Below are positions 1 through 64,000 of a stretch of DNA of 64,000 nt, piece by piece; within the stretch, counting starts at the first letter, position 1; each line of letters starts with the position of its first letter. The notes under the pieces were generated by a model. That model ran no database searches and was not told the origin of the DNA. It saw only the letters and a program-made list of their open reading frames with translations. Position numbers and translations under genes: made by a program. This DNA comes from Cytobacillus oceanisediminis 2691 (lineage in GTDB: Bacteria > Bacillota > Bacilli > Bacillales > Cytobacillaceae), in NCBI RefSeq assembly GCF_007678455.1, contig NZ_VEEP01000003.1, positions 263,569 to 327,568 on the forward strand, given 5' to 3'.

Positions 1-26
1 GATTTTGCCCGTTTTGTTTCAACGCA

Positions 27-1175
27 CTAGTTATAAGCCTTAACGATCTCAACAAACAATTTGATTGCGATCGGCAATGCGTCTTCATCTATATCAAACT
101 TCGGATGATGATGCGGGTAGGCGCTTTTTTCACTTCCTATGCCGACAAATACGAAAGCTCCTGGTTTATGAAGAAGATAATGTGAGAAATCTTCTGCTCC
201 CATACCTGGCAGGACAAGCTCGAATTGGTCATCGCCATAAGAAGATTGGATGACATGTTCGACAAAACTGCTTTGTTTTACATCGTTAACCAGTGGAGGT
301 GTCCCCAAAATGAATTCGACTTTTCCCTTTGCCCCAAATGCCGAACAGATCCCTTCGGTAAGCTTTTCAATCTGTGAGCGCATCGTCTGGACTGCTTCAA
401 GAGTTAAGCCTCGAACCGTTCCATGAAGCGAGGCGGAACCGGGGATTATATTATAGGTAGAACCGGCTTCAATTTTTCCGATGGTAATAACACCCGGTGT
501 AATGGGATTAAGCTTTCTGCTGACGATTCCGTGCAGAGCCTGCATGACATGGGACGCCACATAAATCGGATCCACCGTTTCGTGCGGTGATGCCCCGTGC
601 CCGCCATAGCCCTCAATCGTAATTTCAAAATCATCGCAAGAAGCCATTTGCGGTCCATGTGCTAGACCAAGCTTTCCCATTTTCATTCCTTGCCATAAAT
701 GGAGGCCAAAAATCGCATCCACACCTTCCAGAACTCCCTGATTGACCAGATATTCCGCTCCACTTGGCGTGATTTCCTCTGATGACTGGAAAATAAGCAG
801 AATATTGTGGTCTACGGCTTGCCTGTTGTTGACTATCCATTCCGCCACTGCAAGCAGCACGGCTGTATGGCCATCATGCCCGCATGTATGTGCGACGCCC
901 GGATTCTTTGACAGATAAGGTTTATCTCCCCCCTCCTGCATCGGTAAAGCATCAATGTCCGCCCTTAATGCAAGTGTCTTTTCTCCGGTTATTCCTTTTA
1001 TATACCCAACAACACTCGGAGGCTCGAAGTCCAATATCTTAATTCCCAGAGCCTCAAGCCTGTTTCGAATATACTTACTAGTTTCATATTCCTCACCAGA
1101 TAACTCCGGATTCTGATGTAGATAACGACGGTCCTGCACCGCCTGCTTTATTAGGTGATCCGATAAAAATGACAT
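27..1175 (-). CDS. M20D-family amidohydrolase (N-acyl-amino-acid / hippurate hydrolase type)
   Basis: Zinc-dependent cytoplasmic peptidase-family amidohydrolase expected to remove acyl groups from N-acylated amino acids; the real substrate cannot be read from sequence. The 382-residue length is normal for M20D. The metal-site motif HTCGHDGH is at residues 96-103, the catalytic and ligand pair SSEE at about 131-134, and a further His ligand in GLHLW near 159. There is no signal peptide. The gene stands alone, convergent with nothing obvious, with about 300 bases of apparently empty DNA upstream. Bacillus genomes carry several such paralogues (YxeP, YkuR, AmhX types), so the family call is firm and the substrate open. 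Confidence 0.9.
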   Translation of the reverse strand: MSFLSDHLIKQAVQDRRYLHQNPELSGEEYETSKYIRNRLEALGIKILDFEPPSVVGYIKGITGEKTLALRADIDALPMQEGGDKPYLSKNPGVAHTCGHDGHTAVLLAVAEWIVNNRQAVDHNILLIFQSSEEITPSGAEYLVNQGVLEGVDAIFGLHLWQGMKMGKLGLAHGPQMASCDDFEITIEGYGGHGASPHETVDPIYVASHVMQALHGIVSRKLNPITPGVITIGKIEAGSTYNIIPGSASLHGTVRGLTLEAVQTMRSQIEKLTEGICSAFGAKGKVEFILGTPPLVNDVKQSSFVEHVIQSSYGDDQFELVLPGMGAEDFSHYLLHKPGAFVFVGIGSEKSAYPHHHPKFDIDEDALPIAIKLFVEIVKAYN

Positions 1176-1431
1176 CCCTTTTGTCCCCCTATGTATCTAT
1201 TTCTACTAATTTATAAATATACATAACAATAATGTAATTATACATCTTTGTTTTTAATAATTGAATAGGAAATCATAATAGGGGACACACCATTGGTGTT
1301 GGATGTTTTAATAGTTTTCTCTCCTGTTATTTTGACCGAAGATGATTTTACATCGGACATTTCCTTGCTAGTACACCGGGATTTTGTCCGCAGAAAATCT
1401 TACTTCAGACAAAGCTTTGTTGCTACCAACA
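1176..1431. other. Intergenic stretch, no gene recognised
   Basis: This gap lies between the amidohydrolase start and the terminator of the chemoreceptor gene. A 65-codon open frame on the plus strand (from 1293) has no ribosome binding site and no family-like content. It runs into the chemoreceptor terminator, so I do not call it. AT-rich DNA just upstream of 1175 presumably holds the amidohydrolase promoter. Confidence 0.5.
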
Positions 1432-1460
1432 GAAAAAGGCGACAGTACTTTCCTGTCGCA
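1432..1460 (-). terminator. Intrinsic terminator after the chemoreceptor gene
   Basis: On the minus strand a GCGACAG stem, 7-base loop and CTGTCGC are followed by CTTTTT. It sits about 20 bases past the stop of the methyl-accepting protein. Confidence 0.75.
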
Positions 1461-1479
1461 TGTGTTGAATCTTCTATTT

Positions 1480-2436
1480 TTATAAATTAAAACTCTCAAT
1501 CTGCTTATTCGTTTCTTCCAGTTTTATGTCCACTTTACTTGCTTCTTCTATATGTTGCTGAATCAATTCGTTTACCTGGTCAAACAGGATTTTTGTTTGA
1601 GTAAGTTCATCCATTACCTGGTGTGAGCTGTCCTTCTGATGCTCGATCTCCACGATAACTTCTCCAACTTCTGACTCTACTTCCTGGATGACCGAGGATA
1701 TGTATTCCATGCCAGCTGATGCTTTCTTGCTTAAATGAATGCTTTGGTGAATTAAATTTGCGCTGGACGTTGCTGAATTCATGTTTTCCTCTATTTCATT
1801 CTGGATGTTGGCTGTTAGCAAACCGATATCATCCGTGCTTTTAGCTGTATTCTCGGCAAGCTTGCGAACCTCTTCGGCTACCACCGCAAAACCTTTGCCA
1901 TGCTCTCCTGCCCTCGCTGCCTCAATCGATGCATTCAAAGCAAGGAGATTGGTCTGATCGGCAATTTCCTTTATGACCTTGACAATCATTTCGATTTCCC
2001 TAGAGCGTTCATTCAATTTCTTCATATTCTGGAATGCCTGATCTGAAATTTCCCCGACGCGATTAATCAGTTGTTCGACCTGCCTGACCATTTCGCCGCC
2101 CTCAGCAGACTTCAGAACCATCTCTTTTGATGAACTGATTAATCCGTGGCCTTTACTAGCAAGCCCTGCTGCATGATGGACAGAATCCTGACTAATCTCA
2201 TTCACTTTATCAAAGTGGGTTTTTATCTGACCGACCATACTCCCCATTACATAATGTTGATCATTAACCAGTTCATGCTGAGAAATCGTGTTCCCCAATT
2301 CCCGCGCGAATTTTTCCATAAAAGCCTGAAAAAAAGCTTCCTTTTCTCCAAACTGGACATACAATTCGTCTACTTTATTTTGAAGTGCTTGTTTTTCCCC
2401 TTGCGCTACCTTTAACCGCTTTAACGATGTCAGCAT
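1480..2436 (-). CDS. Soluble methyl-accepting chemotaxis protein
   Basis: Cytoplasmic chemoreceptor that would signal to CheA/CheW. The protein has 318 residues and no transmembrane segment or periplasmic domain. The first 50 residues look like coiled coil. The conserved signalling hairpin tip is at residues 157-195, including [20 protein letters not shown] and [14 protein letters not shown]. Flanking helices carry heptad character to the C-terminus. No PAS, GAF or globin domain precedes it, so the sensed signal is unknown. The start has only a weak GGGAAG Shine-Dalgarno. Upstream is a perfect FNR/CRP-type dyad with a matching -10, implying induction when oxygen is low. Confidence 0.9.
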
Positions 2437-2471
2437 TCTATCTTCCCACGCTTTCTCCCTATTTGCATGAA

Positions 2472-2514
2472 TTTATAGCAACAACACCTCTTGGAAGTTG
2501 TGATATTTATCACA
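2472..2514 (-). promoter_or_regulatory. FNR/CRP-type box and -10 upstream of the chemoreceptor
   Basis: A perfect dyad TGTGA-TATTTA-TCACA occupies 2499-2514. A TATAAA -10 element on the minus strand lies at 2472-2477. If transcription starts about 7 bases after it (near 2465), the dyad centre falls at -41.5, the classical position for a class II FNR/CRP activator. The half-sites equal the published B. subtilis Fnr consensus TGTGA-N6-TCACA. The start site is inferred, not mapped. Confidence 0.6.
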
Positions 2515-2605
2515 CTACCCAAAGAACTGGCCACTATTCTAGTAACCAGCTAAAAAAACTCGGTCTATACCGCGCAAAATAGGGACCATTCACAGTAAAA
2601 TCCTA

Positions 2606-3343
2606 TTATAATTTTTGATTCAACTGTCGGCCAATAAACTCTTTAAATGCCCTTATTGGTTTCCTTTGTGAAGCACTTCTCCACTTTACGTACTCCAATG
2701 CCAGAATACATAAAATCAGCCAGATGCCACCAGCGAGATAGCCGGCAATGACGTCGCTCGGATAATGCGCCCCAAGATAAATCCTGCTGATCCCGATTAG
2801 GATAGTAATCAGTCCGCATAGGTAAAAAGCGGTCCATTTGATTCTTTTTTTCAAATCGGAACGAAGCAGATAGTAACCCAGGAATCCGTAAAAAAGCAAG
2901 GAACCCATGGAGTGTCCGCTCGGAAAACTGTACCCGATTGCGTCTATTGTTTCATCGATGGCAGGCCTTTCCCTTCCAAAGTAAAGTTTCAGCAGCTTCG
3001 TCAGCAGGCCTCCTCCTCCAATGGCAGTGATAAAAAATACAATGCTCCATTTGTCTCTCTTTTTTAACCATAAGAATGAGAGAAATAGTATTGAGAAAAG
3101 AGTCAGAAACCAAATCGAACCTGATTCGGTGATCCAAAACATGATTCCATCCAGCAAGTCAGTGGCAAACCGATTGAAAAATCCAATGATACTGCTATCG
3201 AAACTTTCTACTTCGGATTCGAGCATTTCCTCCGCTAGATTTGCGAATAAGTAGAGAAAAGCGATGGATGTACCCAGACCTGCAGCGATCAAAAAAACGG
3301 GGAGAAGTGTATTTTTCGCTTTTGTTTTCTTGTGTTCATTCAT
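2606..3343 (-). CDS. PAP2-family membrane phosphatase
   Basis: Integral membrane acid phosphatase of the PAP2 superfamily, probably acting on undecaprenyl pyrophosphate or phosphatidyl phosphates at the outer face of the membrane. The three signature motifs are present: K119 with RERP at 124-127, PSGH at 141-144, and SR...GAH...D at about 186-197. Hydrophobic segments fit about six membrane helices, with an extra N-terminal helix near residues 14-36. Start at 3343 follows GGAGG. It is a single gene; substrate choice between BcrC-like and PgpB-like is not decidable here. Confidence 0.9.
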   Translation of the reverse strand: MNEHKKTKAKNTLLPVFLIAAGLGTSIAFLYLFANLAEEMLESEVESFDSSIIGFFNRFATDLLDGIMFWITESGSIWFLTLFSILFLSFLWLKKRDKWSIVFFITAIGGGGLLTKLLKLYFGRERPAIDETIDAIGYSFPSGHSMGSLLFYGFLGYYLLRSDLKKRIKWTAFYLCGLITILIGISRIYLGAHYPSDVIAGYLAGGIWLILCILALEYVKWRSASQRKPIRAFKEFIGRQLNQKL

Positions 3344-3440
3344 TTAATTGTTCCCTCCAATCTACACAAATGAAATTCCCTTTTTAAAATGAAGACAAAC
3401 AAAAAACAGCAGCTTAGCCAACTGCCGTTCGTTCTTCTTG

Positions 3441-4268
3441 TTATTTTCCATAGGATAAAATTGCCTGTTGGACGGTTCCGTAAGTGTCCAGTTTGGAAAA
3501 ATCGATGCCGGTATTAATAACGTCAATTGCGAGGTCTGCCCGAATTCCTGTAAGCATCGTCTCGATTCCAATCAGTTTCAGGACTTTATGGATATTGAAA
3601 ATCCGTGCTGCAATTTCTCCATCAATTGTAGCAATCCCGGAAAAGTCGATGATCAGCGTTTTGATTCTCAGCTCACTGATTTTGGGGATCACATGAGTCA
3701 TGATATAGTCGCTTCGTTCAAAATCGAATTCGCCAATGAGCGGCAGAATTGCCATGCCCTTTTCAATCGGGACAATTGGCGATGAAAGCTCAGTAATGGT
3801 TTGCTCATTCTTTTTGTTCATCGTTTTTGTTTGTCTTTCTCGTTCGATAATCGTTTCAGTGATGCTTAAATCCAGCAGATAACTGAGACGGTTATTGACA
3901 AAAACAATCTCTTCAGTCGAAAGTCCTTCGCCAATCGACACTTTCGTCAACATTTCAATCAGCTGCAGACGCGTTTCCGCATACGGTTTAATGATGCTCT
4001 CAAGCTCTTGGGTTGCGTACTGAGCTTGTTTTTCTTTGATCTGTTTTTGTTCATACCATTGATTGAACCTCTCTGCGACCATCTCATTCGAAAGATTAAG
4101 TGTCTCCCCGAGAAACCCAAGGAATTCCGTGTTCGTCTTTATGGACTCGGAAACTAATTCGTCAGGCAGTTCTATGTCAAGTTTTTTCAAATTATAGTCA
4201 GTAATTTCCTTACTGATCTTTTCAGCATTTTTAATAAGGTATCGGGAGAATCTTTCGAATGGGTTCAC
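3441..4268 (-). CDS. RsbR-type STAS protein (RsbRD-like N-terminus)
   Basis: Predicted stressosome-type co-antagonist. The 275-residue protein has an all-helical N-terminal half (about 1-150) resembling the RsbRD N-terminal module and a C-terminal STAS domain (about 160-270). The junction motif ELSSPIVP and the segment LIIDFSGIATIDGE are typical of RsbR paralogues. Family knowledge says the STAS domain is phosphorylated by RsbT and controls sigma-B, but no rsbT, rsbU or sigB is in this window. Start is GTG at 4268 with AGGAG eight bases upstream. Two longer STAS proteins at 6222-7241 and 60031-61047 share the same C-terminal arrangement. Confidence 0.85.
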   Translation of the reverse strand: MNPFERFSRYLIKNAEKISKEITDYNLKKLDIELPDELVSESIKTNTEFLGFLGETLNLSNEMVAERFNQWYEQKQIKEKQAQYATQELESIIKPYAETRLQLIEMLTKVSIGEGLSTEEIVFVNNRLSYLLDLSITETIIERERQTKTMNKKNEQTITELSSPIVPIEKGMAILPLIGEFDFERSDYIMTHVIPKISELRIKTLIIDFSGIATIDGEIAARIFNIHKVLKLIGIETMLTGIRADLAIDVINTGIDFSKLDTYGTVQQAILSYGK

Positions 4269-4369
4269 TTTTTCAGCTCCTAATATTTGGTCCGTTTTTT
4301 CTTTTAAAAATTATACCATGTTTGTATCGTTAGATAATAATTTTAACTAAGCAAATTAAAAATAAAAGA

Positions 4370-4408
4370 AAAAGACAAAAATAATACGACAGTGCAAAAA
4401 CTGTCGTA
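4370..4408 (-). terminator. Terminator of the DMT/Crp operon
   Basis: A TACGACAGT/ACTGTCGTA stem at 4385-4408 is followed on the minus strand by a T-rich run. It lies just past the stop of the last operon gene. Confidence 0.7.
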
Positions 4409-4433
4409 GATAAATTCTCTTATAAAAAAATGA

Positions 4434-4928
4434 TTATAATATTTCCGCTTTTTTTCGCTGGTTTACGGGAACAGCAGCTTCTTTTTCTCCTCTTCCTTCA
4501 CTCCATTTAAAAACGATGACGCCTGCTAATATGATTAGAACTCCTAGCAATTGCTTTTCGGTAAAAGGAACTTTTTCGAGTCCCATCCAGCCAAGTGAAT
4601 CCCATAATACTGCAAATCCGAGTTGAGATGTCAGCACGATGGAGATGGCGAATGTCGGTCCCAGAAACCGGATTGCCTGCACAATTCCAGTTATAACTCC
4701 AATTCCCAGAAAACCGCTGAACCAATACCACCCTTGCATATTTGCCAAATTAAAAATCTCCCTGCCTTCAAAAAACAGGCCGATGAAGAAGGAGGCCAGA
4801 GAACCGAGCCCTAACACCAAGGTTGTGGTCGCCCAGGATCCTGCTTTTTCATTGACCTTGCTGTTGAAGATATTTTGCATGCCGACAAGCGCACCTGCAA
4901 TTATGGCGGATAATAAACCTATTAACAT
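4434..4928 (-). CDS. DMT-family transporter, YdcZ (DUF606) type
   Basis: Small integral membrane protein of about 164 residues with five likely membrane helices. It matches the YdcZ/DUF606 half-size drug/metabolite transporter pattern, including the N-terminal GALVGMQNIFNSKV and the SIVLTSQLGFAVL segment. I place the start at 4928 because GGAGG lies seven bases upstream; the ATG at 4943 has no such site. It is the last gene of a three-gene operon whose first gene (5664-6089) is a paralogue, so the two half-size proteins may form a heterodimer. Substrate unknown. The C-terminal tail after residue 145 is polar and lysine-rich. Confidence 0.85.
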   Translation of the reverse strand: MLIGLLSAIIAGALVGMQNIFNSKVNEKAGSWATTTLVLGLGSLASFFIGLFFEGREIFNLANMQGWYWFSGFLGIGVITGIVQAIRFLGPTFAISIVLTSQLGFAVLWDSLGWMGLEKVPFTEKQLLGVLIILAGVIVFKWSEGRGEKEAAVPVNQRKKAEIL

Positions 4929-4946
4929 TTTATAGCCTCCCATTTA

Positions 4947-5636
4947 TCACTCATAAAGATTTTCCTTTGCTGCCAACTTCAGTCCTTCCAAATTTTTGAT
5001 CAGGATCGTCCCCTTGTTTCGTTCTACCAGTCCGGCAGCACTGAATTGCTTGATGACCCGATTCAGGTGTCTGTAACTCGTTCCAATCAGATTGGCGATA
5101 TCAGTGAGGTTGGATGTGCTGACATTTCCATTTACTAGTGCGTCATTTTCATCATAAGCGACTGATACAAGATAACTTGCTAACCGTGTCTCTACCGGGT
5201 ACATAATATTATGGCGCATGAATTGTGATTTGATATAGAATTTCCGTGTAATGATTTCAAGCAAAAATTGTATGAATGGCGGATGATTCTTCAAGAATTG
5301 TCTGGCAGCACTTTGCTTTACTCCGATCATGATGACTGGAGTCACAGCTTCCACGGTATTGATAGTGTCGATTTCCTGGACATACTCAATATCCCCTATC
5401 ACTTCGAGTGGCGTTTTAAACGACAGAATCAGTGTCTTTCCCTCTTCTGAAGTGGTATAAATCTTCACCTTTCCTTTAACCAGGATATATAAGAACTCAG
5501 CAGCCTCTCCCTGAGAGCAAATCAATTCCCCTTTATTAAAATGGTAAAGTGATAAGTAAGGAAGGATTTCTTCATTAAACAAAGGAGCAATCTCATCCAA
5601 TCGTAAAAAGTCATTAAGTTGGTCAATATTTACCAT
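4947..5636 (-). CDS. Crp/Fnr-family transcription regulator
   Basis: About 229 residues. An N-terminal cyclic-nucleotide-binding-like beta barrel spans roughly 20-130, with KGELICSQGEAAEFLYILVKG as its core. A C-terminal winged helix-turn-helix spans about 170-225, with NLTDIANLIGTSYRHLNRVI as the recognition region. No N-terminal Cys cluster is present, so it is not an iron-sulphur FNR; it resembles YeiL-type regulators. It sits between two half-size DMT transporter genes and very probably regulates them. ATG at 5636 (GAGG eight bases upstream) is preferred to GTG at 5642. Confidence 0.85.
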   Translation of the reverse strand: MVNIDQLNDFLRLDEIAPLFNEEILPYLSLYHFNKGELICSQGEAAEFLYILVKGKVKIYTTSEEGKTLILSFKTPLEVIGDIEYVQEIDTINTVEAVTPVIMIGVKQSAARQFLKNHPPFIQFLLEIITRKFYIKSQFMRHNIMYPVETRLASYLVSVAYDENDALVNGNVSTSNLTDIANLIGTSYRHLNRVIKQFSAAGLVERNKGTILIKNLEGLKLAAKENLYE

Positions 5637-5663
5637 TTTCACATCCTCAATCCTTCCCTTTTG

Positions 5664-6089
5664 TTACATACCGAGAATCATCACCCCGGCAACCATCAGG
5701 GTAATACCGATGATTTGCGACATCTTCATTTTTTGCTTTTTAACATCGAACCAACCATTCTTGTCAATTAAGACCGTCATTCCAAGCTGGGAAATCAACA
5801 TAGCAGAGACGGTCAGGGTGACACCTATATAATGGATGGCTGTTACATTCCCGAATACGACAATCGCTCCAAATGTACCACCAATTAAATAAAGTGGTCG
5901 TACCTTCGAAAATCCGTGGAACTTCCCTTTCCCAGAAAACAATAAAATAACTAAGGCCAATAAGAACCCTGCAAATTGGGTAATCGTCGCCGTTTGCCAT
6001 GTGCCAATATCCTGGCTGATTCTTGAATTGGCTACCCCTTGCAAAGTGATGAAAGCTCCTCCTAAAACCGCAAAAACAATACCCTTCAT
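5664..6089 (-). CDS. DMT-family transporter, YdcZ (DUF606) type, first gene of operon
   Basis: A 141-residue membrane protein with about five hydrophobic helices, paralogous to the product of 4434-4928 (shared SAMLISQLGM/SIVLTSQLGF and N-terminal GGAFITLQGVANSRI/GALVGMQNIFNSKV positions). Start ATG at 6089 follows AAGGAG. It leads the operon DMT, Crp/Fnr regulator, DMT, with gaps of only 27 and 18 bases between coding regions. The usual DMT carrier has ten helices; two five-helix proteins encoded together are expected to pair. Substrate unknown. Confidence 0.85.
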   Translation of the reverse strand: MKGIVFAVLGGAFITLQGVANSRISQDIGTWQTATITQFAGFLLALVILLFSGKGKFHGFSKVRPLYLIGGTFGAIVVFGNVTAIHYIGVTLTVSAMLISQLGMTVLIDKNGWFDVKKQKMKMSQIIGITLMVAGVMILGM

Positions 6090-6152
6090 TTACTTTTCTC
6101 CTTAATCCTAATGTATATGTTCATTAAAAGACAGATTAGAGTTTACAGGAAG

Positions 6153-6164
6153 GACATATGTCCC
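6153..6164. promoter_or_regulatory. Perfect 12-bp palindrome upstream of the DMT/Crp operon
   Basis: GGACATATGTCC lies about 64 bases before the start of the first operon gene. It is the only perfect dyad in the short upstream region and is the candidate operator for the encoded Crp/Fnr regulator. That assignment is inference. Confidence 0.4.
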
Positions 6165-6176
6165 AAACTTTAAAGT

Positions 6177-6220
6177 AAAAAAGGCTGAACCAGGAGCCAA
6201 ATTCTCCAGTCCAGCCATTT
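6177..6220 (-). terminator. Terminator of the STAS gene
   Basis: Minus-strand GGCTG and CTGGAG stems close on CTCCTG and CAGCC and are followed by TTTTTT. It immediately follows the stop codon at 6222. The stem belongs to the GGCTGAACC terminator family seen elsewhere in the window. Confidence 0.7.
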
Positions 6221-6221
6221 T

Positions 6222-7241
6222 TCATTTCTTTTTCACCAATTCATACCCATTTTGCTGGATGGCGTATTCTACGCCTTGCTGCAGGCTGGAAAAGGATTGG
6301 ATTCCATCAAGATTAATGTTTGATCTTAAGATTTGAATGCTCAGCTCTGATGAAACACCAACGATGAAACATTTGGCGCCAATCAGGCGGATTGCCTGGA
6401 TCAATTTTTGTATTCCATGAATGGAATAACTATCGACCTGCTTGATTCCAGTTAAATCGATCAGCAAATATTTAGCCTTCAGTCTGGTGACTTCAGTAAG
6501 TGATTTCTCTAACATGTTGCTGACCCGTTCTTCGTTATACTTGCCAATTAACGGGATAACAAGAATATCCTTTAGTACAGGAATAATTGGGGAAGAAAGC
6601 TCTTGAACCAATGAGGACAGCTCTTCGGTCCGCTCCTTTACCTTGTTCTCCAGGTCGATTATGCTCTCCTGGTCTTTCTTTCTAGCTAATAAATGAATAT
6701 TTTGCGAAATCGTAATGTCCGATGGGAAAATTTCCACTTCATCATATTCATGACCGTGCAGCTGGCTCTTCGTCATTTTGTACCACATATCCTGCTGAAA
6801 TAGTCCGCTGAAAATGCCAGCCCAATGACTTGGAAGCAGAACGCCCACTTTATTTTTATCAGCGAGTTTAAAAATCCGGTGCTCCCAGCTGTTCCGGATT
6901 CTCACAACAGCCCTTTTTTCTTCATAAGAGTAATCATGAATCTCAAAAACTCCCCAACCAGCACTCTTATATATATCACTATATTCATTTAAAAGCTCGA
7001 CGACATCAGTTCTGCCTTCATAATACGAGCTTACAAGATGTCCCATTCGATACCCGGTCACTTCATAGACAGTCTTCGAGACATCATTTCCGGATATTTC
7101 TTCAATCGTTTTCAGAAACAGCTCAATCGCCGAATCCCAGAACAACAAAGCAGGTGCTCCATCAAATGTAAGCTCTCCTCCCAGGCTATTCCAAACGAAC
7201 TCATTTTTATTAACTTTTAACTGATAATTAGGATTCCCCAT
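6222..7241 (-). CDS. STAS-domain regulator with large N-terminal sensory domain
   Basis: A 339-residue RsbR-like protein. Residues 1 to about 190 form a globular domain I cannot name with certainty; its pattern (VTGYRMGHLV, AGWGVFEI, LLPSHWAGIFSGLF) recalls V4R-like ligand-binding folds. A short coiled coil (about 195-215, LENKVKERTEELSSLV) leads to a STAS domain (about 218-335) with ELSSPIIPV and LLIDLTGI. It aligns along its whole length with the product of 60031-61047. RBS AAGGGAG precedes ATG 7241. Likely role: sensing an unknown signal and feeding a stressosome-type partner switch. Confidence 0.85.
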   Translation of the reverse strand: MGNPNYQLKVNKNEFVWNSLGGELTFDGAPALLFWDSAIELFLKTIEEISGNDVSKTVYEVTGYRMGHLVSSYYEGRTDVVELLNEYSDIYKSAGWGVFEIHDYSYEEKRAVVRIRNSWEHRIFKLADKNKVGVLLPSHWAGIFSGLFQQDMWYKMTKSQLHGHEYDEVEIFPSDITISQNIHLLARKKDQESIIDLENKVKERTEELSSLVQELSSPIIPVLKDILVIPLIGKYNEERVSNMLEKSLTEVTRLKAKYLLIDLTGIKQVDSYSIHGIQKLIQAIRLIGAKCFIVGVSSELSIQILRSNINLDGIQSFSSLQQGVEYAIQQNGYELVKKK

Positions 7242-7417
7242 ATTTCGACTCCCTTAATATTCGGCTTAGTACCATTCTATATGAACGATTTGGAAGAATC
7301 CAGTGGACCAAGATGCTCCTGGAAAGTTCTTAAATATAATGACCTCTAAATGGACCGATTAATTCATACTTAAATTCCACCAAAAAAGCGCATAAAAGCA
7401 GCTTGCATTGGATGTAG

Positions 7418-7594
7418 CTATGTGAACAGCTTAGCAATGATGATAAACAAAATGGAAAGCGAAAAGAAACTAATCATGGCATACCCAAAATACCTAAAAG
7501 GCTTCGGTAACTTTTTTAGATCTACATCCGCAGGGTATCCTTCGATTTTACTCATGTGGTCCAGAGCGTCATTAATTGGCTTTTTATTCTGCAT
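7418..7594 (-). CDS. Small single-pass membrane protein
   Basis: 58 residues with a polar N-terminus (QNKKPINDALDHMSKIEGYP) and one C-terminal hydrophobic helix. I choose ATG 7594 because AAAGGAG stands eight bases before it. No family recognised. The protein should sit in the cytoplasmic membrane with its N-terminus probably inside. A perfect 10-bp inverted repeat lies just upstream of the RBS (7621-7650). Confidence 0.6.
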   Translation of the reverse strand: MQNKKPINDALDHMSKIEGYPADVDLKKLPKPFRYFGYAMISFFSLSILFIIIAKLFT

Positions 7595-7620
7595 GTCACC
7601 CACTCCTTTATGATTCAAGT

Positions 7621-7650
7621 CCTCTTTAACACTATTCGTGGTTAAAGAGG
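7621..7650 (-). promoter_or_regulatory. 10-bp inverted repeat in the leader of the small membrane protein gene
   Basis: CCTCTTTAAC and GTTAAAGAGG are separated by 10 bases. The repeat is perfect, and there is no T-run on the side of transcription, so it looks like an operator or leader hairpin rather than a terminator. Confidence 0.4.
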
Positions 7651-7792
7651 CATATCCTTCTCTATTCCTAATTATTTCAAGAAGGTGATTTAGGTATGCT
7701 GAAACCTCAACTCATCCAACTATTCAGAATAGAAGCATTGAACCTTGGTATTCTTATAGTAAAATAGCAACTTTTTAAAAAAAGAAGGTTCA

Positions 7793-8034
7793 GTGAAGAA
7801 ATTACGTCAATTACTGGCTGTTCTTCGACAAAGTATAACCCCGATCAGTGCTGCCATTCAAATGCTGACCATCAAGAACAAGCTAGCTGGCGGGCCTGTG
7901 TGGACATAGCCCTTGAGGCTAAATCAGAATTTGAAAAAGGGACAAATAACAAGACATTTCGTCATATGATCGATAAAAAATACGAAGGCACAGAGATGGA
8001 TTCTACACCTGCCCCTATGCCTGACGAAGTGTAA
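7793..8034 (+). pseudogene. Small frameshifted gene (about 80 codons)
   Basis: GTG at 7793 follows AAGAAGG but its frame stops at 7908. A second frame, open from 7768 to the TAA at 8032-8034, has no start codon near its beginning yet has protein-like content: QCCHSNADHQEQASWRAC, then TFRHMIDKKYEGTEMD. Joining them needs one extra base near 7800. A good terminator follows directly, supporting a once-real gene. Function unknown. It may be a decayed gene or a base-calling error. Confidence 0.35.
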
Positions 8035-8062
8035 AACACGCTAATCTTTAGCGTGTTTCTTG
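8034..8062 (+). terminator. Intrinsic terminator after the frameshifted gene
   Basis: AAACACGCTAA, a 3-base loop and TTAGCGTGTTT are followed by CTTGTTTTC. Confidence 0.7.
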
Positions 8063-8132
8063 TTTTCTTTCATCATCGCTAATTCAACAGACCTCCCCTG
8101 TATTTGTTAAAAAGGGATTCTGCAAAACAGTG

Positions 8133-8645
8133 TCAATGAGTTGTTGTCCATTTGGAAGGATGTTTCTTTTCAATAAAGTCTGCAAGCCAAATGTTAGCGG
8201 TAAAAACAACCAAATAAACCACAAAGGATAACAACAAGTTCCAGCCGGTGTATGTAAAAACATGAAATTTAACAGAAATCCATTCAAGCATTATAGCGAT
8301 TCCGGACCAAAAAACGATATAAGATATAAGTTTTACTCCTTTGGGTTTGAAAAAATGATAAAAGTTCACTACAAAATAAGGCAGAGTAGGATACGTTACA
8401 AAGTGCAATAATTCATCAAATAGTTCATGTGTGTTATGGTCGATCGTATAGTATAATTCATAAGGTTTTACACTTAGGGTTATATCAGCAGTCAAAGCAA
8501 GAAAGACATTAAACAGCCAAATGATAATGATGGTTACTATAGACAAGTATCTAGGTAATTTATACATTAGAGCCAAAGTAAGAACGGTAGAACAGAGGAT
8601 AAAAATCTCATTAGCATCAAATTTCTCAGGAAGAGGTAAAATCAT
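8133..8645 (-). CDS. Multi-pass membrane protein, CBO0543-like
   Basis: 170 residues with five or so hydrophobic helices and a short cationic C-terminus. The composition and pairing with a similar gene recall the CBO0543 family of Bacillus and Clostridium, whose function is unknown. It overlaps the upstream gene by four bases (ATGA), so the two are translationally coupled. No catalytic motif is visible. Confidence 0.7.
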   Translation of the reverse strand: MILPLPEKFDANEIFILCSTVLTLALMYKLPRYLSIVTIIIIWLFNVFLALTADITLSVKPYELYYTIDHNTHELFDELLHFVTYPTLPYFVVNFYHFFKPKGVKLISYIVFWSGIAIMLEWISVKFHVFTYTGWNLLLSFVVYLVVFTANIWLADFIEKKHPSKWTTTH

Positions 8646-9124
8646 ATCGTTTCCTCCTCTTCTTTATTAATGAATTTTTCTAAGTAAAAGGAAAAGAGCG
8701 CCAATAAAATAATAATCAGACTATATCTCAAATAGGAATAAAACCCATTCCACTCAACCCATTGTAAATATTTTATATGGACAAAATATATTTCAATTGA
8801 AACAAGTGCTGTTAAAAAGATTAAAGAATAAATTGATTTTCTAAAAATAGTTCTATTAGAGAACAAAATATAGATTAACCATATAAGTAAGGCAGGCTTG
8901 AGAGTTAACTCGGGAATTTTTTGAGTCCAAAAAATTAAATGACTTGATGGGTCTTGCTTGGTTAATTTTAAATTTAAATTAATGATTAAACCTGTATTTG
9001 TGATAAGAATATTGGATAAAAAATAACAGCCCCAGAAGTTCGTGACGTTCATTCTCTTGGTCAAGAAGTACAGGGAGGTTAATGACAAGATTGCCAATAT
9101 CAAAAAAAGCACAACCGTATGCAT
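8642..9124 (-). CDS. Multi-pass membrane protein, first gene of a two-gene operon
   Basis: 160 residues, about five membrane helices, ending in an acidic tail KEEEETI. It is probably a partner of the product of 8133-8645, with which it shares size, topology and a four-base overlap. Function unknown; it resembles the CBO0543-type paired membrane proteins. The upstream RBS is weak (no clear GGAGG before 9124). Confidence 0.65.
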   Translation of the reverse strand: MHTVVLFLILAILSLTSLYFLTKRMNVTNFWGCYFLSNILITNTGLIINLNLKLTKQDPSSHLIFWTQKIPELTLKPALLIWLIYILFSNRTIFRKSIYSLIFLTALVSIEIYFVHIKYLQWVEWNGFYSYLRYSLIIILLALFSFYLEKFINKEEEETI

Positions 9125-9198
9125 TTAGTCACCATCTTTGATTACTTTTCATTAATTTATGCATAAATGACCGAATTAAACGGTTTCTAGAGAAATAC

Positions 9199-9336
9199 TC
9201 AAAAAAGAAAAAATATCTCCCTCAAATTGAAATTTTGCAATTCTTGTCTTACTTCCACTATAACTTTAGCTAATTCAATTCTGCCTTCGGTATCGTATCT
9301 TTTGTGCATCTGTTCTAATACATAATCCACACACAT
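9199..9336 (-). CDS. Possible small protein, 45 codons
   Basis: An ATG frame encoding a charged helical peptide (HKRYDTEGRIELAKVIVEV in its middle). The frame continues upstream without a stop to 9388 but has no clear RBS. It may be a real short protein or the tail of a decayed gene; no family recognised. Confidence 0.2.
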   Translation of the reverse strand: MCVDYVLEQMHKRYDTEGRIELAKVIVEVRQELQNFNLREIFFLF

Positions 9337-9412
9337 ATTTTTCAGGTTCTTAAGCGGCCAGAATAGCAAATTTTGTGCCTATTGCAGGGTTCTAGCCCTT
9401 TTATCTATATGC

Positions 9413-9447
9413 AAAAGGACGTTGAAAGTCTAGTTTCGACGCCCTTC
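9413..9447 (-). terminator. Terminator of the siderophore importer operon
   Basis: On the minus strand AAGGGCGT pairs with ACGTCCTT (one wobble) followed by TTTTG, about 30 bases after the last permease stop. Confidence 0.6.
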
Positions 9448-9476
9448 TACCTGAGTTTAGCAAAAGTCTCAGCCAA

Positions 9477-10484
9477 CTATTTTTTTAGAAGTAAATTCAC
9501 AAAGTACGGTGCACCTATCAACGCAGTCATGATTCCTGCAGGGATACCTTCTGGTTCCAAGAGGTTTCTGCCGATCGTGTCTGCGAACAGTAACAGCCAT
9601 CCGCCAATCAGTACTGCTATTGGCAGGAACAATTGGTTTCGCGGACCAATCAATGCTTTCGCAAGGTGCGGTGCCATCAATCCTATGAACGCGATCCCAC
9701 CTGTGACTGAAACAGCCGAAGCGGCCAGGGCAACAGCTGTTAGCAGCAGAACGATTCTTTCTTTTTCAATCGATACTCCCACTCCAACGGCAACAGGATC
9801 GCTTAAGCTCAGAAGGTTCAAGCGATTGGCCTTATAGATTGTGAACGGAATCAGGATCAGCAGCCATGGCAAAAGGGCCACGATGAACGGCCAGTCTGTT
9901 CCCCAAATGTTTCCGGCAAGCCAGCGGGCGATGAAATCTACCTTTTGTCTTTCAGCTGCTGAAATAACCACAATCATTGCACCTGACAATGCCATCGAAA
10001 ATCCTATTCCTACGAGAATCAATCTTACCGGCTGAAGGCCGATTCCCTTTTTATACGAGAATAAATAGATCAGTACAGCCGTCAGCAACGCGCCAGTATA
10101 AGCAACTATGGGCAGCATATAGGCAAATGAAGCAGCGTCGATTGGGAAAAAGAGAAAGAAAACGGCAATTCCCAGTCCTGCTCCGGAGTTGATTCCGATG
10201 ATTCCTGGATCAGCTAGATCATTCCGGGTCAATCCCTGTAAAATCGATCCCGAAATTGCCAGTGCCATACCGGCAAGGAGCGTCACGATAATTCTTGGCA
10301 GTCTAATCTCAAACAAAACAAACTCTTCTTTAAAGGTGCCATTCCCGAATATTGTCGGCAAAATCCGGTCATACGAGACGGAGGAATAGCCGAGACCCAG
10401 ACTGGTAATTATAGTTAATATTATTAAAACAATTAAAGTCGCAACTATGATTCTTTGTTTTTTTATAATAGACGGATGGATCAT
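9477..10484 (-). CDS. FecCD-family siderophore ABC permease (second)
   Basis: 335-residue BtuC/FecD-like permease with about nine to ten membrane helices. Hallmarks are IRLPRIIVTLLAGMALAISG near the N-terminus, GLTRNDLADPGIIGINSGAG, and PHLAKALIG near the C-terminus for coupling to the ATPase. It overlaps the preceding permease gene by four bases and closes the four-gene operon. It most resembles the YfhA-type partner of hydroxamate (schizokinen/arthrobactin) uptake systems, but ligand choice is not certain. Confidence 0.9.
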   Translation of the reverse strand: MIHPSIIKKQRIIVATLIVLIILTIITSLGLGYSSVSYDRILPTIFGNGTFKEEFVLFEIRLPRIIVTLLAGMALAISGSILQGLTRNDLADPGIIGINSGAGLGIAVFFLFFPIDAASFAYMLPIVAYTGALLTAVLIYLFSYKKGIGLQPVRLILVGIGFSMALSGAMIVVISAAERQKVDFIARWLAGNIWGTDWPFIVALLPWLLILIPFTIYKANRLNLLSLSDPVAVGVGVSIEKERIVLLLTAVALAASAVSVTGGIAFIGLMAPHLAKALIGPRNQLFLPIAVLIGGWLLLFADTIGRNLLEPEGIPAGIMTALIGAPYFVNLLLKK

Positions 10485-11494
10485 GTGAAGCTGTTCCCTC
10501 CTTTACGGACAATGAACAGGAAGAACGGCAGTCCGAGCATGGCAATAATCGCGTAGATCGGTGTCTCATAAGGAGCGTTGATTGTTCGCCCCACCGTATC
10601 TGCGATGAGCATGAACGAGGCGCCGAATAAGGCTGACACCGGCAGGACAAATCGATAATCTGTTCCGACAATCATCCTGACGATATGCGGGACCATCAGA
10701 CCGATAAACGCCATATTCCCTACTAGCGCAACAGAGGATCCTGCGAGTAAAACAATCACGATGAATAATACCAGTTTAATCAAATTTGTCTTCTGTCCAA
10801 GTCCTACTGCCACTTCTTCACTCAAGCTTAAAATTGTCAATTGCCTCGATAAATATAAAGAAACGAGCATCCCAATCACTATGAACGGAATAATGATTTT
10901 CAGCTGAGTCCATGAAGTGCCCATCAGGCCGCCGGCTGTCCACATCGAGACATCTTTTGAGATTTTGAAATATAGACCGATTCCCTCGGCGACCGCGAAC
11001 AAAAAGGCCGAGACAGCGGCACCAGCCAGGACAATCCGAAAAGGAGAAAATCCGCCCTTCTTCAATGCGCCAATCCCAAAAACAAGCACTACACCGACAG
11101 CTGCACCAATAAAACAAGCAATCGTAATAGCCAGGTAGCCAGCTCCAGGACTAAGCGCCATAACCAGTGCCAATGCTGCATTCGCACCTGCTGTAAGTCC
11201 CAGCAATCCCGGATCAGCCAATGGGTTTCTCGTCAATCCCTGCATGATCGCACCAGCTACAGATAGGGCAGAGCCGACAAAAATCGCCGCAACCTCTCTC
11301 GGCAGACGAATCTCCCGGATCATGGTAATTGTATCTGTTTTAATAGTTGAAGTAAGCGCCAGCCAGATCTCCTTGATGTTCGTATCAGCTGCACCAAAAA
11401 CCATGGCAGTCATGAAACTTGCGGCCAGGACGAGGATTCCGGCAACGCACTTTATTAGCATGGGGAGAGAGCTGTTTTGGTTGATCATATGCAT
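10481..11494 (-). CDS. FecCD-family siderophore ABC permease (first)
   Basis: 337-residue inner-membrane permease forming a heterodimer with the product of 9477-10484. Conserved segments are REIRLPREVAAIFVGSALSV, GLTRNPLADPGLLGLTAGAN and the C-terminal LMVPHIVRMIVG. About ten hydrophobic helices. Two ATGs (11494 and 11488) are possible starts; the RBS is modest. It follows the binding-protein gene after a strong hairpin, a common arrangement giving fewer permease than binding-protein copies. YfiZ-like by pattern. Confidence 0.9.
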   Translation of the reverse strand: MHMINQNSSLPMLIKCVAGILVLAASFMTAMVFGAADTNIKEIWLALTSTIKTDTITMIREIRLPREVAAIFVGSALSVAGAIMQGLTRNPLADPGLLGLTAGANAALALVMALSPGAGYLAITIACFIGAAVGVVLVFGIGALKKGGFSPFRIVLAGAAVSAFLFAVAEGIGLYFKISKDVSMWTAGGLMGTSWTQLKIIIPFIVIGMLVSLYLSRQLTILSLSEEVAVGLGQKTNLIKLVLFIVIVLLAGSSVALVGNMAFIGLMVPHIVRMIVGTDYRFVLPVSALFGASFMLIADTVGRTINAPYETPIYAIIAMLGLPFFLFIVRKGGNSFT

Positions 11495-11515
11495 CTCATC
11501 TTTCTGATAGCAAGA

Positions 11516-11543
11516 AGAGGAATTCTCAAAGAATTCCTCCTGC
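11516..11543 (-). promoter_or_regulatory. Intercistronic hairpin between binding protein and permease
   Basis: AGGAATTC and GAATTCCT flank a five-base loop, with extra purine/pyrimidine pairing at the base and no T-run. It likely stabilises the upstream message or lowers downstream expression. Confidence 0.45.
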
Positions 11544-11549
11544 TAGTTA

Positions 11550-12470
11550 TTATTGTTCCAAGAACGATTTTTTAAAGAATTCCAGCTGATATTCAAGCGT
11601 TAGAGGGTCGTTGAAATAGAACTCCTTCGCATTAACTTCGAATACACGGTTATTCTTTACGGCAGGAATATTTTTATAAGTCTCGGTTTGCTGGAAAGAT
11701 GTATCACCCTCTGCATTCTTGCTGAATACAACATAATCTCCAGCGTATTCAGATAACACCTCCGGGGAAATCGCATAGTACCCAGGCTCCAGTGCTGCTT
11801 CCTTTACTTTTTCAGGCATATTCATTCCCATTTCCTGATAAAGGATTTCTGTTCCTCTTGCCCAGTTGTCACCAAACACATAAAGTTCCTTGTCGAAGTT
11901 TTCGATTACAGAAACAGTTGCATCAGCACCAATTTTAGCTTTGATTTCTTCTCCTGCAGCTTTGGATTCTGCTTTGAAATTATCAATCCACCCCTGAGCC
12001 TCTTTTTCTTTGTTTAAGACCTTGCCGATTTCCAGGTGCTGCTCCAGGTAACCAAGCTTTCCGTAAGTGAATGTTACCGTAGGTGCAATTTCCTTCAGCT
12101 TATCGACATTTTTAATATTAGATAGACCGATGATGAGGTCAGGATTTAATTCAATGATCTTTTCAAGGTTTTCATCTGTCACTTCTTCGACTCCCTGTAA
12201 TTTTTCAAAACGGGGATTCATTTTTGACCACGAGTCAACGCCCACGATTGGAACATCAAGAGCCATGACATTTCCGGCAAATGAAGAAAGGACGATGACT
12301 CTTTCCGGGTTTGCAGGCACTTCTACAGGGCCATTTTCAGAATCATATGTAATGGTCTGGGGCTTATCTTCTTCTTTTTTCTCGCTTGAACTTTCTTTCT
12401 TTTCTTCTGCTCCGCACGCGCTAATAACGAGCACCAGCATTAGCAGGAATGGCATAAGTAATTTCTTCAT
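11550..12470 (-). CDS. Iron-siderophore substrate-binding lipoprotein
   Basis: 306 residues. The signal peptide ends in the lipobox VISAC (Cys at about residue 19), followed by a Ser/Glu/Lys-rich linker to about residue 37 and a periplasmic-binding-protein fold of the FepB/FhuD class. The fold includes NPERVIVLSSF and ENLEKIIELNPDLIIG. RBS AAAGGAG is ten bases before ATG 12470. The start overlaps the end of the ATPase gene by 50 bases, indicating coupling. YfiY-like by pattern; the ligand is probably a hydroxamate or citrate-based ferric siderophore, by inference only. Confidence 0.92.
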   Translation of the reverse strand: MKKLLMPFLLMLVLVISACGAEEKKESSSEKKEEDKPQTITYDSENGPVEVPANPERVIVLSSFAGNVMALDVPIVGVDSWSKMNPRFEKLQGVEEVTDENLEKIIELNPDLIIGLSNIKNVDKLKEIAPTVTFTYGKLGYLEQHLEIGKVLNKEKEAQGWIDNFKAESKAAGEEIKAKIGADATVSVIENFDKELYVFGDNWARGTEILYQEMGMNMPEKVKEAALEPGYYAISPEVLSEYAGDYVVFSKNAEGDTSFQQTETYKNIPAVKNNRVFEVNAKEFYFNDPLTLEYQLEFFKKSFLEQ

Positions 12471-13266
12471 TTTCTTCTTCTCCTTTTAGTAAGTTGTACG
12501 TGATGCAAATCGGCTTATTTGTACGAGGATCTTTCCCGATTGCAGCGTCAATGTTGAAGACTTGCCTGAGCACTTCCTTAGTGATGACTTCTTCACTTGT
12601 TCCTGTTTTAACAATACTCCCGGCTTTCAGGGCAACCAGGTGATCAGCAAATCTTGCCGCATGATTCAAATCATGCAGCACCATCACAATTGTCCTTGAC
12701 TGCTCTTTGTTCAGCTTTTGCAGCAGCTCGAGTATTTCAAGCTGATGTGCCATGTCCAAATAGGTGGTCGGTTCATCAAGGAAAATCATTTCTGTTTCCT
12801 GTGCGAGTGCGAGTGCAATCCAGACACGCTGTCTCTGTCCTCCGGATAATGAATCGACATGCTCATATTTATAACTAGCCGTTCCGGTCACCTCAAGGGC
12901 CCAGTCAATGACTTCGATGTCCTTCTTCATCAGCCTCCCGAATCCTTTTTGATAAGGAAATCGGCCATATGACACCAATTCCCCTACTGTCAGGCCTGCG
13001 GCACTTTCAGGAGTCTGCGGAAGAATCGCCATCTTACGTGCCAGGCTTTTCGTATCTTCTTTTGAGATACTCGAACCATCCAGGTAAATCGAGCCTGACT
13101 GATGAGGAATGATTCTTGACATCGATTTTAGCAGGGTCGATTTACCGCAGCCATTTGGGCCAATGATAATCGTGATTTGCTGGTCAGGAATGTCTAATGT
13201 CAGGTCATTTACAATTGTTCGTTCCCCGTAACCGACGGACAATAGGTCTGTGTATAAGCGGACCAT
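12421..13266 (-). CDS. Siderophore ABC transporter ATP-binding protein
   Basis: 281-residue FepC/YusV-type ATPase that powers the importer. Walker A GPNGCGKST at 36-44, signature LSGGQRQR at 140-147, Walker B IFLDEPT at 161-167, and the H-loop in VLHDLNHA. It is the first gene of the operon, with GGAGG eight bases before ATG 13266 and a Fur box about 30 bases further upstream. The last 16 codons overlap the lipoprotein start. Having a dedicated ATPase inside the operon differs from B. subtilis yfiYZ-yfhA, which borrows YusV. Confidence 0.92.
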   Translation of the reverse strand: MVRLYTDLLSVGYGERTIVNDLTLDIPDQQITIIIGPNGCGKSTLLKSMSRIIPHQSGSIYLDGSSISKEDTKSLARKMAILPQTPESAAGLTVGELVSYGRFPYQKGFGRLMKKDIEVIDWALEVTGTASYKYEHVDSLSGGQRQRVWIALALAQETEMIFLDEPTTYLDMAHQLEILELLQKLNKEQSRTIVMVLHDLNHAARFADHLVALKAGSIVKTGTSEEVITKEVLRQVFNIDAAIGKDPRTNKPICITYNLLKGEEENEEITYAIPANAGARY

Positions 13267-13297
13267 GTATCATTCCTCCAAAGTTTTTCATTTCTTA

Positions 13298-13315
13298 TTG
13301 ATAATGATTATCAAT
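13298..13315. promoter_or_regulatory. Fur box in the divergent iron-uptake promoter region
   Basis: TTGATAATGATTATCAAT is nearly identical to the Bacillus Fur consensus and is a near-perfect dyad. It sits 32 bases upstream of the ATPase start on the minus strand and 122 bases before the ferredoxin reductase on the plus strand, so Fur could repress both. Confidence 0.82.
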
Positions 13316-13436
13316 ATCGTTTACAATGAATACTATAAAGCTATTACTTTTATCAGTCAATGACAGATTTGTGAAAATTTAAATCCCGTCAGTTTTATTA
13401 CCGTATACATTTAGATCATTTCAAGGAGGGTTCACA

Positions 13437-14483
13437 TTGGAAAACAATGAAATCTACGACATTACGATTATCGGAGGCGGACCCGCAGGACTATATTCCA
13501 CCTTTTATGCTGGCCTGCGGGAAATGAAAACAAAGATTATAGAAGCCCAGTCAGATTTAGGCGGTAAGATTCAAGTCTATCCTGAAAAAGTAATCTGGGA
13601 TGTCGGCGGAATTGGCCCTATTACAGGTGCAAAGTTAATTCAACAATTAAAGGAACAGGCTTTGACTTTCAGCCCTGAAGTAGCCCTGAATGAAAAAATT
13701 GAATCAATCAGCAAAGATGGGGACTTGTTTTTGCTAAAAGCTGTATCTGGAAATCTCCATTTTTCAAAATCGGTCGTTGTTGCCATTGGCAGCGGAATCT
13801 TAAAACCTCAAAAGCTCAAGATTGAAGGAGCGGAAAAGTTTGAGGTGTCCAACCTTCACTATATGGTCAATTCCCTTAAATATTTCAAAGATCGGACCAT
13901 CGTGATTTCAGGCGGGGGCAATTCTGCGATCGATTGGGCGAACGCCCTCGAACCAGTCGCAAAGAAAATCTACCTGGTTCACAGGAGAGAGTGTTTTTCC
14001 GGGCATGAATCACTAGTTACCCAGCTGATGAACAGTTCTGTGGAATGTTTGTTCCAATCAAGCATCACCAATTTAATTGCTGACCAGGATCATTCATCCA
14101 TTGAAATGGTTGAGATCACCAATCTGGAAACTGGTGAGGTTCAGCGTCTTCGTATTGATGATGTTTTGGTTAATCACGGATTTGATCAGGACGCTTCCCT
14201 GCTTCAGAATAGCGAGTTGGAACCAGCCATGATCGATGGCTTTTATATTGATGGCACACCGACAAGCGAAACATCTGTACCAGGCTTATTTGCAGCCGGT
14301 GATATTTTAAAACACGAAGGCAAGTTGAATTTAATAGCCGGGACCTTCCAGGATGCAGCCAATGCCGTGAATAAAGCAAAACAATTCATTGAGCCGGCAG
14401 CTCCTCAATCAGCAATGGTGTCATCACATAATAAGGTATTTTCAAAGCGAAACAAGGAAATGATCCTTCAGCTGGTCAAGTGA
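13437..14483 (+). CDS. Ferredoxin/flavodoxin-NADP+ reductase (thioredoxin-reductase-like)
   Basis: 348-residue flavoprotein of the YumC/YcgT class, passing NADPH electrons to ferredoxin. The FAD-binding motif GGGPAG is at residues 13-18, the NADPH-binding GGGNSAIDWA in the middle (about 160-170), and the second FAD motif LFAAGDI near 287-293. The CxxC of thioredoxin reductases is absent, as expected. Start is TTG 13437 after AAGGAGG. Divergent from the siderophore importer across a Fur box, it could supply reductant for releasing ferric iron from imported siderophore, a role proposed for YcgT-like proteins. Confidence 0.9.
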   Translation: MENNEIYDITIIGGGPAGLYSTFYAGLREMKTKIIEAQSDLGGKIQVYPEKVIWDVGGIGPITGAKLIQQLKEQALTFSPEVALNEKIESISKDGDLFLLKAVSGNLHFSKSVVVAIGSGILKPQKLKIEGAEKFEVSNLHYMVNSLKYFKDRTIVISGGGNSAIDWANALEPVAKKIYLVHRRECFSGHESLVTQLMNSSVECLFQSSITNLIADQDHSSIEMVEITNLETGEVQRLRIDDVLVNHGFDQDASLLQNSELEPAMIDGFYIDGTPTSETSVPGLFAAGDILKHEGKLNLIAGTFQDAANAVNKAKQFIEPAAPQSAMVSSHNKVFSKRNKEMILQLVK

Positions 14484-14604
14484 AATTAAACAAAGCTAAT
14501 AGTATCTTCTTCGTTCTGGTCAATTCATTCCAGTTCAAGACTTTGAAGGACAAACCTTGAATTGTTAAAATGGAAATAAAGATACCAATAATGAGGAGAT
14601 TTCC

Positions 14605-15546
14605 ATGTCTAAATTTAAAAAACAACTACGTCAAAAAGACCGCTGGGAAAACAAGTATGATTCACTCGATTTGAAAAAGCTGCTGACGATCTTGAAAGAT
14701 AATCGACGCGATATTCAAAGCAATCAGCAGCTTTATTATGATCCTGTTCAAGACCTTCATGATATTGAAAAGTATTACCGGGGAGCGCAGGATTTGGATT
14801 TGTCCGGTCTTGCTCTTTTTTATAAGTTCCATACGATTATTTTCCAGTCCCACAAGAATGAACTCCCCTACTTCCTGGCAAAGGATTTGTATTTATACAC
14901 ATGGGTTGACCTATATCCGGATGGAACCGCAAAAAGCATCTACTCCAGCCAGATGAAAGACCCCGAGTCGCTGCTGATCGAGGATAACGAAACATTGCGG
15001 AAGAAATACGATGAATTCAGAAGACGTTCTCGGCAAATCCAGGTGAATGGCTTTGATTCAATCAGGGAACTGAAACTGTTTGAGGAACATTTTAAAATGA
15101 ACACCGAGCATATCGTCCCCCAGTCCTGGTTTGCAGGTGCTGAGCCGATGAAGGGCGACCTTCATCACTTGTTTGTCTGTGAGCCAGATTGCAATATCAC
15201 CAGGTCAAACTTCCCTTTTGCCGACTTTGATTTTTACAATCCCGAATCAGATGATGAAACGATCCAGAATAATTGTGGAATAAGCACAGGGTACGAGTTC
15301 GAGCCGGAACACGGAAAAGGAACATCCGCACGGGCAATGCTTTATTTTTTCCTCAGGTATCCAAAAAGAGTAAAGAACGAATTCAAGAAAAAGGTGAACA
15401 TCCCGCTTCTAGTCCGCTGGAATGAGGAATTCCCTCCAACTCTCTATGAAAAGCACCGAAACCAGGCCATATTTTATATACAAGGTAACCGCAATCCGTT
15501 CATCGACTTTCCTGATCTGTCAAAGAAAATCGATTTTCCAATGTGA
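14605..15546 (+). CDS. Endonuclease I (EndA/Bsn) family nuclease without signal peptide
   Basis: 313 residues. The endonuclease I core is clear: EHIVPQSWF at 168-176 and GDLHHLF at 184-190, followed by the N-rich ligand region DCNITRSN. Related Bacillus enzymes (YurI/Bsn, YhcR) are secreted, but this one starts MSKFKKQLRQKDRW with no signal sequence and has about 150 extra N-terminal residues rich in charged helices. RBS GAGGAG precedes ATG 14605. Substrate DNA or RNA, and location, remain open. Confidence 0.85.
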   Translation: MSKFKKQLRQKDRWENKYDSLDLKKLLTILKDNRRDIQSNQQLYYDPVQDLHDIEKYYRGAQDLDLSGLALFYKFHTIIFQSHKNELPYFLAKDLYLYTWVDLYPDGTAKSIYSSQMKDPESLLIEDNETLRKKYDEFRRRSRQIQVNGFDSIRELKLFEEHFKMNTEHIVPQSWFAGAEPMKGDLHHLFVCEPDCNITRSNFPFADFDFYNPESDDETIQNNCGISTGYEFEPEHGKGTSARAMLYFFLRYPKRVKNEFKKKVNIPLLVRWNEEFPPTLYEKHRNQAIFYIQGNRNPFIDFPDLSKKIDFPM

Positions 15547-15550
15547 TGAT

Positions 15551-15590
15551 AAAAGGCTGAACCAATATGATTTTGGTTCAGCCTTACTTT
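15551..15590 (+). terminator. Terminator after the endonuclease gene
   Basis: AAGGCTGAACC (15553-15563) pairs with GGTTCAGCCTT (15575-15585), followed by ACTTTG. Same stem as the terminator near 38797. Confidence 0.8.
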
Positions 15591-15612
15591 GTGTGTAGTT
15601 CTTAAACGAAAA

Positions 15613-15823
15613 TCAATCTTTGATCACCTCAAAGATCTTCCTCGTAGTCACAATTGTAGCCAAAAAGAGAATGACGATAGCAAAAAATATCTGAAAGATA
15701 AAAACCAGCAACCCATAAGGAAGCGAGGGGCTTCGACAAACCTGAATATATAATTAAACACTTTTAAATAGATAAAAAAGAAGATCACTAATATCACAAA
15801 AAAAAAACGATTTGCTTCCACAT
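15613..15823 (-). pseudogene. Small membrane protein gene broken by two frameshifts
   Basis: ATG 15823 follows GGGGAG. The frame gives MWKQIVFFL then stops; one extra T in a run of ten T restores VILVIFFFIYLKVFNYIF. A second one-base shift near the sequence GAAGCCCCTCG leads to LPYGLLVFIFQIFFAIVILF and a charged tail ending VIKD. The repaired product would be about 70 residues with two membrane helices. Either a decayed gene or homopolymer base-calling errors. Confidence 0.5.
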
Positions 15824-15928
15824 TGATGCTCCCCTACTTTTTCATATTATTTTAACAAAAAATAACAAATATAAGGTTACCTTATACATCATTCCCGATA
15901 ACTTGTTATGGATGAAAACCATTTAGAG

Positions 15929-16240
15929 GCATATGTTGCTCCATCTTCTTCCCGTGAATCCCCTGTCCCCTTTTTTTCGTGCACATGTTGCTCCATCTTC
16001 TTCCCGTGATTCCCCTGTCCCCTCTTTTTCGGGCACATGTTGTTCAATCATCTTCCCGTGAATCCTCTTTCTGCTCTTTTTCGGGCATATGTTGCTCCAT
16101 CTTCTTCCCGTAAATCCTCTCTCCGCTCTTTTTCGGGCACATGTTTCTCCATCTTCTTCCCGTAAATCCCTTCTTAGCTCCTGTTCGGGCACATGTTCCC
16201 CGCATCTTCTCCCTGTGAACCCTTTATCGTTTTGTCCACC
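15929..16240. repeat. Tandem array, six units of exactly 52 bp
   Basis: Units begin at 15929, 15981, 16033, 16085, 16137 and 16189, marked by GCAYATGTT. Each contains CCATCTTCTTCCCGT and ends in a CTCTTTTTCGG-like stretch; the sixth is diverged. One strand is strongly pyrimidine-rich. Because 52 is not divisible by three, an open frame on the minus strand through the array passes through all three phases of the unit, so I do not treat it as a gene. It lies between a divergent small gene and an ECF sigma operon. Confidence 0.88.
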
Positions 16241-16329
16241 CGCCTAAGTTAATTTTTGGTAAAGTTAATACATATTAGATACTGATTAATCATGACACAA
16301 TCAAGTAATTCAAAGAATTTTACGAAAAG

Positions 16330-16357
16330 TGAAACCAGAATGCCACCTTCAAACGAC
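16330..16357 (+). promoter_or_regulatory. Candidate ECF promoter of the sigma/anti-sigma operon
   Basis: TGAAACC at 16330-16336 and CGAC at 16354-16357 resemble the -35 and -10 elements of Bacillus ECF sigma promoters, although the spacing (17 bases after the last C) is slightly long. It lies 35 bases before the sigma start, consistent with autoregulation. Confidence 0.4.
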
Positions 16358-16391
16358 TTACTAGTGAAAATAAAATATGGAGGTTGCCCAG

Positions 16392-16970
16392 TTGAGTGAG
16401 GAACAGAAATTACTAAATCAAATCCGGGCGGGAAATGGGGAAGCGTTCAGCCACCTTGTGGAAAGTCTTCTTTCCTCTGCCTATAGGACGGCTTATCTTA
16501 TCCTTGGTTCGCGGGAGCTGGCTGAGGATGCTGTCCAGATTGCCCTGGAGGATTGTTATCTAAGCATAATGCGGGATGTGGAGATCCGCCATTTTAAAGC
16601 ATGGTTTTACCGGCTTGTTTATACTCGTTCGATTGATGTTTACCGAAAACAAAAAAGAATTCAGTTTACAGATATCGATGAGAATCCAGAGGCAATCACC
16701 AGATTAAGAACGGAGTCAGCTCAGGAAAAGGCCGTTGAAAAGGAAACAAAACAGGAACTGCTCCAGCTGATCACTACCTTGAAAGATGAACAGCGGATCC
16801 CTCTGCTGCTGTTTTATTTTGAAAACTTTTCAGTTAAGGAAATCAGCCTGATTCTAGACGAAAACACCAATACCGTGAAGACTAGGCTAGCACGCGGCAG
16901 AAAAAAGCTAGCAGAACTGATAAAAAATGATCAACTTTTTCAAATGGAGGAGAAGTCATATGGGCTTTGA
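16392..16970 (+). CDS. ECF-type RNA polymerase sigma factor
   Basis: About 192 residues. Sigma region 2 is at about 20-90 (AYRTAYLILGSRELAEDAVQ, then FKAWFYRLVYTRSIDVYRK) and region 4 at about 125-180 (IPLLLFYFENFSVKEISLIL, then NTVKTRLARGRKKL). I choose TTG 16392 because GGAGG stands eight bases before it; the upstream ATG 16377 has no RBS and its own codons contain that GGAGG. The stop overlaps the anti-sigma start by 11 bases. Likely controls its own operon and an envelope-stress regulon. Confidence 0.88.
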   Translation: MSEEQKLLNQIRAGNGEAFSHLVESLLSSAYRTAYLILGSRELAEDAVQIALEDCYLSIMRDVEIRHFKAWFYRLVYTRSIDVYRKQKRIQFTDIDENPEAITRLRTESAQEKAVEKETKQELLQLITTLKDEQRIPLLLFYFENFSVKEISLILDENTNTVKTRLARGRKKLAELIKNDQLFQMEEKSYGL

Positions 16971-18072
16971 TAAGAATGAATTGAAGACCCCTGTTTCGCT
17001 TGAAAAATTCTCAAAAGACTTACCAGGCCGATTCGCTGCTGGAGAATTCGAAGATGCTCGGGCAGATCGAGTTGGTCACGAACTTGAAGGTTTTAATCAA
17101 GCTTTAAAAAATCAATGGACTTTTGGGAAAAAGGCTGGAGTCACTATAGCCGCAATCGCAGCTAGTTTTCTGCTTTTTGTCGGTTCGGGATTTGTTTCCC
17201 CGACAATGGCGAAGATGATCTCTAAGATTCCGCCGTTAAGTGCCATGTTTGATAATAATCCTCAGCAAGACCTGACAGAACAGCTGACACAAGCTTTGAA
17301 AAAAGAAGGATATCCTGTAAAGCTAGTGAACCAGTATGTTGGCGGCAAAAACGAAGGCATCATGGTGCATTTGGATACCTCTGAAAAGCAGGTCAAAGTA
17401 ATGGAACCAGGAGTGAAAAAAATCGGACTTTCGATTGTCCAGGCCGAAGAATTCAAAGGGACAAGAATCGAAGACTACTTTATAAAAGTAAGGCAGTACC
17501 ATGAACCATCTAAAAAGTGGAAACAAGAACAAGCAGAAATCGAAAAAGAAAGTGAGGAAGTATTCGAAATCGTTCAGGCTGCTCTAAAACCATATAATTT
17601 TAATAATAATATTATGTTCGGTATTGATCGAGTTGAACTTGAAATCCCAAGCACGGAGAAGCAGGAAAAAGTCGATGAAATTAAAAAGGCTGTTGAAGAT
17701 GCCCTCGCTGCAAAGGAAAAGGAATATATTGAGGTCAAAATGAGGAAATACAATGTAGCCAAACGGGAACAATATTCACGCTGGAGTAACGCGGTCTCGG
17801 GTATTAGCCATGAATTCATGACCTTTAAAAAATATAAGGTATCAGGCGTCGGACATAAAAGCGAAGATGGCTTAATGACCATTTTCATCACAATGACTAT
17901 TAAGAGCACTGACGAAGGCGCAGTCGAACATGCCACCGACCTGTACACTATGGCAGAAGAATTCATCAAGTCTGATAAAATATGGCCAGAAGTCAAAGAA
18001 GATCCATATAGAATCGTAGTAAGGACAAAGGATAAGAAAGAATTCATTGACGGACAGAAACGGTTTAAATAA
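16960..18072 (+). CDS. Membrane anti-sigma factor, DUF4030-like
   Basis: 370 residues. A cytoplasmic N-terminus of about 60 residues is followed by one membrane helix (AGVTIAAIAASFLLFVGSGF) and a large extracytoplasmic domain rich in Lys and Glu. In Bacillus, proteins of this build directly after an ECF sigma gene are its membrane-bound inhibitor; the long outer domain fits DUF4030-type proteins as I remember them. Start ATG 16960 follows GGAGGAG and lies inside the end of the sigma gene. No zinc-binding HxxxCxxC motif is visible. Confidence 0.75.
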   Translation: MGFDKNELKTPVSLEKFSKDLPGRFAAGEFEDARADRVGHELEGFNQALKNQWTFGKKAGVTIAAIAASFLLFVGSGFVSPTMAKMISKIPPLSAMFDNNPQQDLTEQLTQALKKEGYPVKLVNQYVGGKNEGIMVHLDTSEKQVKVMEPGVKKIGLSIVQAEEFKGTRIEDYFIKVRQYHEPSKKWKQEQAEIEKESEEVFEIVQAALKPYNFNNNIMFGIDRVELEIPSTEKQEKVDEIKKAVEDALAAKEKEYIEVKMRKYNVAKREQYSRWSNAVSGISHEFMTFKKYKVSGVGHKSEDGLMTIFITMTIKSTDEGAVEHATDLYTMAEEFIKSDKIWPEVKEDPYRIVVRTKDKKEFIDGQKRFK

Positions 18073-18084
18073 GGAGGAGAGCAT

Positions 18085-18116
18085 GAGCAAAGAGTTAATC
18101 CCTTTGCTCCTTTTTT
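18085..18116 (+). terminator. Terminator of the sigma/anti-sigma operon
   Basis: GAGCAAAG, an eight- to nine-base loop and CTTTGCTC are followed by CTTTTTT. Confidence 0.82.
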
Positions 18117-18348
18117 CAGAGTACATTTCCCTACTAAGACAGGCTAATTTCAGGAGTTAGTTGTTTTTGGCTCTCAATTTGATTTTTTCATTTTTGATAC
18201 ATTGAATTTAGTGTTTTAGCAGACTTTATCATAGAGAAATAGAGCCAGGCCCAAACAAAATGTTTGGCTTGTATGCAATATTGAATCATAATGAATACTG
18301 CTTGTTTATTAGCAGCGTTTCGAGAAAAATTTGAGGAGGAATGATAGC

Positions 18349-19065
18349 ATGATTTCACTAAAAGGAAAAACAGCTATTGTAACCGGGGCAGGCAGAGGGA
18401 TTGGACGAGCAGTTTCGATTGCTTTGGCTAAAGAAGGAGTTAATCTAGGATTAATTGGCTTAACGATGTCCAATCTTGAAAAACTGACTGAAGAACTCGA
18501 GCAGTATGATGTTAATATTTCCGCTGCCTCAGCAGATGTATCTGATCTTGAAGCGGTACAGCATGCCGTGGAGCATATCAAATCAGACCTGGGTGCGATT
18601 GATATTCTAGTCAACAATGCAGGAATCGCAAAGTTTGGCGGCTTTATGGATTTATCCCCTGAAGAATGGGAAAAGATTGTCCGCGTAAACCTGATGGGAG
18701 TTTATAACGTTACAAGAGCGGTTCTGCCAGAAATGATCGAAAGAAAATCCGGAGACATTGTGAATATCTCCTCCACTGCTGGCCAAAAAGGAGCGCCAGT
18801 CACTAGTGCTTACTCTGCTTCTAAATTCGCAGTCCTCGGACTGACAGAATCACTGATGCTTGAAGTCAGGAAACATAATGTGCGCGTAACGGCTTTGACA
18901 CCAAGTACTGTGGCAACCGACCTCGCTGTCGAAAGCAATCTGATCAGCGGGAACCCTGAAAATGTCATGCAGCCAGAGGATTTAGCAGACCTTCTTGTTG
19001 CAGGATTGAAACTGCATCCAAGAGTTCTTGTGAAAACAGCTGGATTATGGTCAACCAATCCTTAA
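18349..19065 (+). CDS. Short-chain dehydrogenase/reductase (FabG-like)
   Basis: 238-residue classical SDR using NAD(P)H on an unknown carbonyl or alcohol. Cofactor motif [10 protein letters not shown] near residues 12-21, NNAG at about 86-89, catalytic Ser in ISSTAG, and YSASK at about 150-154. Often annotated as 3-ketoacyl-(ACP) reductase, but it stands alone here. ATG 18349 is chosen because GAGGAGG lies just upstream; the in-frame TTG before that has no RBS. Confidence 0.88.
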
Positions 19066-19118
19066 GTCTTGGAAGACCAGTAGCTATGACTAAAAACCAC
19101 TGATGATAATAGAAATTA

Positions 19119-19153
19119 AAAAATCGCTTAACGTCATTGTTAAGCGATTTTCA
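19119..19153. terminator. Bidirectional terminator between SDR and ktrB-like genes
   Basis: AAATCGCTTAAC and GTTAAGCGATTT flank a six-base loop, with A-run and T-run on either side, serving both convergent genes. The same stem recurs at 40596-40632. Confidence 0.82.
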
Positions 19154-19186
19154 TTTATTTTCATTAAAGGTAATAGCGGAAATGCC

Positions 19187-20509
19187 TCACCCTGTGAGTA
19201 CATCTTCCCTTGGATACTTAATTCGTGATTCAGTTGCATTTGCAAGAGAAAAAGCCATTGTCAATGGGCCTAGCTTCCCTGCAAACATAACAAATATAAT
19301 CACTGCTTTCCCAATTGCGGTAAGTGACCCTGTTATTCCCATTGATAATCCTACAGTACCAAATGCCGATATAACTTCAAAAACAACTTGAATGAATGGA
19401 GCTTCTTCCGTAATATTCATAATAAAAATCCCCAAACAAATTAAAAAAAGTGCAATTGTCGAGATCGCCAATGAACGCAAAACAATCGTAAGGCTGATTG
19501 CCCTTTTTCCGAGCACGGTTTCTTCTTTTCCTTTAAGGAACGTAATGACCGAAAATAATATGACCAAAAACGTTGTTAGTTTTATGCCTCCCCCAGTAGA
19601 TGCACTTCCTGCACCTATGAACATAAGGATTAAAAATAAGAAGATCGTATCTTCCTGTAAGGCCGATATATCCAGGGAGTTAAATCCCGCAGTTCGCGGT
19701 GTTACTGCCTGGAAATAAGAAGCCCACAATTTATCACCTAGTGAATTCAATCCTCCGAGTGTATTGGGGTTATGGTATTCCAGGATAAAAATAATGAACA
19801 TTGCCACGAGGTTAATAATGAATGTACCGATGATCATCATCTTGGAGTGGAGGCTCAATTTACGGAAGCGCTTTTTCCTCCACATGTCAGCTAAAACCGT
19901 AAATCCGATTCCCCCAATGATAAATAGGAATGTAATCACAATATTGATGATTGGATCCCCCACGAATCCCATCAAACTGTCGGACCATAATGCAAAACCG
20001 GCATTGTTAAACGCTGAAATGGAATGAAAAAAACTATAATAAAGCCCTTTACCCCAACCAAATTGGGGCACCCAGCGGATAGCCAGCAGGAGCATGGCAA
20101 TTGCTTCAATCGTTAAGGAAAAGATGAACAAATTCCTGACTAACAAGATAACCCCGCCGATAGATGTTTGATTTAATGCCTGCTGCACGACGATCCGCTG
20201 TTTGATTCCAATTTTCTTCCCTAACACCATATAGATAAGGATTGCAAAAGACATGATTCCCAGTCCTCCCAATTGAATCAGGGAGACAATCACTATTTCA
20301 CCAAATAGAGTAAAGGCTGATTCTGTATCAACGACAGCCAGACCTGTAACTGTCATAGCTGATGTAGCTGTGAACAAAGCATTCAGCCAGGTAATTGAGT
20401 CCTCCGTTGCAAAAGGCAATTTCAACAAAATCGTGCCTATGAAGATAAACACAGCAAAGACCAAAACAAGTAGCTGAGAAGGATTCAGGTTAATGACGCG
20501 GTGTTTCAC
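19187..20509 (-). CDS. ktrB: Ktr potassium uptake channel subunit (TrkH/KtrB family)
   Basis: 440-residue integral membrane K+ translocator with four P-loop repeats; the first selectivity-filter region is in TATSAMTVTGLAVVDTES and another in FNNAGFALW. It works with the cytosolic RCK subunit encoded directly upstream. Start is GTG 20509, immediately after the stop of that gene, with GGGGG as RBS. Size and the riboswitch ahead of the operon match KtrAB rather than KtrCD of B. subtilis. Confidence 0.9.
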   Translation of the reverse strand: MKHRVINLNPSQLLVLVFAVFIFIGTILLKLPFATEDSITWLNALFTATSAMTVTGLAVVDTESAFTLFGEIVIVSLIQLGGLGIMSFAILIYMVLGKKIGIKQRIVVQQALNQTSIGGVILLVRNLFIFSLTIEAIAMLLLAIRWVPQFGWGKGLYYSFFHSISAFNNAGFALWSDSLMGFVGDPIINIVITFLFIIGGIGFTVLADMWRKKRFRKLSLHSKMMIIGTFIINLVAMFIIFILEYHNPNTLGGLNSLGDKLWASYFQAVTPRTAGFNSLDISALQEDTIFLFLILMFIGAGSASTGGGIKLTTFLVILFSVITFLKGKEETVLGKRAISLTIVLRSLAISTIALFLICLGIFIMNITEEAPFIQVVFEVISAFGTVGLSMGITGSLTAIGKAVIIFVMFAGKLGPLTMAFSLANATESRIKYPREDVLTG

Positions 20510-21166
20510 CTATACCCCCTCTTTCTCGAAACGGTTAATATCAGAGTTGCGGCCCATCACGATCAGTACATCTCCCATAGAAATGACCTCTTCTGCAGGA
20601 GGGGAAACAATGATTTCTTGCCCTCTTAGAATGCCTACAATATTGCATCCATATCTCGCCCTTATATCCAGGTCCGTTAATGACTTATTATGTATTTTTT
20701 TCGTAGCAACAATCTCAACCATACTATACTTTTCTGACAACTCAATGTAATCAATGATCTTATCAGAGAATATATGGTTCGCAATCCTTTTAGCCATATC
20801 ACGCTCCGGATGGATCACCCGGTCTGCACCGACTTTTTCAAGAACTTTTGCATGATTATCATTATGTGCTTTGGCCCAGACCTTGGGTACACCCATTTCC
20901 TTTAAAATCAGGCATGTCAAAACACTTGATTCAATATTCCCTCCAAAAGAAACAAAAACATGATCAATATTTTTTATCCCGACTTGTTTAAGCCCTTCTT
21001 CATCAATACCGTTGAATTGTACGGCATGGGTAACATATTGAGAATACTGATCGACTTTATCCTGATCAATGTCAATTGCTAAAACCTCTGCACCTAATTC
21101 ATAGAACTCTTTTACAAGGCTCCCTCCAAAACGGCCCAAGCCCAAAACAGCATATTGCTTTTTCAC
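20510..21166 (-). CDS. ktrA: Ktr potassium uptake regulatory subunit (RCK/TrkA)
   Basis: 218 residues. N-terminal RCK_N Rossmann domain with GLGRFGGSL at about 8-16 and DID at the end of beta-2 for nucleotide (ATP/NAD) binding; C-terminal RCK_C domain (about 135-218), which in KtrA binds c-di-AMP. It gates the KtrB channel. Start is GTG 21166 after AGGAG. Expression is under the c-di-AMP riboswitch at 21196-21395, so both transcription and channel activity should fall when c-di-AMP (high K+) rises. Confidence 0.9.
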   Translation of the reverse strand: MKKQYAVLGLGRFGGSLVKEFYELGAEVLAIDIDQDKVDQYSQYVTHAVQFNGIDEEGLKQVGIKNIDHVFVSFGGNIESSVLTCLILKEMGVPKVWAKAHNDNHAKVLEKVGADRVIHPERDMAKRIANHIFSDKIIDYIELSEKYSMVEIVATKKIHNKSLTDLDIRARYGCNIVGILRGQEIIVSPPAEEVISMGDVLIVMGRNSDINRFEKEGV

Positions 21167-21195
21167 TGCTCCTACACATCCCTTCTATTTAAAAA

Positions 21196-21395
21196 TAAAA
21201 AAGACCATTCTTTACTAAAGAATGGCCAATGGCGTTCATCAACCCTTCTCTCTATAGCACCTGCGGAGTTAGCTGTCGGATTAGGGACTGAGAGTATCCC
21301 TTCCTAGCTTTAATATGCTAAGATTCACCCCAAGATAAACAATGTTTATCAGAAATTGGTTCCCCCGCTCAAAGATTCGGCAAAAAGGTCTATAT
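21196..21395 (-). promoter_or_regulatory. ydaO-type c-di-AMP riboswitch with terminator
   Basis: Read on the minus strand, the conserved blocks appear in order: GCCGAATC, GAGCGGGGGAACC, TTGGGGTGAATC, AGGGATACTCTCAG, CCCTAATCCGACAGCTAACTC and CGCAGG. Together they form the ydaO aptamer. Next is a strong terminator hairpin (GGCCATTCTTT / AAAGAATGGTC then TTTTTT, 21196-21227), about 30 bases before ktrA. Known logic: c-di-AMP binding favours the terminator and switches K+ uptake off. Confidence 0.9.
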
Positions 21396-21549
21396 GGGAA
21401 TAATATAATAAGCTACGCCTTTCTTTTTCCTTTGTCAAACATTTCTTGGTCATAGTTTACGTTTACTGCTTTGAACAAAGTCTACCTTACGGAGTCTTGT
21501 GAGACACTGGAGGCTTACCTTAACCTAAAAACAATCCCAACGAGGAAAC

Positions 21550-22095
21550 TTATTTAAACTCCTCTTTTAACATAGCAAATAGAAAATGATCTCTCCATTG
21601 TCCTTTTACCTTCAAGTTTTTAATAAAATGACCTTCCTGCCGGAAACCTATTCTCCTTAAAAGATTGACTGAACCAGCATTTTCTGCATCACATACTGCA
21701 TATATCCTATGGATATCCATAGTATTAAACCCTAAATATAATAATCCGTTAACAATTTCAATTCCGTATCCTTGTTTCCAGTAGTTTGAGTTAATAAAAT
21801 ATCCGATTTCCGCTGTTATAAAGTCTTGATCTCTTACCATAAACAAAGCATTACCGATGACTTTTTTAGTATTTTTTATTACAACCGCTAAAACATAGAT
21901 TTGTCGGTTTTCTTCGTTTTGAAAAGCAATCTGCTTTTTAAGGCTATGTAATGTTTGTTCTCTGCTATTAGGACTCCAAGTTAAATATTTAACCACTTTT
22001 TGATCTGACTTAAATTCATGAATATCTTCATAATCCTCTTCACTAAGTTCCCTCAGGATAAGCCTGTTTGTTTCCATTGGTTGAATTTTAGCCAT
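21550..22095 (-). CDS. GNAT acetyltransferase, RimJ/RimL type
   Basis: 181 residues with the GNAT core. TNRLILRELSEEDYEDI at the N-terminus and the acetyl-CoA loop region YWKQGYGIEIVNGLL, followed by RIYAVCDAENAGSVNLLRRI, are typical of ribosomal-protein-alanine acetyltransferase relatives. Target unknown (protein N-terminus or small amine). RBS GGAGGT precedes ATG 22095. Stands alone. Confidence 0.88.
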   Translation of the reverse strand: MAKIQPMETNRLILRELSEEDYEDIHEFKSDQKVVKYLTWSPNSREQTLHSLKKQIAFQNEENRQIYVLAVVIKNTKKVIGNALFMVRDQDFITAEIGYFINSNYWKQGYGIEIVNGLLYLGFNTMDIHRIYAVCDAENAGSVNLLRRIGFRQEGHFIKNLKVKGQWRDHFLFAMLKEEFK

Positions 22096-22176
22096 TCATA
22101 TACGACCTCCACCCAGAAAATTCATAGAAGTACTCACCTTTAATTCTATAAAAGATGCCTCCATCACACACCTTGA

Positions 22177-22365
22177 TTAATATAATGAAGGCGGACTATC
22201 AGCCATCGTATTAGCCAGAATTAAATAAAGCAGTACATTAGCGCCAGGCAATAAAATGAAAATTAGTCTTACTGAAAAAGAAGAAACTCCAAAATACTCA
22301 GCAATGCCCCCACAGACGCCACTTATCGACTTATCTTTTGAAGACTTTCTTAACTTTTTATTCAT
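22177..22365 (-). CDS. PspC-domain small membrane protein
   Basis: 62 residues, the minimal PspC domain: KLRKSSKDKSISGVCGGIAEYFG then one hydrophobic helix (VRLIFILLPGANVLLYLILA). PspC domains take part in phage-shock-type envelope stress responses; here no pspA is adjacent. RBS AGAGGA before ATG 22365. Confidence 0.85.
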   Translation of the reverse strand: MNKKLRKSSKDKSISGVCGGIAEYFGVSSFSVRLIFILLPGANVLLYLILANTMADSPPSLY

Positions 22366-22406
22366 TTAAATCATCCTCTTATCGAAACTAAAATGAATAC
22401 TGCTTT

Positions 22407-22571
22407 TTAGTCAGCTTTCTTTTGATTATCTCTTATTTCTAACAGGGTGAAATGAATATTATTGAGGGAAACCAAAATTATTCCTAACATAGCAAAGGTT
22501 ACGATTTCCTTTGTGATGAAGGAAATAACACCAAGAATGAATAAATACAGCGTATATTGCCAATTCTTCAT
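22407..22571 (-). CDS. Small two-helix membrane protein
   Basis: 54 residues from ATG 22571 with two hydrophobic stretches separated by a short turn, ending in IRDNQKKAD. No family recognised. Placed between a PspC protein and a four-helix membrane protein in the same direction, so it may belong to a small membrane-stress cluster. Confidence 0.5.
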   Translation of the reverse strand: MKNWQYTLYLFILGVISFITKEIVTFAMLGIILVSLNNIHFTLLEIRDNQKKAD

Positions 22572-22614
22572 ATTCAAACAACCACCCATCTAGGATTTAT
22601 GAGTTACCCATTAC

Positions 22615-23127
22615 TTAATGTCTCAACTTTTTAGTTGTTAATTTTACGCTTCTCCCAAAAAGTGCGAAAAATAAAATCATGTAAATGATAAACATGATTG
22701 CAAAAAAGAGACTGAATAAACTTGGAATCACTGTTTTCATAACGTTCGCATCTTGCGTAAACACAAAAACTGATAAGCCGCTGATGGCCAGTAAATTTCC
22801 CACTGCCATTAGGAGAACCAATCCTCGTGAATGTTTGTAGTGCGACTCACGTAAGGTTTTTATTTTCTTATACAGATGCAGTGCAAAAATTATAAAAGCC
22901 AGAAAGAAGATCATCACCATTATGTACAGAGGAATCAATGAAGGAGTTAATTGGATGTTGAATATGTTTTCAGCAATTCCCCTTTCATCTAACCAAAATG
23001 CCAAGTTTGCTATAAATAGAACAATACAGATTACCAGGAAGTAAAATTCACTGATTAGCATTCGAAAAAACATACTTTTAGTTGACATAGGCAACTCACT
23101 TTCATTTTGTTCAGAAGTTCTTAACAT
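22615..23127 (-). CDS. Four-helix membrane protein of unknown function
   Basis: 170 residues with four clear hydrophobic helices, a cationic loop (HLYKKIKTLRESHYKHSRG) between the second and third, and a cationic C-terminus. ATG 23127 lacks an obvious RBS; ATG 23088 is a possible later start. No motif or family recognised. Confidence 0.6.
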   Translation of the reverse strand: MLRTSEQNESELPMSTKSMFFRMLISEFYFLVICIVLFIANLAFWLDERGIAENIFNIQLTPSLIPLYIMVMIFFLAFIIFALHLYKKIKTLRESHYKHSRGLVLLMAVGNLLAISGLSVFVFTQDANVMKTVIPSLFSLFFAIMFIIYMILFFALFGRSVKLTTKKLRH

Positions 23128-23191
23128 ATTATACCAACTTGAAGGATTTTATTGGTAAAATAATTTATAAATATATTCTGGAGGGTCCGTT

Positions 23192-23683
23192 TTGTTAGAT
23201 TTATTTTTATATAATTGGCAAGTTAGAGATGAGTGGTTTAACTTGTGTAAATCTATACCGCAAGGGGAGTTAATAACTGAACGAATTGGCGGGATGGGAA
23301 GCATTCTGAAAAACCTAGTACATGTGATTGATTGTGAATTATTATGGATAAATTATATGCTTCCGGAACCTCAGCATTATCCAGAAAAAGATTCTATCTC
23401 CAGTTTGGATGAAGTAATTAAGTACTCAGATTTCACAAAAAAGATTGCAGAAGATTTCATTTATCACTTACCAGATGATTACGAGAATAAAGTCATTACT
23501 ATAAAAAATAATAGAGGTAAAGCTTTTTCATTTACATATGGCAAAATCATCCGGCATATCATTACACATGAAATTCATCATATCGGCCAGCTCTCAATTT
23601 GGTCGCGGGAGTTAGATTTAAAACCTGTTTCGTCCGATTTGATTGTCAGAGAACTCATTAATATTAGAAATAACGGTTTTTAA
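23192..23683 (+). CDS. DinB-family metal-dependent protein
   Basis: 163-residue four-helix protein of the DinB/YfiT superfamily. The three ligand histidines are recognisable: H in LKNLVHVID, and the H-I-x-x-H pair in THEIHHIGQ. Such proteins are thiol transferases or of unknown role. Start is TTG 23192, eight bases after GGAGG. The 3' end overlaps the convergent hydrolase gene by 66 bases. Confidence 0.82.
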   Translation: MLDLFLYNWQVRDEWFNLCKSIPQGELITERIGGMGSILKNLVHVIDCELLWINYMLPEPQHYPEKDSISSLDEVIKYSDFTKKIAEDFIYHLPDDYENKVITIKNNRGKAFSFTYGKIIRHIITHEIHHIGQLSIWSRELDLKPVSSDLIVRELINIRNNGF

Positions 23684-24256
23684 TATTTCAATAGAATTAA
23701 TCGGATCATTTTCAAGCTCTAAACTGTGGTTTCCCCCACCAATCAATTTTAATGTAAGATTTTGATTCTTTCTCAATTTTTCAAACCGCTCTTCAATAAA
23801 ACAATAATGATCATTATCTCCAATAATACATAGTCCTTTTTGATCACTATTAACCATTGCATTAAATACAGCATCATTTTGCAGTAATGGAGTCAGCCAG
23901 ATTAGTTTTGCACCATTTAACCTCTTATCACCAAGCATATAGCCTAAAGCTTTTGTTCCGATTGATTTAGCCACGATACAGTATTGGCTGTATGTTTTCC
24001 CATTGATTGCTGTGTCTATCGCAAGTTGTACATCTCTTGCGAAGTTCCTTTCATTGAGGACAGTTATCTCATCCCTGTTAAGTGAATAGTTAATGTGTAA
24101 TACATCGAAGCCTTTATTGAAAAATAAAGCCGTTGTGTAATATAACAAAGGAGCTTGAGTCGTGTAACCAGCCCCAGGTAAGACAATAACTAAATTATTT
24201 GTCTCATTTTTTTGTTCAATCAATCTAAATGGGATACTTTTACGATTATTAGTCAT
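23618..24256 (-). CDS. Alpha/beta-hydrolase-like protein
   Basis: 212 residues. The nucleophile elbow reads AKSIGTKAL, the acid GDNDHYC and the histidine GGGNHSLE, giving a plausible Ser-Asp-His triad. N-terminal VIVLPGAGYTTQAPLLYY forms the oxyanion strand. The soluble, small single-domain form resembles uncharacterised Bacillus alpha/beta hydrolases. Substrate unknown. It converges on, and overlaps, the DinB gene. Confidence 0.77.
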   Translation of the reverse strand: MTNNRKSIPFRLIEQKNETNNLVIVLPGAGYTTQAPLLYYTTALFFNKGFDVLHINYSLNRDEITVLNERNFARDVQLAIDTAINGKTYSQYCIVAKSIGTKALGYMLGDKRLNGAKLIWLTPLLQNDAVFNAMVNSDQKGLCIIGDNDHYCFIEERFEKLRKNQNLTLKLIGGGNHSLELENDPINSIEILKTVISNINEFSDNQIGRNRF

Positions 24257-24327
24257 TATTTTCTCGCTCCATAAAAAGTATTGTTATTCTGTAAAATGCA
24301 GGTCTCGGCCTTTTCTTTTCTCAAATT

Positions 24328-24729
24328 CTATCCTTCAAGTAATTGCATATAATACAATCCATCCCCATTATCTGTTTCTACAAAAATGATCCCCGTCTCA
24401 CCATCATTTGTATCGAATAAAACAGTTCCCTTAGGTAATTTTGTAGCTGAAAGATTGGTAAAGAACAAACTGGAGGTCGTGACTTTTTTTATTTCCCCAA
24501 TCTTTTTTCCTTTTTGTTGTCTATCTTTATTTTCCTCAAACCATTCATGTTCCGTAACATTACTATAAATAAATCCATCATATTTAAGAATATCAGCATT
24601 TTCATTCTGTTTTAGAACATCTCTGGCAGTCACCCTTCCGCCGTCTGCATTGCAGCCAGTAAGTAAAACAATGAAAATTAAAAGCCAAATTAAATATTTT
24701 TTTATGATTGCTCCCTCCCTTCCGCTCAA
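24328..24729 (-). CDS. Small lipoprotein with an unclear start codon
   Basis: About 125-133 residues. A signal peptide KKYLIWLLIFIVLLTGC contains the lipobox LLTGC; the mature part has no known domain. The strongest Shine-Dalgarno (AAGGGAGGG) lies inside the frame, eight bases before an ATA codon at 24705, while no ATG, GTG or TTG follows it. The only standard start is TTG 24729 upstream, with a weak RBS. Either ATA is used, an ATG has mutated, or TTG is real. Confidence 0.62.
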   Translation of the reverse strand: MSGREGAIIKKYLIWLLIFIVLLTGCNADGGRVTARDVLKQNENADILKYDGFIYSNVTEHEWFEENKDRQQKGKKIGEIKKVTTSSLFFTNLSATKLPKGTVLFDTNDGETGIIFVETDNGDGLYYMQLLEG

Positions 24730-24834
24730 TTTCTTTTTCGTGACTAAATGCTCCGTTTCCCGATCACATTCGGCATACTAAACCGCTCCCAGGGGTATAC
24801 TCAAACAGATGCTCATATATGGGAGGTTTTACTA

Positions 24835-25683
24835 GTGAAAGAAAGTTCTTCAACGGAACGTTATATGCCTATGACTTCATCAATGAGCGGGATGATTCAG
24901 AATGGTGAAAATGGTGTTTACAGCCTTACTGTCCAGATCGTAAATGTTTGTTTTGTGCGCATTTCAGAAACTCCGGGGGACTGGGTGCTGATTGATGCAG
25001 GAATGCCTAAGTCCGCTGATAAAATCATCGACGCCGCAGAGGAGCTTTTTGGTGAAGGCGCAAGACCAAAAGCAATCATTCTGACGCATGGACATTTCGA
25101 CCATGTTGGCGCGATCATCGACTTGATTGAGCACTGGCAGGTTCCTGTTTATGCTCACCAGCTCGAGCTTCCTTTTTTGACAGGCAAACAAGATTATCCA
25201 AAACCGGATGCTAGTGTGGAAGGCGGTCTGGTCGCAAAGATATCCCCTGCCTTCCCGCATGAGGGGATTGATCTTGGAGGAAATATACAAGCCTTAAACG
25301 AAGATGGCACAGTGCCGCATATGGATGGCTGGAAGTGGCTTCATACTCCAGGACATACTCCTGGCCATGTTTCATTGTTTAGGGAATCTGATCGTGTCCT
25401 CATTGCCGGTGACGCGTTTGTCACGGTCAAACAAGAATACCTGTATAGTGTGCTGACTCAAGAACAGGAGATAAGCGGCCCTCCCCGCTACCTGACAACC
25501 GACTGGGAAGCAGCCCGCTCCTCCGTTCAAAAACTCGAGGCACTGCAGCCTGCCTATGCCATTACTGGACACGGAATCCCAATGGCAGCAGAGACACTAA
25601 GAGAAAACTTACGAAAGCTCGTTGATGAATTTGATGATATCGCCATTCCTGACTACGGTAAATATGTAGATGGAGAAAAATAA
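24835..25683 (+). CDS. Metallo-beta-lactamase-fold hydrolase
   Basis: 282 residues. Zinc motif THGHFDHVGA at about 84-93, later ligands HTPGHTPGHVS and GDAFV, and a C-terminal GHG segment. This layout matches YflN-type or lactonase-like MBL hydrolases. I start it at GTG 24835 since GGGAGG stands eight bases upstream; an open extension of 29 codons before that looks non-coding. Substrate unknown (lactone, thioester or phosphodiester are all possible in this fold). Confidence 0.88.
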   Translation: MKESSSTERYMPMTSSMSGMIQNGENGVYSLTVQIVNVCFVRISETPGDWVLIDAGMPKSADKIIDAAEELFGEGARPKAIILTHGHFDHVGAIIDLIEHWQVPVYAHQLELPFLTGKQDYPKPDASVEGGLVAKISPAFPHEGIDLGGNIQALNEDGTVPHMDGWKWLHTPGHTPGHVSLFRESDRVLIAGDAFVTVKQEYLYSVLTQEQEISGPPRYLTTDWEAARSSVQKLEALQPAYAITGHGIPMAAETLRENLRKLVDEFDDIAIPDYGKYVDGEK

Positions 25684-25687
25684 CCGA

Positions 25688-25725
25688 TATAAAGGCTTGC
25701 CGTTTAGGCAGGCCTTTCCATTTTT
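25688..25725 (+). terminator. Terminator of the MBL gene
   Basis: AAAGGCTTGCC and GGCAGGCCTTT form a hairpin followed by CCATTTTTTT. Confidence 0.78.
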
Positions 25726-25756
25726 TTACGAAGTAGGATCCACTCTTCACATGAAC

Positions 25757-26206
25757 CTATATGGTGGTTAATTGCTTTTCAAGGATTATTTTATGCAAGC
25801 CTTTTTCGTCAATATAGGTATCGATGACATCAAAACCACTCTTAATATTTAAGATTAGCATCCCTCGCCACTTGTTCATCGTTTTTGTTTGGATTATTCG
25901 GTATCCTTTTTCCATTAGATGTTTATGCTGCCTGTGCATTAACTCCGATGCAATTCCATGTGCTCTAAAGTCTGGATCCACCCCGCCCAGCCAACTATAA
26001 AATTTATCTTTTTTTAGTTCATATCCAATCTTATATCCTACCACTTTTGTGCCAGTGATCGCGGTGATTATTAGCAGTTGTGGTTTAATTGCCATTTTCG
26101 CGGCTAAATCCTCCGATGTATTGAATACTCTACTGTGTAGTGAAATCAATTCAGTTAAGACCTCTTCATTCGGCAGCGAATTATATATCAAATATTTTAT
26201 AGTCAA
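25757..26206 (-). CDS. GNAT acetyltransferase
   Basis: 149 residues. The acetyl-CoA loop region reads DPDFRAHGIASELMHRQH, and the C-terminal beta strands fit the GNAT fold (GFDVIDTYIDEKGLHKIIL). TTG 26206 is preferred as start since GGAGG is seven bases upstream; ATG 26212 lies too close to it. Substrate unknown. Confidence 0.8.
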   Translation of the reverse strand: MTIKYLIYNSLPNEEVLTELISLHSRVFNTSEDLAAKMAIKPQLLIITAITGTKVVGYKIGYELKKDKFYSWLGGVDPDFRAHGIASELMHRQHKHLMEKGYRIIQTKTMNKWRGMLILNIKSGFDVIDTYIDEKGLHKIILEKQLTTI

Positions 26207-26359
26207 TATCATTCCTCCTTAGATCAAGAAAAGAGGGGCACCATTCCTTTTCTTACTATAGAAAAAAATACTTAAGAGCTGGTAGCTGCATGTCCATAAA
26301 CGATGGTGCAATTCAGTACCGACAAGAGGCACTTTAACTGAAATTTTTCAATCTATTAC

Positions 26360-26875
26360 TTACTGTTCCTGTAATTCCCTTAGTAATTGAAAAATTTGTC
26401 CCCTATGGTGGGATTCATGTTCAATTAAATGGTAAACAACCCATTCAGGGGTGACTTCATATTGTTCAAGTACACGCGGTTTTCGCCAATCGTTCAAGTC
26501 TATAGAACGAAAGTAGGATAGGAACACTTCACGGACTTTTTTCAGGCGATAAAGATGTTGCTCTAAGCTTTCTCCCTCAATGTGGGTCAGGTTACTGGCA
26601 GTGCGGCTTTCTAATGGGAATAACGAGCTAACTTCGGGATCCCAGTCGGTTCCGAGTACCTCGACATATAACCAGTCAGCCTCTACCAGTGCAATGTGAT
26701 ACAAGAGTGAGCCAATTGAATGCCTTCCGTGCATTTTTCTGTCTAATAACTTTTGGTCTATTCCTGTTAATTTTGTTGTAATTGTATGGCGCACATCCTC
26801 CAAGCACCATAACCACCTGCCGATTTCGGGTTCATATCCTCTTAATGAAGATACCTGCAAAAATTCTCTATTCAA
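26360..26875 (-). CDS. DinB-family protein
   Basis: 171 residues of the DinB superfamily; likely metal ligands are H in SLLYHIALVEADW and the pair in HLIEHESHHRGQI. TTG 26875 follows GGGAGG by eight bases. A second DinB protein lies at 23192-23683 but the two are not close in sequence. Role unknown; some relatives are bacillithiol-dependent transferases. Confidence 0.82.
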   Translation of the reverse strand: MNREFLQVSSLRGYEPEIGRWLWCLEDVRHTITTKLTGIDQKLLDRKMHGRHSIGSLLYHIALVEADWLYVEVLGTDWDPEVSSLFPLESRTASNLTHIEGESLEQHLYRLKKVREVFLSYFRSIDLNDWRKPRVLEQYEVTPEWVVYHLIEHESHHRGQIFQLLRELQEQ

Positions 26876-26974
26876 TGATTCATCCTCCCTTTTATAATGT
26901 TAATATTCTATTAATATGATACTGTGCATCTATTTACTAAACCCCTTATTTTAAAATCTTTCATTCTTTAATGG

Positions 26975-27406
26975 TCAAAAGGAAATCATTGCTCCTTTTT
27001 CATCAAAAACTGCTGTTGGATTCCAGGCAACTTCCCAAAGGTTGTTTTCAGGGTCGGAAAAATACGCTGTTCTTCCTCCCCAAAAAGCATCACTTGGCTC
27101 TCTTAGTATCGTTCCGCCTGCTTTTCTTATTTCTTCGATGGTCTCATCTACCTCTTGAGGATTATTGACATTTATAGCAAAGGTAACACCACGATAACTT
27201 TTTTCATTATGATAGAATTTGACACCTGCATCCTTTTCCAGTTCTTCAATTGGAAAAAGCGAAAGCATCACACCAGCTGTTTTAAAAGCTGCATATTGAT
27301 CAGAGCTGATGACTGTTTCCTCCCACCCAAGTTTTTTATAAAAAGCACGAAGAGAAGGCAGGTTGAATGCTCCAATCGTAATCAAGCTAACTCGTTGCAT
27401 TATCAA
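26975..27406 (-). CDS. VOC-family (glyoxalase/bleomycin-resistance fold) protein
   Basis: 143 residues with a paired beta-alpha-beta-beta-beta module: SLITIGAFNLPSLRAFYKKL at the start and AYFSDPENNLWEVAWNP at the end. The final acidic ligand position is E in LWEVAW. TTG 27406 has GGAGG eight bases upstream, whereas ATG 27421 has none. Substrate unknown. Confidence 0.77.
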   Translation of the reverse strand: MIMQRVSLITIGAFNLPSLRAFYKKLGWEETVISSDQYAAFKTAGVMLSLFPIEELEKDAGVKFYHNEKSYRGVTFAINVNNPQEVDETIEEIRKAGGTILREPSDAFWGGRTAYFSDPENNLWEVAWNPTAVFDEKGAMISF

Positions 27407-27682
27407 TTGGTTTTCCTCCATTCAGTTTTTTATGGATCAAGCTATTCCTTTGAAATAAATAGAAGGACCCGAAACCCTAGCTCAATAAGGAATTCCACAA
27501 ATATAGTGTTAATCCTTCTTAATTAGAATTTATCATCTTATTCCACATAAGCTCCCTTATGTTTAGGTACATTAATTCAGAAGCTTATACATTTTTCATC
27601 TAATACAGGAATGTTGCACGTATCTTCAATTAGGGGTAGCGTCAGGAAAATGCGGATTTACATCAATAAGGAAATTACAAAT
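27407..27682. other. Intergenic stretch without a recognised gene
   Basis: No convincing frame. At 27500-27525 it holds ATATAGTGTTAATCCTTC, a partial copy of the terminator module seen complete at 33955-33988. Confidence 0.5.
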
Positions 27683-27731
27683 TAAAAAGCCCAACTTCTC
27701 TGCAAAACAAAATAGAGAAAGTGAGCTTTTC
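27683..27731 (-). terminator. Terminator of the DJ-1-like gene
   Basis: A long imperfect hairpin (AAAAGCTCACTTTCTCT against AGAGAAGTTGGGCTTTTT) with a T-run on the minus strand. Confidence 0.6.
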
Positions 27732-27788
27732 AGTTACTTCATTATTTTTATTTGAACTAATATAAAACTGCTAAGTAGATTTTTTAGT

Positions 27789-28421
27789 TCAGCTATATAT
27801 TGAATTCATTAACTGGAAGTAGTATTCAGATTTATGAGTCTTATTCAGGTTATACCAGGAATGTAATGTATCTGGGCCAAATACATCTAATTTTTTCAGT
27901 ACTTCCATCGCAAATTCCAGAGGAGCTATTCCTGATGCAGTAACTAAATTCGCATCAGATACCGCAGATCCCACCTCATAGAACTTTTCTCCTTTATAGT
28001 TAGGACATACCATTTTAGTGTATTCTAAATTATTACTTGTATGCTTTCTAGTATCTAAGTATCCCTTATTCGCAAGGGCCTCAGTTGCACCACAAATTGC
28101 AGCAACAACAGTGCCAATCTTTAAAGCTTGGCCTATTCTTTCCAAGATAGGTTGATGAATTTCTTCACTCCAAGAAGTCCCTCCTGGTAAGATTAAAAGA
28201 TCTTTACTCTCAAGAGTACATTCATCAAGGGAAATATCTGGTTTTATGCTCAGTCCTCCCAAAGTAGTAACCATTTCCTTATTAGCTCCTACTGTAATTA
28301 CTTTTAAAGGTCCTAAATCTCTTTTGAAATATCTTCCTGAGTTTAATTCAGCAATTAAATATCCATATTCCCAGTCCGACATTGTATTAAATACGTATAG
28401 AAAAGCTTTTTTTGTTTGCAT
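27789..28421 (-). CDS. DJ-1/PfpI-family protein
   Basis: 210 residues with the class I glutamine-amidotransferase-like fold. The nucleophile elbow is AAICGATEAL (Cys about residue 110). The acid at the N-terminal side is E in LIAELNSG. Members include deglycases, chaperones and proteases of the YdeA/YraA sort. ATG 28421 follows GGAG by nine bases. It lies just downstream of a WYL regulator gene in the same direction but is separated from it by a terminator. Confidence 0.85.
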   Translation of the reverse strand: MQTKKAFLYVFNTMSDWEYGYLIAELNSGRYFKRDLGPLKVITVGANKEMVTTLGGLSIKPDISLDECTLESKDLLILPGGTSWSEEIHQPILERIGQALKIGTVVAAICGATEALANKGYLDTRKHTSNNLEYTKMVCPNYKGEKFYEVGSAVSDANLVTASGIAPLEFAMEVLKKLDVFGPDTLHSWYNLNKTHKSEYYFQLMNSIYS

Positions 28422-28461
28422 CCAAGAACACTCCAATCACAATTGATATAGCTAGTATAAT

Positions 28462-28499
28462 AAAACTTCCCTGACAGTTAACGTCAGGGAAGTTATTAT
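28462..28499 (-). terminator. Terminator of the WYL regulator gene
   Basis: AACTTCCCTGAC and GTCAGGGAAGTT surround a seven-base loop, followed by TTATTA on the minus strand. It overlaps the stop codon region. Confidence 0.78.
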
Positions 28500-29458
28500 A
28501 CTTGATGAAATTTTATTAAATCCGACAGAACTTCAATAAGTCTTTTCTTAAGACTTATTGGCTCAATAACTTTAATAGATTTATTGTACGGTAAAAGTAA
28601 ATAAGGTACATATGTATGTATCATATCTTTTTCAAGAAGAAAAACTGCTTGATTTGAAGTCCGTTCTTGTAAATAATGTCCTAAAAACCAATGTTGGCAA
28701 ATATCAGCCAATACACTTTTATCCCCATTAATAACCAAAGAAATAATCCCTTCCTTATCTTCCATAGTTGGAAGAAGACTTTTTATAAAAAAGTCACGTG
28801 CTGAAAAATTTTCTGGCCGGATAAACTTATTTTCGGTTAGCATTAGACTTTCAATCCGATCTACTCTAAAACTTCGGATATCATTCCTAAGATGACAAAA
28901 TCCAATCACATACCACTTATTATTCCAATAGATAATTCTGTACGGATCGACCAATCTATAATTTAATTGCTTTTCGCCACTTTTATGGTAGAGAATTTTT
29001 ACTGAGTACCCGTCAGCAACGGCCTGCTCCAACTCCTTCAAAAAAGGTTCCATAGAGAGTGAACTTAATCGACTTATTACTTCAAGACTAGTTAAATGTT
29101 GGTTTATCTTTGTTTCCTGCTCTTGATTTGAGTATTTACTTAGTTTTGAAATGGCCCTATTTAATGCTTCACCTCCATAATATCCAGCTTCTTCTGCAAA
29201 AACAGCAGCGTGAAATAGTGAAGTTTGCTCCTCAAAATCAAAAAAAAGAGGAGCCTCAATAAAATTGTTCATTAAAGTGTATCCACCGTTATGTCCTGGT
29301 TCTGAAATTATAGGAACACCACTTGTTGAAATTGTATCAATATAACGATACACAGTCCTTATATTCATCTCTAACTTTTCTGAAATTTGTTTTGCAGTAA
29401 TTTTTTCACCTGAACGAAGCATCCATAGAATTGCTAACATATTGTCAATCTTAGGCAT
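28496..29458 (-). CDS. HTH/WYL-domain transcription regulator (YafY type)
   Basis: 320 residues. An N-terminal DeoR-like winged helix-turn-helix (about 1-60: SGEKITAKQISEKLEMNIRTVYRYID) precedes a WYL ligand-binding domain at about 135-225 (YRLVDPYRIIYWNNKWYVIG) and a WCX extension. Such proteins bind DNA or nucleic-acid ligands as regulators. ATG 29458 follows GAGGTGG. The neighbouring DJ-1-like gene is the natural candidate target. Confidence 0.85.
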   Translation of the reverse strand: MPKIDNMLAILWMLRSGEKITAKQISEKLEMNIRTVYRYIDTISTSGVPIISEPGHNGGYTLMNNFIEAPLFFDFEEQTSLFHAAVFAEEAGYYGGEALNRAISKLSKYSNQEQETKINQHLTSLEVISRLSSLSMEPFLKELEQAVADGYSVKILYHKSGEKQLNYRLVDPYRIIYWNNKWYVIGFCHLRNDIRSFRVDRIESLMLTENKFIRPENFSARDFFIKSLLPTMEDKEGIISLVINGDKSVLADICQHWFLGHYLQERTSNQAVFLLEKDMIHTYVPYLLLPYNKSIKVIEPISLKKRLIEVLSDLIKFHQV

Positions 29459-29659
29459 ATAATTCCACCTCAATGGTGCTGTATTTTATTCTTTCCAGCA
29501 TTTTTTTCATTTTTCTTTTTATACCCCGCACCTTTTTAGTCCGCATTTTTCTCCTTTTACAGTATTATTTTTGTTCAACTAACCTGCCCTCGTTTTGTTC
29601 AATAAGAATACAGCGATAATCTTAATTGAAAGATCGATGTCTGAACCAGGTATTAATAT

Positions 29660-30433
29660 TTAAATGATTCCATACTTTTTTAATGCGTAATCAATTCCAT
29701 CTTCACTTGATGGTTTAGTAACAAAATCTGCAACAGTTTTCAATTTTTCGTTGCCATTCCCCATTGCTATACCTAGCCCTACTAACTCCAACATATCAAT
29801 ATCATTTTCGCCGTCACCAAATGCAATAGCCTCCGATTTATCGAGACAAAAGAAATCTAGTGTTTTCATTATAGCTAAAGACTTTGAAACATCCTCGTGC
29901 AAAACATTTAACACGTACGAATGCCATCTTTTGAACGTTAGATGCGGAAATTTTCGTATATACTTCTCAACTGATGTATCATTTGCAAACAAACACAATA
30001 AAAATATATCTTCTTTATGAATTAGGGGATTAGTCTCAGGATACTCCTCTAGAGACAAAGTTTCCTTTAAAGCTATTAAGATTTCCTCTTCTGTTACTCC
30101 ATTCATACTGAATCCTTCCGTGTAGAATGACAAACCGTTATTCTCTATTTTTGCAAATTCTATAACTTCTTCTATAATTCTTTTATCCATTGGTACTTTA
30201 TGTATAACTTCCTGAATGTGCTTCACGTATCCACCATTTGCTGTGATAAATGTTTCTATACCTAATTCTTGTAGCTCATTACACATTGAAAGAGGCCTTC
30301 CTGTTGCAGCAACAACTTTTAGTCCTCTACATTTCAAAGTTTTTATAGCTTCAATTGTAGATATAGGAATACTGCCATCTTTGTGATTTGTAATAGTACC
30401 ATCAACATCGAAAAAAACAATTTTGTAACCCAT
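29660..30433 (-). CDS. Cof-type HAD phosphatase
   Basis: 257 residues. HAD motif I DVDGT (about 8-12), motif II AATGRP (about 42-47), and C-terminal motifs III/IV as K...AFGDGENDIDML. The C2B cap domain sits between. Family members dephosphorylate sugar phosphates, FMN or PLP. RBS AAGGGAG before ATG 30433. Monocistronic. Confidence 0.88.
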   Translation of the reverse strand: MGYKIVFFDVDGTITNHKDGSIPISTIEAIKTLKCRGLKVVAATGRPLSMCNELQELGIETFITANGGYVKHIQEVIHKVPMDKRIIEEVIEFAKIENNGLSFYTEGFSMNGVTEEEILIALKETLSLEEYPETNPLIHKEDIFLLCLFANDTSVEKYIRKFPHLTFKRWHSYVLNVLHEDVSKSLAIMKTLDFFCLDKSEAIAFGDGENDIDMLELVGLGIAMGNGNEKLKTVADFVTKPSSEDGIDYALKKYGII

Positions 30434-30583
30434 AAAGATCTCCCTTAATATCGATCCGAAATGTAAATACCTTTCTGATATTCGACCTCCGAACAGAGAA
30501 TCCTTCTTCTACTATCCTTCATCGCTCAATTACAAAGCTTCCTGGTTAGTTGGGTGTTCCATTTGCAACGGCATCTGAGTACA

Positions 30584-31240
30584 TCAATCCATAATAGCTT
30601 TAATAATAAGGAATTGGGGACTTTTTAAAAGCATTTCATATTTTTCTGGTGCTTTTTCTTTAAACTTAATTGTAGGTTGAGGTTCAATGACTTCCTCAAT
30701 AGAAAAATATTTCAGAGTTTCGTTTAAAATTAAGTTAAGAGGTCTTCGATAAAATGGAACTTCAAATGACTTTCCATCTTTATCCCATTTATCAATAATC
30801 AATTGTGTGGAGAAATAGTGTGCATCCTGGAGAAGTTTAATATCTGAAAACGGATGGTGAACTGAAAACGCAAAAACACCCTTTGGTTTTAAAATCCTTT
30901 GAAACTCACTAAAAGTAAGACTCCATTCCTTTATATAATGAAGAGTTAATGAACTTATAATGTAATCAAAGGAGTTATCTTTAAAGGGTAAGTTTGCTTC
31001 TAAATCCAAACAAAGAACATTAGCTTTATTTCCAACACGCCTTACAGTGGAACTAACCATCTCAGGACTTATGTCAGTTGCAACCACATTCGCTCCTCTG
31101 TTGACTAATTGTTGAGTATACCAACCTGCTGCACAGCCAGCATCGAGAATATTCATGTTATTTAAATTCTGTGGTAGCTGCCTTAACATTGAAGGTCTTT
31201 CGTATTCGCTATTAATATTTTCTCCATTAAGGCTTAATTT
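30584..31240 (-). pseudogene. SAM-dependent methyltransferase lacking its N-terminus
   Basis: The class I methyltransferase core is intact: LDAGCAAGWYTQQLVNRG for SAM binding, then ATDISPEM, and SSLTLHYIKEW. ATG 31189 has no RBS. Homologous-looking sequence continues upstream in the same frame for 17 codons (GENINSEYERPS) to a TAG at 31241-31243, so the first 25 or so residues of a normal member are missing. Relatives act on ubiquinone-like or small-molecule substrates. Probably inactive or poorly expressed, unless a non-standard start is used. Confidence 0.6.
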
Positions 31241-31243
31241 CTA

Positions 31244-31502
31244 TAAAACAGGCAATAATCCCTTTTAGAATCTAATTAAATTAGAGTGGGATTTATTATT
31301 TGAGGCTTATATTTGTTCGTTTTATATTCAAGAGAAACTAATCTTTATTCAACATAACTGTCCCGGTAGTGTAATAAAAAGTAATCCAACAAATAACCTG
31401 TTAATTCTCCTTAGATCTACACACCCGTTTGTTAAGGACTTACGTCACAACGTTTGGATTCATTTTGATTCTATCTCCTAATATAAAATACATTTCGAAT
31501 TT
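31244..31502. other. Intergenic stretch
   Basis: AT-rich, no gene or terminator recognised; only the promoter of the next gene at its right edge. Confidence 0.5.
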
Positions 31503-31533
31503 TATTGAACTTTCTATTCAATATATTTAGAAT
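31503..31533 (+). promoter_or_regulatory. Promoter and operator of the ArsR/MFS operon
   Basis: -35 TTGAAC (31505-31510), a 17-base spacer and -10 TAGAAT (31528-31533). A perfect dyad TATTGAA-N7-TTCAATA (31503-31523) covers the -35 and most of the spacer, where binding by the ArsR protein would block polymerase. Confidence 0.6.
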
Positions 31534-31555
31534 ATATAACAAGGGAGGATTTACT

Positions 31556-32602
31556 ATGACACAGATTTATTCGCCACTACCACAAGAAAGGTTATTAATA
31601 TCCATTGAGGCCTCACCTGTATGGGAGATTGCCCTGGGTATTGCAGCCTTTACTCATAGTAAGTTGCGTCATACCTTTGAGCAAAATGAAAATTGGTTGC
31701 AACACCAATCCTCTATGCCATCAACATTAGTGAGTAACCTAAAAGAAATCGAGGATTCAAATTTATGGTATGCGTTACTTATGTTGCAAAATAAACTTTG
31801 CTCTTCCAATGTTCAAGACTTTTTGAATTCATTAAATGAGTTGGAACCAGAATCGTTTTATGAAACAGTCTTACCCTATAAGGACCGTAAATATGAGGCT
31901 ATAAGGAAAAACACCGCAATGAATTATATGAATGGAGATTCCTTTTTTCAATATGCTTCTTATTTTAAGGATCATGAATATCTTAATGATTATGTCCTTT
32001 CCTTTCGTCAAAAAGAATATAAGGACATAATTGGATTGTTAACTGAAACAATTCTTGTATGGTCTCAGTGGATCAGTGAACAAAAGGATTGGGCGAAGTG
32101 GTTGCAAGCCCTGTCCTTCGAAAATCAAAAACACAGAATAATTGATAATTCTAGACCATTGGAGGAAATCGAACGTATTACAGGAGGAGCGAAGTATCTG
32201 CCAGAACCATCTGTATGGCAGGTAAAGCTTGTACCGCATGTATCCTATCGTCCATGGATTTTGGAACTACGCTCTCCTGACACAAAGCTGTTCTTTTATC
32301 CATTAAACGAAGATGCACTTTTAGAACCTGGTGTTCCCCCTCAAGAACTCATACAAGGTCATAAATCATTGGGAGATGAACTTCGCTTAAAGTTGTTGTT
32401 TCAAATCACAAAAGGACCCATTTCTCTACAAGATTTGAGCATTCATTTTAATGTTTCAAAAACAACCCTTCATCACCAACTTTCCCTGTTAAAAGCAGCT
32501 AAGTTCATTAAGGTTGATAAAGGGATTTACTCAGCAAACGCTTTGAAAATCCAATCTTTTGCCAAACGTCTTAATCAATATCTTGGAGAAATTTATGAAT
32601 AA
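31556..32602 (+). CDS. ArsR-family HTH regulator with large N-terminal domain
   Basis: 348 residues. The C-terminal winged helix-turn-helix (about 255-330) contains LGDELRLKLLFQITKGPISL and SKTTLHHQLSLLKAAKFI, typical ArsR. The N-terminal 230 residues resemble the DUF5937-type extension common beside MFS exporters. No metal-binding Cys pair is obvious, so it probably senses an organic ligand. ATG 31556 follows AAGGGAGG. It overlaps the MFS gene by eight bases. Confidence 0.85.
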   Translation: MTQIYSPLPQERLLISIEASPVWEIALGIAAFTHSKLRHTFEQNENWLQHQSSMPSTLVSNLKEIEDSNLWYALLMLQNKLCSSNVQDFLNSLNELEPESFYETVLPYKDRKYEAIRKNTAMNYMNGDSFFQYASYFKDHEYLNDYVLSFRQKEYKDIIGLLTETILVWSQWISEQKDWAKWLQALSFENQKHRIIDNSRPLEEIERITGGAKYLPEPSVWQVKLVPHVSYRPWILELRSPDTKLFFYPLNEDALLEPGVPPQELIQGHKSLGDELRLKLLFQITKGPISLQDLSIHFNVSKTTLHHQLSLLKAAKFIKVDKGIYSANALKIQSFAKRLNQYLGEIYE

Positions 32603-33821
32603 AAAGGGGTATTCAAGATCGTTCAAATCTCTTTGGATTGGAGAAATTGTTTCTGAGTTCGGGGGAGCTGCTGGCGGGATTGTAAATGGGCTTTTATTGT
32701 ATGAAATTACGGGGTCGAAGGAATGGATGGGAGCTCTCTGGTTGATTTACTTTCTTCCTTCCTTAGCACTTCAGGGAATAAGCTCACCTTTTCTTAACCA
32801 TGTTATTAAAGAAAAAATGCTAAAAAATATACAACTAATTCGTTCAGGAGCATACCTTCTGCCTCTCTTAGGCTATTTGAGTGGAGAGGATTACATAACA
32901 ATAATAGGTTTGATTATTTTACAATGTTTATTAGGTCTAGTTCAGCCAATATATGCAAGTCTTTCTTTCTCACTATTGCCTGATTTATGTACTGAAAAAG
33001 AGCTAGTACAAGCAAATAGTTTATTAGACGGAACCCTTAGATTAATGAGTTTTATTGCGCCTGGTATTACATCATTACTTCTTTTAGTCAGTCCTATTTA
33101 TGTTATATACGTTATTTCTAGTCTAATGTTTTTACTAAGCTATATATCCTTATTACAAATACCACAGAAGAGTGTTGAAAAAATTCCAACGTGGTCCAAA
33201 AAGTTCTGGTGGGAAGAATTAAAAGCCGGGTACTTCACATTTTTTCAATACCCGCATTTATTAAAACTAACGATCTTATCTTCAATTGTGCAGTTTGCCG
33301 TAGGAGCAACCATGGTAATAAATGTTCCTTTTATTCGTGGGGAACTCAATGGACAAGCTTGGGAGTATGCTGTATTCTCTGGCACTTTTCCCGTTGGATA
33401 TGCTATAGGAATGTTACTGCTCACAAAGTTACCAAAAAACAATCTACTAATGTATGCTGGTTTAACCGGTGGTGGACTTTCCTTTGTTTTGCTTAATTTC
33501 GTTCCAACTATCCCATTAGCTTGGGCTTGTGAGTTATTAGGAGGAATATTATTTCCACTGTTTAATTCACAAAGTGCTGCATACTTTCAGAGAGAAGCAC
33601 CTAGAGAGCGACTTTCACAGTTAAGTTCAATTCGTTTGCTCTTTTTAAGGCTTACTATGCCATTGGGGATTTTATTTGCATCTGCTTCATTCCTGGGAAT
33701 TAGCACACGATTAACCTATTTGTTAATAGGAACATTCATTGTACTTCCTGGTTTATATTTTCTTATAAAAACAATCTTTAATAGGGACTCATCTGCTAAA
33801 CACATTAGAAATATTGTTTAA
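32595..33821 (+). CDS. MFS transporter
   Basis: 408 residues and about twelve membrane helices with the MFS layout; conserved elements are FGGAAGGIVNGLLLYEITGS in the first helix and QANSLLDGTLRLMSFIAPG in the middle. Resembles the MFS_3/MFS_1 drug-efflux branch. ATG 32595 has GGAG six bases upstream and overlaps the regulator stop, so the two are coupled. Likely exports a compound sensed by the ArsR partner. Confidence 0.88.
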   Translation: MNKKGYSRSFKSLWIGEIVSEFGGAAGGIVNGLLLYEITGSKEWMGALWLIYFLPSLALQGISSPFLNHVIKEKMLKNIQLIRSGAYLLPLLGYLSGEDYITIIGLIILQCLLGLVQPIYASLSFSLLPDLCTEKELVQANSLLDGTLRLMSFIAPGITSLLLLVSPIYVIYVISSLMFLLSYISLLQIPQKSVEKIPTWSKKFWWEELKAGYFTFFQYPHLLKLTILSSIVQFAVGATMVINVPFIRGELNGQAWEYAVFSGTFPVGYAIGMLLLTKLPKNNLLMYAGLTGGGLSFVLLNFVPTIPLAWACELLGGILFPLFNSQSAAYFQREAPRERLSQLSSIRLLFLRLTMPLGILFASASFLGISTRLTYLLIGTFIVLPGLYFLIKTIFNRDSSAKHIRNIV

Positions 33822-33822
33822 C

Positions 33823-33866
33823 AAAAAGTGCATTGCTTGCTATTACAATGCATTGCACTTTTTGAA
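33823..33866 (+). terminator. Terminator of the ArsR/MFS operon
   Basis: AAAAAGTGCA and TGCACTTTTT close a long hairpin with a T-run at its end. Confidence 0.72.
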
Positions 33867-33949
33867 TGGTATTTAATTTCTAGACTTTCTTAATAAAGTT
33901 AGTAAAAATATAATAAAATCAATATAAGACGTTTGAAAATGATTGTTAA

Positions 33950-33988
33950 TTCATAAATATAGCGTTAATCCTTCAAGGACTAACGCAA
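33950..33988 (-). terminator. Terminator of the secreted propeller gene
   Basis: GCGTTA and CCTT pair with AAGG and TAACGC (33962-33986), followed on the minus strand by TATATTT. A partial copy occurs near 27500. Confidence 0.65.
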
Positions 33989-34005
33989 GTGTCTGGTATT
34001 TTGTT

Positions 34006-35211
34006 TTATAAAGGCTTTAAAATGGCCGGGGCTGACTCAATGTTTTCAATCCATATAGACTCTTGGCCGTCCAACCCCTTTTTCACCCATAAATCATTCC
34101 TATTGCCTTTTTTACGCAACCAGGTAATATAGTTTTCTGCCACTTGTGGCTGATAGTCGAGTTCATTCGTATTTGGATGGGAAATTTGTTGCTGTCTATC
34201 CGTTTTTATATCAATGGCATACAGGGTCGTAAACATTGTTGGAACAGGACCTTCATTCCAGTCTTTGTTCTCTTTCGCCCGGGCAACAATCACTTTATCC
34301 GGAGAGTACCACTCCAGGTCAAGGTCAACAAATCCTTCAGGTGTGTACTGCTTTTGCTGAAGTACTGCAGGCATTTCCGCGATGGTGGCTTTTTTATTTT
34401 CCACAAAAAACCTTCCTTCTCCAGAAATATAGGCAAGTTGATTCGCTGATGGCGCCCACTTCATCCAGTCTTTGAATCCCAGCATCTTTCCTACCTCCTG
34501 AAACCGATCTCCTTCATTGGATAGAACGCATAATGAATTGCTATCCATTGACCATGAGGCTGTTGGAATAACAATGAAGGCAAGCCATTTTCCATCGTGA
34601 CTCCACTTGAAATAATCGGCATCAATCCCAAACAGTTCGGTTTCATCCGTCTTAATGGTATAAAAGGATTTCATCTTATTTTTATCCAGATTCGCGGTCA
34701 CTGGTATTCTATACATCGGAATCGGGCCCCACCCTGTTGGCCGCAAACTGGATTGTGAGGACACTATGAATTCCTTTCCATTCGGGAACCATTCAAAACC
34801 GCTGACACCCAGTGCCACATTCTCAAATCCCCTGGGCCTGCCGTTCTTCATCTTGGTAACATTCAATATCCCCTGTGAATTATAGGCTAGCTGATTACTG
34901 GTGGGCGACCATTTAAAATCTGAAGTTTCAATTTGATATGGCTGATAGCTGTCTTTTTCCTTCGTGTCATAAATAAACAGTTCTGATTTATTCCCTTGCT
35001 CATCGCCGTCAATATAAGCGATAAACCTCCCATCATAGGACCACTTAGGCGATTGCACATATCTCCCCTTCGTCACCTGAACCTCTTGCTCCCCTGTTTT
35101 GATCCATAACTGATGGTCACGTACAAAAGTAGCAGTGAACGAAACTTCTGCGCTTACTTTTATTGAAAAAAGATAACTAACACAAATAAAAAATAGAATC
35201 CTCAGTTTCAA
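34006..35211 (-). CDS. Secreted TolB-like beta-propeller protein
   Basis: 401 residues. N-terminal signal peptide KLRILFFICVSYLFSIKVSA, then repeated blades with the pattern W-S-x-D-G-R/K-x-(I/L)-A-(Y/F)-I (PKWSYDGRFIAYIDG, FKWSHDGKWLAFIV, MKWAPSANQLAYIS), as in TolB/WD40-like PD40 repeats. TTG 35211 is preferred because GGAGG lies seven bases upstream and gives a clean signal peptide. Role unknown; in Gram-positives these are exported binding or enzymatic propellers. Confidence 0.77.
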   Translation of the reverse strand: MKLRILFFICVSYLFSIKVSAEVSFTATFVRDHQLWIKTGEQEVQVTKGRYVQSPKWSYDGRFIAYIDGDEQGNKSELFIYDTKEKDSYQPYQIETSDFKWSPTSNQLAYNSQGILNVTKMKNGRPRGFENVALGVSGFEWFPNGKEFIVSSQSSLRPTGWGPIPMYRIPVTANLDKNKMKSFYTIKTDETELFGIDADYFKWSHDGKWLAFIVIPTASWSMDSNSLCVLSNEGDRFQEVGKMLGFKDWMKWAPSANQLAYISGEGRFFVENKKATIAEMPAVLQQKQYTPEGFVDLDLEWYSPDKVIVARAKENKDWNEGPVPTMFTTLYAIDIKTDRQQQISHPNTNELDYQPQVAENYITWLRKKGNRNDLWVKKGLDGQESIWIENIESAPAILKPL

Positions 35212-35280
35212 GAACATCCCTCCTCTTTATAGAGTGTCCTGTTCTGAAATGAGGATTCTAATTGGTATAAAATCAGGTTG

Positions 35281-36129
35281 TTACACTTTCAGGATTATTT
35301 TATTGCCTGAAGGATCGGTTGTCACATAAGAATCATGTTCTTTTGTAACTAATGCACCCTGCTTTTCCAGCTGAGTGACTATTTTATCTACCTTTTCTTT
35401 GTCTGACAGAATCAGTGTATAGGAATCTAACCCCACACTATTTTCTGGCGGTGTTGGTGCACCCACTCCATTCCAGGTATTCAAAGCTATATGGTGATGG
35501 TATTTCCCATCTGAAATAAAGGTAGCCTGATGTCCATACCGGCATACTACTTCAAACCCAAGGCCATTTAGATAGAAATCTTCCGCCTTTTTCAAATCGG
35601 CGACATGCAAATGAATATGTCCCATTACCGTACCAGCAGGAAGGCCATTCCATGTTTCCTGCTCCAATCCTGAGAGCAGGTCCTCGAGATTCAACGGGTC
35701 CACCGTCATTTTTACCTCGCCGTTTTTCCATTCCCATTCAGAAGGCTGGCGGTCCCTATAGACTTCGATTCCGTTGCCATCTGGATCAGAAAGATAGAGT
35801 GCTTCACTCACAAGATGATCCGAAGAACCGAAATGCAATCCAATTTTCAAAAAATGCTGCACAATCTTCGCTAAATCCGATCGTTCCGGTAATAGAATAG
35901 CAAAGTGGTATAAGCCAGTTGTTCTGCCTTGCTTAGGAATAACATTTTCCGGCTGTTCAATCGTTAATAATACAGTTTTTCCATCCGCAGTAAAGCTTGC
36001 GGAAGAATCCGTCTGTTCCAATACTTGAAACCCCATGACTTTTTCATAGAAAGCGATCGAACGCTGTAACTCCTTCACCTTCAAGTGTACTTGCCCCACA
36101 AATGTAATAGGCTTTTGATGAAAAATCAT
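35281..36129 (-). CDS. catE: Catechol-2,3-dioxygenase-like VOC protein (CatE type)
   Basis: 282 residues with two tandem VOC modules (starts GQVHLKVKELQRSIAFYEKV and MGHIHLHVADLKKAEDFYLN). The second carries HHHIALNTWNG and the first YLSDPDGNGIEVYRDR, the pattern of B. subtilis CatE extradiol dioxygenase, which opens catechol rings and protects against catechols and quinones. RBS GGAGGT precedes ATG 36129. A divergent HxlR regulator next door matches the catE/CatR logic. Symbol given with moderate confidence. Confidence 0.8.
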   Translation of the reverse strand: MIFHQKPITFVGQVHLKVKELQRSIAFYEKVMGFQVLEQTDSSASFTADGKTVLLTIEQPENVIPKQGRTTGLYHFAILLPERSDLAKIVQHFLKIGLHFGSSDHLVSEALYLSDPDGNGIEVYRDRQPSEWEWKNGEVKMTVDPLNLEDLLSGLEQETWNGLPAGTVMGHIHLHVADLKKAEDFYLNGLGFEVVCRYGHQATFISDGKYHHHIALNTWNGVGAPTPPENSVGLDSYTLILSDKEKVDKIVTQLEKQGALVTKEHDSYVTTDPSGNKIILKV

Positions 36130-36152
36130 ATTTGGACCTCCGTTTAAGTTAG

Positions 36153-36199
36153 TTACTTTATGTAAGTTAGTATAAAATTTAAAATAACTTTAAGCAAGT
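36153..36199. promoter_or_regulatory. Paired operator half-sites between catE and the HxlR gene
   Basis: TTAC-N5-GTAA at 36153-36165 and ACTT-N5-AAGT at 36187-36199 share the same five-base spacing and an AGTTACTT core. They lie in the 130-base divergent region and are candidate HxlR (CatR/YodB-type) sites. Confidence 0.4.
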
Positions 36200-36258
36200 A
36201 ACTTTTTTATTTCATTGATTAACAAAAGGTATATAATAGGATTAAGGAGTTGGTTTCA

Positions 36259-36561
36259 TTGGATAAGTCAATATGCCCTAGATTTGAAAAAGCCATGGGG
36301 ATCTTAGGCCAAAGATGGACAGGGTTGATTATGTATCAGCTCTTATCTGGCCCCCAGCGGTTTTGCACAATAGAATCAGCCGTAGGAGTAAGTGGCAGAG
36401 TCCTGTCAGAAAGACTGAAAGACCTGGAAAGCGAAGGAATCGTCAAGCGGGAAGTATATCCGGAAACACCCGTACGAATAGAATATTCCTTAACCGAAAA
36501 AGGCCAGGCATTAGAGCCGCTGATGAAAGAAATCGAAACATGGTCGCAAACATGGCTGTAG
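36259..36561 (+). CDS. HxlR-family transcription regulator (CatR-like)
   Basis: 100 residues, a winged helix protein. Cys in KSICPRFEKAMGILGQRWTG (about residue 5) is the position used for quinone/diamide sensing in YodB and CatR. The recognition region is SGRVLSERLKDLESEGIVKR. TTG 36259 follows AAGGAG by nine bases. Divergent from catE, it probably represses it until catechols or quinones modify the Cys. Confidence 0.88.
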   Translation: MDKSICPRFEKAMGILGQRWTGLIMYQLLSGPQRFCTIESAVGVSGRVLSERLKDLESEGIVKREVYPETPVRIEYSLTEKGQALEPLMKEIETWSQTWL

Positions 36562-36594
36562 AAGCAGAGGGATAATACCTTCTGCTTTTTTTCA
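36562..36594 (+). terminator. Terminator of the HxlR gene
   Basis: AGCAGAGG and CCTTCTGCT form the stem, followed by TTTTTTTC. Confidence 0.7.
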
Positions 36595-36635
36595 TATACT
36601 TTTTTCAGGCAATTGCTGGTTGGGGTAATTTATCT

Positions 36636-36868
36636 CCGGTCAAAATTGGATATCTACCGTTGAAATGAACTTTATCGATTGTTGTACTCGATTTATCGAC
36701 GGTTACAGCATTTTTAACAACGGTTACAGCCATTTTATCAACGGTTGAAGATGATTTATTAACGGTTGGACATATTTATTTACGGTTGCAACCAATTTAT
36801 TTACGGTTAGATCCATTTTATTTACGGTGGGCCCCATTTTAAATGCTGCACTCATTTTATTTACGGAT
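36636..36868. repeat. Tandem array of about eleven 20-21 bp units
   Basis: The anchor ACGGTT recurs at 36699, 36720, 36741, 36762, 36782, 36803 and 36824 (last as ACGGTG), with degenerate copies before (from about 36636) and after (36863). Consensus is TTTATTTACGGTT followed by about eight variable bases. It lies between two convergent genes and overlaps neither. Confidence 0.82.
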
Positions 36869-36877
36869 GCATCTCGC

Positions 36878-37409
36878 CTAATTCACACCGCCAATCGAAT
36901 TTGCAATCTCAACTAAGACTTCTGCAGTCACTTGACCAGAAGCTTTTTTATCAACGCTTAAAATATACTGCCAGTCATCTCTTTCAAAAACAAGAAGGTT
37001 AAAGTTTGCCACATTGGTATATTTCGCATTACTCCCATTGTGCAGTTTGAAAGTGTCATTGACACTCATTGGAATCTTGTGACTAACAGGCCGAATGTCT
37101 ATTTTAAAATGAAGGCCAGGGAAATCTTTATTTAAAAACACCACCTCCAAAGAGTCGTTCACATCGCCTTCCAAGTTATTGAATCTTCCAAAGTGATGTG
37201 TGAAAGTTATAGGTGGAACCCTTACAGGAAGTTTTACATCCTTCTTAAAATGCTGCTCAAACTCCGAAACTGCCTCCTCGACTGTCGTATATCCAATCTT
37301 GAAATAAATTTCTTCTAAAAGGCCGTGGCTGGTTTTTAGCAGCAATCACTGGTGCATTATTAACACCGCCCATTAAAATAATGAAACAAAACAACTGGCA
37401 TATCTTCAT
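36878..37409 (-). pseudogene. Secreted protein gene with a frameshift after the signal peptide
   Basis: ATG 37409 starts a signal peptide (MKICQLFCFIILMGGVNNAP then VIAA) but the mature 150-residue frame (TTVEEAVSEFEQHFKKDVKL and onward to IANSIGGVN) is in another phase, with a TGA directly before it. Removing one A from a run of five A near 37335 joins them. The mature part is a soluble beta-rich domain without a family I can name. Gene decay or homopolymer error. Confidence 0.55.
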
Positions 37410-37567
37410 ACGCAATTCGCATCATCCCTATCCTAATTTAAGCTATTTTTCCCGGTTTAATAATAACCATCCTTATCTGAACTTTAATACCTTCAAATTT
37501 TTCATACATTCATCACATTTACACCTTATTATTATTGAGAAATCGAATTGAGGATTGGAGTCGTATT

Positions 37568-38338
37568 ATGAAAAAGATATTGTCCATTTTTATCGCTATT
37601 ATGTTACTATTGACTGCCTGTTCCGCTAGTCAGGATAACAAAGAAGATTCGCTTGAAGATCCACCAGAACTTTTGGAGGTGTCGATTAGCATACCTGAAA
37701 AAATCGAAATCAATCAGGAGGTTACGATTGAAGCAAAAGTGACTCAGGGCGGGAAGAAAGTGACTGACGCAGATGAGGTGAAGTTTGAAATTTGGCAGTC
37801 CCGCCAGGATGAGCATGAGATGTTACCGGCTCAAAATAAAAAAAATGGCATATATGCCATCAAGAAAACTTTTAACGAAGGCGGGAATTATTTCATCGTA
37901 GCCCATACGACGGCAAACCGGATGCATAGCATGCCTAAGAAAGAAATAATTGTGGCCGGCAGTGAGAAAGAGCCATCTTCTTCAGCTGACGGGGAAAAGG
38001 AAAATCATGAAAGTCACGCTGAACACGAACATACCGATCATCATAATAGTGAAGTTGCATTCGAGTTCCTTGAGCCTTCCACGATTAATAGTAACCAGCC
38101 AACTGAGTTAAGTACTAAAATTACTCAGGAAGATGAGATTATTTCGGAAGCAAGGGTTCGTTTTGAAATCTGGCAAGAGAAGGAAACAGCTCATCAGTTC
38201 GTGGAGGCCAAAGAAATCTCTCCCGGCACATACAACACTGAATATACATTCCCTTCACACGGGCACTTCAATGTGAAAATTCATGTGGAAAAAGGGAATA
38301 TTCATAATCATACAGAAAAATCCGTAGATGTAGAATAA
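37568..38338 (+). CDS. Lipoprotein with two YtkA-like domains
   Basis: 256 residues. Lipobox LLTAC near residue 18. Two similar domains of about 90 residues follow (cores EVKFEIWQSRQDEHEMLPAQ and EARVRFEIWQEKETAHQF, each ending GNYFIVAHT or GHFNVKIHV), joined by a His/Glu-rich linker HESHAEHEHTDHH. The build matches YtkA/FixH-like proteins; the His-rich linker could bind metal. RBS GGAG seven bases before ATG 37568. Confidence 0.8.
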   Translation: MKKILSIFIAIMLLLTACSASQDNKEDSLEDPPELLEVSISIPEKIEINQEVTIEAKVTQGGKKVTDADEVKFEIWQSRQDEHEMLPAQNKKNGIYAIKKTFNEGGNYFIVAHTTANRMHSMPKKEIIVAGSEKEPSSSADGEKENHESHAEHEHTDHHNSEVAFEFLEPSTINSNQPTELSTKITQEDEIISEARVRFEIWQEKETAHQFVEAKEISPGTYNTEYTFPSHGHFNVKIHVEKGNIHNHTEKSVDVE

Positions 38339-38341
38339 TTG

Positions 38342-38372
38342 TAAATGCTCACAGAAATGTGGGCATTTTTTC
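38342..38372 (+). terminator. Terminator of the YtkA lipoprotein gene
   Basis: AAATGCTCACA and TGTGGGCATTT (one wobble) followed by TTTTC. Confidence 0.8.
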
Positions 38373-38451
38373 TTCAAAATGGCTTCCCATTTCCCATAGC
38401 CAGATTTTAGAATATGTTTATGAACATTTTTACTGGAAGAAGGAAAACTTG

Positions 38452-38775
38452 ATGAATTTAATAAAGGAAATCAGAATGCGCAAGAATTTGCAAAACCTTA
38501 TCCTCTTCATGTTGTTCGCCCTGATCTTCACCTTGCCTGAAAATCATATTTTCGGTGACATCGCCCTTATAGTGATTATTTTTTTAATTGCTTATGTATC
38601 TTCCTATATCAATATAGTCCCAGTCTGGAAAGGTTTCCTTTATTCTTTCTTTGTCACACTCATTATCGTTGTTGTTTTCCTTGCCACAATATCTATTTTT
38701 CCGAATATTTCTTACCTCCTGCTAATGGCCATCTTAGCCATTACCGGCTTCTTGTGTACATATCTGATAGGATAA
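38452..38775 (+). CDS. Small membrane protein, about four helices
   Basis: 107 residues from ATG 38452 (GAAGGA upstream). Mostly hydrophobic, four likely helices, cationic N-terminus (IKEIRMRKNLQN). An open extension to 38359 runs through the terminator of the previous gene and is rejected. Family unknown. Confidence 0.6.
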   Translation: MNLIKEIRMRKNLQNLILFMLFALIFTLPENHIFGDIALIVIIFLIAYVSSYINIVPVWKGFLYSFFVTLIIVVVFLATISIFPNISYLLLMAILAITGFLCTYLIG

Positions 38776-38795
38776 ATTTCTACAATTGCTAACCT

Positions 38796-38830
38796 AAAAA
38801 GGCTGAACCTATACCCGGTTCAGCCCTTTC
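38796..38830. terminator. Bidirectional terminator
   Basis: AAAAAGGCTGAACC pairs with GGTTCAGCCCTTTC around a seven-base loop, between two convergent genes. Same stem family as 15551-15590. Confidence 0.8.
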
Positions 38831-38832
38831 TG

Positions 38833-39528
38833 TCAATTCGCCTTCTTGTCATACTCCAGCACAAACAGCGGTTCATTTTCCTTCCATTCAGCAAAAAGTA
38901 CGTCTTCGAAATGATGGATTTTTTGCTTTTCCAGTTCTCGTTTCAGCCACTGCTCGTCCAACCCGGCTTCCTTCAAATTTGCCTGAACCACTTCCCCATC
39001 AATAATCATATTGATAGGCAGGCTTGGGTCGTCTGCTTTGATTTTCATGTCGCTATTCTTGGGTGTATCGAAATCCGCTTTTGGAAGGACGCTGATCATT
39101 CCGTTTGTTTCAATGATTGCGTATTCGACTTCCCTCAATGAAAAATACCCCTGCTGCCTGATCAAACTTTGAAGTTGATTGATGTCCAGCTTCGCTTTTT
39201 TCAACGCGTCGTATTTAATCTTCCCTCTGCGGACAACGATATTTGGCTCGCCCTCGAGCAATTTTCGCGAACCGAGGTACTTCTGGGTGATCGTCTCTGT
39301 CACATAGACAAGAATTCCCCACAAAGCAACTGCAAAGGCGATTTCACCTACCTTCACTTCATGATCATAGATGGCATTCCCCACCAACTCACCGAGAATG
39401 ATGGCTGAAATAAAGTCAAATGGTGTTATTTGAGAGAACTGCGTCTTTCCCTGCATTTTCGTCATGATAAATAAAAAGACAAATCCACTCGTCAGCTCGA
39501 GTGCAATAGATAGATAATGATTCACCAT
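38833..39528 (-). CDS. DUF421-domain membrane protein (YetF/YrbG type)
   Basis: 231 residues. Three N-terminal membrane helices (about 1-85) including KTQFSQITPFDFISAIILGE, then a cytoplasmic DUF421 domain with VRRGKIKYDALKKAKLDINQ and LRQQGYFSLREVEYAIIETNG. YetF-like proteins have been linked to spore-germinant or membrane functions; the role here is unproven. ATG 39528 (AAGGAG five bases upstream) or GTG 39525 is the start. Confidence 0.85.
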   Translation of the reverse strand: MVNHYLSIALELTSGFVFLFIMTKMQGKTQFSQITPFDFISAIILGELVGNAIYDHEVKVGEIAFAVALWGILVYVTETITQKYLGSRKLLEGEPNIVVRRGKIKYDALKKAKLDINQLQSLIRQQGYFSLREVEYAIIETNGMISVLPKADFDTPKNSDMKIKADDPSLPINMIIDGEVVQANLKEAGLDEQWLKRELEKQKIHHFEDVLFAEWKENEPLFVLEYDKKAN

Positions 39529-39757
39529 TCCCACTCCTTCCTCCCCATTATGGGAAAAAGCACAGAAATTGAACCATATAATTAAAAATTATCTTTATCT
39601 ACACCTTTCGACATCCTTATCAAAACAACGAGAAAGATTTTCCTTCCACATAAAGGTAAAATATGTAACTTTTATGAAATAAAAATCGTTTATAAGGTTG
39701 TAAACACTTTTATAAATATGAGAGGTTGTGTACTTATTTTTCAAGGGGGGAAGGGAA

Positions 39758-40507
39758 ATGAAAAAGGTATTTGTTTGCATGATGCTGTTGGTTTCTATGG
39801 TGTTTTTCGAGGCACCTGCGCTGGCAGCGGGCGGGGAAATGATTATTATTAACAAGTCAAATAATCAACTCGCTTATTATAAAGATAATAAACTGATAAA
39901 AACCTTTAAGGTGGGTACTGGTCGTAAGGCATCATATACTCCTGAAGGCAAGTTCAAAATCGTCAACAAAATCAAGAATCGTCCTTATTACAGCGGGAAA
40001 ATTCCTGGAGGGGATCCGAGGAACCCGCTTGGCAACAGGTGGCTGGGGATCAATGCCAGAGGAACCTGGGGCACGACTTATGCGATCCATGGTAACAACA
40101 ACCCTAAATCGATCGGCGGATATGTGAGTGCCGGCTGCATTCGGATGTATGACCAGGAAGTGGAATGGCTTTATGACCAGGTAAAAGTCAATACTCCAGT
40201 TGTCATCACGACTTCGAAGAATTCCTTTAACGCGATTGCTGCTGCAAACGGTTATAAAGTCACCGGGCAGGCATCTGTTCCTGTAACCGCAGTACCATCA
40301 AGCACTGTCCTGAAAAAAGGCATGAGGGGTGCAGAAGTGAAAAGCCTACAGCAAACCCTGACGAAAAAGGGATATAGTACAAATGGAATCGATGGTGTTT
40401 TCGGCCCAGCAACAGAAGCAGCCGTAAAGAAATTCCAAAAATCGAAGAAGCTTAAGGCAGACGGAATCGTCGGACCAGCCACAAAGAAGGCTTTGGGGAT
40501 GAGATGA
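39758..40507 (+). CDS. L,D-transpeptidase with C-terminal peptidoglycan-binding domain
   Basis: 249 residues. Signal peptide to about residue 24 (ALAAGG). YkuD catalytic domain about 27-155 with H111 in YAIHGNNN and C127 in SAGCIRM as the catalytic motif. PG_binding_1 domain at about 185-248 (GMRGAEVKSLQQTLTKKGY). Exported enzyme that forms 3-3 cross-links or edits the wall. AAGGGGGG lies upstream of ATG 39758. Unlike YkuD/YciB, the LysM domain is replaced by a C-terminal PG-binding domain. Confidence 0.92.
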   Translation: MKKVFVCMMLLVSMVFFEAPALAAGGEMIIINKSNNQLAYYKDNKLIKTFKVGTGRKASYTPEGKFKIVNKIKNRPYYSGKIPGGDPRNPLGNRWLGINARGTWGTTYAIHGNNNPKSIGGYVSAGCIRMYDQEVEWLYDQVKVNTPVVITTSKNSFNAIAAANGYKVTGQASVPVTAVPSSTVLKKGMRGAEVKSLQQTLTKKGYSTNGIDGVFGPATEAAVKKFQKSKKLKADGIVGPATKKALGMR

Positions 40508-40595
40508 GGCAGAATTTAAGAACACCAGCAAACGTTTGGGTGTCGAATTAAAAGGATGCTAGTAAACCGGCATTTTAAAAAAAATAACAGTAATC

Positions 40596-40635
40596 AAAAT
40601 CGCTTAACGCATCAGCTGTTAAGCGATTTTCACTT
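40596..40635. terminator. Bidirectional terminator
   Basis: AAATCGCTTAAC and GTTAAGCGATTTT around a nine-base loop, between convergent genes. Identical stem to 19119-19153. Confidence 0.8.
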
Positions 40636-40658
40636 TGATTTAGCAGCATCCCTACCTA

Positions 40659-41285
40659 TTAATCACCTAACGATTCCATATGCGATGTATCCCCTAGCAT
40701 TACCTTCTTAAATTGTTTCCCGTCATAATTGACGATCGTTAAACTTGTACCTAGAATCATTGGCGGATCCCACATTTTCTCTGTCGGTATATCCCAAAAC
40801 AAAGACATTATTGCTCTGATTACTACGCCATGGGTAACAATTAATATCCTGCCATTTTTATTTTCTTCTATTATTTGATTCATTGCTTGATCTACTCGTT
40901 GTTTAAATGTCTTTAAATCCTCGGCATTATGTCCAAGATGATTATATTGATGTGGCTTGTTCCAAAAGTTAGCATATTCGGCTTGAAAGTCTTCCTCAAT
41001 TTCTTCTTGGGTTTTTCCTTCCCAGTCTCCAAAAGATATTTCGTTTAGGTCATCGACAATCTTAAGCTGAATTGCCTTGTCTGCTTTAATAAGACCTGCT
41101 GTCTCCAATGCTCTCTTGCTTGGACTAGAGTATATAACATTAAATTTGATATCTGATAACCGCTTACCTAAAAGAACAGCATTACAGATACCACTTTCTG
41201 TCAATTCTGAGTTCAGCGATCCTTGCAGACGATTTTCCATGTTCCATTCAGTTGCTCCGTGACGAGTAATATAAATTTCTAACAT
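40659..41285 (-). CDS. Histidine phosphatase family protein
   Basis: 208 residues. The phosphohistidine motif RHGATEWN is at about 8-15, the second arginine in SSPSKRAL, and the second catalytic His in VTHGVVIR near the C-terminal third. Phosphoglycerate-mutase-like fold; the members in Bacillus (PhoE, YhfR and others) are broad phosphatases. RBS AAGGAGAG before ATG 41285. Confidence 0.87.
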   Translation of the reverse strand: MLEIYITRHGATEWNMENRLQGSLNSELTESGICNAVLLGKRLSDIKFNVIYSSPSKRALETAGLIKADKAIQLKIVDDLNEISFGDWEGKTQEEIEEDFQAEYANFWNKPHQYNHLGHNAEDLKTFKQRVDQAMNQIIEENKNGRILIVTHGVVIRAIMSLFWDIPTEKMWDPPMILGTSLTIVNYDGKQFKKVMLGDTSHMESLGD

Positions 41286-41398
41286 ACACTCTCCTTAATA
41301 TTTTACTTTTAGAAAATTATAACATGGGTCTGCACTTGTTTCATTCCTTCCATTCCAAGAATTGCTGGCATGATTCCCTCCTTCTATGCATTAAACAC

Positions 41399-41435
41399 AA
41401 AAAAGGCCCTCCCTTTTAACAAGGAAGAACCTATA
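41399..41435 (-). terminator. Terminator of the IDEAL-domain gene
   Basis: GGTTCTTCCTT pairs with AAGGGAGGGCC using several G-U pairs, then TTTTTTGTG on the minus strand. Confidence 0.6.
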
Positions 41436-41438
41436 GCT

Positions 41439-41765
41439 TTATTTTACACCCTTCACCAGTTCCCTCATCGCTTTAAGCTGTTCAGAAAGCTCCATGAACC
41501 ATTCCTGGTCTCCGGTAGCTAATGCCAGATCGATGAGGTATTGAATCTGTTCTTTATTTTTCACCTGGGGTTCCGGCAGTTTTTTCACTCCGTTCGTTGG
41601 CATTGGTATGGTTTTGCCAACGAGTGCTTCATCATCACTGGAAGTGATTGTCGCATTGATCTTTTCATCCAAAACATCAAGTGATTCTACATATCCGATG
41701 ATCAATTCTCCATCTCGGGATTTCCCTTTAATCCAATCCCCTACTTTTAAGAATGAGTTATTCAT
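41439..41765 (-). CDS. IDEAL-domain protein
   Basis: 108 residues. An N-terminal SH3-like part (about 5-60: KVGDWIKGKSRDGELIIGYV) is followed by the IDEAL motif IDLALATGDQEWFMELSEQL at about 82-101. IDEAL domains in Bacillus occur in ComK-degradation or uncharacterised adaptors. ATG 41765 follows GAGGTG. Function unknown. Confidence 0.77.
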   Translation of the reverse strand: MNNSFLKVGDWIKGKSRDGELIIGYVESLDVLDEKINATITSSDDEALVGKTIPMPTNGVKKLPEPQVKNKEQIQYLIDLALATGDQEWFMELSEQLKAMRELVKGVK

Positions 41766-41835
41766 ATATGTCACCTCAATTGTTCTGTAATATTTTTTAT
41801 TACATTTCCCTTAAACGACTGGGAGTCAAACCTCC

Positions 41836-42261
41836 CTATTCACAGCATTCTTTCTCTTGCCTGATCAGATCGACCACTTCTTTTATGGAATAATGCTTCA
41901 GGAATTCTCCCAAGTGTTCCTCCGCCCCCAGGAAAATGGCAAAAAGGACCTTGTGCATATTTGCACCGACCATACATTTTTCATTGGAATCAGGGCATTT
42001 TGGCTGCAGTGCGCCCTCTGATGTAAGTTTATAGATATCCCAGAGATTGACTTCATTTAAATCATTGGCAAAAATAAAACCGCCGCCGGTACCTTCTTTT
42101 GATTTGATAAAGCCATGTTTTTTTAACATACCAAGTACTTTGCGAATTCGGACCGGATGTACTCCGGCACTTTCTGCGATTGCATCGCTCGTCGACATTC
42201 TGTCAGGCTGCAGTGCAAGCAATGTTAAACTGTGAATGGCAAGGGTAAAATCACTGTTCAT
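41836..42261 (-). CDS. Rrf2-family transcription regulator
   Basis: 141 residues. N-terminal winged helix (PVRIRKVLGMLKKHGFIKSK, then GTGGGFIFA) and a dimerisation helix. Cys89 and Cys96 (KCPDSNEKC) lie where iron-sulphur Rrf2 proteins have their cluster, but a third Cys at the expected place is missing; two more end the protein (ECCE). This suggests a thiol or redox sensor. RBS GGAGG before ATG 42261. A perfect dyad (42282-42304) lies just upstream and recurs twice before the spx-like gene. Confidence 0.88.
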   Translation of the reverse strand: MNSDFTLAIHSLTLLALQPDRMSTSDAIAESAGVHPVRIRKVLGMLKKHGFIKSKEGTGGGFIFANDLNEVNLWDIYKLTSEGALQPKCPDSNEKCMVGANMHKVLFAIFLGAEEHLGEFLKHYSIKEVVDLIRQEKECCE

Positions 42262-42281
42262 AGCCTGCCTCCTATCTACAA

Positions 42282-42304
42282 TCTGTAATACTATATATTA
42301 CAGT
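42282..42304. promoter_or_regulatory. Operator 1, upstream of the Rrf2 gene
   Basis: TCTGTAA-N9-TTACAGT, 21 bases before the Rrf2 start; same size and spacing as the two sites near spx. Probable autoregulation. Confidence 0.6.
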
Positions 42305-42334
42305 TAAAATAGCCAAATGACAATTAATCAGCTT

Positions 42335-42730
42335 TTAATTAGCCATGTTTTCCATTTCGTAGCTGGTAAATGTGCGAAGTTTTCGCGGCAAGAAGCTGCG
42401 GATTTCTTCTTCATTGTAGCCAACCTGCAATCTTTTGTGGTCCAGGATAATCGGCCGGCGCAGCATTTGCGGATTTTTAATGATCAGGTCATATAGCTGA
42501 TTCAGCGGAAGAGAATCAATATCCATGTCCAGCTTTTGATACGCTTTTGAGTTCTTAGAAAGAATATCTTCCGTTCCGTCTTCCGTCAATCGCAGAATCG
42601 ATTTGATTTCATCCACAGTCAGCGGTTGGGAAACGATATTTCTTTCGATAAAATCGATTTGATGCTCCTGAAACCAGGCTTTTGCTTTACGGCACGAAGC
42701 ACAGCTGGATGTTATATATAAAGTTACCAT
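42335..42730 (-). CDS. spx: Spx-family redox regulator (ArsC-like)
   Basis: 131 residues, the normal Spx length. The redox switch CASC (Cys10 and Cys13) and the RNA-polymerase alpha-CTD contact segment [20 protein letters not shown] are conserved, as is RSFLPRKLR. It binds RNA polymerase and redirects transcription under disulphide stress. The N-terminus [19 protein letters not shown] is close to B. subtilis Spx; it could be a paralogue (SpxA2-like). RBS AAGGAG nine bases before ATG 42730. Flanked upstream by two copies of the Rrf2-type operator. Confidence 0.9.
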
Positions 42731-42752
42731 GAACGACAACTCCTTCTTTTTA

Positions 42753-42775
42753 CTGTAAAAATAAAAATTACAGTT
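42753..42775. promoter_or_regulatory. Operator 2, in the spx leader
   Basis: ACTGTAA-N9-TTACAGT, centred 34 bases before the spx ATG, probably over the transcription start. Confidence 0.6.
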
Positions 42776-42812
42776 TAGCAAAAAAATACTTTGATTTAAA
42801 GGTATTTAATAT

Positions 42813-42835
42813 ACTGTAATATTAATCTTTACAGT
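42813..42835. promoter_or_regulatory. Operator 3, upstream of spx
   Basis: ACTGTAA-N9-TTACAGT, centred 60 bases upstream of operator 2, allowing looping or cooperative binding by the Rrf2 protein. Confidence 0.6.
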
Positions 42836-42933
42836 TCAAAAAGTCAACACTATCTTGGTAAAAAAAATCATCTTAAACAGGCAGAGGTTTTGTCACTTCA
42901 TTTGTATATCGTTTTAAAAATAAGGTTGCTACC

Positions 42934-42961
42934 AAGCTCTGTAATCACTCCCCCAGAGCTT
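42934..42961 (-). terminator. Weak terminator-like hairpin after the Cys-rich gene
   Basis: AAGCTCTG and CAGAGCTT with a 12-base loop; the following minus-strand sequence is only moderately T-rich. Confidence 0.35.
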
Positions 42962-43013
42962 AGCAGATTTTTACTTGTTTCAAATAGGGCCTAACAATCA
43001 TGATGTTTAGCAC

Positions 43014-43268
43014 TTATTCTGTCGAACAGGTGAAAAAGCAGTTTCCAAACTCGTCACAACCAATATAGCAGCCGGCGAATGGTTGATCTTCTTCCCCTAA
43101 AGATACCAGTGTACAAATCCGCCCGATACATACTAAAAAGGAATCATCGGGTATCTGGCTTACCGGAATAATTTTCAGCTTTGATAGCGGGAAATTTCTA
43201 TTACCAGGATTGCACAATGGATTATCCCCATTTTGCTTGTGATCGTTATTGTCGAACGACATATTCAT
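43014..43268 (-). CDS. Cys-rich small protein, copy A
   Basis: 84 residues. An N-terminal polar segment (about 1-25) precedes KLKIIPVSQIPDDSFLVCIG and a C-terminal half with Cys at regular places (VCIGRIC, AGCYIGC, GNCFFTC). It is clearly paralogous to the product of 48964-49218 (both share IIPV, PDD, LVC-x-G-x-IC and PF-x2-C-x-I-x-C-x-E-x-G-x-C-x3-C). Seven Cys are shared. No signal peptide. I know no named family. GGGGGTGAG serves as RBS. A 52-bp tandem array begins 86 bases upstream of its start. Confidence 0.65.
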   Translation of the reverse strand: MNMSFDNNDHKQNGDNPLCNPGNRNFPLSKLKIIPVSQIPDDSFLVCIGRICTLVSLGEEDQPFAGCYIGCDEFGNCFFTCSTE

Positions 43269-43353
43269 CTCACCCCCTTCATAACAAAATATTCATTGAA
43301 GGGGGATTCTGTATGGATATGAATCCATAAACCATAATAAATTAAAGCTTACT

Positions 43354-43655
43354 GTGTCCATCATCATGACTATGACGGACAATAACAAGCCGAAGATGAC
43401 AAAAGTGTCCGTCATTTGGGGTATGACGAACAAAAATGAGGCGATAGAAGACAAAAATGTCCGTCATAAAGGGCATGACGGACAAAAATAAACCGAAAGA
43501 ACATAAAAGTGTCCTTCATTAGGGGTATGACGGTCAAAAATAAGCCGAAAGAAGATAAAAGTGTCCATCATCATGGCTATGACGGACAAAAATGAGGCGA
43601 TAGAAGACAAAAGTGTCCATCATCGGGTTTATCTCGGACAATAACGAGTGAAAGA
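43354..43655. repeat. Tandem array, six units of about 52 bp with internal hairpins
   Basis: Units start at 43354, 43405, 43457, 43509, 43561 and 43613 (spacing 51, 52, 52, 52, 52). Each unit has TGTCCGTCAT or a variant, a seven-base loop, then ATGACGGACA, so it can form a ten-pair hairpin, followed by an A-rich spacer (AAAAATGAGGCGATAGAAG). It lies between the divergent Cys-rich gene and the LysM gene. No frame crosses it convincingly. Confidence 0.88.
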
Positions 43656-43856
43656 AGTGAAATATGCCGAATGGCCATCCTCCAACTAGTTTTATATTTT
43701 TTTACCTATTTCACCCACAAACTTAAGTAGACATAATATTTTTATAAGGCACTACACCTATTTCACATGCCATTTTCTCCACCCAAATTTCAAAATGGGC
43801 TTTTCCCTTCGAAACTCGGCCAGAAACTTCACGTCAAACTATATGAGGTGAGGAAA

Positions 43857-44729
43857 ATGAGGAAGATAAAGCGATTCATGCAGCTTGGGCTGAGTATTTT
43901 ATTGATGGGGTCATTACTCTTTTTTGCCAATGGGTCAGGGTATGCTGACGATGCTTCTGTCACAGTAAAAAAAGGAGATACTTTGTACAGCATTTCAAAA
44001 AAATACAACCTGACTGTTAAGGAGTTAAAGGAGTTCAATGGACTTAAGAACAATATCATTTATATTGGTCAAAAATTGGTGCTGCCTGTTTTGAACGAAC
44101 CAGAACCAATGTATTCGGTGATTGGAGGTTCTTTTACCAAGAAAGACAATGCAATAAAGCAAGTCGATAGACTGAAAAAAGAAGGAATCGATGCAACAGT
44201 CACCACGAAGGTCATAAATGATAAAACCTTTTACCGCATCCAGGCTGGTGTTTTTACCAAAAAGGCAAATGCTGAAAAACAAAAAAAGATGGTGCAAAAA
44301 AACGGCGTCAAAGATGCCTACATTGCAGCGTACAAGAATCTCCAAATTAATGAAGTCCATCTGGGCTCCACTTACAGCAAGGTCCTCCTGCAATTTGGAA
44401 AGCCTATAAAAACCGAGGACCAGTTGAATGTCCGGTCCCTTTACTACCGTGGTGAAGGTGCAGGAGTAAGAGTGAACTTCAACATGAAAGATGGTTCAGT
44501 ATTCGGCTTGCAAGCCTATCCAGAATATTTGGAGCTCAAAACCCTTCCAACTCAGAAAAAGCAAGTTATCAATGAGTATGGATATCCGAATAAAGTACAA
44601 AAAACCTCTTGCTACGAAAGTGCCACCTGCGGACAATACATTTACCAATTCAATAAAAATGAACTAATCATCCAGTTCGACCGGGATGGCAAGACCGTTC
44701 AATATTTTGACTTAAGGAAAATGCCTTAA
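43857..44729 (+). CDS. Exported LysM and SPOR-domain protein
   Basis: 290 residues. Signal peptide to about residue 28 (FFANGSGYADD), one LysM domain at about 33-78 (VKKGDTLYSISKKYNLTVKE), a SPOR domain at about 82-155 (MYSVIGGSFTKKDNAIKQVD, FYRIQAGVFTKKANAEKQKK), and a C-terminal domain of about 130 residues that I do not recognise. Both named domains bind peptidoglycan, so it should sit in the wall. ATG 43857 is chosen for its GAGGTGAGG; the longer frame upstream lacks a signal. Confidence 0.85.
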   Translation: MRKIKRFMQLGLSILLMGSLLFFANGSGYADDASVTVKKGDTLYSISKKYNLTVKELKEFNGLKNNIIYIGQKLVLPVLNEPEPMYSVIGGSFTKKDNAIKQVDRLKKEGIDATVTTKVINDKTFYRIQAGVFTKKANAEKQKKMVQKNGVKDAYIAAYKNLQINEVHLGSTYSKVLLQFGKPIKTEDQLNVRSLYYRGEGAGVRVNFNMKDGSVFGLQAYPEYLELKTLPTQKKQVINEYGYPNKVQKTSCYESATCGQYIYQFNKNELIIQFDRDGKTVQYFDLRKMP

Positions 44730-44753
44730 AACCGCCATATGGCGGTTTTTTTG
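44728..44753 (+). terminator. Terminator of the LysM gene
   Basis: AAAACCGCCATATGGCGGTTTTTTT, a short perfect hairpin overlapping the stop codon. Confidence 0.85.
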
Positions 44754-44834
44754 CCTATTATTCAAAATTGAATAAAAAAATACCAAATATAAATAATAAG
44801 CAGGATACTATCTACTCTAAAAGGAGCATGGACA

Positions 44835-45479
44835 ATGAAAAAATTATTAGTTATTGGTTTAACATTATTCTTGTCACTGGAAATGGCGGTTGGAGTATCT
44901 CCTGCATTCGCAAAGCCTCAGCACGAATGTCTCAGCCAGTCAGAGGTCAAGTTTGAAAATCAATTCAGGAAACTGTGGGTTGACCATGTTTTGTGGACAA
45001 GCAATTACATAACAAGTGCCACAACTGCTGGTGCCGAGGATCAAAAAGAGGTGCTTGAGAGGCTCCTGAAAAACCAGGAGGATATCGGAAACGCGATTAA
45101 GCCTGTATATGGAGAGGAAGCCGGAAATAAACTTACAGATCTGCTTAAGGAGCATATTGTCATAGCCGGGGATATTGTTCAAGCTGCAAAAGACGGGAAT
45201 AATGTAAAGCTCGATCAATTGAATAAAGCATGGTATAAGAATGCTGACGATATCGCTGCGTTCCTGAGCAAAGCCAATCCTAGTTTAAAAAATGATCAGT
45301 TAAAAGAATTGCTCTATAAGCATCTTGGATTGGTGGCTGATGACCTGTCAGCAAGCTTGAAAAAAGACTGGGGAGCTAGAATTGTTTCGATTGATGATGG
45401 AATGTCTCATATCGTTATGATGGCAGATGCCATTTCATCAGCTGTTGTAAAACAGTTCCCTGAGAAGTTCAAGAAATAA
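44835..45479 (+). CDS. Secreted helical protein of unknown function
   Basis: 214 residues. Signal peptide ending VSPAFAKP at about residue 27, then an all-helical mature part with repeated acidic/Lys helices. Similar Bacillus proteins are often left as hypothetical. RBS AAAAGGAG before ATG 44835. Its 3' end overlaps a convergent frame on the other strand. Confidence 0.65.
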   Translation: MKKLLVIGLTLFLSLEMAVGVSPAFAKPQHECLSQSEVKFENQFRKLWVDHVLWTSNYITSATTAGAEDQKEVLERLLKNQEDIGNAIKPVYGEEAGNKLTDLLKEHIVIAGDIVQAAKDGNNVKLDQLNKAWYKNADDIAAFLSKANPSLKNDQLKELLYKHLGLVADDLSASLKKDWGARIVSIDDGMSHIVMMADAISSAVVKQFPEKFKK

Positions 45480-45776
45480 CAAAAAATCTTGGAGGCTGTT
45501 GTGGCTCCAAGATTTTTTTATCGATTTTTTTTGCCAGAGATAAAAGGCAATTGAAAACGTCGTAGCAAATACAGATAAGAAGTTGATTCCAATCATCATT
45601 GGAACATAGGTAAATGCATTGATTAAACTTTCTGAGGTTGACCACGATGACGCATTAGGCGGACGAGAAAAAGTCCCTGCCAGATCGGGCCCGTTTGCTC
45701 CGATGATTATAAACAAAACACCCAGGAAGAAAAACGTCACCGGTACTTTGAATACCTTGAATTCTTTTTCCACCAT
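45438..45776 (-). CDS. Small membrane protein, two to three helices
   Basis: 112 residues with hydrophobic helices at about 10-28 and 58-82, and a cationic tail KKSIKKSWSH. GTG 45773 may be the true start (GGGGG five bases upstream). The last 30 codons cover the terminator and end of the convergent secreted-protein gene, so the C-terminus of this frame is doubtful. No family recognised. Confidence 0.5.
   Translation of the reverse strand: MVEKEFKVFKVPVTFFFLGVLFIIIGANGPDLAGTFSRPPNASSWSTSESLINAFTYVPMMIGINFLSVFATTFSIAFYLWQKKSIKKSWSHNSLQDFLLFLELLRELFYNS
45482..45520 (+). terminator. Terminator of the secreted helical protein gene
   Basis: AAAATCTTGGAG and CTCCAAGATTTTTTT around a ten-base loop. 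It lies inside the antisense frame at 45438-45776. Confidence 0.8.
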
Positions 45777-45877
45777 TCCCCCCCTTTCTTCCCTGCTGCT
45801 AATCCAGATCTCCTGGTTATATTCATTCCTGGACAGGCATATTAATTACTGTACTTTGACCAAAAGGAGCTATTGAA

Positions 45878-46195
45878 TTGATACGTATATTAGGGTTATC
45901 CTCTCTCATGCTATTTTGTATTTATCTGGTTTATGCTTATCCGCAAATTGCACAAAAAAATTCTGATGTTGAGACAAACGCTACTGTCCAGGAAGACCCG
46001 GAAACGAGTAATAACATACTAGAAACCATCATACCTGAGTTTGAATACCTGCACGAAGAAGCGCTAGACAAGGAAGTAGACGGATATATTGTTGAGACCT
46101 ACAGAGAATATGAAATTCACCGTGACCAGGCTGGAAACATCATAAAACAAATCCCAACATCAAACTATGAGTATATAAGATATAGGAGCTACTAA
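45878..46195 (+). CDS. Small protein with N-terminal membrane helix
   Basis: 105 residues. TTG 45878 follows AGGAG by eight bases. One N-terminal hydrophobic helix (signal or anchor), then an acidic extracytoplasmic part ending in YEYIRYRSY. No family recognised. Confidence 0.55.
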   Translation: MIRILGLSSLMLFCIYLVYAYPQIAQKNSDVETNATVQEDPETSNNILETIIPEFEYLHEEALDKEVDGYIVETYREYEIHRDQAGNIIKQIPTSNYEYIRYRSY

Positions 46196-46199
46196 TTCT

Positions 46200-46230
46200 G
46201 GGCAAAGGCTCTTCTTTGCCTATTTTCATT
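46200..46230 (+). terminator. Short terminator
   Basis: GGCAAAG and CTTTGCC followed by TATTTTC. Confidence 0.5.
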
Positions 46231-46261
46231 GGAGAGAATAATTTACCGAGGAGTTACTCTC

Positions 46262-46867
46262 TCATTGAGCACCACCGCTGAGGATTCTTACTCCATTCGG
46301 ATCCACTGCCTGTTTAACCGGGAAATTCTCCATAACAGCATCCCGGATGGTTACGGTATTGCCGATTATCGTATGTATTTCCTTTACAGGGTTTCCCAAC
46401 AAATTAAGAATATCGTCTTCCAATCCTTCTTTTTTTGTTTCCACTGTTAAGCCTTCAATTCTATCTTCCATTGAATCTATTAAATCATTGTGTGTCTGCA
46501 GCTCTATCCGAAACTCATATGGCGTGGATAAAAAGGTCCTCCGTTCGCCATGATCCACTTTCCAGTTCATTTTTTCTGCATTTTTGCAAATAGCCTCTTG
46601 TTCCTTTTCTGATATGAGAAAGCCAATATGGTCAAACATGGGCTTTTTTCCATACCCAAAAGTGATATTGATGCTGCCCTTCCTGGCTTCTATAATCCGG
46701 AACATCACTTTTTTTTCACGGAAATCTTCCCATTTTAGCGGTGGATTAAAGTTCTGAAATTCTCCCTGATATTTTCCGATTCGCTGAACGATACGGAAGC
46801 CGTGATCTTCATAAAATTTTTCTGTCTCTTCGACATTTGGAGTCCAAAAATGATAATGAAAAAGCAA
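46262..46867 (-). CDS. VOC-family protein
   Basis: About 201 residues. LFHYHFWTPNVEETEKFYED opens a VOC module, and KPMFDHIGFLISEKEQEAI continues it; a longer C-terminal segment follows (about 120-200) that is unusual for single-module members. TTG 46867 has GAGG seven bases upstream; GTG 46900 is an alternative. Substrate unknown. Confidence 0.7.
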   Translation of the reverse strand: MLFHYHFWTPNVEETEKFYEDHGFRIVQRIGKYQGEFQNFNPPLKWEDFREKKVMFRIIEARKGSINITFGYGKKPMFDHIGFLISEKEQEAICKNAEKMNWKVDHGERRTFLSTPYEFRIELQTHNDLIDSMEDRIEGLTVETKKEGLEDDILNLLGNPVKEIHTIIGNTVTIRDAVMENFPVKQAVDPNGVRILSGGAQ

Positions 46868-46906
46868 AGTAGCACCTCTTTTTATGGATTTTGTCACCAA
46901 GATTAC

Positions 46907-47293
46907 CTAATGGGATTGAACAAATAGACCAATCAGCCAATAGATAACGGCTGCCCACAACAATAAAATCATTGCTCCTGCCAGCCAATTCTTCTTTTTC
47001 ACCCTTCCGGTTGCTGCCACTTTCTCACGTGATTCCTGAATGACATGATCAGGTAGCAGTTTTAACAGAAGCGCAATTCCCAGCGGTACGAGGATGAGGT
47101 CATCCAGGTAACCGAGGATCGGTATAAAATCTGGAATTAAATCGATAGGGCTGAAAGCATAGGCAACTACAATCAATGCGAACAGCTTAATATAAAATGG
47201 TGTATCCGGGTGTTTGTAAGCTTCTGCAATAACAAAGATGTCTTCTTTGATTTTTTTCATCCGAACTTTGAATTGTTCCATAGCGTTACTCAT
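46907..47293 (-). CDS. YkvA/DUF1232 membrane protein
   Basis: 128 residues. The DUF1232 signature KLFALIVVAYAFSPIDLIPD followed by FIPILGYLDDLILVPLGIAL is complete (about residues 36-75), with a further helix at about 108-124. Function unknown in the family. RBS GGGAGG six bases before ATG 47293. Confidence 0.87.
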   Translation of the reverse strand: MSNAMEQFKVRMKKIKEDIFVIAEAYKHPDTPFYIKLFALIVVAYAFSPIDLIPDFIPILGYLDDLILVPLGIALLLKLLPDHVIQESREKVAATGRVKKKNWLAGAMILLLWAAVIYWLIGLFVQSH

Positions 47294-47334
47294 TGATGTC
47301 CTCCCTTTTAACTTTCACATCCTTTTTCTAGCAT

Positions 47335-47366
47335 AAATAGAGCCTGGCACAATGTCCAGGCTCTTC
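47335..47366 (-). terminator. Terminator of the class V aminotransferase gene
   Basis: GAGCCTGG and CCAGGCTC with an eight-base loop, then TATTTAT on the minus strand. Confidence 0.6.
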
Positions 47367-47426
47367 TATTTTAGGTTGCAGCCTTCGTATGGCAGTCATT
47401 AATAACACTTTGAAATGATTAATTCA

Positions 47427-48686
47427 TTAAAACCTGACGGCATTTTTTTGATGCTGTTCAATATAAGCTTTTAGGCCAGTTTTGAACTGCTGGATTTCTT
47501 CCTTTGTATTATATGGAGCAAGCCCGATTCGAACCCAACCGCCTGATGGATAGACATCCAACACCTCAGCCATTGTGGAAGCATAGAAGTCTCCATCTGC
47601 AACACAAATATTGTAATTTTTGGCGAGCCATGCAGTGACTTCACGTGAATGATGTCCTTCTATGGTAAAAGCAAATGTCGGCGTTTTGCGGCCTGATGCT
47701 GCTCTATACAGAGTCACTTCTGGCAGGGTTCTCAGAAAGTGCTCCACTTCGGCAGCAAGCTCCTGCTCATATTCATCAATCGCATGCATACCAGACAGCA
47801 ATCTTTCTCTTCTCGTCTCGCCATAGCCCAGTTCTTCAATGAATTGGATGGCACCCATCACCCCAGCAATGCCTTCATGATTTTGAGTTCCTGTCTCTAG
47901 TTTATAAGGAATCTCTGCAGGAGCAGGCTTCAGCTTATAAACCGGAAGTTTTTCAAAAAGACTCTCCCTGACAACAGCAATCCCAACATGCGGACCAAAA
48001 AACTTGTACGCCGAGCACAGAAGGATGTCACAGTCCAACTCCTGAACATTGATCGGTAAATGTGGTACACCATGGACTGCATCGACAACCGTCAGTGCCC
48101 CGACCTCCTTCGCCCGTTTTATTACGGGATTCAGATCAGTCACGGTCCCGGTAACATTCGATGACATTCCAACCGCGACCAGTTTTGTTTTTGGCGTAAC
48201 AATCTGGTCTAACTCATCAAGCTTAAGACTGTACTTATCAGAGTCAAGCTTCAGGAACTTTATTTCTGCACCTTGGTCCCTTGCCAAGGTGATCCATGGA
48301 TCTACATTTGCACGATGGTCTAGCTCAGTGACAACTATTTCGTCGCCTTCATTGATGAAACCAGCCAGACTACGTGCAATCGCAAAGGCATGAGTGGTCA
48401 TGTTTGCGCCAAATGCCACTTCATTCGCCTTGCATCCAAGCAAATCCGCTACTGCTTCCCTGCCTTTTTCCAGCATCGCATCTGTGTCGGCACTGGTATT
48501 GAAGGTTCCGTGGAGATTCGCCATCCCATTCCTTATGTACCGATACATCGATTCGAGCGCAAAATCAACCATCTGCGTCCCGCCTGGCCCGTCAAAATAA
48601 ATGACTTGCCGGCCATCATCTCTACGGCTTAAAGACGGAAACCGTTCCCTCACCTGCTCAATCGGAAACTTATCAGCCAACCTCAT
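47427..48686 (-). CDS. Class V aminotransferase, cysteine-desulfurase-like
   Basis: About 419 residues. PLP enzyme with GGTQM at the N-terminus, DAVHGVPHLPINVQELDCDI, and the Schiff-base lysine in CSAYKFFGPHVG. The pattern matches the VC1184-type cysteine desulfurase-like subfamily rather than SufS or IscS; no suf genes are adjacent. ATG 48686 or TTG 48680 is the likely start, with GAGGGAG upstream. Substrate not proven. Confidence 0.85.
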   Translation of the reverse strand: MRLADKFPIEQVRERFPSLSRRDDGRQVIYFDGPGGTQMVDFALESMYRYIRNGMANLHGTFNTSADTDAMLEKGREAVADLLGCKANEVAFGANMTTHAFAIARSLAGFINEGDEIVVTELDHRANVDPWITLARDQGAEIKFLKLDSDKYSLKLDELDQIVTPKTKLVAVGMSSNVTGTVTDLNPVIKRAKEVGALTVVDAVHGVPHLPINVQELDCDILLCSAYKFFGPHVGIAVVRESLFEKLPVYKLKPAPAEIPYKLETGTQNHEGIAGVMGAIQFIEELGYGETRRERLLSGMHAIDEYEQELAAEVEHFLRTLPEVTLYRAASGRKTPTFAFTIEGHHSREVTAWLAKNYNICVADGDFYASTMAEVLDVYPSGGWVRIGLAPYNTKEEIQQFKTGLKAYIEQHQKNAVRF

Positions 48687-48742
48687 CACTCCCTCAGATA
48701 AAATATACATATATTATGTCATAATATTCTAACAATAACACC

Positions 48743-48772
48743 TTAAACCCTTCGACAATCGAAGGGTTTAAA
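48743..48772 (-). terminator. Strong terminator closing the bacteriocin-side transcription unit
   Basis: TTAAACCCTTCGA and TCGAAGGGTTTAA, a perfect 13-base stem around three bases. There is no long T-run but the stem is very stable. Confidence 0.6.
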
Positions 48773-48792
48773 TGATTAATTATTTTAATACA

Positions 48793-48963
48793 TCAGTTGT
48801 CAGTCAGAAGATAGGCAGAAAAAGTTCCCCACTCTTCCTTAACAGCCTTCTTATCAAATGAAAGCATAATTTCTGCATCCCTTTTGGTATTTGCATATTC
48901 AACTGTTATTTTACTGATTTCAGGGTTCAGGACCCACCCCAAGAACAAGGTTAGCTGAATCAC
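48793..48963 (-). CDS. Short frame directly after Cys-rich copy B
   Basis: 56 codons starting at GTG 48963, which touches the TAA of the Cys-rich gene (TAAGTG), so reinitiation is possible. The product (PEISKITVEYANTKRDAEIM, then EEWGTFSAYLL) looks like the C-terminus of a larger beta-rich protein. It may be a gene remnant or a coupled small protein. No RBS. Confidence 0.35.
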   Translation of the reverse strand: MIQLTLFLGWVLNPEISKITVEYANTKRDAEIMLSFDKKAVKEEWGTFSAYLLTDN

Positions 48964-49218
48964 TTATTCGTCTTCTGGTACGATTGGGCAGACTATATAG
49001 CAATACCCGCTCTCCGTACAAACAATCTCGCAGTCATCAAACGGCTCATCGCCTGTTCCATAGCAGGCTAAATAACAAATAGGTCCCATACATACCAAAA
49101 CACAATCGTCAGGTACTTCTCTCACTGGAATGATTTCTAATCTAGGAAAAGGTACCCTGCTCACATTGCGATCACAAAACAAATCAGAAATATCCCCTAA
49201 ATGATTTTTCCTCTTCAT
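48964..49218 (-). CDS. Cys-rich small protein, copy B
   Basis: 84 residues with GGAGGTGAG before ATG 49218. An N-terminal polar part (about 1-25) leads to PRLEIIPVREVPDDCVLVCM and a Cys-rich end (GPICYLACYG, DDCEIVC, SGYCYIVC). Nine Cys occur, seven shared with copy A at 43014-43268. It lies in line downstream of the bacteriocin enzymes and the esterase, with a 95-base gap. Candidate extra substrate, immunity factor or unrelated redox/metal protein; no family recognised. Confidence 0.68.
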   Translation of the reverse strand: MKRKNHLGDISDLFCDRNVSRVPFPRLEIIPVREVPDDCVLVCMGPICYLACYGTGDEPFDDCEIVCTESGYCYIVCPIVPEDE

Positions 49219-49313
49219 CTTCTCACCTCCATGTTACCATGTTATTCATTGGAGAAGACAAGGGTATGGATGTTCGTCAGGATTGAACCTAAGACATCAT
49301 AGAGAAAATTGGA

Positions 49314-50114
49314 TTATGACACCAGATAAGAAATGACATCTGAAATTCGCTGTTTAAAAGCTGTGTAATGATGCTCGGCCCCTTCAATCACTTTCAATTC
49401 TGCCTGTACTTCTTTCTGTTCAATTATTGAAAAAACCGATTTGTTTGTATCAAGAAACGGTGCTGCGAGTTTTTTGCCGCCTTCATTGGTACCGCAATCT
49501 AAATATATTTTTTCAAGTGAAGTTAAATCTGTATCCTTAAGCAGCTGCTCGATTTCTTCCTGATTCCGATAAAAGCCGGAAGAAAGTCCAGCAACTCTCT
49601 TAAAAATATGAGGATATGTGCATGCAGCGTAGACTGAAATCAAACTCCCCAATGAAATGCCTGCCATATAGGTTTGATTTGGGCTGGCAGGATACTCAGA
49701 ATCAATTAAAGGCTTTAATTCATTTACAATAAACTCCATATACTCCTTCCCTTTCCCGCCTTGGGTACTCGGTTTGCCAAGCAGCTTTGTTGTATACTCA
49801 CCATTTTTCCAGGGACAATACTCATTGACCCGATCTGCAGAATTCTGGTCAATTGCCACCACCATCAGGTCAATCTTATTCTTTTCCAGGAACTTATCCA
49901 GCTCAAGACCAACACCGCCAATTGACTCTTCATTGCCAAATACATTCTGGCCATCATGCATATACACCACTGGATACCGTTTACCCGCGTCTCCAGAGGG
50001 GACATATATCCGGATTCTTCTTTCCTTGCCAAACAATGAAACTTCAAAACTTTCTATCATAAACAGTACACTCATTTCATTTTTTGCAGAAAATTTTACC
50101 ATAAAATAATCCAT
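49314..50114 (-). CDS. Alpha/beta-hydrolase esterase (esterase D / BesA type)
   Basis: 266 residues. Oxyanion segment VVYMHDGQNVFG, nucleophile elbow GISLGS (Ser about 157), acid in DCGTNEGG, and His in AEHHYTAF. The layout matches the esterase-D-like family that includes siderophore trilactone hydrolases. ATG 50114 lacks a good RBS; a later in-frame ATG is possible. It begins 33 bases after the SagB-like gene and runs the same way, so it probably shares the bacteriocin transcript. Confidence 0.8.
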   Translation of the reverse strand: MDYFMVKFSAKNEMSVLFMIESFEVSLFGKERRIRIYVPSGDAGKRYPVVYMHDGQNVFGNEESIGGVGLELDKFLEKNKIDLMVVAIDQNSADRVNEYCPWKNGEYTTKLLGKPSTQGGKGKEYMEFIVNELKPLIDSEYPASPNQTYMAGISLGSLISVYAACTYPHIFKRVAGLSSGFYRNQEEIEQLLKDTDLTSLEKIYLDCGTNEGGKKLAAPFLDTNKSVFSIIEQKEVQAELKVIEGAEHHYTAFKQRISDVISYLVS

Positions 50115-50146
50115 AATTATTATTTATTTTTAAAAAAGGGCTTCTC

Positions 50147-51703
50147 CTAACTATGCAAACTTCCTCTTAACCACGGTTTCGGGCGATATGAACCGATTGG
50201 AATCTGGATCAGGCTCGTTTGTTCACTCATTTTGTAAAGCTCATCCGCCATGCTTGCATTGAAACCAAGCAGTGGATGCCCTCCCAGTCCAAGGGCGGAG
50301 GATGTTAAAAGCAATCTTTGCACGAGCATGCCTGCTTCCATTTGTAAAATTCGGTAGCCTCTGTATCCTAGATCTTCCTGGTAAAAATCCCTATTGCATG
50401 CAACATGCAGACAAAGAGGCACCTGCTGCAGATTGACGTTATCAAAGGACAAACCTGACTGCAAGAGCATACGGTGGTCTCCTTGTTGGATTTCTAGTAA
50501 TCTATGTTCCTTACTGTCATAATAATAGGCCCCATTGGGAATCCCCTCAACGTTATAGAGAGAACTATAGATCGAAACCCTGGGTTCCTGCCCGGAAAAA
50601 ATATCGTCCAAATCATTGCGATAATGGAACGAAGTCATTGATTTCTTAAGCAGGACCGCCAACTGCTCCTGACTGATCCGTGTTAAAACAAAATCCATTT
50701 CAGGCGAAAAGCGTTTTTGGCTTACTTCTGCCAGATCATATGCTAATGATTCTGTTTGTGGAAGATTAACCTCTTGGTTACTGCGAACATCATAAGAGCG
50801 GTTCCGAAGCCGCGTGAATGAGTCGGTTGATTCGAATTTTGCGGCTTCATTCATGGTTATTAATTTAGGAAATTCTAGAACGTTCTTCGTCCTTTCTACC
50901 CGCTCAAAAAAAATTGGCCTTAATTCTCTTTTTAACCTATCCTCTGTTTGAGAATTAAACGTTCCGTTGCCGTTAGAACTCCAGTTTGTCGTTTCCACCG
51001 ACAGCGGGATCACCGAATAGATGCTCTCCTCGTTTTCTGATAAACCAAGAAAGTGATTGATTGCTGAATCAAGATATTGATAGTAAACTCCCACGGCAAA
51101 ACCAAAACGTTTTGCACTCTCCAACAGCTGCCCCATCAGCACGCCGGCATCCAGGCCTTGCAGCCGATAGGAGAAATTATTGTACTTAAAGAAGTTTTTC
51201 CAGAACATAGTGGAGACGAATACTGTGCCGAAGCAGGACGAAAGCTCACAACGTTCTCCTAAGGCAGCGGAAATGTAGGAATCAAAATTTCCAGCCCGCA
51301 ACAGGACAAGTCGGTGGTGCGACGGGTCATAATGGTAGACTCCATCAGGAAGCCCTTTTATCTTCAAATATATATACAGTTCATTTGGATAGAGCGCTCC
51401 GCCAGAGGGAGCAAACCTTCTATAGGAATGGATCGGGTTTGCTTCCTCAGGAAAAACGGACTCGCTCACTTGAGAGATTCCATAAGCATACCAGAGAAAA
51501 TGGCCGATTCCTTCTATATCTGGACTGGCTGGCATTCTGTATTCCGTGAGTGACAACGGAACCTCCGCAGAAAGAGGCACCACCGGGAGCCCTTTGTACA
51601 GCTTATAGGCTAAAGGCGAATCCTCCCAATTGGGTTCCCAGTTATCCTGGTTGGCACGATCGATATTAAATTGTAAATCCTTCAGAAATTCATCAAGTGT
51701 CAT
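50147..51703 (-). CDS. SagB-type dehydrogenase, two nitroreductase-like halves
   Basis: 518 residues. The flavin-dependent dehydrogenase should oxidise thiazolines/oxazolines to thiazoles/oxazoles. N-terminal half has YRRFAPSGGALYPNELYIYL, the SagB hallmark; C-terminal half repeats a nitroreductase-like core ending LLLTSSALGLGGHPLLGF. Single-domain SagB proteins are about 250-350 residues, so this is a double-length form as in heterocycloanthracin loci. RBS AGGAGG before ATG 51703, eleven bases after the YcaO stop. Confidence 0.88.
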   Translation of the reverse strand: MTLDEFLKDLQFNIDRANQDNWEPNWEDSPLAYKLYKGLPVVPLSAEVPLSLTEYRMPASPDIEGIGHFLWYAYGISQVSESVFPEEANPIHSYRRFAPSGGALYPNELYIYLKIKGLPDGVYHYDPSHHRLVLLRAGNFDSYISAALGERCELSSCFGTVFVSTMFWKNFFKYNNFSYRLQGLDAGVLMGQLLESAKRFGFAVGVYYQYLDSAINHFLGLSENEESIYSVIPLSVETTNWSSNGNGTFNSQTEDRLKRELRPIFFERVERTKNVLEFPKLITMNEAAKFESTDSFTRLRNRSYDVRSNQEVNLPQTESLAYDLAEVSQKRFSPEMDFVLTRISQEQLAVLLKKSMTSFHYRNDLDDIFSGQEPRVSIYSSLYNVEGIPNGAYYYDSKEHRLLEIQQGDHRMLLQSGLSFDNVNLQQVPLCLHVACNRDFYQEDLGYRGYRILQMEAGMLVQRLLLTSSALGLGGHPLLGFNASMADELYKMSEQTSLIQIPIGSYRPKPWLRGSLHS

Positions 51704-51714
51704 TTTCGCACCTC

Positions 51715-53664
51715 CTATGGGAATGGATGCGGCAAGTGGTTTAGTTCTTCATATGTCAATGGTTCTTTCTTAAAACCAAGCTGCATAGGGACATAGTGCA
51801 CCCGATCAAGCCCTTTGAGTCGGGTCAGATGGTGCCCGAAAGTCATTGGCAACATTCCAGGTATCATCACTTTCACACAATAAAGCCCATTTTTCCTAAG
51901 TTCTGGCGGAGTCTGGTCGACAACGATGACTTTGAGTCCTATTTGACGAAATTTCCCGAGAACATCCTTTAAATCTTCGGTCAGGTCATCTGAACGGGAT
52001 TCCCAGGTAAATGCATCACGAAAACTTTCCATCGAATAGTTGTCATCAAGCAGGAAGGCCAAACGCTCTTCGGACTGTGGCAGTCCGTATAGCATTCCAT
52101 GGTCATCCATTTGCCGCACAAGATAATCATCCTCAAGCATTTGTAAATACTTTTCCTTGTTCTCTTCGAGTTTCCCATCAAGATTGAGCATCATCCCCGC
52201 AAGCTCCTGGATCGCACTTTTGGCAGCCTTCACTGGATCAAGATGGGCCCCTGCAGCACAGATGATGTTCAATCCCTTCCCCTTCAGGTTCTTCGCCATT
52301 GCCCAGACGCTTGGTATGCCATGCTCCATCGTAGCGTTATACAAAAGCAAATCATAACCAGCTACCGCACGCATTCGCTCTGCCATTAATTGCAATTCTT
52401 CGTCTTCTGCTGAAAAAGGATCAAGGCGGGGCAAGTTCAGCTTTGCGTACCAGGATAGAAGGAAGGAATCTCGCTCGACAACCTCCATGATGCCAAAAAA
52501 AATTGCCTCTTCCATGCTCCCTCCAAGGGCACAGCCATTGGAAGTTTCATAGACAAATCCCGCTGACCCGCATCCCAGGCTATAATAGGAGAGCAGTTCA
52601 GGCACAAGGATTGGCCGCTCTTCTGTCAAAGAATAACCCCAAACCCAATCCATCGGCCGATCAGGATCAAACTTCTGAAATGGAAACCCGGGCTTTTCAT
52701 ATTGCTCATCCGCGTGGACGCCAACTTCTAAAGGGTTCAATGCCTGTGCCTCTAAGTTTCGGTAACTGTCATGAATAACTGGGCGTTTCCCGCGAGGTTC
52801 AAGTCCGCAATGGCGTTCAAGGCCCTCCAATATCGCAGTCAGTTCACTATCTGCATAGCATTGTGTCCTTCCAGCTGTGCCTTCGTTGCCCCCTGAGATC
52901 ATCGGCAGATTGACACTCGAATCAGCGAATGGAGTAACAAGATCGTACATTTTGCTGTTTAACAGTCCTGTCCGGTTGTCAAAGTAGTCCGCATAGAGAA
53001 CTTCCTTTAATTCATCCAGCGGAGTAGTGCGGTAGCTGCCGGGGCTGATTTTTGGACTTGCTTTTAACGAAATTTTTGCGAGTTCAGCCGAATCCTCAGG
53101 AATTGGGCTGCATACCGGGCACAGAGAATCAGCAAGGAAAGAATGCCACGATCCATTTAATGTCTTTAGGTCGGTAAAATACATCCTTCCCTCGAGCTTA
53201 GACTTTTTCCCTGCAAGGATCTTATCTGTCTCCTGCACGATTACATGCGCGAGCTGTAAGACTCCGTTTTGTGAGGCCCATGGATCCCTTGTCATCCCTT
53301 CTTCAACAGCCAGCTTTTCCTTCACTGCCTGCATTTCACTTCGTTCCTGGCCCCCAAGCAGCCTTCTCAGATCGGCACATTGTGAACATCCTGGAGTATC
53401 TGGGCGAACGAGAGGGCCTGCAATTCCTTCTCCAAATGAAACAAAACCCCGGAGCCATGCGCTCCCTGTCATTTTCATTGTTTCTTCAGCCTCCTGATGG
53501 GCAGTGGGATTCCATGCATCGTGCAATACAAGGATCAACTCCGAATTTGCGGGAAGGCTATTTTCAAAATCAGTCCGTCTAAATACCTGGTAACGGGTTG
53601 ATAATTCTTCCCCCACACGTTCAGCAAGCCTGCCTTCTCCAATTATTACTACGAAGGAACTCAA
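51715..53664 (-). CDS. YcaO cyclodehydratase for azoline formation
   Basis: 649 residues. N-terminal 220 residues carry an E1-like or ocin-ThiF-like part with a zinc-type CSQC and CPVC pair (RPDTPGCSQCADL and SLCPVCSPIPE). The YcaO domain fills the rest: ATP-binding segments EGLERHCG, SNGCALGGSMEEAIFFGIME, VVERD, and the Pro-rich end NHLPHPFP expected in azoline-forming YcaO enzymes. It activates Cys/Ser/Thr amides of the precursor with ATP. TTG start with GGAGG; overlaps the upstream gene by four bases. Confidence 0.92.
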   Translation of the reverse strand: MSSFVVIIGEGRLAERVGEELSTRYQVFRRTDFENSLPANSELILVLHDAWNPTAHQEAEETMKMTGSAWLRGFVSFGEGIAGPLVRPDTPGCSQCADLRRLLGGQERSEMQAVKEKLAVEEGMTRDPWASQNGVLQLAHVIVQETDKILAGKKSKLEGRMYFTDLKTLNGSWHSFLADSLCPVCSPIPEDSAELAKISLKASPKISPGSYRTTPLDELKEVLYADYFDNRTGLLNSKMYDLVTPFADSSVNLPMISGGNEGTAGRTQCYADSELTAILEGLERHCGLEPRGKRPVIHDSYRNLEAQALNPLEVGVHADEQYEKPGFPFQKFDPDRPMDWVWGYSLTEERPILVPELLSYYSLGCGSAGFVYETSNGCALGGSMEEAIFFGIMEVVERDSFLLSWYAKLNLPRLDPFSAEDEELQLMAERMRAVAGYDLLLYNATMEHGIPSVWAMAKNLKGKGLNIICAAGAHLDPVKAAKSAIQELAGMMLNLDGKLEENKEKYLQMLEDDYLVRQMDDHGMLYGLPQSEERLAFLLDDNYSMESFRDAFTWESRSDDLTEDLKDVLGKFRQIGLKVIVVDQTPPELRKNGLYCVKVMIPGMLPMTFGHHLTRLKGLDRVHYVPMQLGFKKEPLTYEELNHLPHPFP

Positions 53665-55562
53665 TTCACTCCCTCCTCTCGCAGCAATACACCAACCAGC
53701 CCATTGAGTTGCTGATTAAATATCGGGTCAATCCGCAAGTCAAAGACTGACAGCCCCGTTCCGTTCTCTTTCAGGACATCCAAAGCTGCATACATGGTCT
53801 CCGTCTGGATTCTTTCTGGACAATCATGAATCGTGATGGTTTGTTTTTGCCACTCTTCAAGCTGCACTTCAGAATCTTGAAGGCAATCACCGTTAACATC
53901 GTTTTGAAAATCGTATAATGCATTCTGCAAAGCGTTTCTAAATGCCATTGTTCCATTCAAATCAGTACTGCCATACCAGCCTTTGCTCGTTCCAACCCAG
54001 AAAACAGGAAAACCGTTAATGTCCTTTCCTATTCCTACTCTCGGTGCACCCTGCATTGTCGAAAGAGCAGTAATATAGAAACGACAACGATTATCTTCAA
54101 GTTGCTCAACGTCCACAAGACTTATCAATTCTTTTTGGCCATCTCTTCGATTATTCAACTTCTCGGACAGACATTTTTGCAAACCGCGGCCAACTGCTTC
54201 CGCAAAGGTTTCTCCTGCGCCGACACCCATAAACTCCTCATTATGAAGCAAACCCGCCATTCTTGCTGCATAATCTTCAATTCCCGATAAAGCCGCTTCT
54301 ATTCGTGCCTCTTCATGGGTAAAACCACTGCATACTCGCGATTCCAACAATTCGGCCGGACCTTCAGACAGCGGATTGGCTGCTTGAACACGACATTGTG
54401 CCAGTGGAAGTTGCTTCAGGTCCGCTTCCTCCCAGACATGCAAGATGCCGGTCCCCTTGGAAGTCAATAAGCTAAAGTATTGGAAAAGCCTTTCCGTTTC
54501 TGCAGTACTTTGGTTCTCTCCTAGCCGGAACTCCAGGGTTTCTATCTTTTCCAGGGTGGAGACTCTCGTTTCCAATGGATGAGGAAAAAATGAATGCCAA
54601 CTTCCTTCAAGTGTCTCTAAATCTAGCAGAAAAATCCGGTTTTTTTGTTCAGCCTTTGTGACGCCAGCAAGATCTTTAAATAATTCAAAAGTGACCACGT
54701 TCGCCAGCAATGCTCCTGTTGTCAATGAAGCTGAAGGGACTCCCTGTTCTTGTTCAAAAACAGCGGAATGTAACCGTCTCCAGGCTGACTCCCAGCATAC
54801 CTCTGAACCTGGATTAAATATTGGGCCAGCCAAGCCTTTATTTTTAAGAATTATAGCTGGAAGGAATGTTTTTTTCTCCTCCCTGCAAATGTTTTGCCAC
54901 ATCTTTAATTCTTCCTGATTGCCTCCTTGTGATACATAAAGGATATGGTCAAACGAACTCCTCAGCTCACGCCAGTTCTCTTCTTTTACCTGCAGTTCCT
55001 GGTACGCCACCTCGGAATCTGTTTTATGGGCATGTGCCACCAGCTCCGCAAGTCTTTTTCTGTTTGTATGAACTTCACTTGTAATCATGACATTCAGTTC
55101 TTTCAGGCCAGATTCCAGTAAAGAAGATACCAGCGAATTTAACATCGGCCCTGAGCCAACCGCAAGGACATTTGAATCGCGGAATTTCTGGAACCTTGCA
55201 GCCCCGGAGCCGGCCAAATTGTCAACAAACTCGATTTGCGAGGCGAATTTTTTCATAACTTCCTCAGATAGCGTATGGGAACCATCCTTTGCAGCATCCC
55301 GTACAAAGCCATTCTCTAAAAGAACCTCCGCAATTTGAAAGACACGCTCCCTATAAGGCCCGGGCAGCCCGTCAGTCAATTTTTCAAGTGAATACTCCCC
55401 ATTGAACATCGGCAAAAGCTTCTCAACCCACTGATCAATCCCGATTCCCTCAAGACGGAAGGAACAAGAGTTATTACGTAAATACACTCCCCTGTTAGGT
55501 TCAGAGAGATAAAACGTATCCCTCTTCACTTTTAAACGCATGCTAGGATCCAATTTTTCCAT
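53661..55562 (-). CDS. Thiazole-bacteriocin maturation protein (E1-like partner)
   Basis: 633 residues. N-terminal segment RLEGIGIDQWVEKLLPMFNG is the winged-helix-like leader-peptide recognition element of TOMM cyclodehydratase partners; a nucleotide-binding-like SNVLAVGSGPMLNSLVSSLL follows at about 128-147. This resembles the putative thiazole-containing bacteriocin maturation family that accompanies YcaO in Bacillus. It should bind the precursor leader and present it to the YcaO. ATG 55562 follows AAGGAGG; stop overlaps the YcaO start. Confidence 0.87.
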   Translation of the reverse strand: MEKLDPSMRLKVKRDTFYLSEPNRGVYLRNNSCSFRLEGIGIDQWVEKLLPMFNGEYSLEKLTDGLPGPYRERVFQIAEVLLENGFVRDAAKDGSHTLSEEVMKKFASQIEFVDNLAGSGAARFQKFRDSNVLAVGSGPMLNSLVSSLLESGLKELNVMITSEVHTNRKRLAELVAHAHKTDSEVAYQELQVKEENWRELRSSFDHILYVSQGGNQEELKMWQNICREEKKTFLPAIILKNKGLAGPIFNPGSEVCWESAWRRLHSAVFEQEQGVPSASLTTGALLANVVTFELFKDLAGVTKAEQKNRIFLLDLETLEGSWHSFFPHPLETRVSTLEKIETLEFRLGENQSTAETERLFQYFSLLTSKGTGILHVWEEADLKQLPLAQCRVQAANPLSEGPAELLESRVCSGFTHEEARIEAALSGIEDYAARMAGLLHNEEFMGVGAGETFAEAVGRGLQKCLSEKLNNRRDGQKELISLVDVEQLEDNRCRFYITALSTMQGAPRVGIGKDINGFPVFWVGTSKGWYGSTDLNGTMAFRNALQNALYDFQNDVNGDCLQDSEVQLEEWQKQTITIHDCPERIQTETMYAALDVLKENGTGLSVFDLRIDPIFNQQLNGLVGVLLREEGVN

Positions 55563-55664
55563 TTCACTCCTCCTTAGGCTTTTCCAGCCCCCGCTCTGCC
55601 TAATTACCTCGCATTATCATCGTATGTATCTCAATTTGTCCCTTATGTCTCATCTGGGAATAAC

Positions 55665-55703
55665 AAAAGCTCCTGCAATTCATTTTGCAGGAGCTTTTTT
55701 TAC
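55665..55703 (-). terminator. Terminator after the precursor gene
   Basis: AAAAGCTCCTGCAA and TTGCAGGAGCTTTT around six bases, with T-run. It lies between the precursor and the first enzyme gene and probably lets only part of the transcripts continue. Confidence 0.82.
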
Positions 55704-55716
55704 CAGCTATATTATT

Positions 55717-56004
55717 TTAACCCCGATGGCACCGGCCACAACCGCCGCATCGACCGCAGCCTCCGCAACGGAAGCAACCGCCACATCCGCCACAGCGGAA
55801 ACAGCCGCCACAACGGAAACCTCCGCAGCCAAAGCAGCTGAAGAAGCAAGAGAAACCGAAACATCCGCCAAAGCCGCCTAAGCCCAAACCTAGAAAACGC
55901 TCATCCCCTGCATGATACATGTTCTGATCCCAGCTGACAGGTTGAGTTGCCTGGAAATCACCAACATTCAACATTTGCAGCTCATTATGAAAATCATTCA
56001 TCAT
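55717..56004 (-). CDS. Heterocycloanthracin/sonorensin-type bacteriocin precursor
   Basis: 95 residues. Leader FHNELQMLNVGDFQATQPVS and WDQNMY, followed by a Gly-rich hinge and a core of 14 Cys, the last ten at strict three-residue spacing (CGGCFRCGGCGGCFRCGGCG and on). This is the Cys-x-x repeat precursor class described in B. anthracis and B. cereus as heterocycloanthracin. The Cys should become thiazol(in)es. RBS GAGG with ATG at 56004 or 56001. Encoded just ahead of its E1-like, YcaO and SagB enzymes. Confidence 0.92.
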   Translation of the reverse strand: MMNDFHNELQMLNVGDFQATQPVSWDQNMYHAGDERFLGLGLGGFGGCFGFSCFFSCFGCGGFRCGGCFRCGGCGGCFRCGGCGRCGGCGRCHRG

Positions 56005-56330
56005 TTTTCTTTACCTCCTCGAAATAATAAAGGGCCGTTCTACACAACAAAAAACAAAAAGCATAACAAGAAATATTCCTGTAGATAAGATGCAAACAAT
56101 AATTAATACTCTTCAACAATTTATGTAGACAAAAGGGCCTTTGTCACATATACAAAAGCCTATATTGTGTGGTGAAGGGAAAAAGAGGAAGTTGTGGGCA
56201 ATAAGTTAGGTACGCAAAACCAAAGCAAACACCTGTAGTAGTTGAGTTTTTCACTACAAAATATTCTGCAAACGACGTAGCAAAGATGTACAATAGAGCT
56301 ATAAAATTTATTCATTTTGGAGGTAAACAA

Positions 56331-57122
56331 ATGAGGGATCATGAAATTGATTACAAAATTTACGGGGACGACATGCAGTTTGTTGAGGTTGAGCTAGATC
56401 CGAGTGAAACGGTTGTCGCCGAAGCTGGAAGTCTGATGATGATGGATCAGCAAATTGAAATGGAAACGATTTTTGGGGATGGCTCCGGAAATGGCGGCGG
56501 TCTAGTTGGCAAGCTGTTCGGCGCCGGTAAACGCCTGCTGACTGGCGAGAGCCTTTTTATGACAACCTTCACCAATACTGGACACGACAAAAAGCATGTT
56601 TCCTTTGCTTCTCCTTACCCAGGAAAAATCATTCCGATGGATTTGAGCGAGCTAGGCGGAAAAATCATTTGCCAAAAAGACGCTTTCCTGGCTGCTGCAA
56701 AAGGAGTATCTGTCGGAGTTGAGTTCCAGAGGAAGCTTGGAGCCGGTTTCTTCGGCGGCGAAGGTTTTATCATGCAAAAGCTTGAAGGAGACGGAATGGC
56801 ATTTGTCCATGCTGGCGGAACAATACATAAGAAAGAACTCCAGGCGGGAGATGTCATCCGCGTAGACACCGGCTGTCTAGTAGCGATGACAAGTAATGTG
56901 GATTATAACATCGAAATGGTAAAAGGAGTCAAAACGGCCCTATTTGGCGGAGAAGGATTATTCTTCGCTACACTGAGAGGACCAGGCACTGTATGGATCC
57001 AATCCCTTCCCTTCAGCCGACTTGCAAGCAGAGTTTTTGCCGCAGCACCTCAAGGCGGAGGGCAAAACAAAGGTGAAGGCAGTGTACTCGGCGGAGTCTT
57101 CCGTATGCTGGATGGCGATTGA
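56331..57122 (+). CDS. AIM24-family protein (TIGR00266 type)
   Basis: 263 residues of beta-helix-like AIM24/DUF124 fold. Recognisable segments: EVELDPSETVVAEAGSLMMM, GESLFMTTFTNTG, HAGGTIHKKELQAGDVIRVD and LFGGEGLFFATLRGPGTVW. Function unknown in bacteria. ATG 56331 follows GGAGG; the 15 upstream codons are not convincing. Confidence 0.88.
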   Translation: MRDHEIDYKIYGDDMQFVEVELDPSETVVAEAGSLMMMDQQIEMETIFGDGSGNGGGLVGKLFGAGKRLLTGESLFMTTFTNTGHDKKHVSFASPYPGKIIPMDLSELGGKIICQKDAFLAAAKGVSVGVEFQRKLGAGFFGGEGFIMQKLEGDGMAFVHAGGTIHKKELQAGDVIRVDTGCLVAMTSNVDYNIEMVKGVKTALFGGEGLFFATLRGPGTVWIQSLPFSRLASRVFAAAPQGGGQNKGEGSVLGGVFRMLDGD

Positions 57123-57146
57123 TTAACAAAGCATGGAAAGTTTTTA

Positions 57147-57196
57147 TGGTTCGGACAAAATCCCTGTTGGCGAGCATGGGTTTTGTCCGAAACCAC
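57147..57196. repeat. Long solitary hairpin
   Basis: TGGTTCGGACAAAATCCCTG and its near-complement CATGGGTTTTGTCCGAAACC form a stem of about 20 pairs (one bulge, one wobble) around an 8-base loop. There is no T-run. The GGACAAAA core resembles units of the array at 43354-43655. Confidence 0.6.
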
Positions 57197-57320
57197 ATTC
57201 TAATAGATTATTCATTAAAATAGATTTAGAATAATTTAAATTATCAGTTTACAAACAGAACAACTGTTCCATATAATAGTAATAGATTCACTATAATCAA
57301 AAGATCAGGGGTGGTAATAA

Positions 57321-57584
57321 ATGAGTAAAATCGCTGAATCACAAAGATCTTTTATTTACCTGGAACTGGACGAGCTTTATTTTAATTCGAACCTCTTAGA
57401 ACTTCAAAAACAGTCAATCTACCAGGAGTTCAAGCTTTTCCTGGAAGGTGTGAATGACACTTCTCTTCTAACTGAAATCACTGATGCTATATTCGAACTT
57501 GGGGTTTCCGAGGAAGACCCATTCCCAAATCTATTAACCTTGAAAAACCAGCTATCAGACAAGCAACTGCTGCTCAAATTATGA
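57321..57584 (+). CDS. Small acidic protein of unknown function
   Basis: 87 residues, helical, with ELDELYFNSNLLELQKQSIY in the middle; no signal or membrane helix. RBS GGGGTGG before ATG 57321 and a terminator after it support a real gene. No family recognised. Confidence 0.55.
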   Translation: MSKIAESQRSFIYLELDELYFNSNLLELQKQSIYQEFKLFLEGVNDTSLLTEITDAIFELGVSEEDPFPNLLTLKNQLSDKQLLLKL

Positions 57585-57597
57585 TACGACAAAATGT

Positions 57598-57636
57598 AAA
57601 AAGCTCAGAGATTTTGTCTCTGAGCTTACTTTTTCA
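57598..57636. terminator. Terminator between convergent genes
   Basis: AAGCTCAGAGA and TCTCTGAGCTT around five bases, followed by ACTTTTTC. Confidence 0.8.
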
Positions 57637-57662
57637 AACTCTATTTCATTTAATACATTCCA

Positions 57663-58937
57663 TTATGTCCTCTTTAAAGTGATATCCTTCCTCCGGAAAA
57701 CACTAAGCACCATTCCCATAATAAAAGCATTGAAAAGCATGTGCAATAACCCATAACTGATGAACGGAAGGGACATGGAGATCAGTGGGAAAACGCCAAG
57801 AATCATTCCAACATTATAAACGAATTGGACAAGGAACAATGTCATGCCACCGAGAAGCAACAGGTTTCCGTATTTACTGTTAATCGACTTTGAAATCATC
57901 AAGATCCTTACAGCGAATAAAGATAGAATGATGAACAGCATAATGGCAAACCAATAACCGTAATGATACGTAAGGTTCAAGAAGGCATAATCAGTATGTT
58001 CAAGTGGCAAAGCCTTACTTTTAACGGTTGAACCAAACCATCCAGCTGAGGTCAATCTTTCTTGTAATTGCAGGTACATATACCCCCAGTTATCTGGATA
58101 TTTTTCTGGATGCAGGAATCCTAACAATCTGGCGAGCTGGTATTCTTTTACTGTGAACCATGCGAAAATGCTGAAGGAGATGAAACCAAGACCAGCAATG
58201 ATGGTGATAGTAATCGCTGTTTTCCTTTTAATCGTACTCCACCACATCATGGCAAACACCACGGTTACATAAAGAAATGTAACAGTCAAATTCGGTATGG
58301 CTAAAAATAATAAAAGGGGCACACCGAACAATAAGAAATGCTGCCACAGTTTGATCTTCTCGTTGCTGAAAAACGAAGCCCAGGCCAGGAACAAAAATGG
58401 AAGGGCCATAAAACTAGAAATCTGAATGGGCCCCACCGTTATATATGGAACACCATTAATAAATAAATTTGGAATGATTATTAACGCGATGAGAAGCAAG
58501 ACGCCTGATGAATAAAACAAGTAACCTTTATTTTCAAACTTCCGATAATCAATGAACATCATGGCAACAGCAAGCAGGATGCCCAGAAGAACATGAATAC
58601 TTTTCCTCGCTATATAAGCATTTTCTAACCCATCACCTACTGTAATCAATGGCAGGAAACTTAACCCCATTGTGATGGCCAGCAAACCAATAAGCAGCCA
58701 ATCCACCTTTGGTCTATGCAGTTTGTTCATTTCATGTCCGAGCTTCGAGGGACTGCCCATCTGGCTGACAGCTTTCTCTTCCGCTTCGGATTCACTCATT
58801 CCCTTGCCGATCCATTCCTTTTTTACCTCATTTAAATGGTATTCCAGTTCTGAGGCTACGAATTTCTTCGCCTCCTTTGAACGGATATGGTTCATGATCT
58901 CGATTAAAAAATGCTCCCATCTCTTACTCACACCCAT
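57663..58937 (-). CDS. FtsW/RodA-family protein with N-terminal permease-prefix domain
   Basis: About 424 residues. An N-terminal soluble helical domain (about 1-75: SELEYHLNEVKKEWIGKGMS, SESEAEEKAVSQMGSP) of the HAAS/permease-prefix type is fused to a SEDS-like body of about ten helices, ending PFISYGLLHMLFNAFIMGM, which matches the conserved PFISYG of FtsW/RodA/SpoVE. SEDS proteins are glycan polymerases. Start is ambiguous: ATG 58937 overlaps the PadR stop (TGATG), GTG 58931 has better RBS spacing. Confidence 0.85.
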   Translation of the reverse strand: MGVSKRWEHFLIEIMNHIRSKEAKKFVASELEYHLNEVKKEWIGKGMSESEAEEKAVSQMGSPSKLGHEMNKLHRPKVDWLLIGLLAITMGLSFLPLITVGDGLENAYIARKSIHVLLGILLAVAMMFIDYRKFENKGYLFYSSGVLLLIALIIIPNLFINGVPYITVGPIQISSFMALPFLFLAWASFFSNEKIKLWQHFLLFGVPLLLFLAIPNLTVTFLYVTVVFAMMWWSTIKRKTAITITIIAGLGFISFSIFAWFTVKEYQLARLLGFLHPEKYPDNWGYMYLQLQERLTSAGWFGSTVKSKALPLEHTDYAFLNLTYHYGYWFAIMLFIILSLFAVRILMISKSINSKYGNLLLLGGMTLFLVQFVYNVGMILGVFPLISMSLPFISYGLLHMLFNAFIMGMVLSVFRRKDITLKRT

Positions 58938-59344
58938 CACTCCTCCAGCAGCCCCCTAATTGACTTTCGTCTTGCCGCTATAGACTTTTCCTGCCTTCGG
59001 AGGTACCTTTTGCCCTTATCTCCGACCAGGTATACTTTTGTCCCTTCCTCTTTCCATGTAGAAACAATCCATCCTTTTTGTTCGAGACGGTGCAGGATTG
59101 TATATAGAAAACCTTCCTTGCCCTCGAATTTCTGAAATCCTCTTGATCTCAGAAGTCCAGTCAACTCATAGCCTGTTTTTTCAGTATTAAGAAGTTGCAG
59201 GATGGCGAATGTGATCATTTCTTCACTCTCATCAGGCCTATTGATTTGCTTATGGACCTCTCTTCTCATCTTTTCTGAAAAACTCAACTCTTTAAAAGCG
59301 GATTCCTCCATTGATTTCCGGAGGCGATTCAGACGATTCTCCAT
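58937..59344 (-). CDS. PadR-family transcription regulator
   Basis: 135 residues. Winged helix at about 45-110 (EEMITFAILQLLNTEKTGYE, FEGKEGFLYTILHRLEQKGW, TKVYLVGDKGKRYLRRQ), with an N-terminal helical extension. Middle gene of an operon sigma, PadR, FtsW-like; such triads in Bacillus pair a PadR with a permease-prefix protein. RBS GGAGG eight bases before ATG 59344. Confidence 0.87.
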   Translation of the reverse strand: MENRLNRLRKSMEESAFKELSFSEKMRREVHKQINRPDESEEMITFAILQLLNTEKTGYELTGLLRSRGFQKFEGKEGFLYTILHRLEQKGWIVSTWKEEGTKVYLVGDKGKRYLRRQEKSIAARRKSIRGLLEE

Positions 59345-59881
59345 TTATATTGCCTCCAATCTTTCCTTTAAGAGTTCCTTTGCTCGTTTAAGCCGGGTCT
59401 TCACCGTGTTTTCTTTTATTTCAGTGATCGAGGATATTTCCTTGATTGTCAACTCTTCAAAATAAAATAAATAAATGACTTCGCGATAATCAACTGGCAG
59501 TTCCATGACAGCTGTGGCCAATTCACCATCCACTTCATCCTGGATCACTCTCTCCTCGACACTATCGCATTGAATAGAATCATAAATAGGCTGATAATCC
59601 GTCGCGAAGACATTTTTGTTATACCAGCTTTTCAAATAATCTTTGCAATGGTTGGACGCAATCCTCCAAAGCCATGTACGGAACTGAGATTTTCCGCTAA
59701 AAGTATGTAGCGATTTATAGCATTTCACAAAAATCTCCTGAGTCAAATCCTCGGCTACTTGCTTATTTTTCACATACGAAAATGCAAGCTGCAGAATCTC
59801 CTGACCGTATTTATCCATGATTTCATCGATTAATTCTCCTGCGTTATCGATTTCTACCATTTCTGCTGTTAATTCACCCAC
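59345..59881 (-). CDS. ECF-type sigma factor
   Basis: 178 residues. Region 2 (about 25-90: AFSYVKNKQVAEDLTQEIFV, FRTWLWRIASNHCKDYLKSW) and region 4 (about 120-175: VDYREVIYLFYFEELTIKEI, ENTVKTRLKRAKELLKERL) are complete. GTG 59881 follows GGGGG. First gene of the operon with PadR and the FtsW-like protein; no membrane anti-sigma gene is present, so PadR or the permease-prefix protein may act as the regulator. A matching ECF promoter lies upstream. Confidence 0.88.
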   Translation of the reverse strand: MGELTAEMVEIDNAGELIDEIMDKYGQEILQLAFSYVKNKQVAEDLTQEIFVKCYKSLHTFSGKSQFRTWLWRIASNHCKDYLKSWYNKNVFATDYQPIYDSIQCDSVEERVIQDEVDGELATAVMELPVDYREVIYLFYFEELTIKEISSITEIKENTVKTRLKRAKELLKERLEAI

Positions 59882-59903
59882 AACCTTTCCCCCTTCAAAG
59901 TTA

Positions 59904-59937
59904 TAGACGACGCTGTTTAGAAAAAGTTTTTGATTAT
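59904..59937 (-). promoter_or_regulatory. ECF promoter upstream of the sigma operon
   Basis: On the minus strand AAAAACTTTTT, a 16-base spacer (counted after AAAAAC), and CGTCTA. This fits the AAC/CGTC pattern of Bacillus ECF sigma promoters with correct spacing and implies autoregulation. Confidence 0.55.
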
Positions 59938-59994
59938 TTATAATAACAAATTAAGATTTTGCTGTATTCAGTCCTATTGAGGTTTAATCCCTCA

Positions 59995-60027
59995 TTAAAA
60001 AAAGCACTTGATTTTTCAAGTGCTTCG
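59995..60027 (-). terminator. Terminator of the third STAS gene
   Basis: AAGCACTTGA and TCAAGTGCTT around four bases, then TTTTT on the minus strand. Confidence 0.8.
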
Positions 60028-60030
60028 GCT

Positions 60031-61047
60031 CTAAACTATGCTCTTCCCGCTTTTCCCTAGTGCATAATAGATTCCGTGCTGTAGGGTCTGGAGACATTCG
60101 TATTTTTTCAGGCCTGTGAGTGTTTCGGTGATCACCATTGCCAGTTCGGCGGAAATCCCTACAAGAATGACTTCCACACCTAACAATCTGGCAGCTGAAC
60201 CAAGCTTATCTATCAACTCTGCAGTGTATGGGGATATGTCCTTGTTCAAACCTGTGAGATCAAGTAAAACGTATCTTGTATGATACTTTGGCAGATTATT
60301 CAATGTGTTGTTAATCAAATCCTCTGCACGGTTCTCATCATATCTGCCAATCAATGGAACGACGACTATACCCTCAAGCACTGGAATCATCGGAGAGGAT
60401 AACTCCTTTACCAGATCCTGGAGCAGCTTCGTTTTTTCGGCTACCAGGCTCTCTAATTCCTGGATATGTTTATCTTCTTGTCTACTTGCCAACCTACGTA
60501 TGTTTTGTTGAATACTCATGACAGATGGGAAGTATTCCACAACTGTATATGGATTGGATTCATTTTGGTATTTAATGATCTTATACCAGAAGTTACTTCC
60601 GAATAATCCTGTAAAAACCCCAGCATAATGCGCAGGAACGAAAATACCCTGCTTTTCCTCGGAACCCAATTTGTTCATTTTGTATTCCCAGTCATCTTGA
60701 ATATATAAGGTGAAGTTTTTTGTATTTACATTCATTTCCTCAACACTTACGTATCCCCATCCTGCTGGTACATATGTATTTGACAGCCATTCCACAACAT
60801 TGGATGTATTGATTTCCTTCATTTCCTTGAATCCTTCACCAACGATGATGCCCTGTCGGAAACCAGTGGCCTCTAGTACAAGGTTTGTTGCTTCTTCACC
60901 TGTAATTTCATTGATTGTGTCAAAGAACGTTTTCATTGCAGACACCCAGAAAAAAACGACGTCCCCACCCTCGAACAATACTTGACCTGAGTTTAAGTCC
61001 CATTTAAGTTCTACGCCGCCGACAATAAGATCCTTTTGCATCTCCAT
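60031..61047 (-). CDS. STAS-domain regulator, paralogue of 6222-7241
   Basis: 338 residues with the same build as the product of 6222-7241: N-terminal sensory domain (ATGFRQGIIV, AGWGYVSVEEMN, FVPAHYAGVFTGLF), a short coiled coil (about 195-215) and a STAS domain with ELSSPMIPV and VLLDLTGL. Predicted RsbR-like stressosome component. RBS GAGGG six bases before ATG 61047. Its partners are not in this window. Confidence 0.85.
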   Translation of the reverse strand: MEMQKDLIVGGVELKWDLNSGQVLFEGGDVVFFWVSAMKTFFDTINEITGEEATNLVLEATGFRQGIIVGEGFKEMKEINTSNVVEWLSNTYVPAGWGYVSVEEMNVNTKNFTLYIQDDWEYKMNKLGSEEKQGIFVPAHYAGVFTGLFGSNFWYKIIKYQNESNPYTVVEYFPSVMSIQQNIRRLASRQEDKHIQELESLVAEKTKLLQDLVKELSSPMIPVLEGIVVVPLIGRYDENRAEDLINNTLNNLPKYHTRYVLLDLTGLNKDISPYTAELIDKLGSAARLLGVEVILVGISAELAMVITETLTGLKKYECLQTLQHGIYYALGKSGKSIV

Positions 61048-61227
61048 TTAAATCCCTCACTAGTCATAGATTATGTAAAATGTACATTGAGATTTATTAT
61101 CAATTATATTTCGGCTTAAACATCCTAATTTCCTGCAAATTTGTAATTTTTTCTGTAATCAAATATACTCAAATTTATTGTTGAACAAAAGGGTCAGTGG
61201 TCTCAACAATTCTTTTTTAAATAAGAT

Positions 61228-61264
61228 GAGAAGGCTGCACAGGATTCCCCTATGCAGCCTTCTA
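61228..61264 (-). terminator. Terminator after the catalase fragment
   Basis: AGAAGGCTGCA and TGCAGCCTTCT around a 13-base loop. Confidence 0.7.
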
Positions 61265-61267
61265 TTA

Positions 61268-61501
61268 TTAATATGGATCAGATTCGTGGCTTTTCTGAAC
61301 AGCTTCTTTTGCTGCTTCATTGGCTGACAGTGAGCCTTGGGCATATTTTGATTTGCCTGATTCACGGCCAGGCACATTATCTTCATTCGACATAGCTTCC
61401 ACTTCTTTCGTTCTTTTTTCAATCCCCTCTTTTACACGGCGGCCGTAATCTTCATCAGCTTGAGTGAAGTGCTCGATCATGGCATCCTGAATCTTTTTAC
61501 T
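61268..61501 (-). pseudogene. C-terminal fragment of a catalase
   Basis: Starting at SKKIQDAMIEHFTQADEDYG and RRVKEGIEKR, the frame matches the extreme C-terminus of monofunctional haem catalases, then continues into a charged tail ending KSHESDPY. No haem-binding or catalytic part is upstream. Sequence before 61501 does not look like catalase, so most of the gene has been lost, probably by recombination. The gene terminator has survived. Confidence 0.6.
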
Positions 61502-61504
61502 ACA

Positions 61505-61690
61505 TGCAGTTTGGGAAAATTTATGCAGTGTAAGAAAGCCGTCAATAATAACCCATTTCGGTTACTATGAAAAACATTTATCAGTATGTATTAAGGGGGA
61601 TGTTTTTCTCTTTCCAACCACTCTATACCATGAAACGTTCTAGTTAAATCAACACTCGTCCAATGACCTTTGAGCAACACCCTAAACCAT
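61505..61690. other. Possible mobile-element remnant between catalase fragment and signal peptidase
   Basis: The minus strand encodes a short protein-like stretch LLKGHWTSVDLTRTFHGIEW then LEREKHPP and a stop, with TTTCATGGT repeated 64 bases apart. It could be transposon debris marking the catalase deletion, but no terminal repeats or transposase motif could be confirmed. Confidence 0.25.
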
Positions 61691-61724
61691 GAAAAAACGC
61701 ATCGATCCATTGATCAATGCGCTG
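61690..61724 (-). terminator. Terminator of the signal peptidase gene
   Basis: GCATTGATC and GATCGATGC (one wobble) around four bases, then TTTTTT. Confidence 0.75.
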
Positions 61725-61738
61725 GGCTTTAAAATATA

Positions 61739-62284
61739 TTAATCACCAATAATCTTCATTTCTTTAAACGGGTAAAAAACGACCTTTGTTGTTCCTACGA
61801 TATTTTCAATTGGGACGGCTCCGATGTGGCGGCTGTCTTTACTGTTCCTTCTGTTGTCGCCCATTACAAAAACATGGCCTTCAGGTACAACTTCAGCTCC
61901 AACAGCGGTCTCTTCCAAGGTAAACGATCCTGTCAGCGGCCCATCAATCAATTGCTTTTTGATGTCATCCAAATACGGCTCATCATATGGCTTTCCATTT
62001 ATATAAAGGACGTCGTTTTTATATTCTACACGGTCACCTGGCAACCCGATCACCCTTTTAATGTAATCCTTCTCCTCGGTTGCATGGAAAACGACAATAT
62101 CAAACCGTTTAGGTTCACCGACCTTTGTGACGAACATCCTCTCTTCGTTATGCAGAGTTGGTTCCATGGAAGCACCTTTTACTTCAATTGGAGTAAAGAG
62201 AAAGGCACGTATAACAAATGCCAATAATATTGCAATCAGGAAAGCCTTTATCCATTCCCAAAGTTCATTTCGCTGTTTTACCAT
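61739..62284 (-). CDS. Type I signal peptidase (SipS-like)
   Basis: 181 residues. One N-terminal membrane helix (about 10-30), catalytic Ser39 in KGASMEPTL and Lys76 in YIKRVIGLPGD, and the box GDNRRNSKDSRHIG. The membrane-bound enzyme cleaves signal peptides outside the cell. Bacillus genomes have several; which of SipS, SipT, SipU or SipV this corresponds to is open. RBS GAGAGG before ATG 62284. Confidence 0.92.
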   Translation of the reverse strand: MVKQRNELWEWIKAFLIAILLAFVIRAFLFTPIEVKGASMEPTLHNEERMFVTKVGEPKRFDIVVFHATEEKDYIKRVIGLPGDRVEYKNDVLYINGKPYDEPYLDDIKKQLIDGPLTGSFTLEETAVGAEVVPEGHVFVMGDNRRNSKDSRHIGAVPIENIVGTTKVVFYPFKEMKIIGD

Positions 62285-62370
62285 AGAACTGCATCCTCTC
62301 TAAATTTTAATCTTTAAGAGCTTCCACATACTAGCATGGAATTCCTTCTTTCCATTATATCAATTTTTAC

Positions 62371-62400
62371 AAAAAAAAAGAGGCCGAAGCCCCTTTTTGT
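62371..62400 (-). terminator. Terminator of the glutaredoxin-like gene
   Basis: AAAAGGGGC, TTCG and GCCTCTTTT followed by TTTTT on the minus strand. Confidence 0.8.
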
Positions 62401-62410
62401 TGTTTAAAAC

Positions 62411-62644
62411 TTATTTATTCACATACTGCATGAGCGTATCCGGGTCAAAACCAAGAACCCAGTAGCCATTCACTTTCGTTTGCGGCACACCCATCTGCCC
62501 AGTTTCTTCAACCAGCTTCTGTGCAGCTTGTTGATCGTATTGTACATTAACTTCTTTGTAGTTTAATCCTTGACCCTCAAGGAATTGTTTCATCATTGTG
62601 CAGTAAGGTCAAGTGTTTGTTGTGTAAACTGTAATATCATTCAT
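62411..62644 (-). CDS. Glutaredoxin-like protein with in-frame TGA (candidate selenoprotein)
   Basis: ATG 62644 has AGGAGG eight bases upstream. The frame reads MNDITVYTTNT, then TGA (62609-62611), then PYCTMMKQFLEGQGLNYKEV and a normal glutaredoxin/NrdH-type remainder (QMGVPQTKVNGYWVLGFDPD), total 77 residues. The TGA occupies the first Cys of the CPYC active site. ATG 62596 and 62593, after the TGA, have no RBS and would give a protein lacking the active site. Recoding as selenocysteine is the best explanation; a Cys-to-stop mutation is the alternative. UGACCUU after the codon start can pair with AGGGUCA 28 bases later. Confidence 0.72.
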
Positions 62645-62926
62645 TTCAAATGCCTCCTTAAAGTTTGTTATACCCTATAATGTATTATCCCGGTTATGCT
62701 AAATTTTTGCAAAAAAGATGCACCGGGATACCATTGTTTTTCCCTATTTCCACGAAAAAAAACAGGATGGGAGGTATCGTTTACATCACGGCAAGAACGA
62801 TGCTGAGCGAGGCAAAAACAATAATATTGTGAGAAAAACCTGATTTTCCCCTGCATCCCTAATTGTATTATATTAAGAGCCATCAGATAGGCCTGATCTT
62901 AAAATGCCAGGGATAAGATTCGTTTA
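62645..62926. other. Intergenic stretch
   Basis: Frames on both strands here are short, lack RBS sites and carry no recognisable content; I call no gene. Confidence 0.45.
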
Positions 62927-63007
62927 TCAATGCTGGATCATTACCACCGCAGCACTAATTCCCAATACGATTTGCAGCTTATCCAATATCGTGAGTTTCT
63001 TTTTCAC
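62927..63007 (-). CDS. Possible very small membrane peptide
   Basis: 26 codons from GTG 63007 with GGGGGA six bases upstream: three Lys, then LTILDKLQIVLGISAAVVMI, a hydrophobic helix. Could be a genuine small protein, but length alone gives little support. Confidence 0.25.
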   Translation of the reverse strand: MKKKLTILDKLQIVLGISAAVVMIQH

Positions 63008-63112
63008 CTTCCATCCCCCGATTTTCCCCAAAAATAAAGAGAAGTACTTAATTGCCCTATATATGCTGGCATGTAGCAGTTAAAAACTTACATATGTAAA
63101 AGCATCGAATGG

Positions 63113-63448
63113 TTATTGTCTTGGTGCCATCAGCATCACAGATACTCCTACCAGGCAAATCGCCGCGCCAACCCAATCGTATAAATCTGGAGTTTTCTTA
63201 TCGATTCCCCATCCCCATAATACGGACAGAATAATGAATACCCCTCCGTATGCAGCGTATACTCTTCCGAACGACGGGAAGGCCTGGAATGTGGCGATGA
63301 CTCCATATATAGCGAGCGCGAATCCGCCACCGATTCCCCAATAAAGTGGTTTTCCTTCCCTCAGCCACAGCCAGATCAAATATCCGCCGCCAATCTCAGC
63401 AATTCCCGCTAAAATGAACAATATAATGGCACTAAAGATGATTATCAC
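63113..63448 (-). CDS. YnfA/UPF0060 membrane protein
   Basis: 111 residues with four helices. The UPF0060 pattern [45 protein letters not shown] and [20 protein letters not shown] is complete. Related to small multidrug-resistance-like transporters; function not proven. ATG 63448 is supported by the family start pattern. Confidence 0.92.
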
Positions 63449-63517
63449 TTCCTAATTGTGTTTGTAACTGTATTATAACTAAAAAATATGCTTCGACGAC
63501 ATCGCTGCATAATGTTA

Positions 63518-63607
63518 TATAGCGGAAAAATTGATTATATAGCGAGTTTTTCATTTTTATAGCGAGTTTAGGCTTTTTATAGCAACTTTTTCATTTTTAT
63601 AGCAAAT
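63518..63607. repeat. Tandem array, five units of exactly 20 bp
   Basis: TATAGC recurs at 63518, 63538, 63558, 63578 and 63598, each followed by (G/A)A(G/A)TTTTTCATTTT-like sequence. Lies between the divergent YnfA and AAA ATPase genes, about 70 bases from either. Confidence 0.88.
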
Positions 63608-63683
63608 TGGAAATTTCATGCGTTTTTTCCAGTTTCAATTCTATTCATGATAAAATAAGGAAAACTGTTAAGGCGGGGTACTT

Positions 63684-64000
63684 ATGCTGAATTGGCAGTA
63701 TGTTCGAAGTGTCAGTTTGAAAGTGGATGAAGTACCTTCATTTCATTCATACCCATTTAATCTCCCCAGCTTTAAAAATTTGGATGAGATAGATTTACAT
63801 CCAAAGGTGACATTTTTGATTGGTGAAAATGGGATGGGTAAATCGACTTTGCTTGAAGCGATTGCAGTGGGTCTTGGCTTTAATGCTGAGGGTGGTTCGT
63901 ATAATTTCAATTTTTCCACCTATGACTCCCACTCAGAGCTGGGGAATTACCTGCGGATCGTAAAAGGAGTGGAACGGCCACAGGATGGATTTTTCCTCCG
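63684..64000 (+). CDS. AAA-type P-loop ATPase, 5' part
   Basis: First 105 codons of a gene cut by the window end. Walker A GENGMGKST at about 48-56 after FKNLDEIDLHPKVTFLI, then LLEAIAVGLGFNAEGG, the pattern of small SMC-like/AbiEii- or YbjD-type ATPases. RBS GGCGGGG five bases before ATG 63684. Function cannot be told from this part. Confidence 0.85.
   Translation, partial: MLNWQYVRSVSLKVDEVPSFHSYPFNLPSFKNLDEIDLHPKVTFLIGENGMGKSTLLEAIAVGLGFNAEGGSYNFNFSTYDSHSELGNYLRIVKGVERPQDGFFL

What the first reader, a model, noticed from the sequence alone, without database searches (positions are those of the whole stretch)
62411..62644. Glutaredoxin-like gene with TGA at the first active-site Cys: candidate selenoprotein
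Seen: an ideal RBS and ATG open a frame in which TGA replaces the first Cys of CPYC, giving TUPYC, and the family sequence continues without any other defect to the natural stop and terminator. Known: selenocysteine in bacteria is inserted at UGA, often replacing a catalytic Cys, and selenoglutaredoxins with UPYC occur in some Clostridia-related species. Inferred: the gene is a selenoprotein. The UGA sits at the base of a possible 7-pair stem with a 27-base top, the size of a bacterial SECIS, but the fit is only moderate. A routine gene caller would report just the truncated 61-residue frame.
Basis: partly seen in the sequence, partly recalled or inferred. Interest (0 to 1): 0.87.

Follow-up and report, generated by a model that had tools for sequence, protein, structure and literature searches.

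The report
Selenocysteine glutaredoxin gene in Mesobacillus
A small redox-protein gene in a Bacillus relative appears to read a stop codon as the rare amino acid selenocysteine at its active site, which ordinary gene finders miss; the kind of protein is known, but this group carries an unusually clear, conserved RNA signal for it.

Summary
On the minus strand, 62644-62411 encodes a 77-residue glutaredoxin-fold protein with TGA (62611-62609) at the first active-site Cys (TUPYC). The sequence tests run here support a selenoprotein gene. The host genome (Mesobacillus) has selA, selB, selD, tRNA-Sec and other genes with in-frame TGA. The TGA form is in 20 of 21 genus genomes (the miss is 66% complete) and 40 of 193 family genomes, all 40 with SelA. 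Codons on both sides of the TGA are under purifying selection. All 43 distinct TGA genes extracted keep a 7-pair hairpin whose loop starts 32 nt after the UGA and whose codons are nearly frozen at synonymous sites; Cys homologues vary freely there. It fits the published bacterial SECIS model in loop, stem and spacing; its energy is borderline. A Cys paralogue sits in the same genomes; four Cys genes nested in the Sec group look like reversions, two with relic stems. New member of a known kind; selenium incorporation is untested.

The parts
62411..62644 (-). CDS of selenocysteine glutaredoxin-like protein, 77 aa with Sec at residue 12 (MNDITVYTTNTUPYC...), stop TAA
   Evidence: Pfam Glutaredoxin 65.2 bits over cut-off 22.9 (scored with C for U)
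62609..62611 (-). in-frame TGA (Sec codon) at the first active-site Cys position
   Evidence: TGA form in 20 of 21 genus genomes
62567..62583 (-). conserved 7-bp hairpin UCCUUGA-GGG-UCAAGGA, candidate bacterial SECIS; loop begins 32 nt after the UGA
   Evidence: 7 of 7 pairs in 43 of 43 distinct TGA genes and in 2 of 57 distinct Cys genes
62653..62659 (-). Shine-Dalgarno AAGGAGG
   Evidence: GGAGG within 20 nt upstream in 41 of 43 distinct TGA genes
62375..62398 (-). intrinsic-terminator-like stem-loop with T tail, just after the stop codon
   Evidence: 10 pairs, loop 4
   Evidence: 7 pairs complete in 20 of 43, 9 pairs in 19 of 43

Best explanation
The gene is a selenoprotein gene. Ribosomes start at the ATG at 62644 and reach UGA codon 12. 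SelB, bound to the hairpin 32 nt downstream, delivers Sec-tRNA-Sec, so that the UGA is read as selenocysteine. The product is a YruB/NrdH-like member of the glutaredoxin fold with a U-P-Y-C active site: Sec12 attacks the substrate disulphide and Cys15 resolves it. It arose by duplication of a Cys (CPYC) redoxin that is still in the genome, followed by Cys-to-Sec replacement. Shown here: the frame, the conserved TGA, the machinery genes, RNA-level constraint, protein-level constraint on both sides, the paralogue. Inferred: actual Sec insertion, SelB binding, the reaction, the electron donor (glutathione should not be assumed: from recall, Bacillaceae mostly use bacillithiol or thioredoxin reductase), the order of duplication and replacement, and any division of labour with the Cys paralogue.
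For: Machinery in the same genome: two tRNA genes called tRNA-Sec with TCA anticodon by ARAGORN and over the Rfam tRNA-Sec cut-off (that cut-off is also passed in 5 of 14 control genomes, so the anticodon is what counts); SelB 361.7 bits over cut-off 242.25 (controls over cut-off 2 of 14); SelA 568.4 over 267.9 (1 of 14); SelD 397.3 over 125, with one in-frame TGA (2 of 14); two formate-dehydrogenase-type genes with in-frame TGA. Conservation: TGA form in 20 of 21 genus genomes and 40 of 193 family genomes, all 40 with SelA, against 132 of the other 153 (Fisher p 0.009, relatedness ignored). Hairpin: 7 of 7 pairs in 43 of 43 distinct TGA genes, G first in the loop (GGG 21, GGC 17, GUC 4, GGA 1), against 7 pairs in 2 of 57 distinct Cys genes; 7 pairs arise in 0.3-3% of synonymous resamplings of four genes; synonymous identity at codons 21-26 is 0.987 in TGA genes (25 representatives) against 0.53 at other codons, and 0.47 against 0.44 in Cys genes (42 representatives). 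Selection: pN/pS 0.075 before the TGA, 0.137 after, 0.03 for the four codons between the TGA and the first internal ATG (41 of 43 genes). GGAG, AGGA or GAGG within 20 nt before the internal ATG in 0 of 43.
Against: No experiment. The isolated hairpin is weak: median -6.8 kcal/mol, 1 of 43 at or below the -7.5 of the published model, though 60 nt from the UGA fold to -7.6 in the window. The loose form of that model is not specific: 43 of 57 Cys genes also hold some hairpin of 4 or more pairs with a G early in the loop at the allowed distance, though weak ones (median of all 57 -0.1 kcal/mol). In Mesobacillus the minimum-energy fold of longer RNA is the other stem. The stem pairs hardly vary within the set, so there is no covariation there; the evidence is synonymous constraint. 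Codons 19 and 20, just before the hairpin, are frozen too. SelA is common in the family (172 of 193), so co-occurrence is a weak test. Rfam has nothing over a gathering score here.
Confidence: 0.96

Rival explanations
1. Nonsense mutation or sequencing error in an ordinary Cys glutaredoxin; the gene is dead or mis-assembled.
For: A stop-free homologue exists in the same genome, so loss could be tolerated. One relative (L042, Mesobacillus boroniphilus draft) has a shifted frame near its end, and one (L125/L168) has no alignable start.
Against: The same TGA in 43 distinct sequences, from several genera and from three further families of the order, with low pN/pS on both sides.
Confidence: 0.01
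2. The real product is the 61-aa protein from the internal ATG (62596), and the upstream frame is a leader or remnant.
For: Two internal ATG codons follow the UGA closely.
Against: No Shine-Dalgarno-like motif before the internal ATG in 43 of 43, while GGAGG precedes the upstream ATG in 41 of 43. Codons 2-11 and 13-16 have the lowest pN/pS of the stretches tested. The 61-aa form lacks the UPYC active site.
Confidence: 0.02
3. The UGA is read by another amino acid (near-cognate suppression), without selenium.
For: Some read-through at UGA is general (recalled).
Against: The TGA is at the catalytic Cys, the hairpin is frozen, SelA, SelB and tRNA-Sec are present, and all 40 TGA carriers of the family have SelA. 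The one genome without SelA seen within the Sec group of the tree (G258) has TGT.
Confidence: 0.01

Closest known systems
Sec-containing glutaredoxin (Grx, PF00462, UxxC)
   Same: Glutaredoxin fold with Sec at the first active-site position; in the tables of PMC13188914 and PMC9312934 it stands above the 'Predicted' block (passages seen). PMC1794560 lists glutaredoxin among selenoproteins of Geobacter sulfurreducens and Alkaliphilus metalliredigenes (passage seen).
   Different: Different lineage (Bacillaceae), own SECIS sequence, and a stop-free homologue 67-77% identical in the same genomes. The top PDB hit 7c10 (50 bits) is by recall the Clostridium oremlandii Grx1; itself says only 'Glutaredoxin', and of PMC7642778 only the search listing with the start of its abstract was seen.
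YruB-family glutaredoxin-like protein (TIGR02196) and NrdH-redoxin (TIGR02194)
   Same: Best NCBIfam match over nearly the full length, 85 bits; NrdH model 50.6 bits.
   Different: Both below the curated cut-offs (88.55 and 85.75), scored with C for U.
UXX-star selenoproteins (NF041212, NF041114, NF041211)
   Same: Small glutaredoxin-like (seleno)proteins (model names).
   Different: 47.5 bits against a cut-off of 66 for NF041212, 21.9 against 72 and 31 against 100 for the others; the gene here keeps the second Cys (UPYC).

Membership tests
Selenoglutaredoxin | Glutaredoxin domain | tested here: met
   PF00462, 65.2 bits, cut-off 22.9
Selenoglutaredoxin | in-frame TGA at the first Cys of CxxC, with homologues that have Cys there | tested here: met
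   CPYC in 56 of 57 distinct Cys homologues
Selenoglutaredoxin | Sec machinery genes in the same genome (selA, selB, selD, tRNA-Sec) | tested here: met
Selenoglutaredoxin | Sec actually incorporated | not testable with these tools
   needs 75Se or mass spectrometry
Bacterial SECIS (model quoted in PMC13188914) | 3-9 nt apical loop and 4-16 bp upper stem | tested here: met
   3-nt loop and at least 7 bp in 43 of 43
Bacterial SECIS (model quoted in PMC13188914) | G in the first two loop positions | tested here: met
   G first in 43 of 43
Bacterial SECIS (model quoted in PMC13188914) | 16-37 nt between UGA and the apical loop | tested here: met
   32 nt in 43 of 43
Bacterial SECIS (model quoted in PMC13188914) | minimum free energy at or below -7.5 kcal/mol | tested here: inconclusive
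   hairpin alone median -6.8, 1 of 43 passes; 60 nt from the UGA of the window -7.6; the passage read does not say which stretch is meant
UXX-star (NF041212) | score over the curated cut-off | tested here: not met
   47.5 against 66 bits
YruB-family (TIGR02196) | score over the curated cut-off | tested here: not met
   85 against 88.55 bits, scored with C for U
NrdH (TIGR02194) | score over the curated cut-off | tested here: not met
   50.6 against 85.75 bits
Glutathione-dependent glutaredoxin | uses glutathione as reductant | not testable with these tools
   enzyme assay needed

The most novel reading that the evidence does not exclude
The two folds exclude each other and could act as a switch that sets how much UGA is decoded as Sec and how much terminates. 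Alongside, the group shows several apparent Sec-to-Cys reversions in a glutaredoxin, three of four in genomes that keep SelA, against the mostly one-way Cys-to-Sec picture of PMC1794560 (2006).
Probability: 0.07. Interest if true: 0.65.

Novelty: new member of a known kind. Interest (0 to 1): 0.42.

Why it matters
A routine open-reading-frame list gives a 61-aa fragment without the active site. The gene adds a set of Bacillaceae selenoglutaredoxins with many genomes, one frozen SECIS hairpin, a Cys paralogue in the same cell as a built-in control, and nested Cys genes with relic hairpin stems. That makes it a convenient natural experiment for asking why one copy keeps Sec, and when Sec is given up although the machinery stays.

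Tried and rejected
Nonsense mutation or sequencing error: rejected by conservation. Internal start: rejected by selection before the internal ATG and the missing Shine-Dalgarno. Rfam scan of the region: 6 matches, all below their gathering scores. Consensus folding: 29 distinct TGA rows gave the inner hairpin alone, 18 distinct Cys rows nothing. UXX-star, YruB and NrdH models: below cut-off. No structure prediction was run.

Counts and rows left out: the Cys set (57 distinct) is what was fetched, not all Cys hits. Of 145 extracted hits, 100 were distinct; many loci are the same contigs as unnamed-genome loci. L042 and L125 were left out of the selection test and the tree. The divergent UPHC gene L169 and the UTDC genes L170/L171 did not pass the motif filter and are not among the 43. 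The tree is a quick one on 204 columns; 48 of 95 inner branches are weak, starred branches force only one change, and L075 is flagged as a long branch, so its place is unsure. One search kept the best 80 of 108 loci.

Full report
What is there. The minus strand from 62644 to 62411 encodes MNDITVYTTNTUPYCTMMKQFLEGQGLNYKEVNVQYDQQAAQKLVEETGQMGVPQTKVNGYWVLGFDPDTLMQYVNK, with TGA at 62611-62609 and a TAA stop. An AAGGAGG lies 8 nt before the ATG, and a terminator-like stem-loop with a T tail at 62398-62375 follows the stop. A standard open-reading-frame list shows only 61 residues from 62596. The protein, scored with C for U, matches Pfam Glutaredoxin at 65.2 bits over a cut-off of 22.9. Its best NCBIfam model is YruB-family glutaredoxin-like, 85 bits against a cut-off of 88.55.

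Where it is. The genome has 4.9 million bases in 477 contigs. Several contigs of its genus group have the same lengths as named records of Mesobacillus subterraneus, M. boroniphilus and M. selenatarsenatis that hold the same genes, so the window is from a Mesobacillus; the species was not determined.

Machinery. Two tRNA genes on the window's own contig are called tRNA-Sec with anticodon TCA by ARAGORN and pass the Rfam tRNA-Sec cut-off; 5 of 14 control genomes also pass it, so the Rfam score alone is weak. SelB scores 361.7 bits over 242.25, SelA 568.4 over 267.9, SelD 397.3 over 125 with one in-frame TGA; 2, 1 and 2 of the 14 controls pass these cut-offs. SelA and SelD are neighbours on one contig. 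In-frame TGA also occurs in a formate dehydrogenase alpha chain over its cut-off (context NRTUHAPSVAGL), in a second, lower-scoring molybdopterin oxidoreductase (ARIUHSSTVAGL) and in SelD (TKAGUGCKISPEDL). The organism has the complete Sec-decoding gene set.

Conservation of the codon. In the genus, 20 of 21 genomes have a closely similar gene with one TGA; the one without is 66% complete. In the family, 92 of 193 genomes match at E 1e-15 and 40 have the TGA form. SelA is in 172 of 193, including all 40 TGA carriers, against 132 of 153 others (Fisher p 0.009; related genomes are not independent). In a sample of 397 genomes of the order, 90 match at E 1e-24; outside the family three genomes, from three families, have a close TGA form (one of them also with a TAA and no alignable start), and a fourth has a 51% identical form that reads UPHC. 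All four have SelA. A fifth genome, G258, has a TGT gene at 82% identity and no SelA match.

Selection. In 41 of 43 distinct TGA genes, pN/pS is 0.075 for codons 2-11, 0.137 for codons 13-75 and 0.03 for codons 13-16, which lie between the TGA and the first internal ATG. Protein-coding constraint therefore runs through the TGA. No GGAG, AGGA or GAGG lies within 20 nt before the internal ATG in 43 of 43.

The RNA signal. All 43 distinct TGA genes have seven of seven pairs in the hairpin that reads UCCUUGA-GGG-UCAAGGA in the window, with loops GGG (21), GGC (17), GUC (4) and GGA (1), the loop starting 32 nt after the UGA; 2 of 57 distinct Cys genes have seven pairs there. Synonymous resampling of four of these genes gave seven pairs in 56 to 646 of 20,000 trials. 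Among 25 representatives, sequences with the same residue share the same codon in 98.7% of pairs at codons 21-26, against 53% elsewhere; in 42 Cys representatives the values are 47% and 44%. Codons 19 and 20 are equally frozen, so the constrained stretch starts a little before the stem. The review PMC13188914 (passages seen) gives the bacterial SECIS model: loop 3-9 nt, stem 4-16 bp, G in the first two loop positions, 16-37 nt from the UGA, energy at or below -7.5. The first ones are met in 43 of 43. The energy is borderline: -6.8 median for the hairpin alone, 1 of 43 passing, and -7.6 for 60 nt from the UGA in the window. The loose model without the energy is not specific: 43 of 57 Cys genes contain some qualifying hairpin, with a median best energy over all 57 of -0.1. 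What sets the TGA genes apart is the same strong hairpin at the same place in every one. The pairs hardly vary within the set, so this is constraint, not covariation. One outside case helps: the divergent UPHC gene L169 has a different stem, with a GGA loop 32 nt after its UGA by my count on the printed fold.

UGACCUU/AGGGUCA with 27 bases between is in the window sequence as described and is part of the minimum-energy fold there, but it is complete in only 20 of 43 distinct TGA genes. It contains the UGA, so a ribosome decoding that codon would have opened it (inference). It shares its 3' arm with the conserved hairpin, so the two exclude each other.

Origin and loss. In a quick tree of 98 genes without the TGA codon and hairpin columns, 41 Sec and 4 Cys genes form one group (SH-aLRT 95), with five changes at least. 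The simplest reading is one Cys-to-Sec change after duplication and four reversions (L058, L065, L075, L166). Weak inner branches, and the long branch of L075, leave other counts open. L058 (G023, Niallia endozanthoxylica as L103) keeps the whole hairpin with its GGC loop, and L166 keeps the stem but has UUC in the loop, which fits relics. Three of the four Cys genomes (G023, G027, G162) still have SelA; G258 does not. PMC1794560 (abstract and passages seen) found 15 Sec-to-Cys conversions, in four families; its table row for three glutaredoxins shows none in the column that I take, from the totals, to be Sec-to-Cys. These apparent reversions add to that picture.

What it does. By homology it is a dithiol-type redoxin with Sec as attacking residue and Cys15 as resolving residue (inference). 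PMC13188914 (passage seen) says that Sec raises the catalytic efficiency of such oxidoreductases. The electron donor is open; from recall, Bacillaceae generally lack glutathione. The Cys paralogue may serve when selenium is short (inference).

Literature. Selenoglutaredoxins are listed as known in PMC9312934, PMC2398784, PMC13188914 and PMC1088965 (passages). PMC12013277 holds neither 'glutaredoxin' nor 'Bacill' in its main text. Searches for selenoprotein or selenocysteine with Bacillaceae, Bacillales, Mesobacillus, Neobacillus, glutaredoxin and UGA listed no paper whose title or shown abstract is about this Bacillaceae gene; one search listed 20 of 121 papers, and the library holds open-licence papers only. 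This is weak evidence that it is unpublished.

Verdict. The reading as a selenoprotein is supported (0.96). It is a new member of a known kind, with a corrected SECIS and an informative evolutionary setting.

Noticed in passing
L183 = G000:C111:32543-32818 (outside the window); L170, L171 in relatives: A second glutaredoxin-like gene with in-frame TGA (FTRPMUTDC) in the same genome, with its own hairpin after the TGA. Weak hits with one TGA in 14 of 21 genus genomes are probably the same gene; two of them were read (L170, L171).
   Followed up: partly
L172 = G000:C332:393000-408000: The two tRNA-Sec genes (96 of 97 bases alike) lie about 10.6 kb apart and flank, among others, an OLD-type ATPase, a GIY-YIG-like gene and two IS110-like transposases (names by recall on the translations). 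This looks like an island inserted at the tRNA-Sec gene; the copies differ at position 2.
   Followed up: partly
window 60031-61047 and L047, L049, L050, L051, L052: A homologue (about 54% identical) of the window's STAS-domain-like gene (name by recall) lies next to the Cys paralogue in 5 of the 10 genus Cys loci compared, L043-L052, which suggests a segmental duplication behind the two glutaredoxins.
   Followed up: partly
L169 (G224): A divergent glutaredoxin that reads UPHC, with a different 10-pair hairpin, in another family of the order; perhaps an independent change to Sec.
   Followed up: no
L042/L120 (Mesobacillus boroniphilus JCM 21738) and L125/L168 (Salirhabdus sp. Marseille-P4669): Two TGA genes with defects: a shifted frame near the end, and no alignable start. 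Draft error or decay not decided.
   Followed up: no
L086 (record titled Chryseobacterium sp. ISL-80), L117 (record titled Pseudomonas sp. ISL-84): Record titles that do not fit: L086 has the Mesobacillus gene and neighbours at 91-98% identity, L117 a Cytobacillus-like gene (by its twin L081). Probably mislabelled isolates.
   Followed up: no
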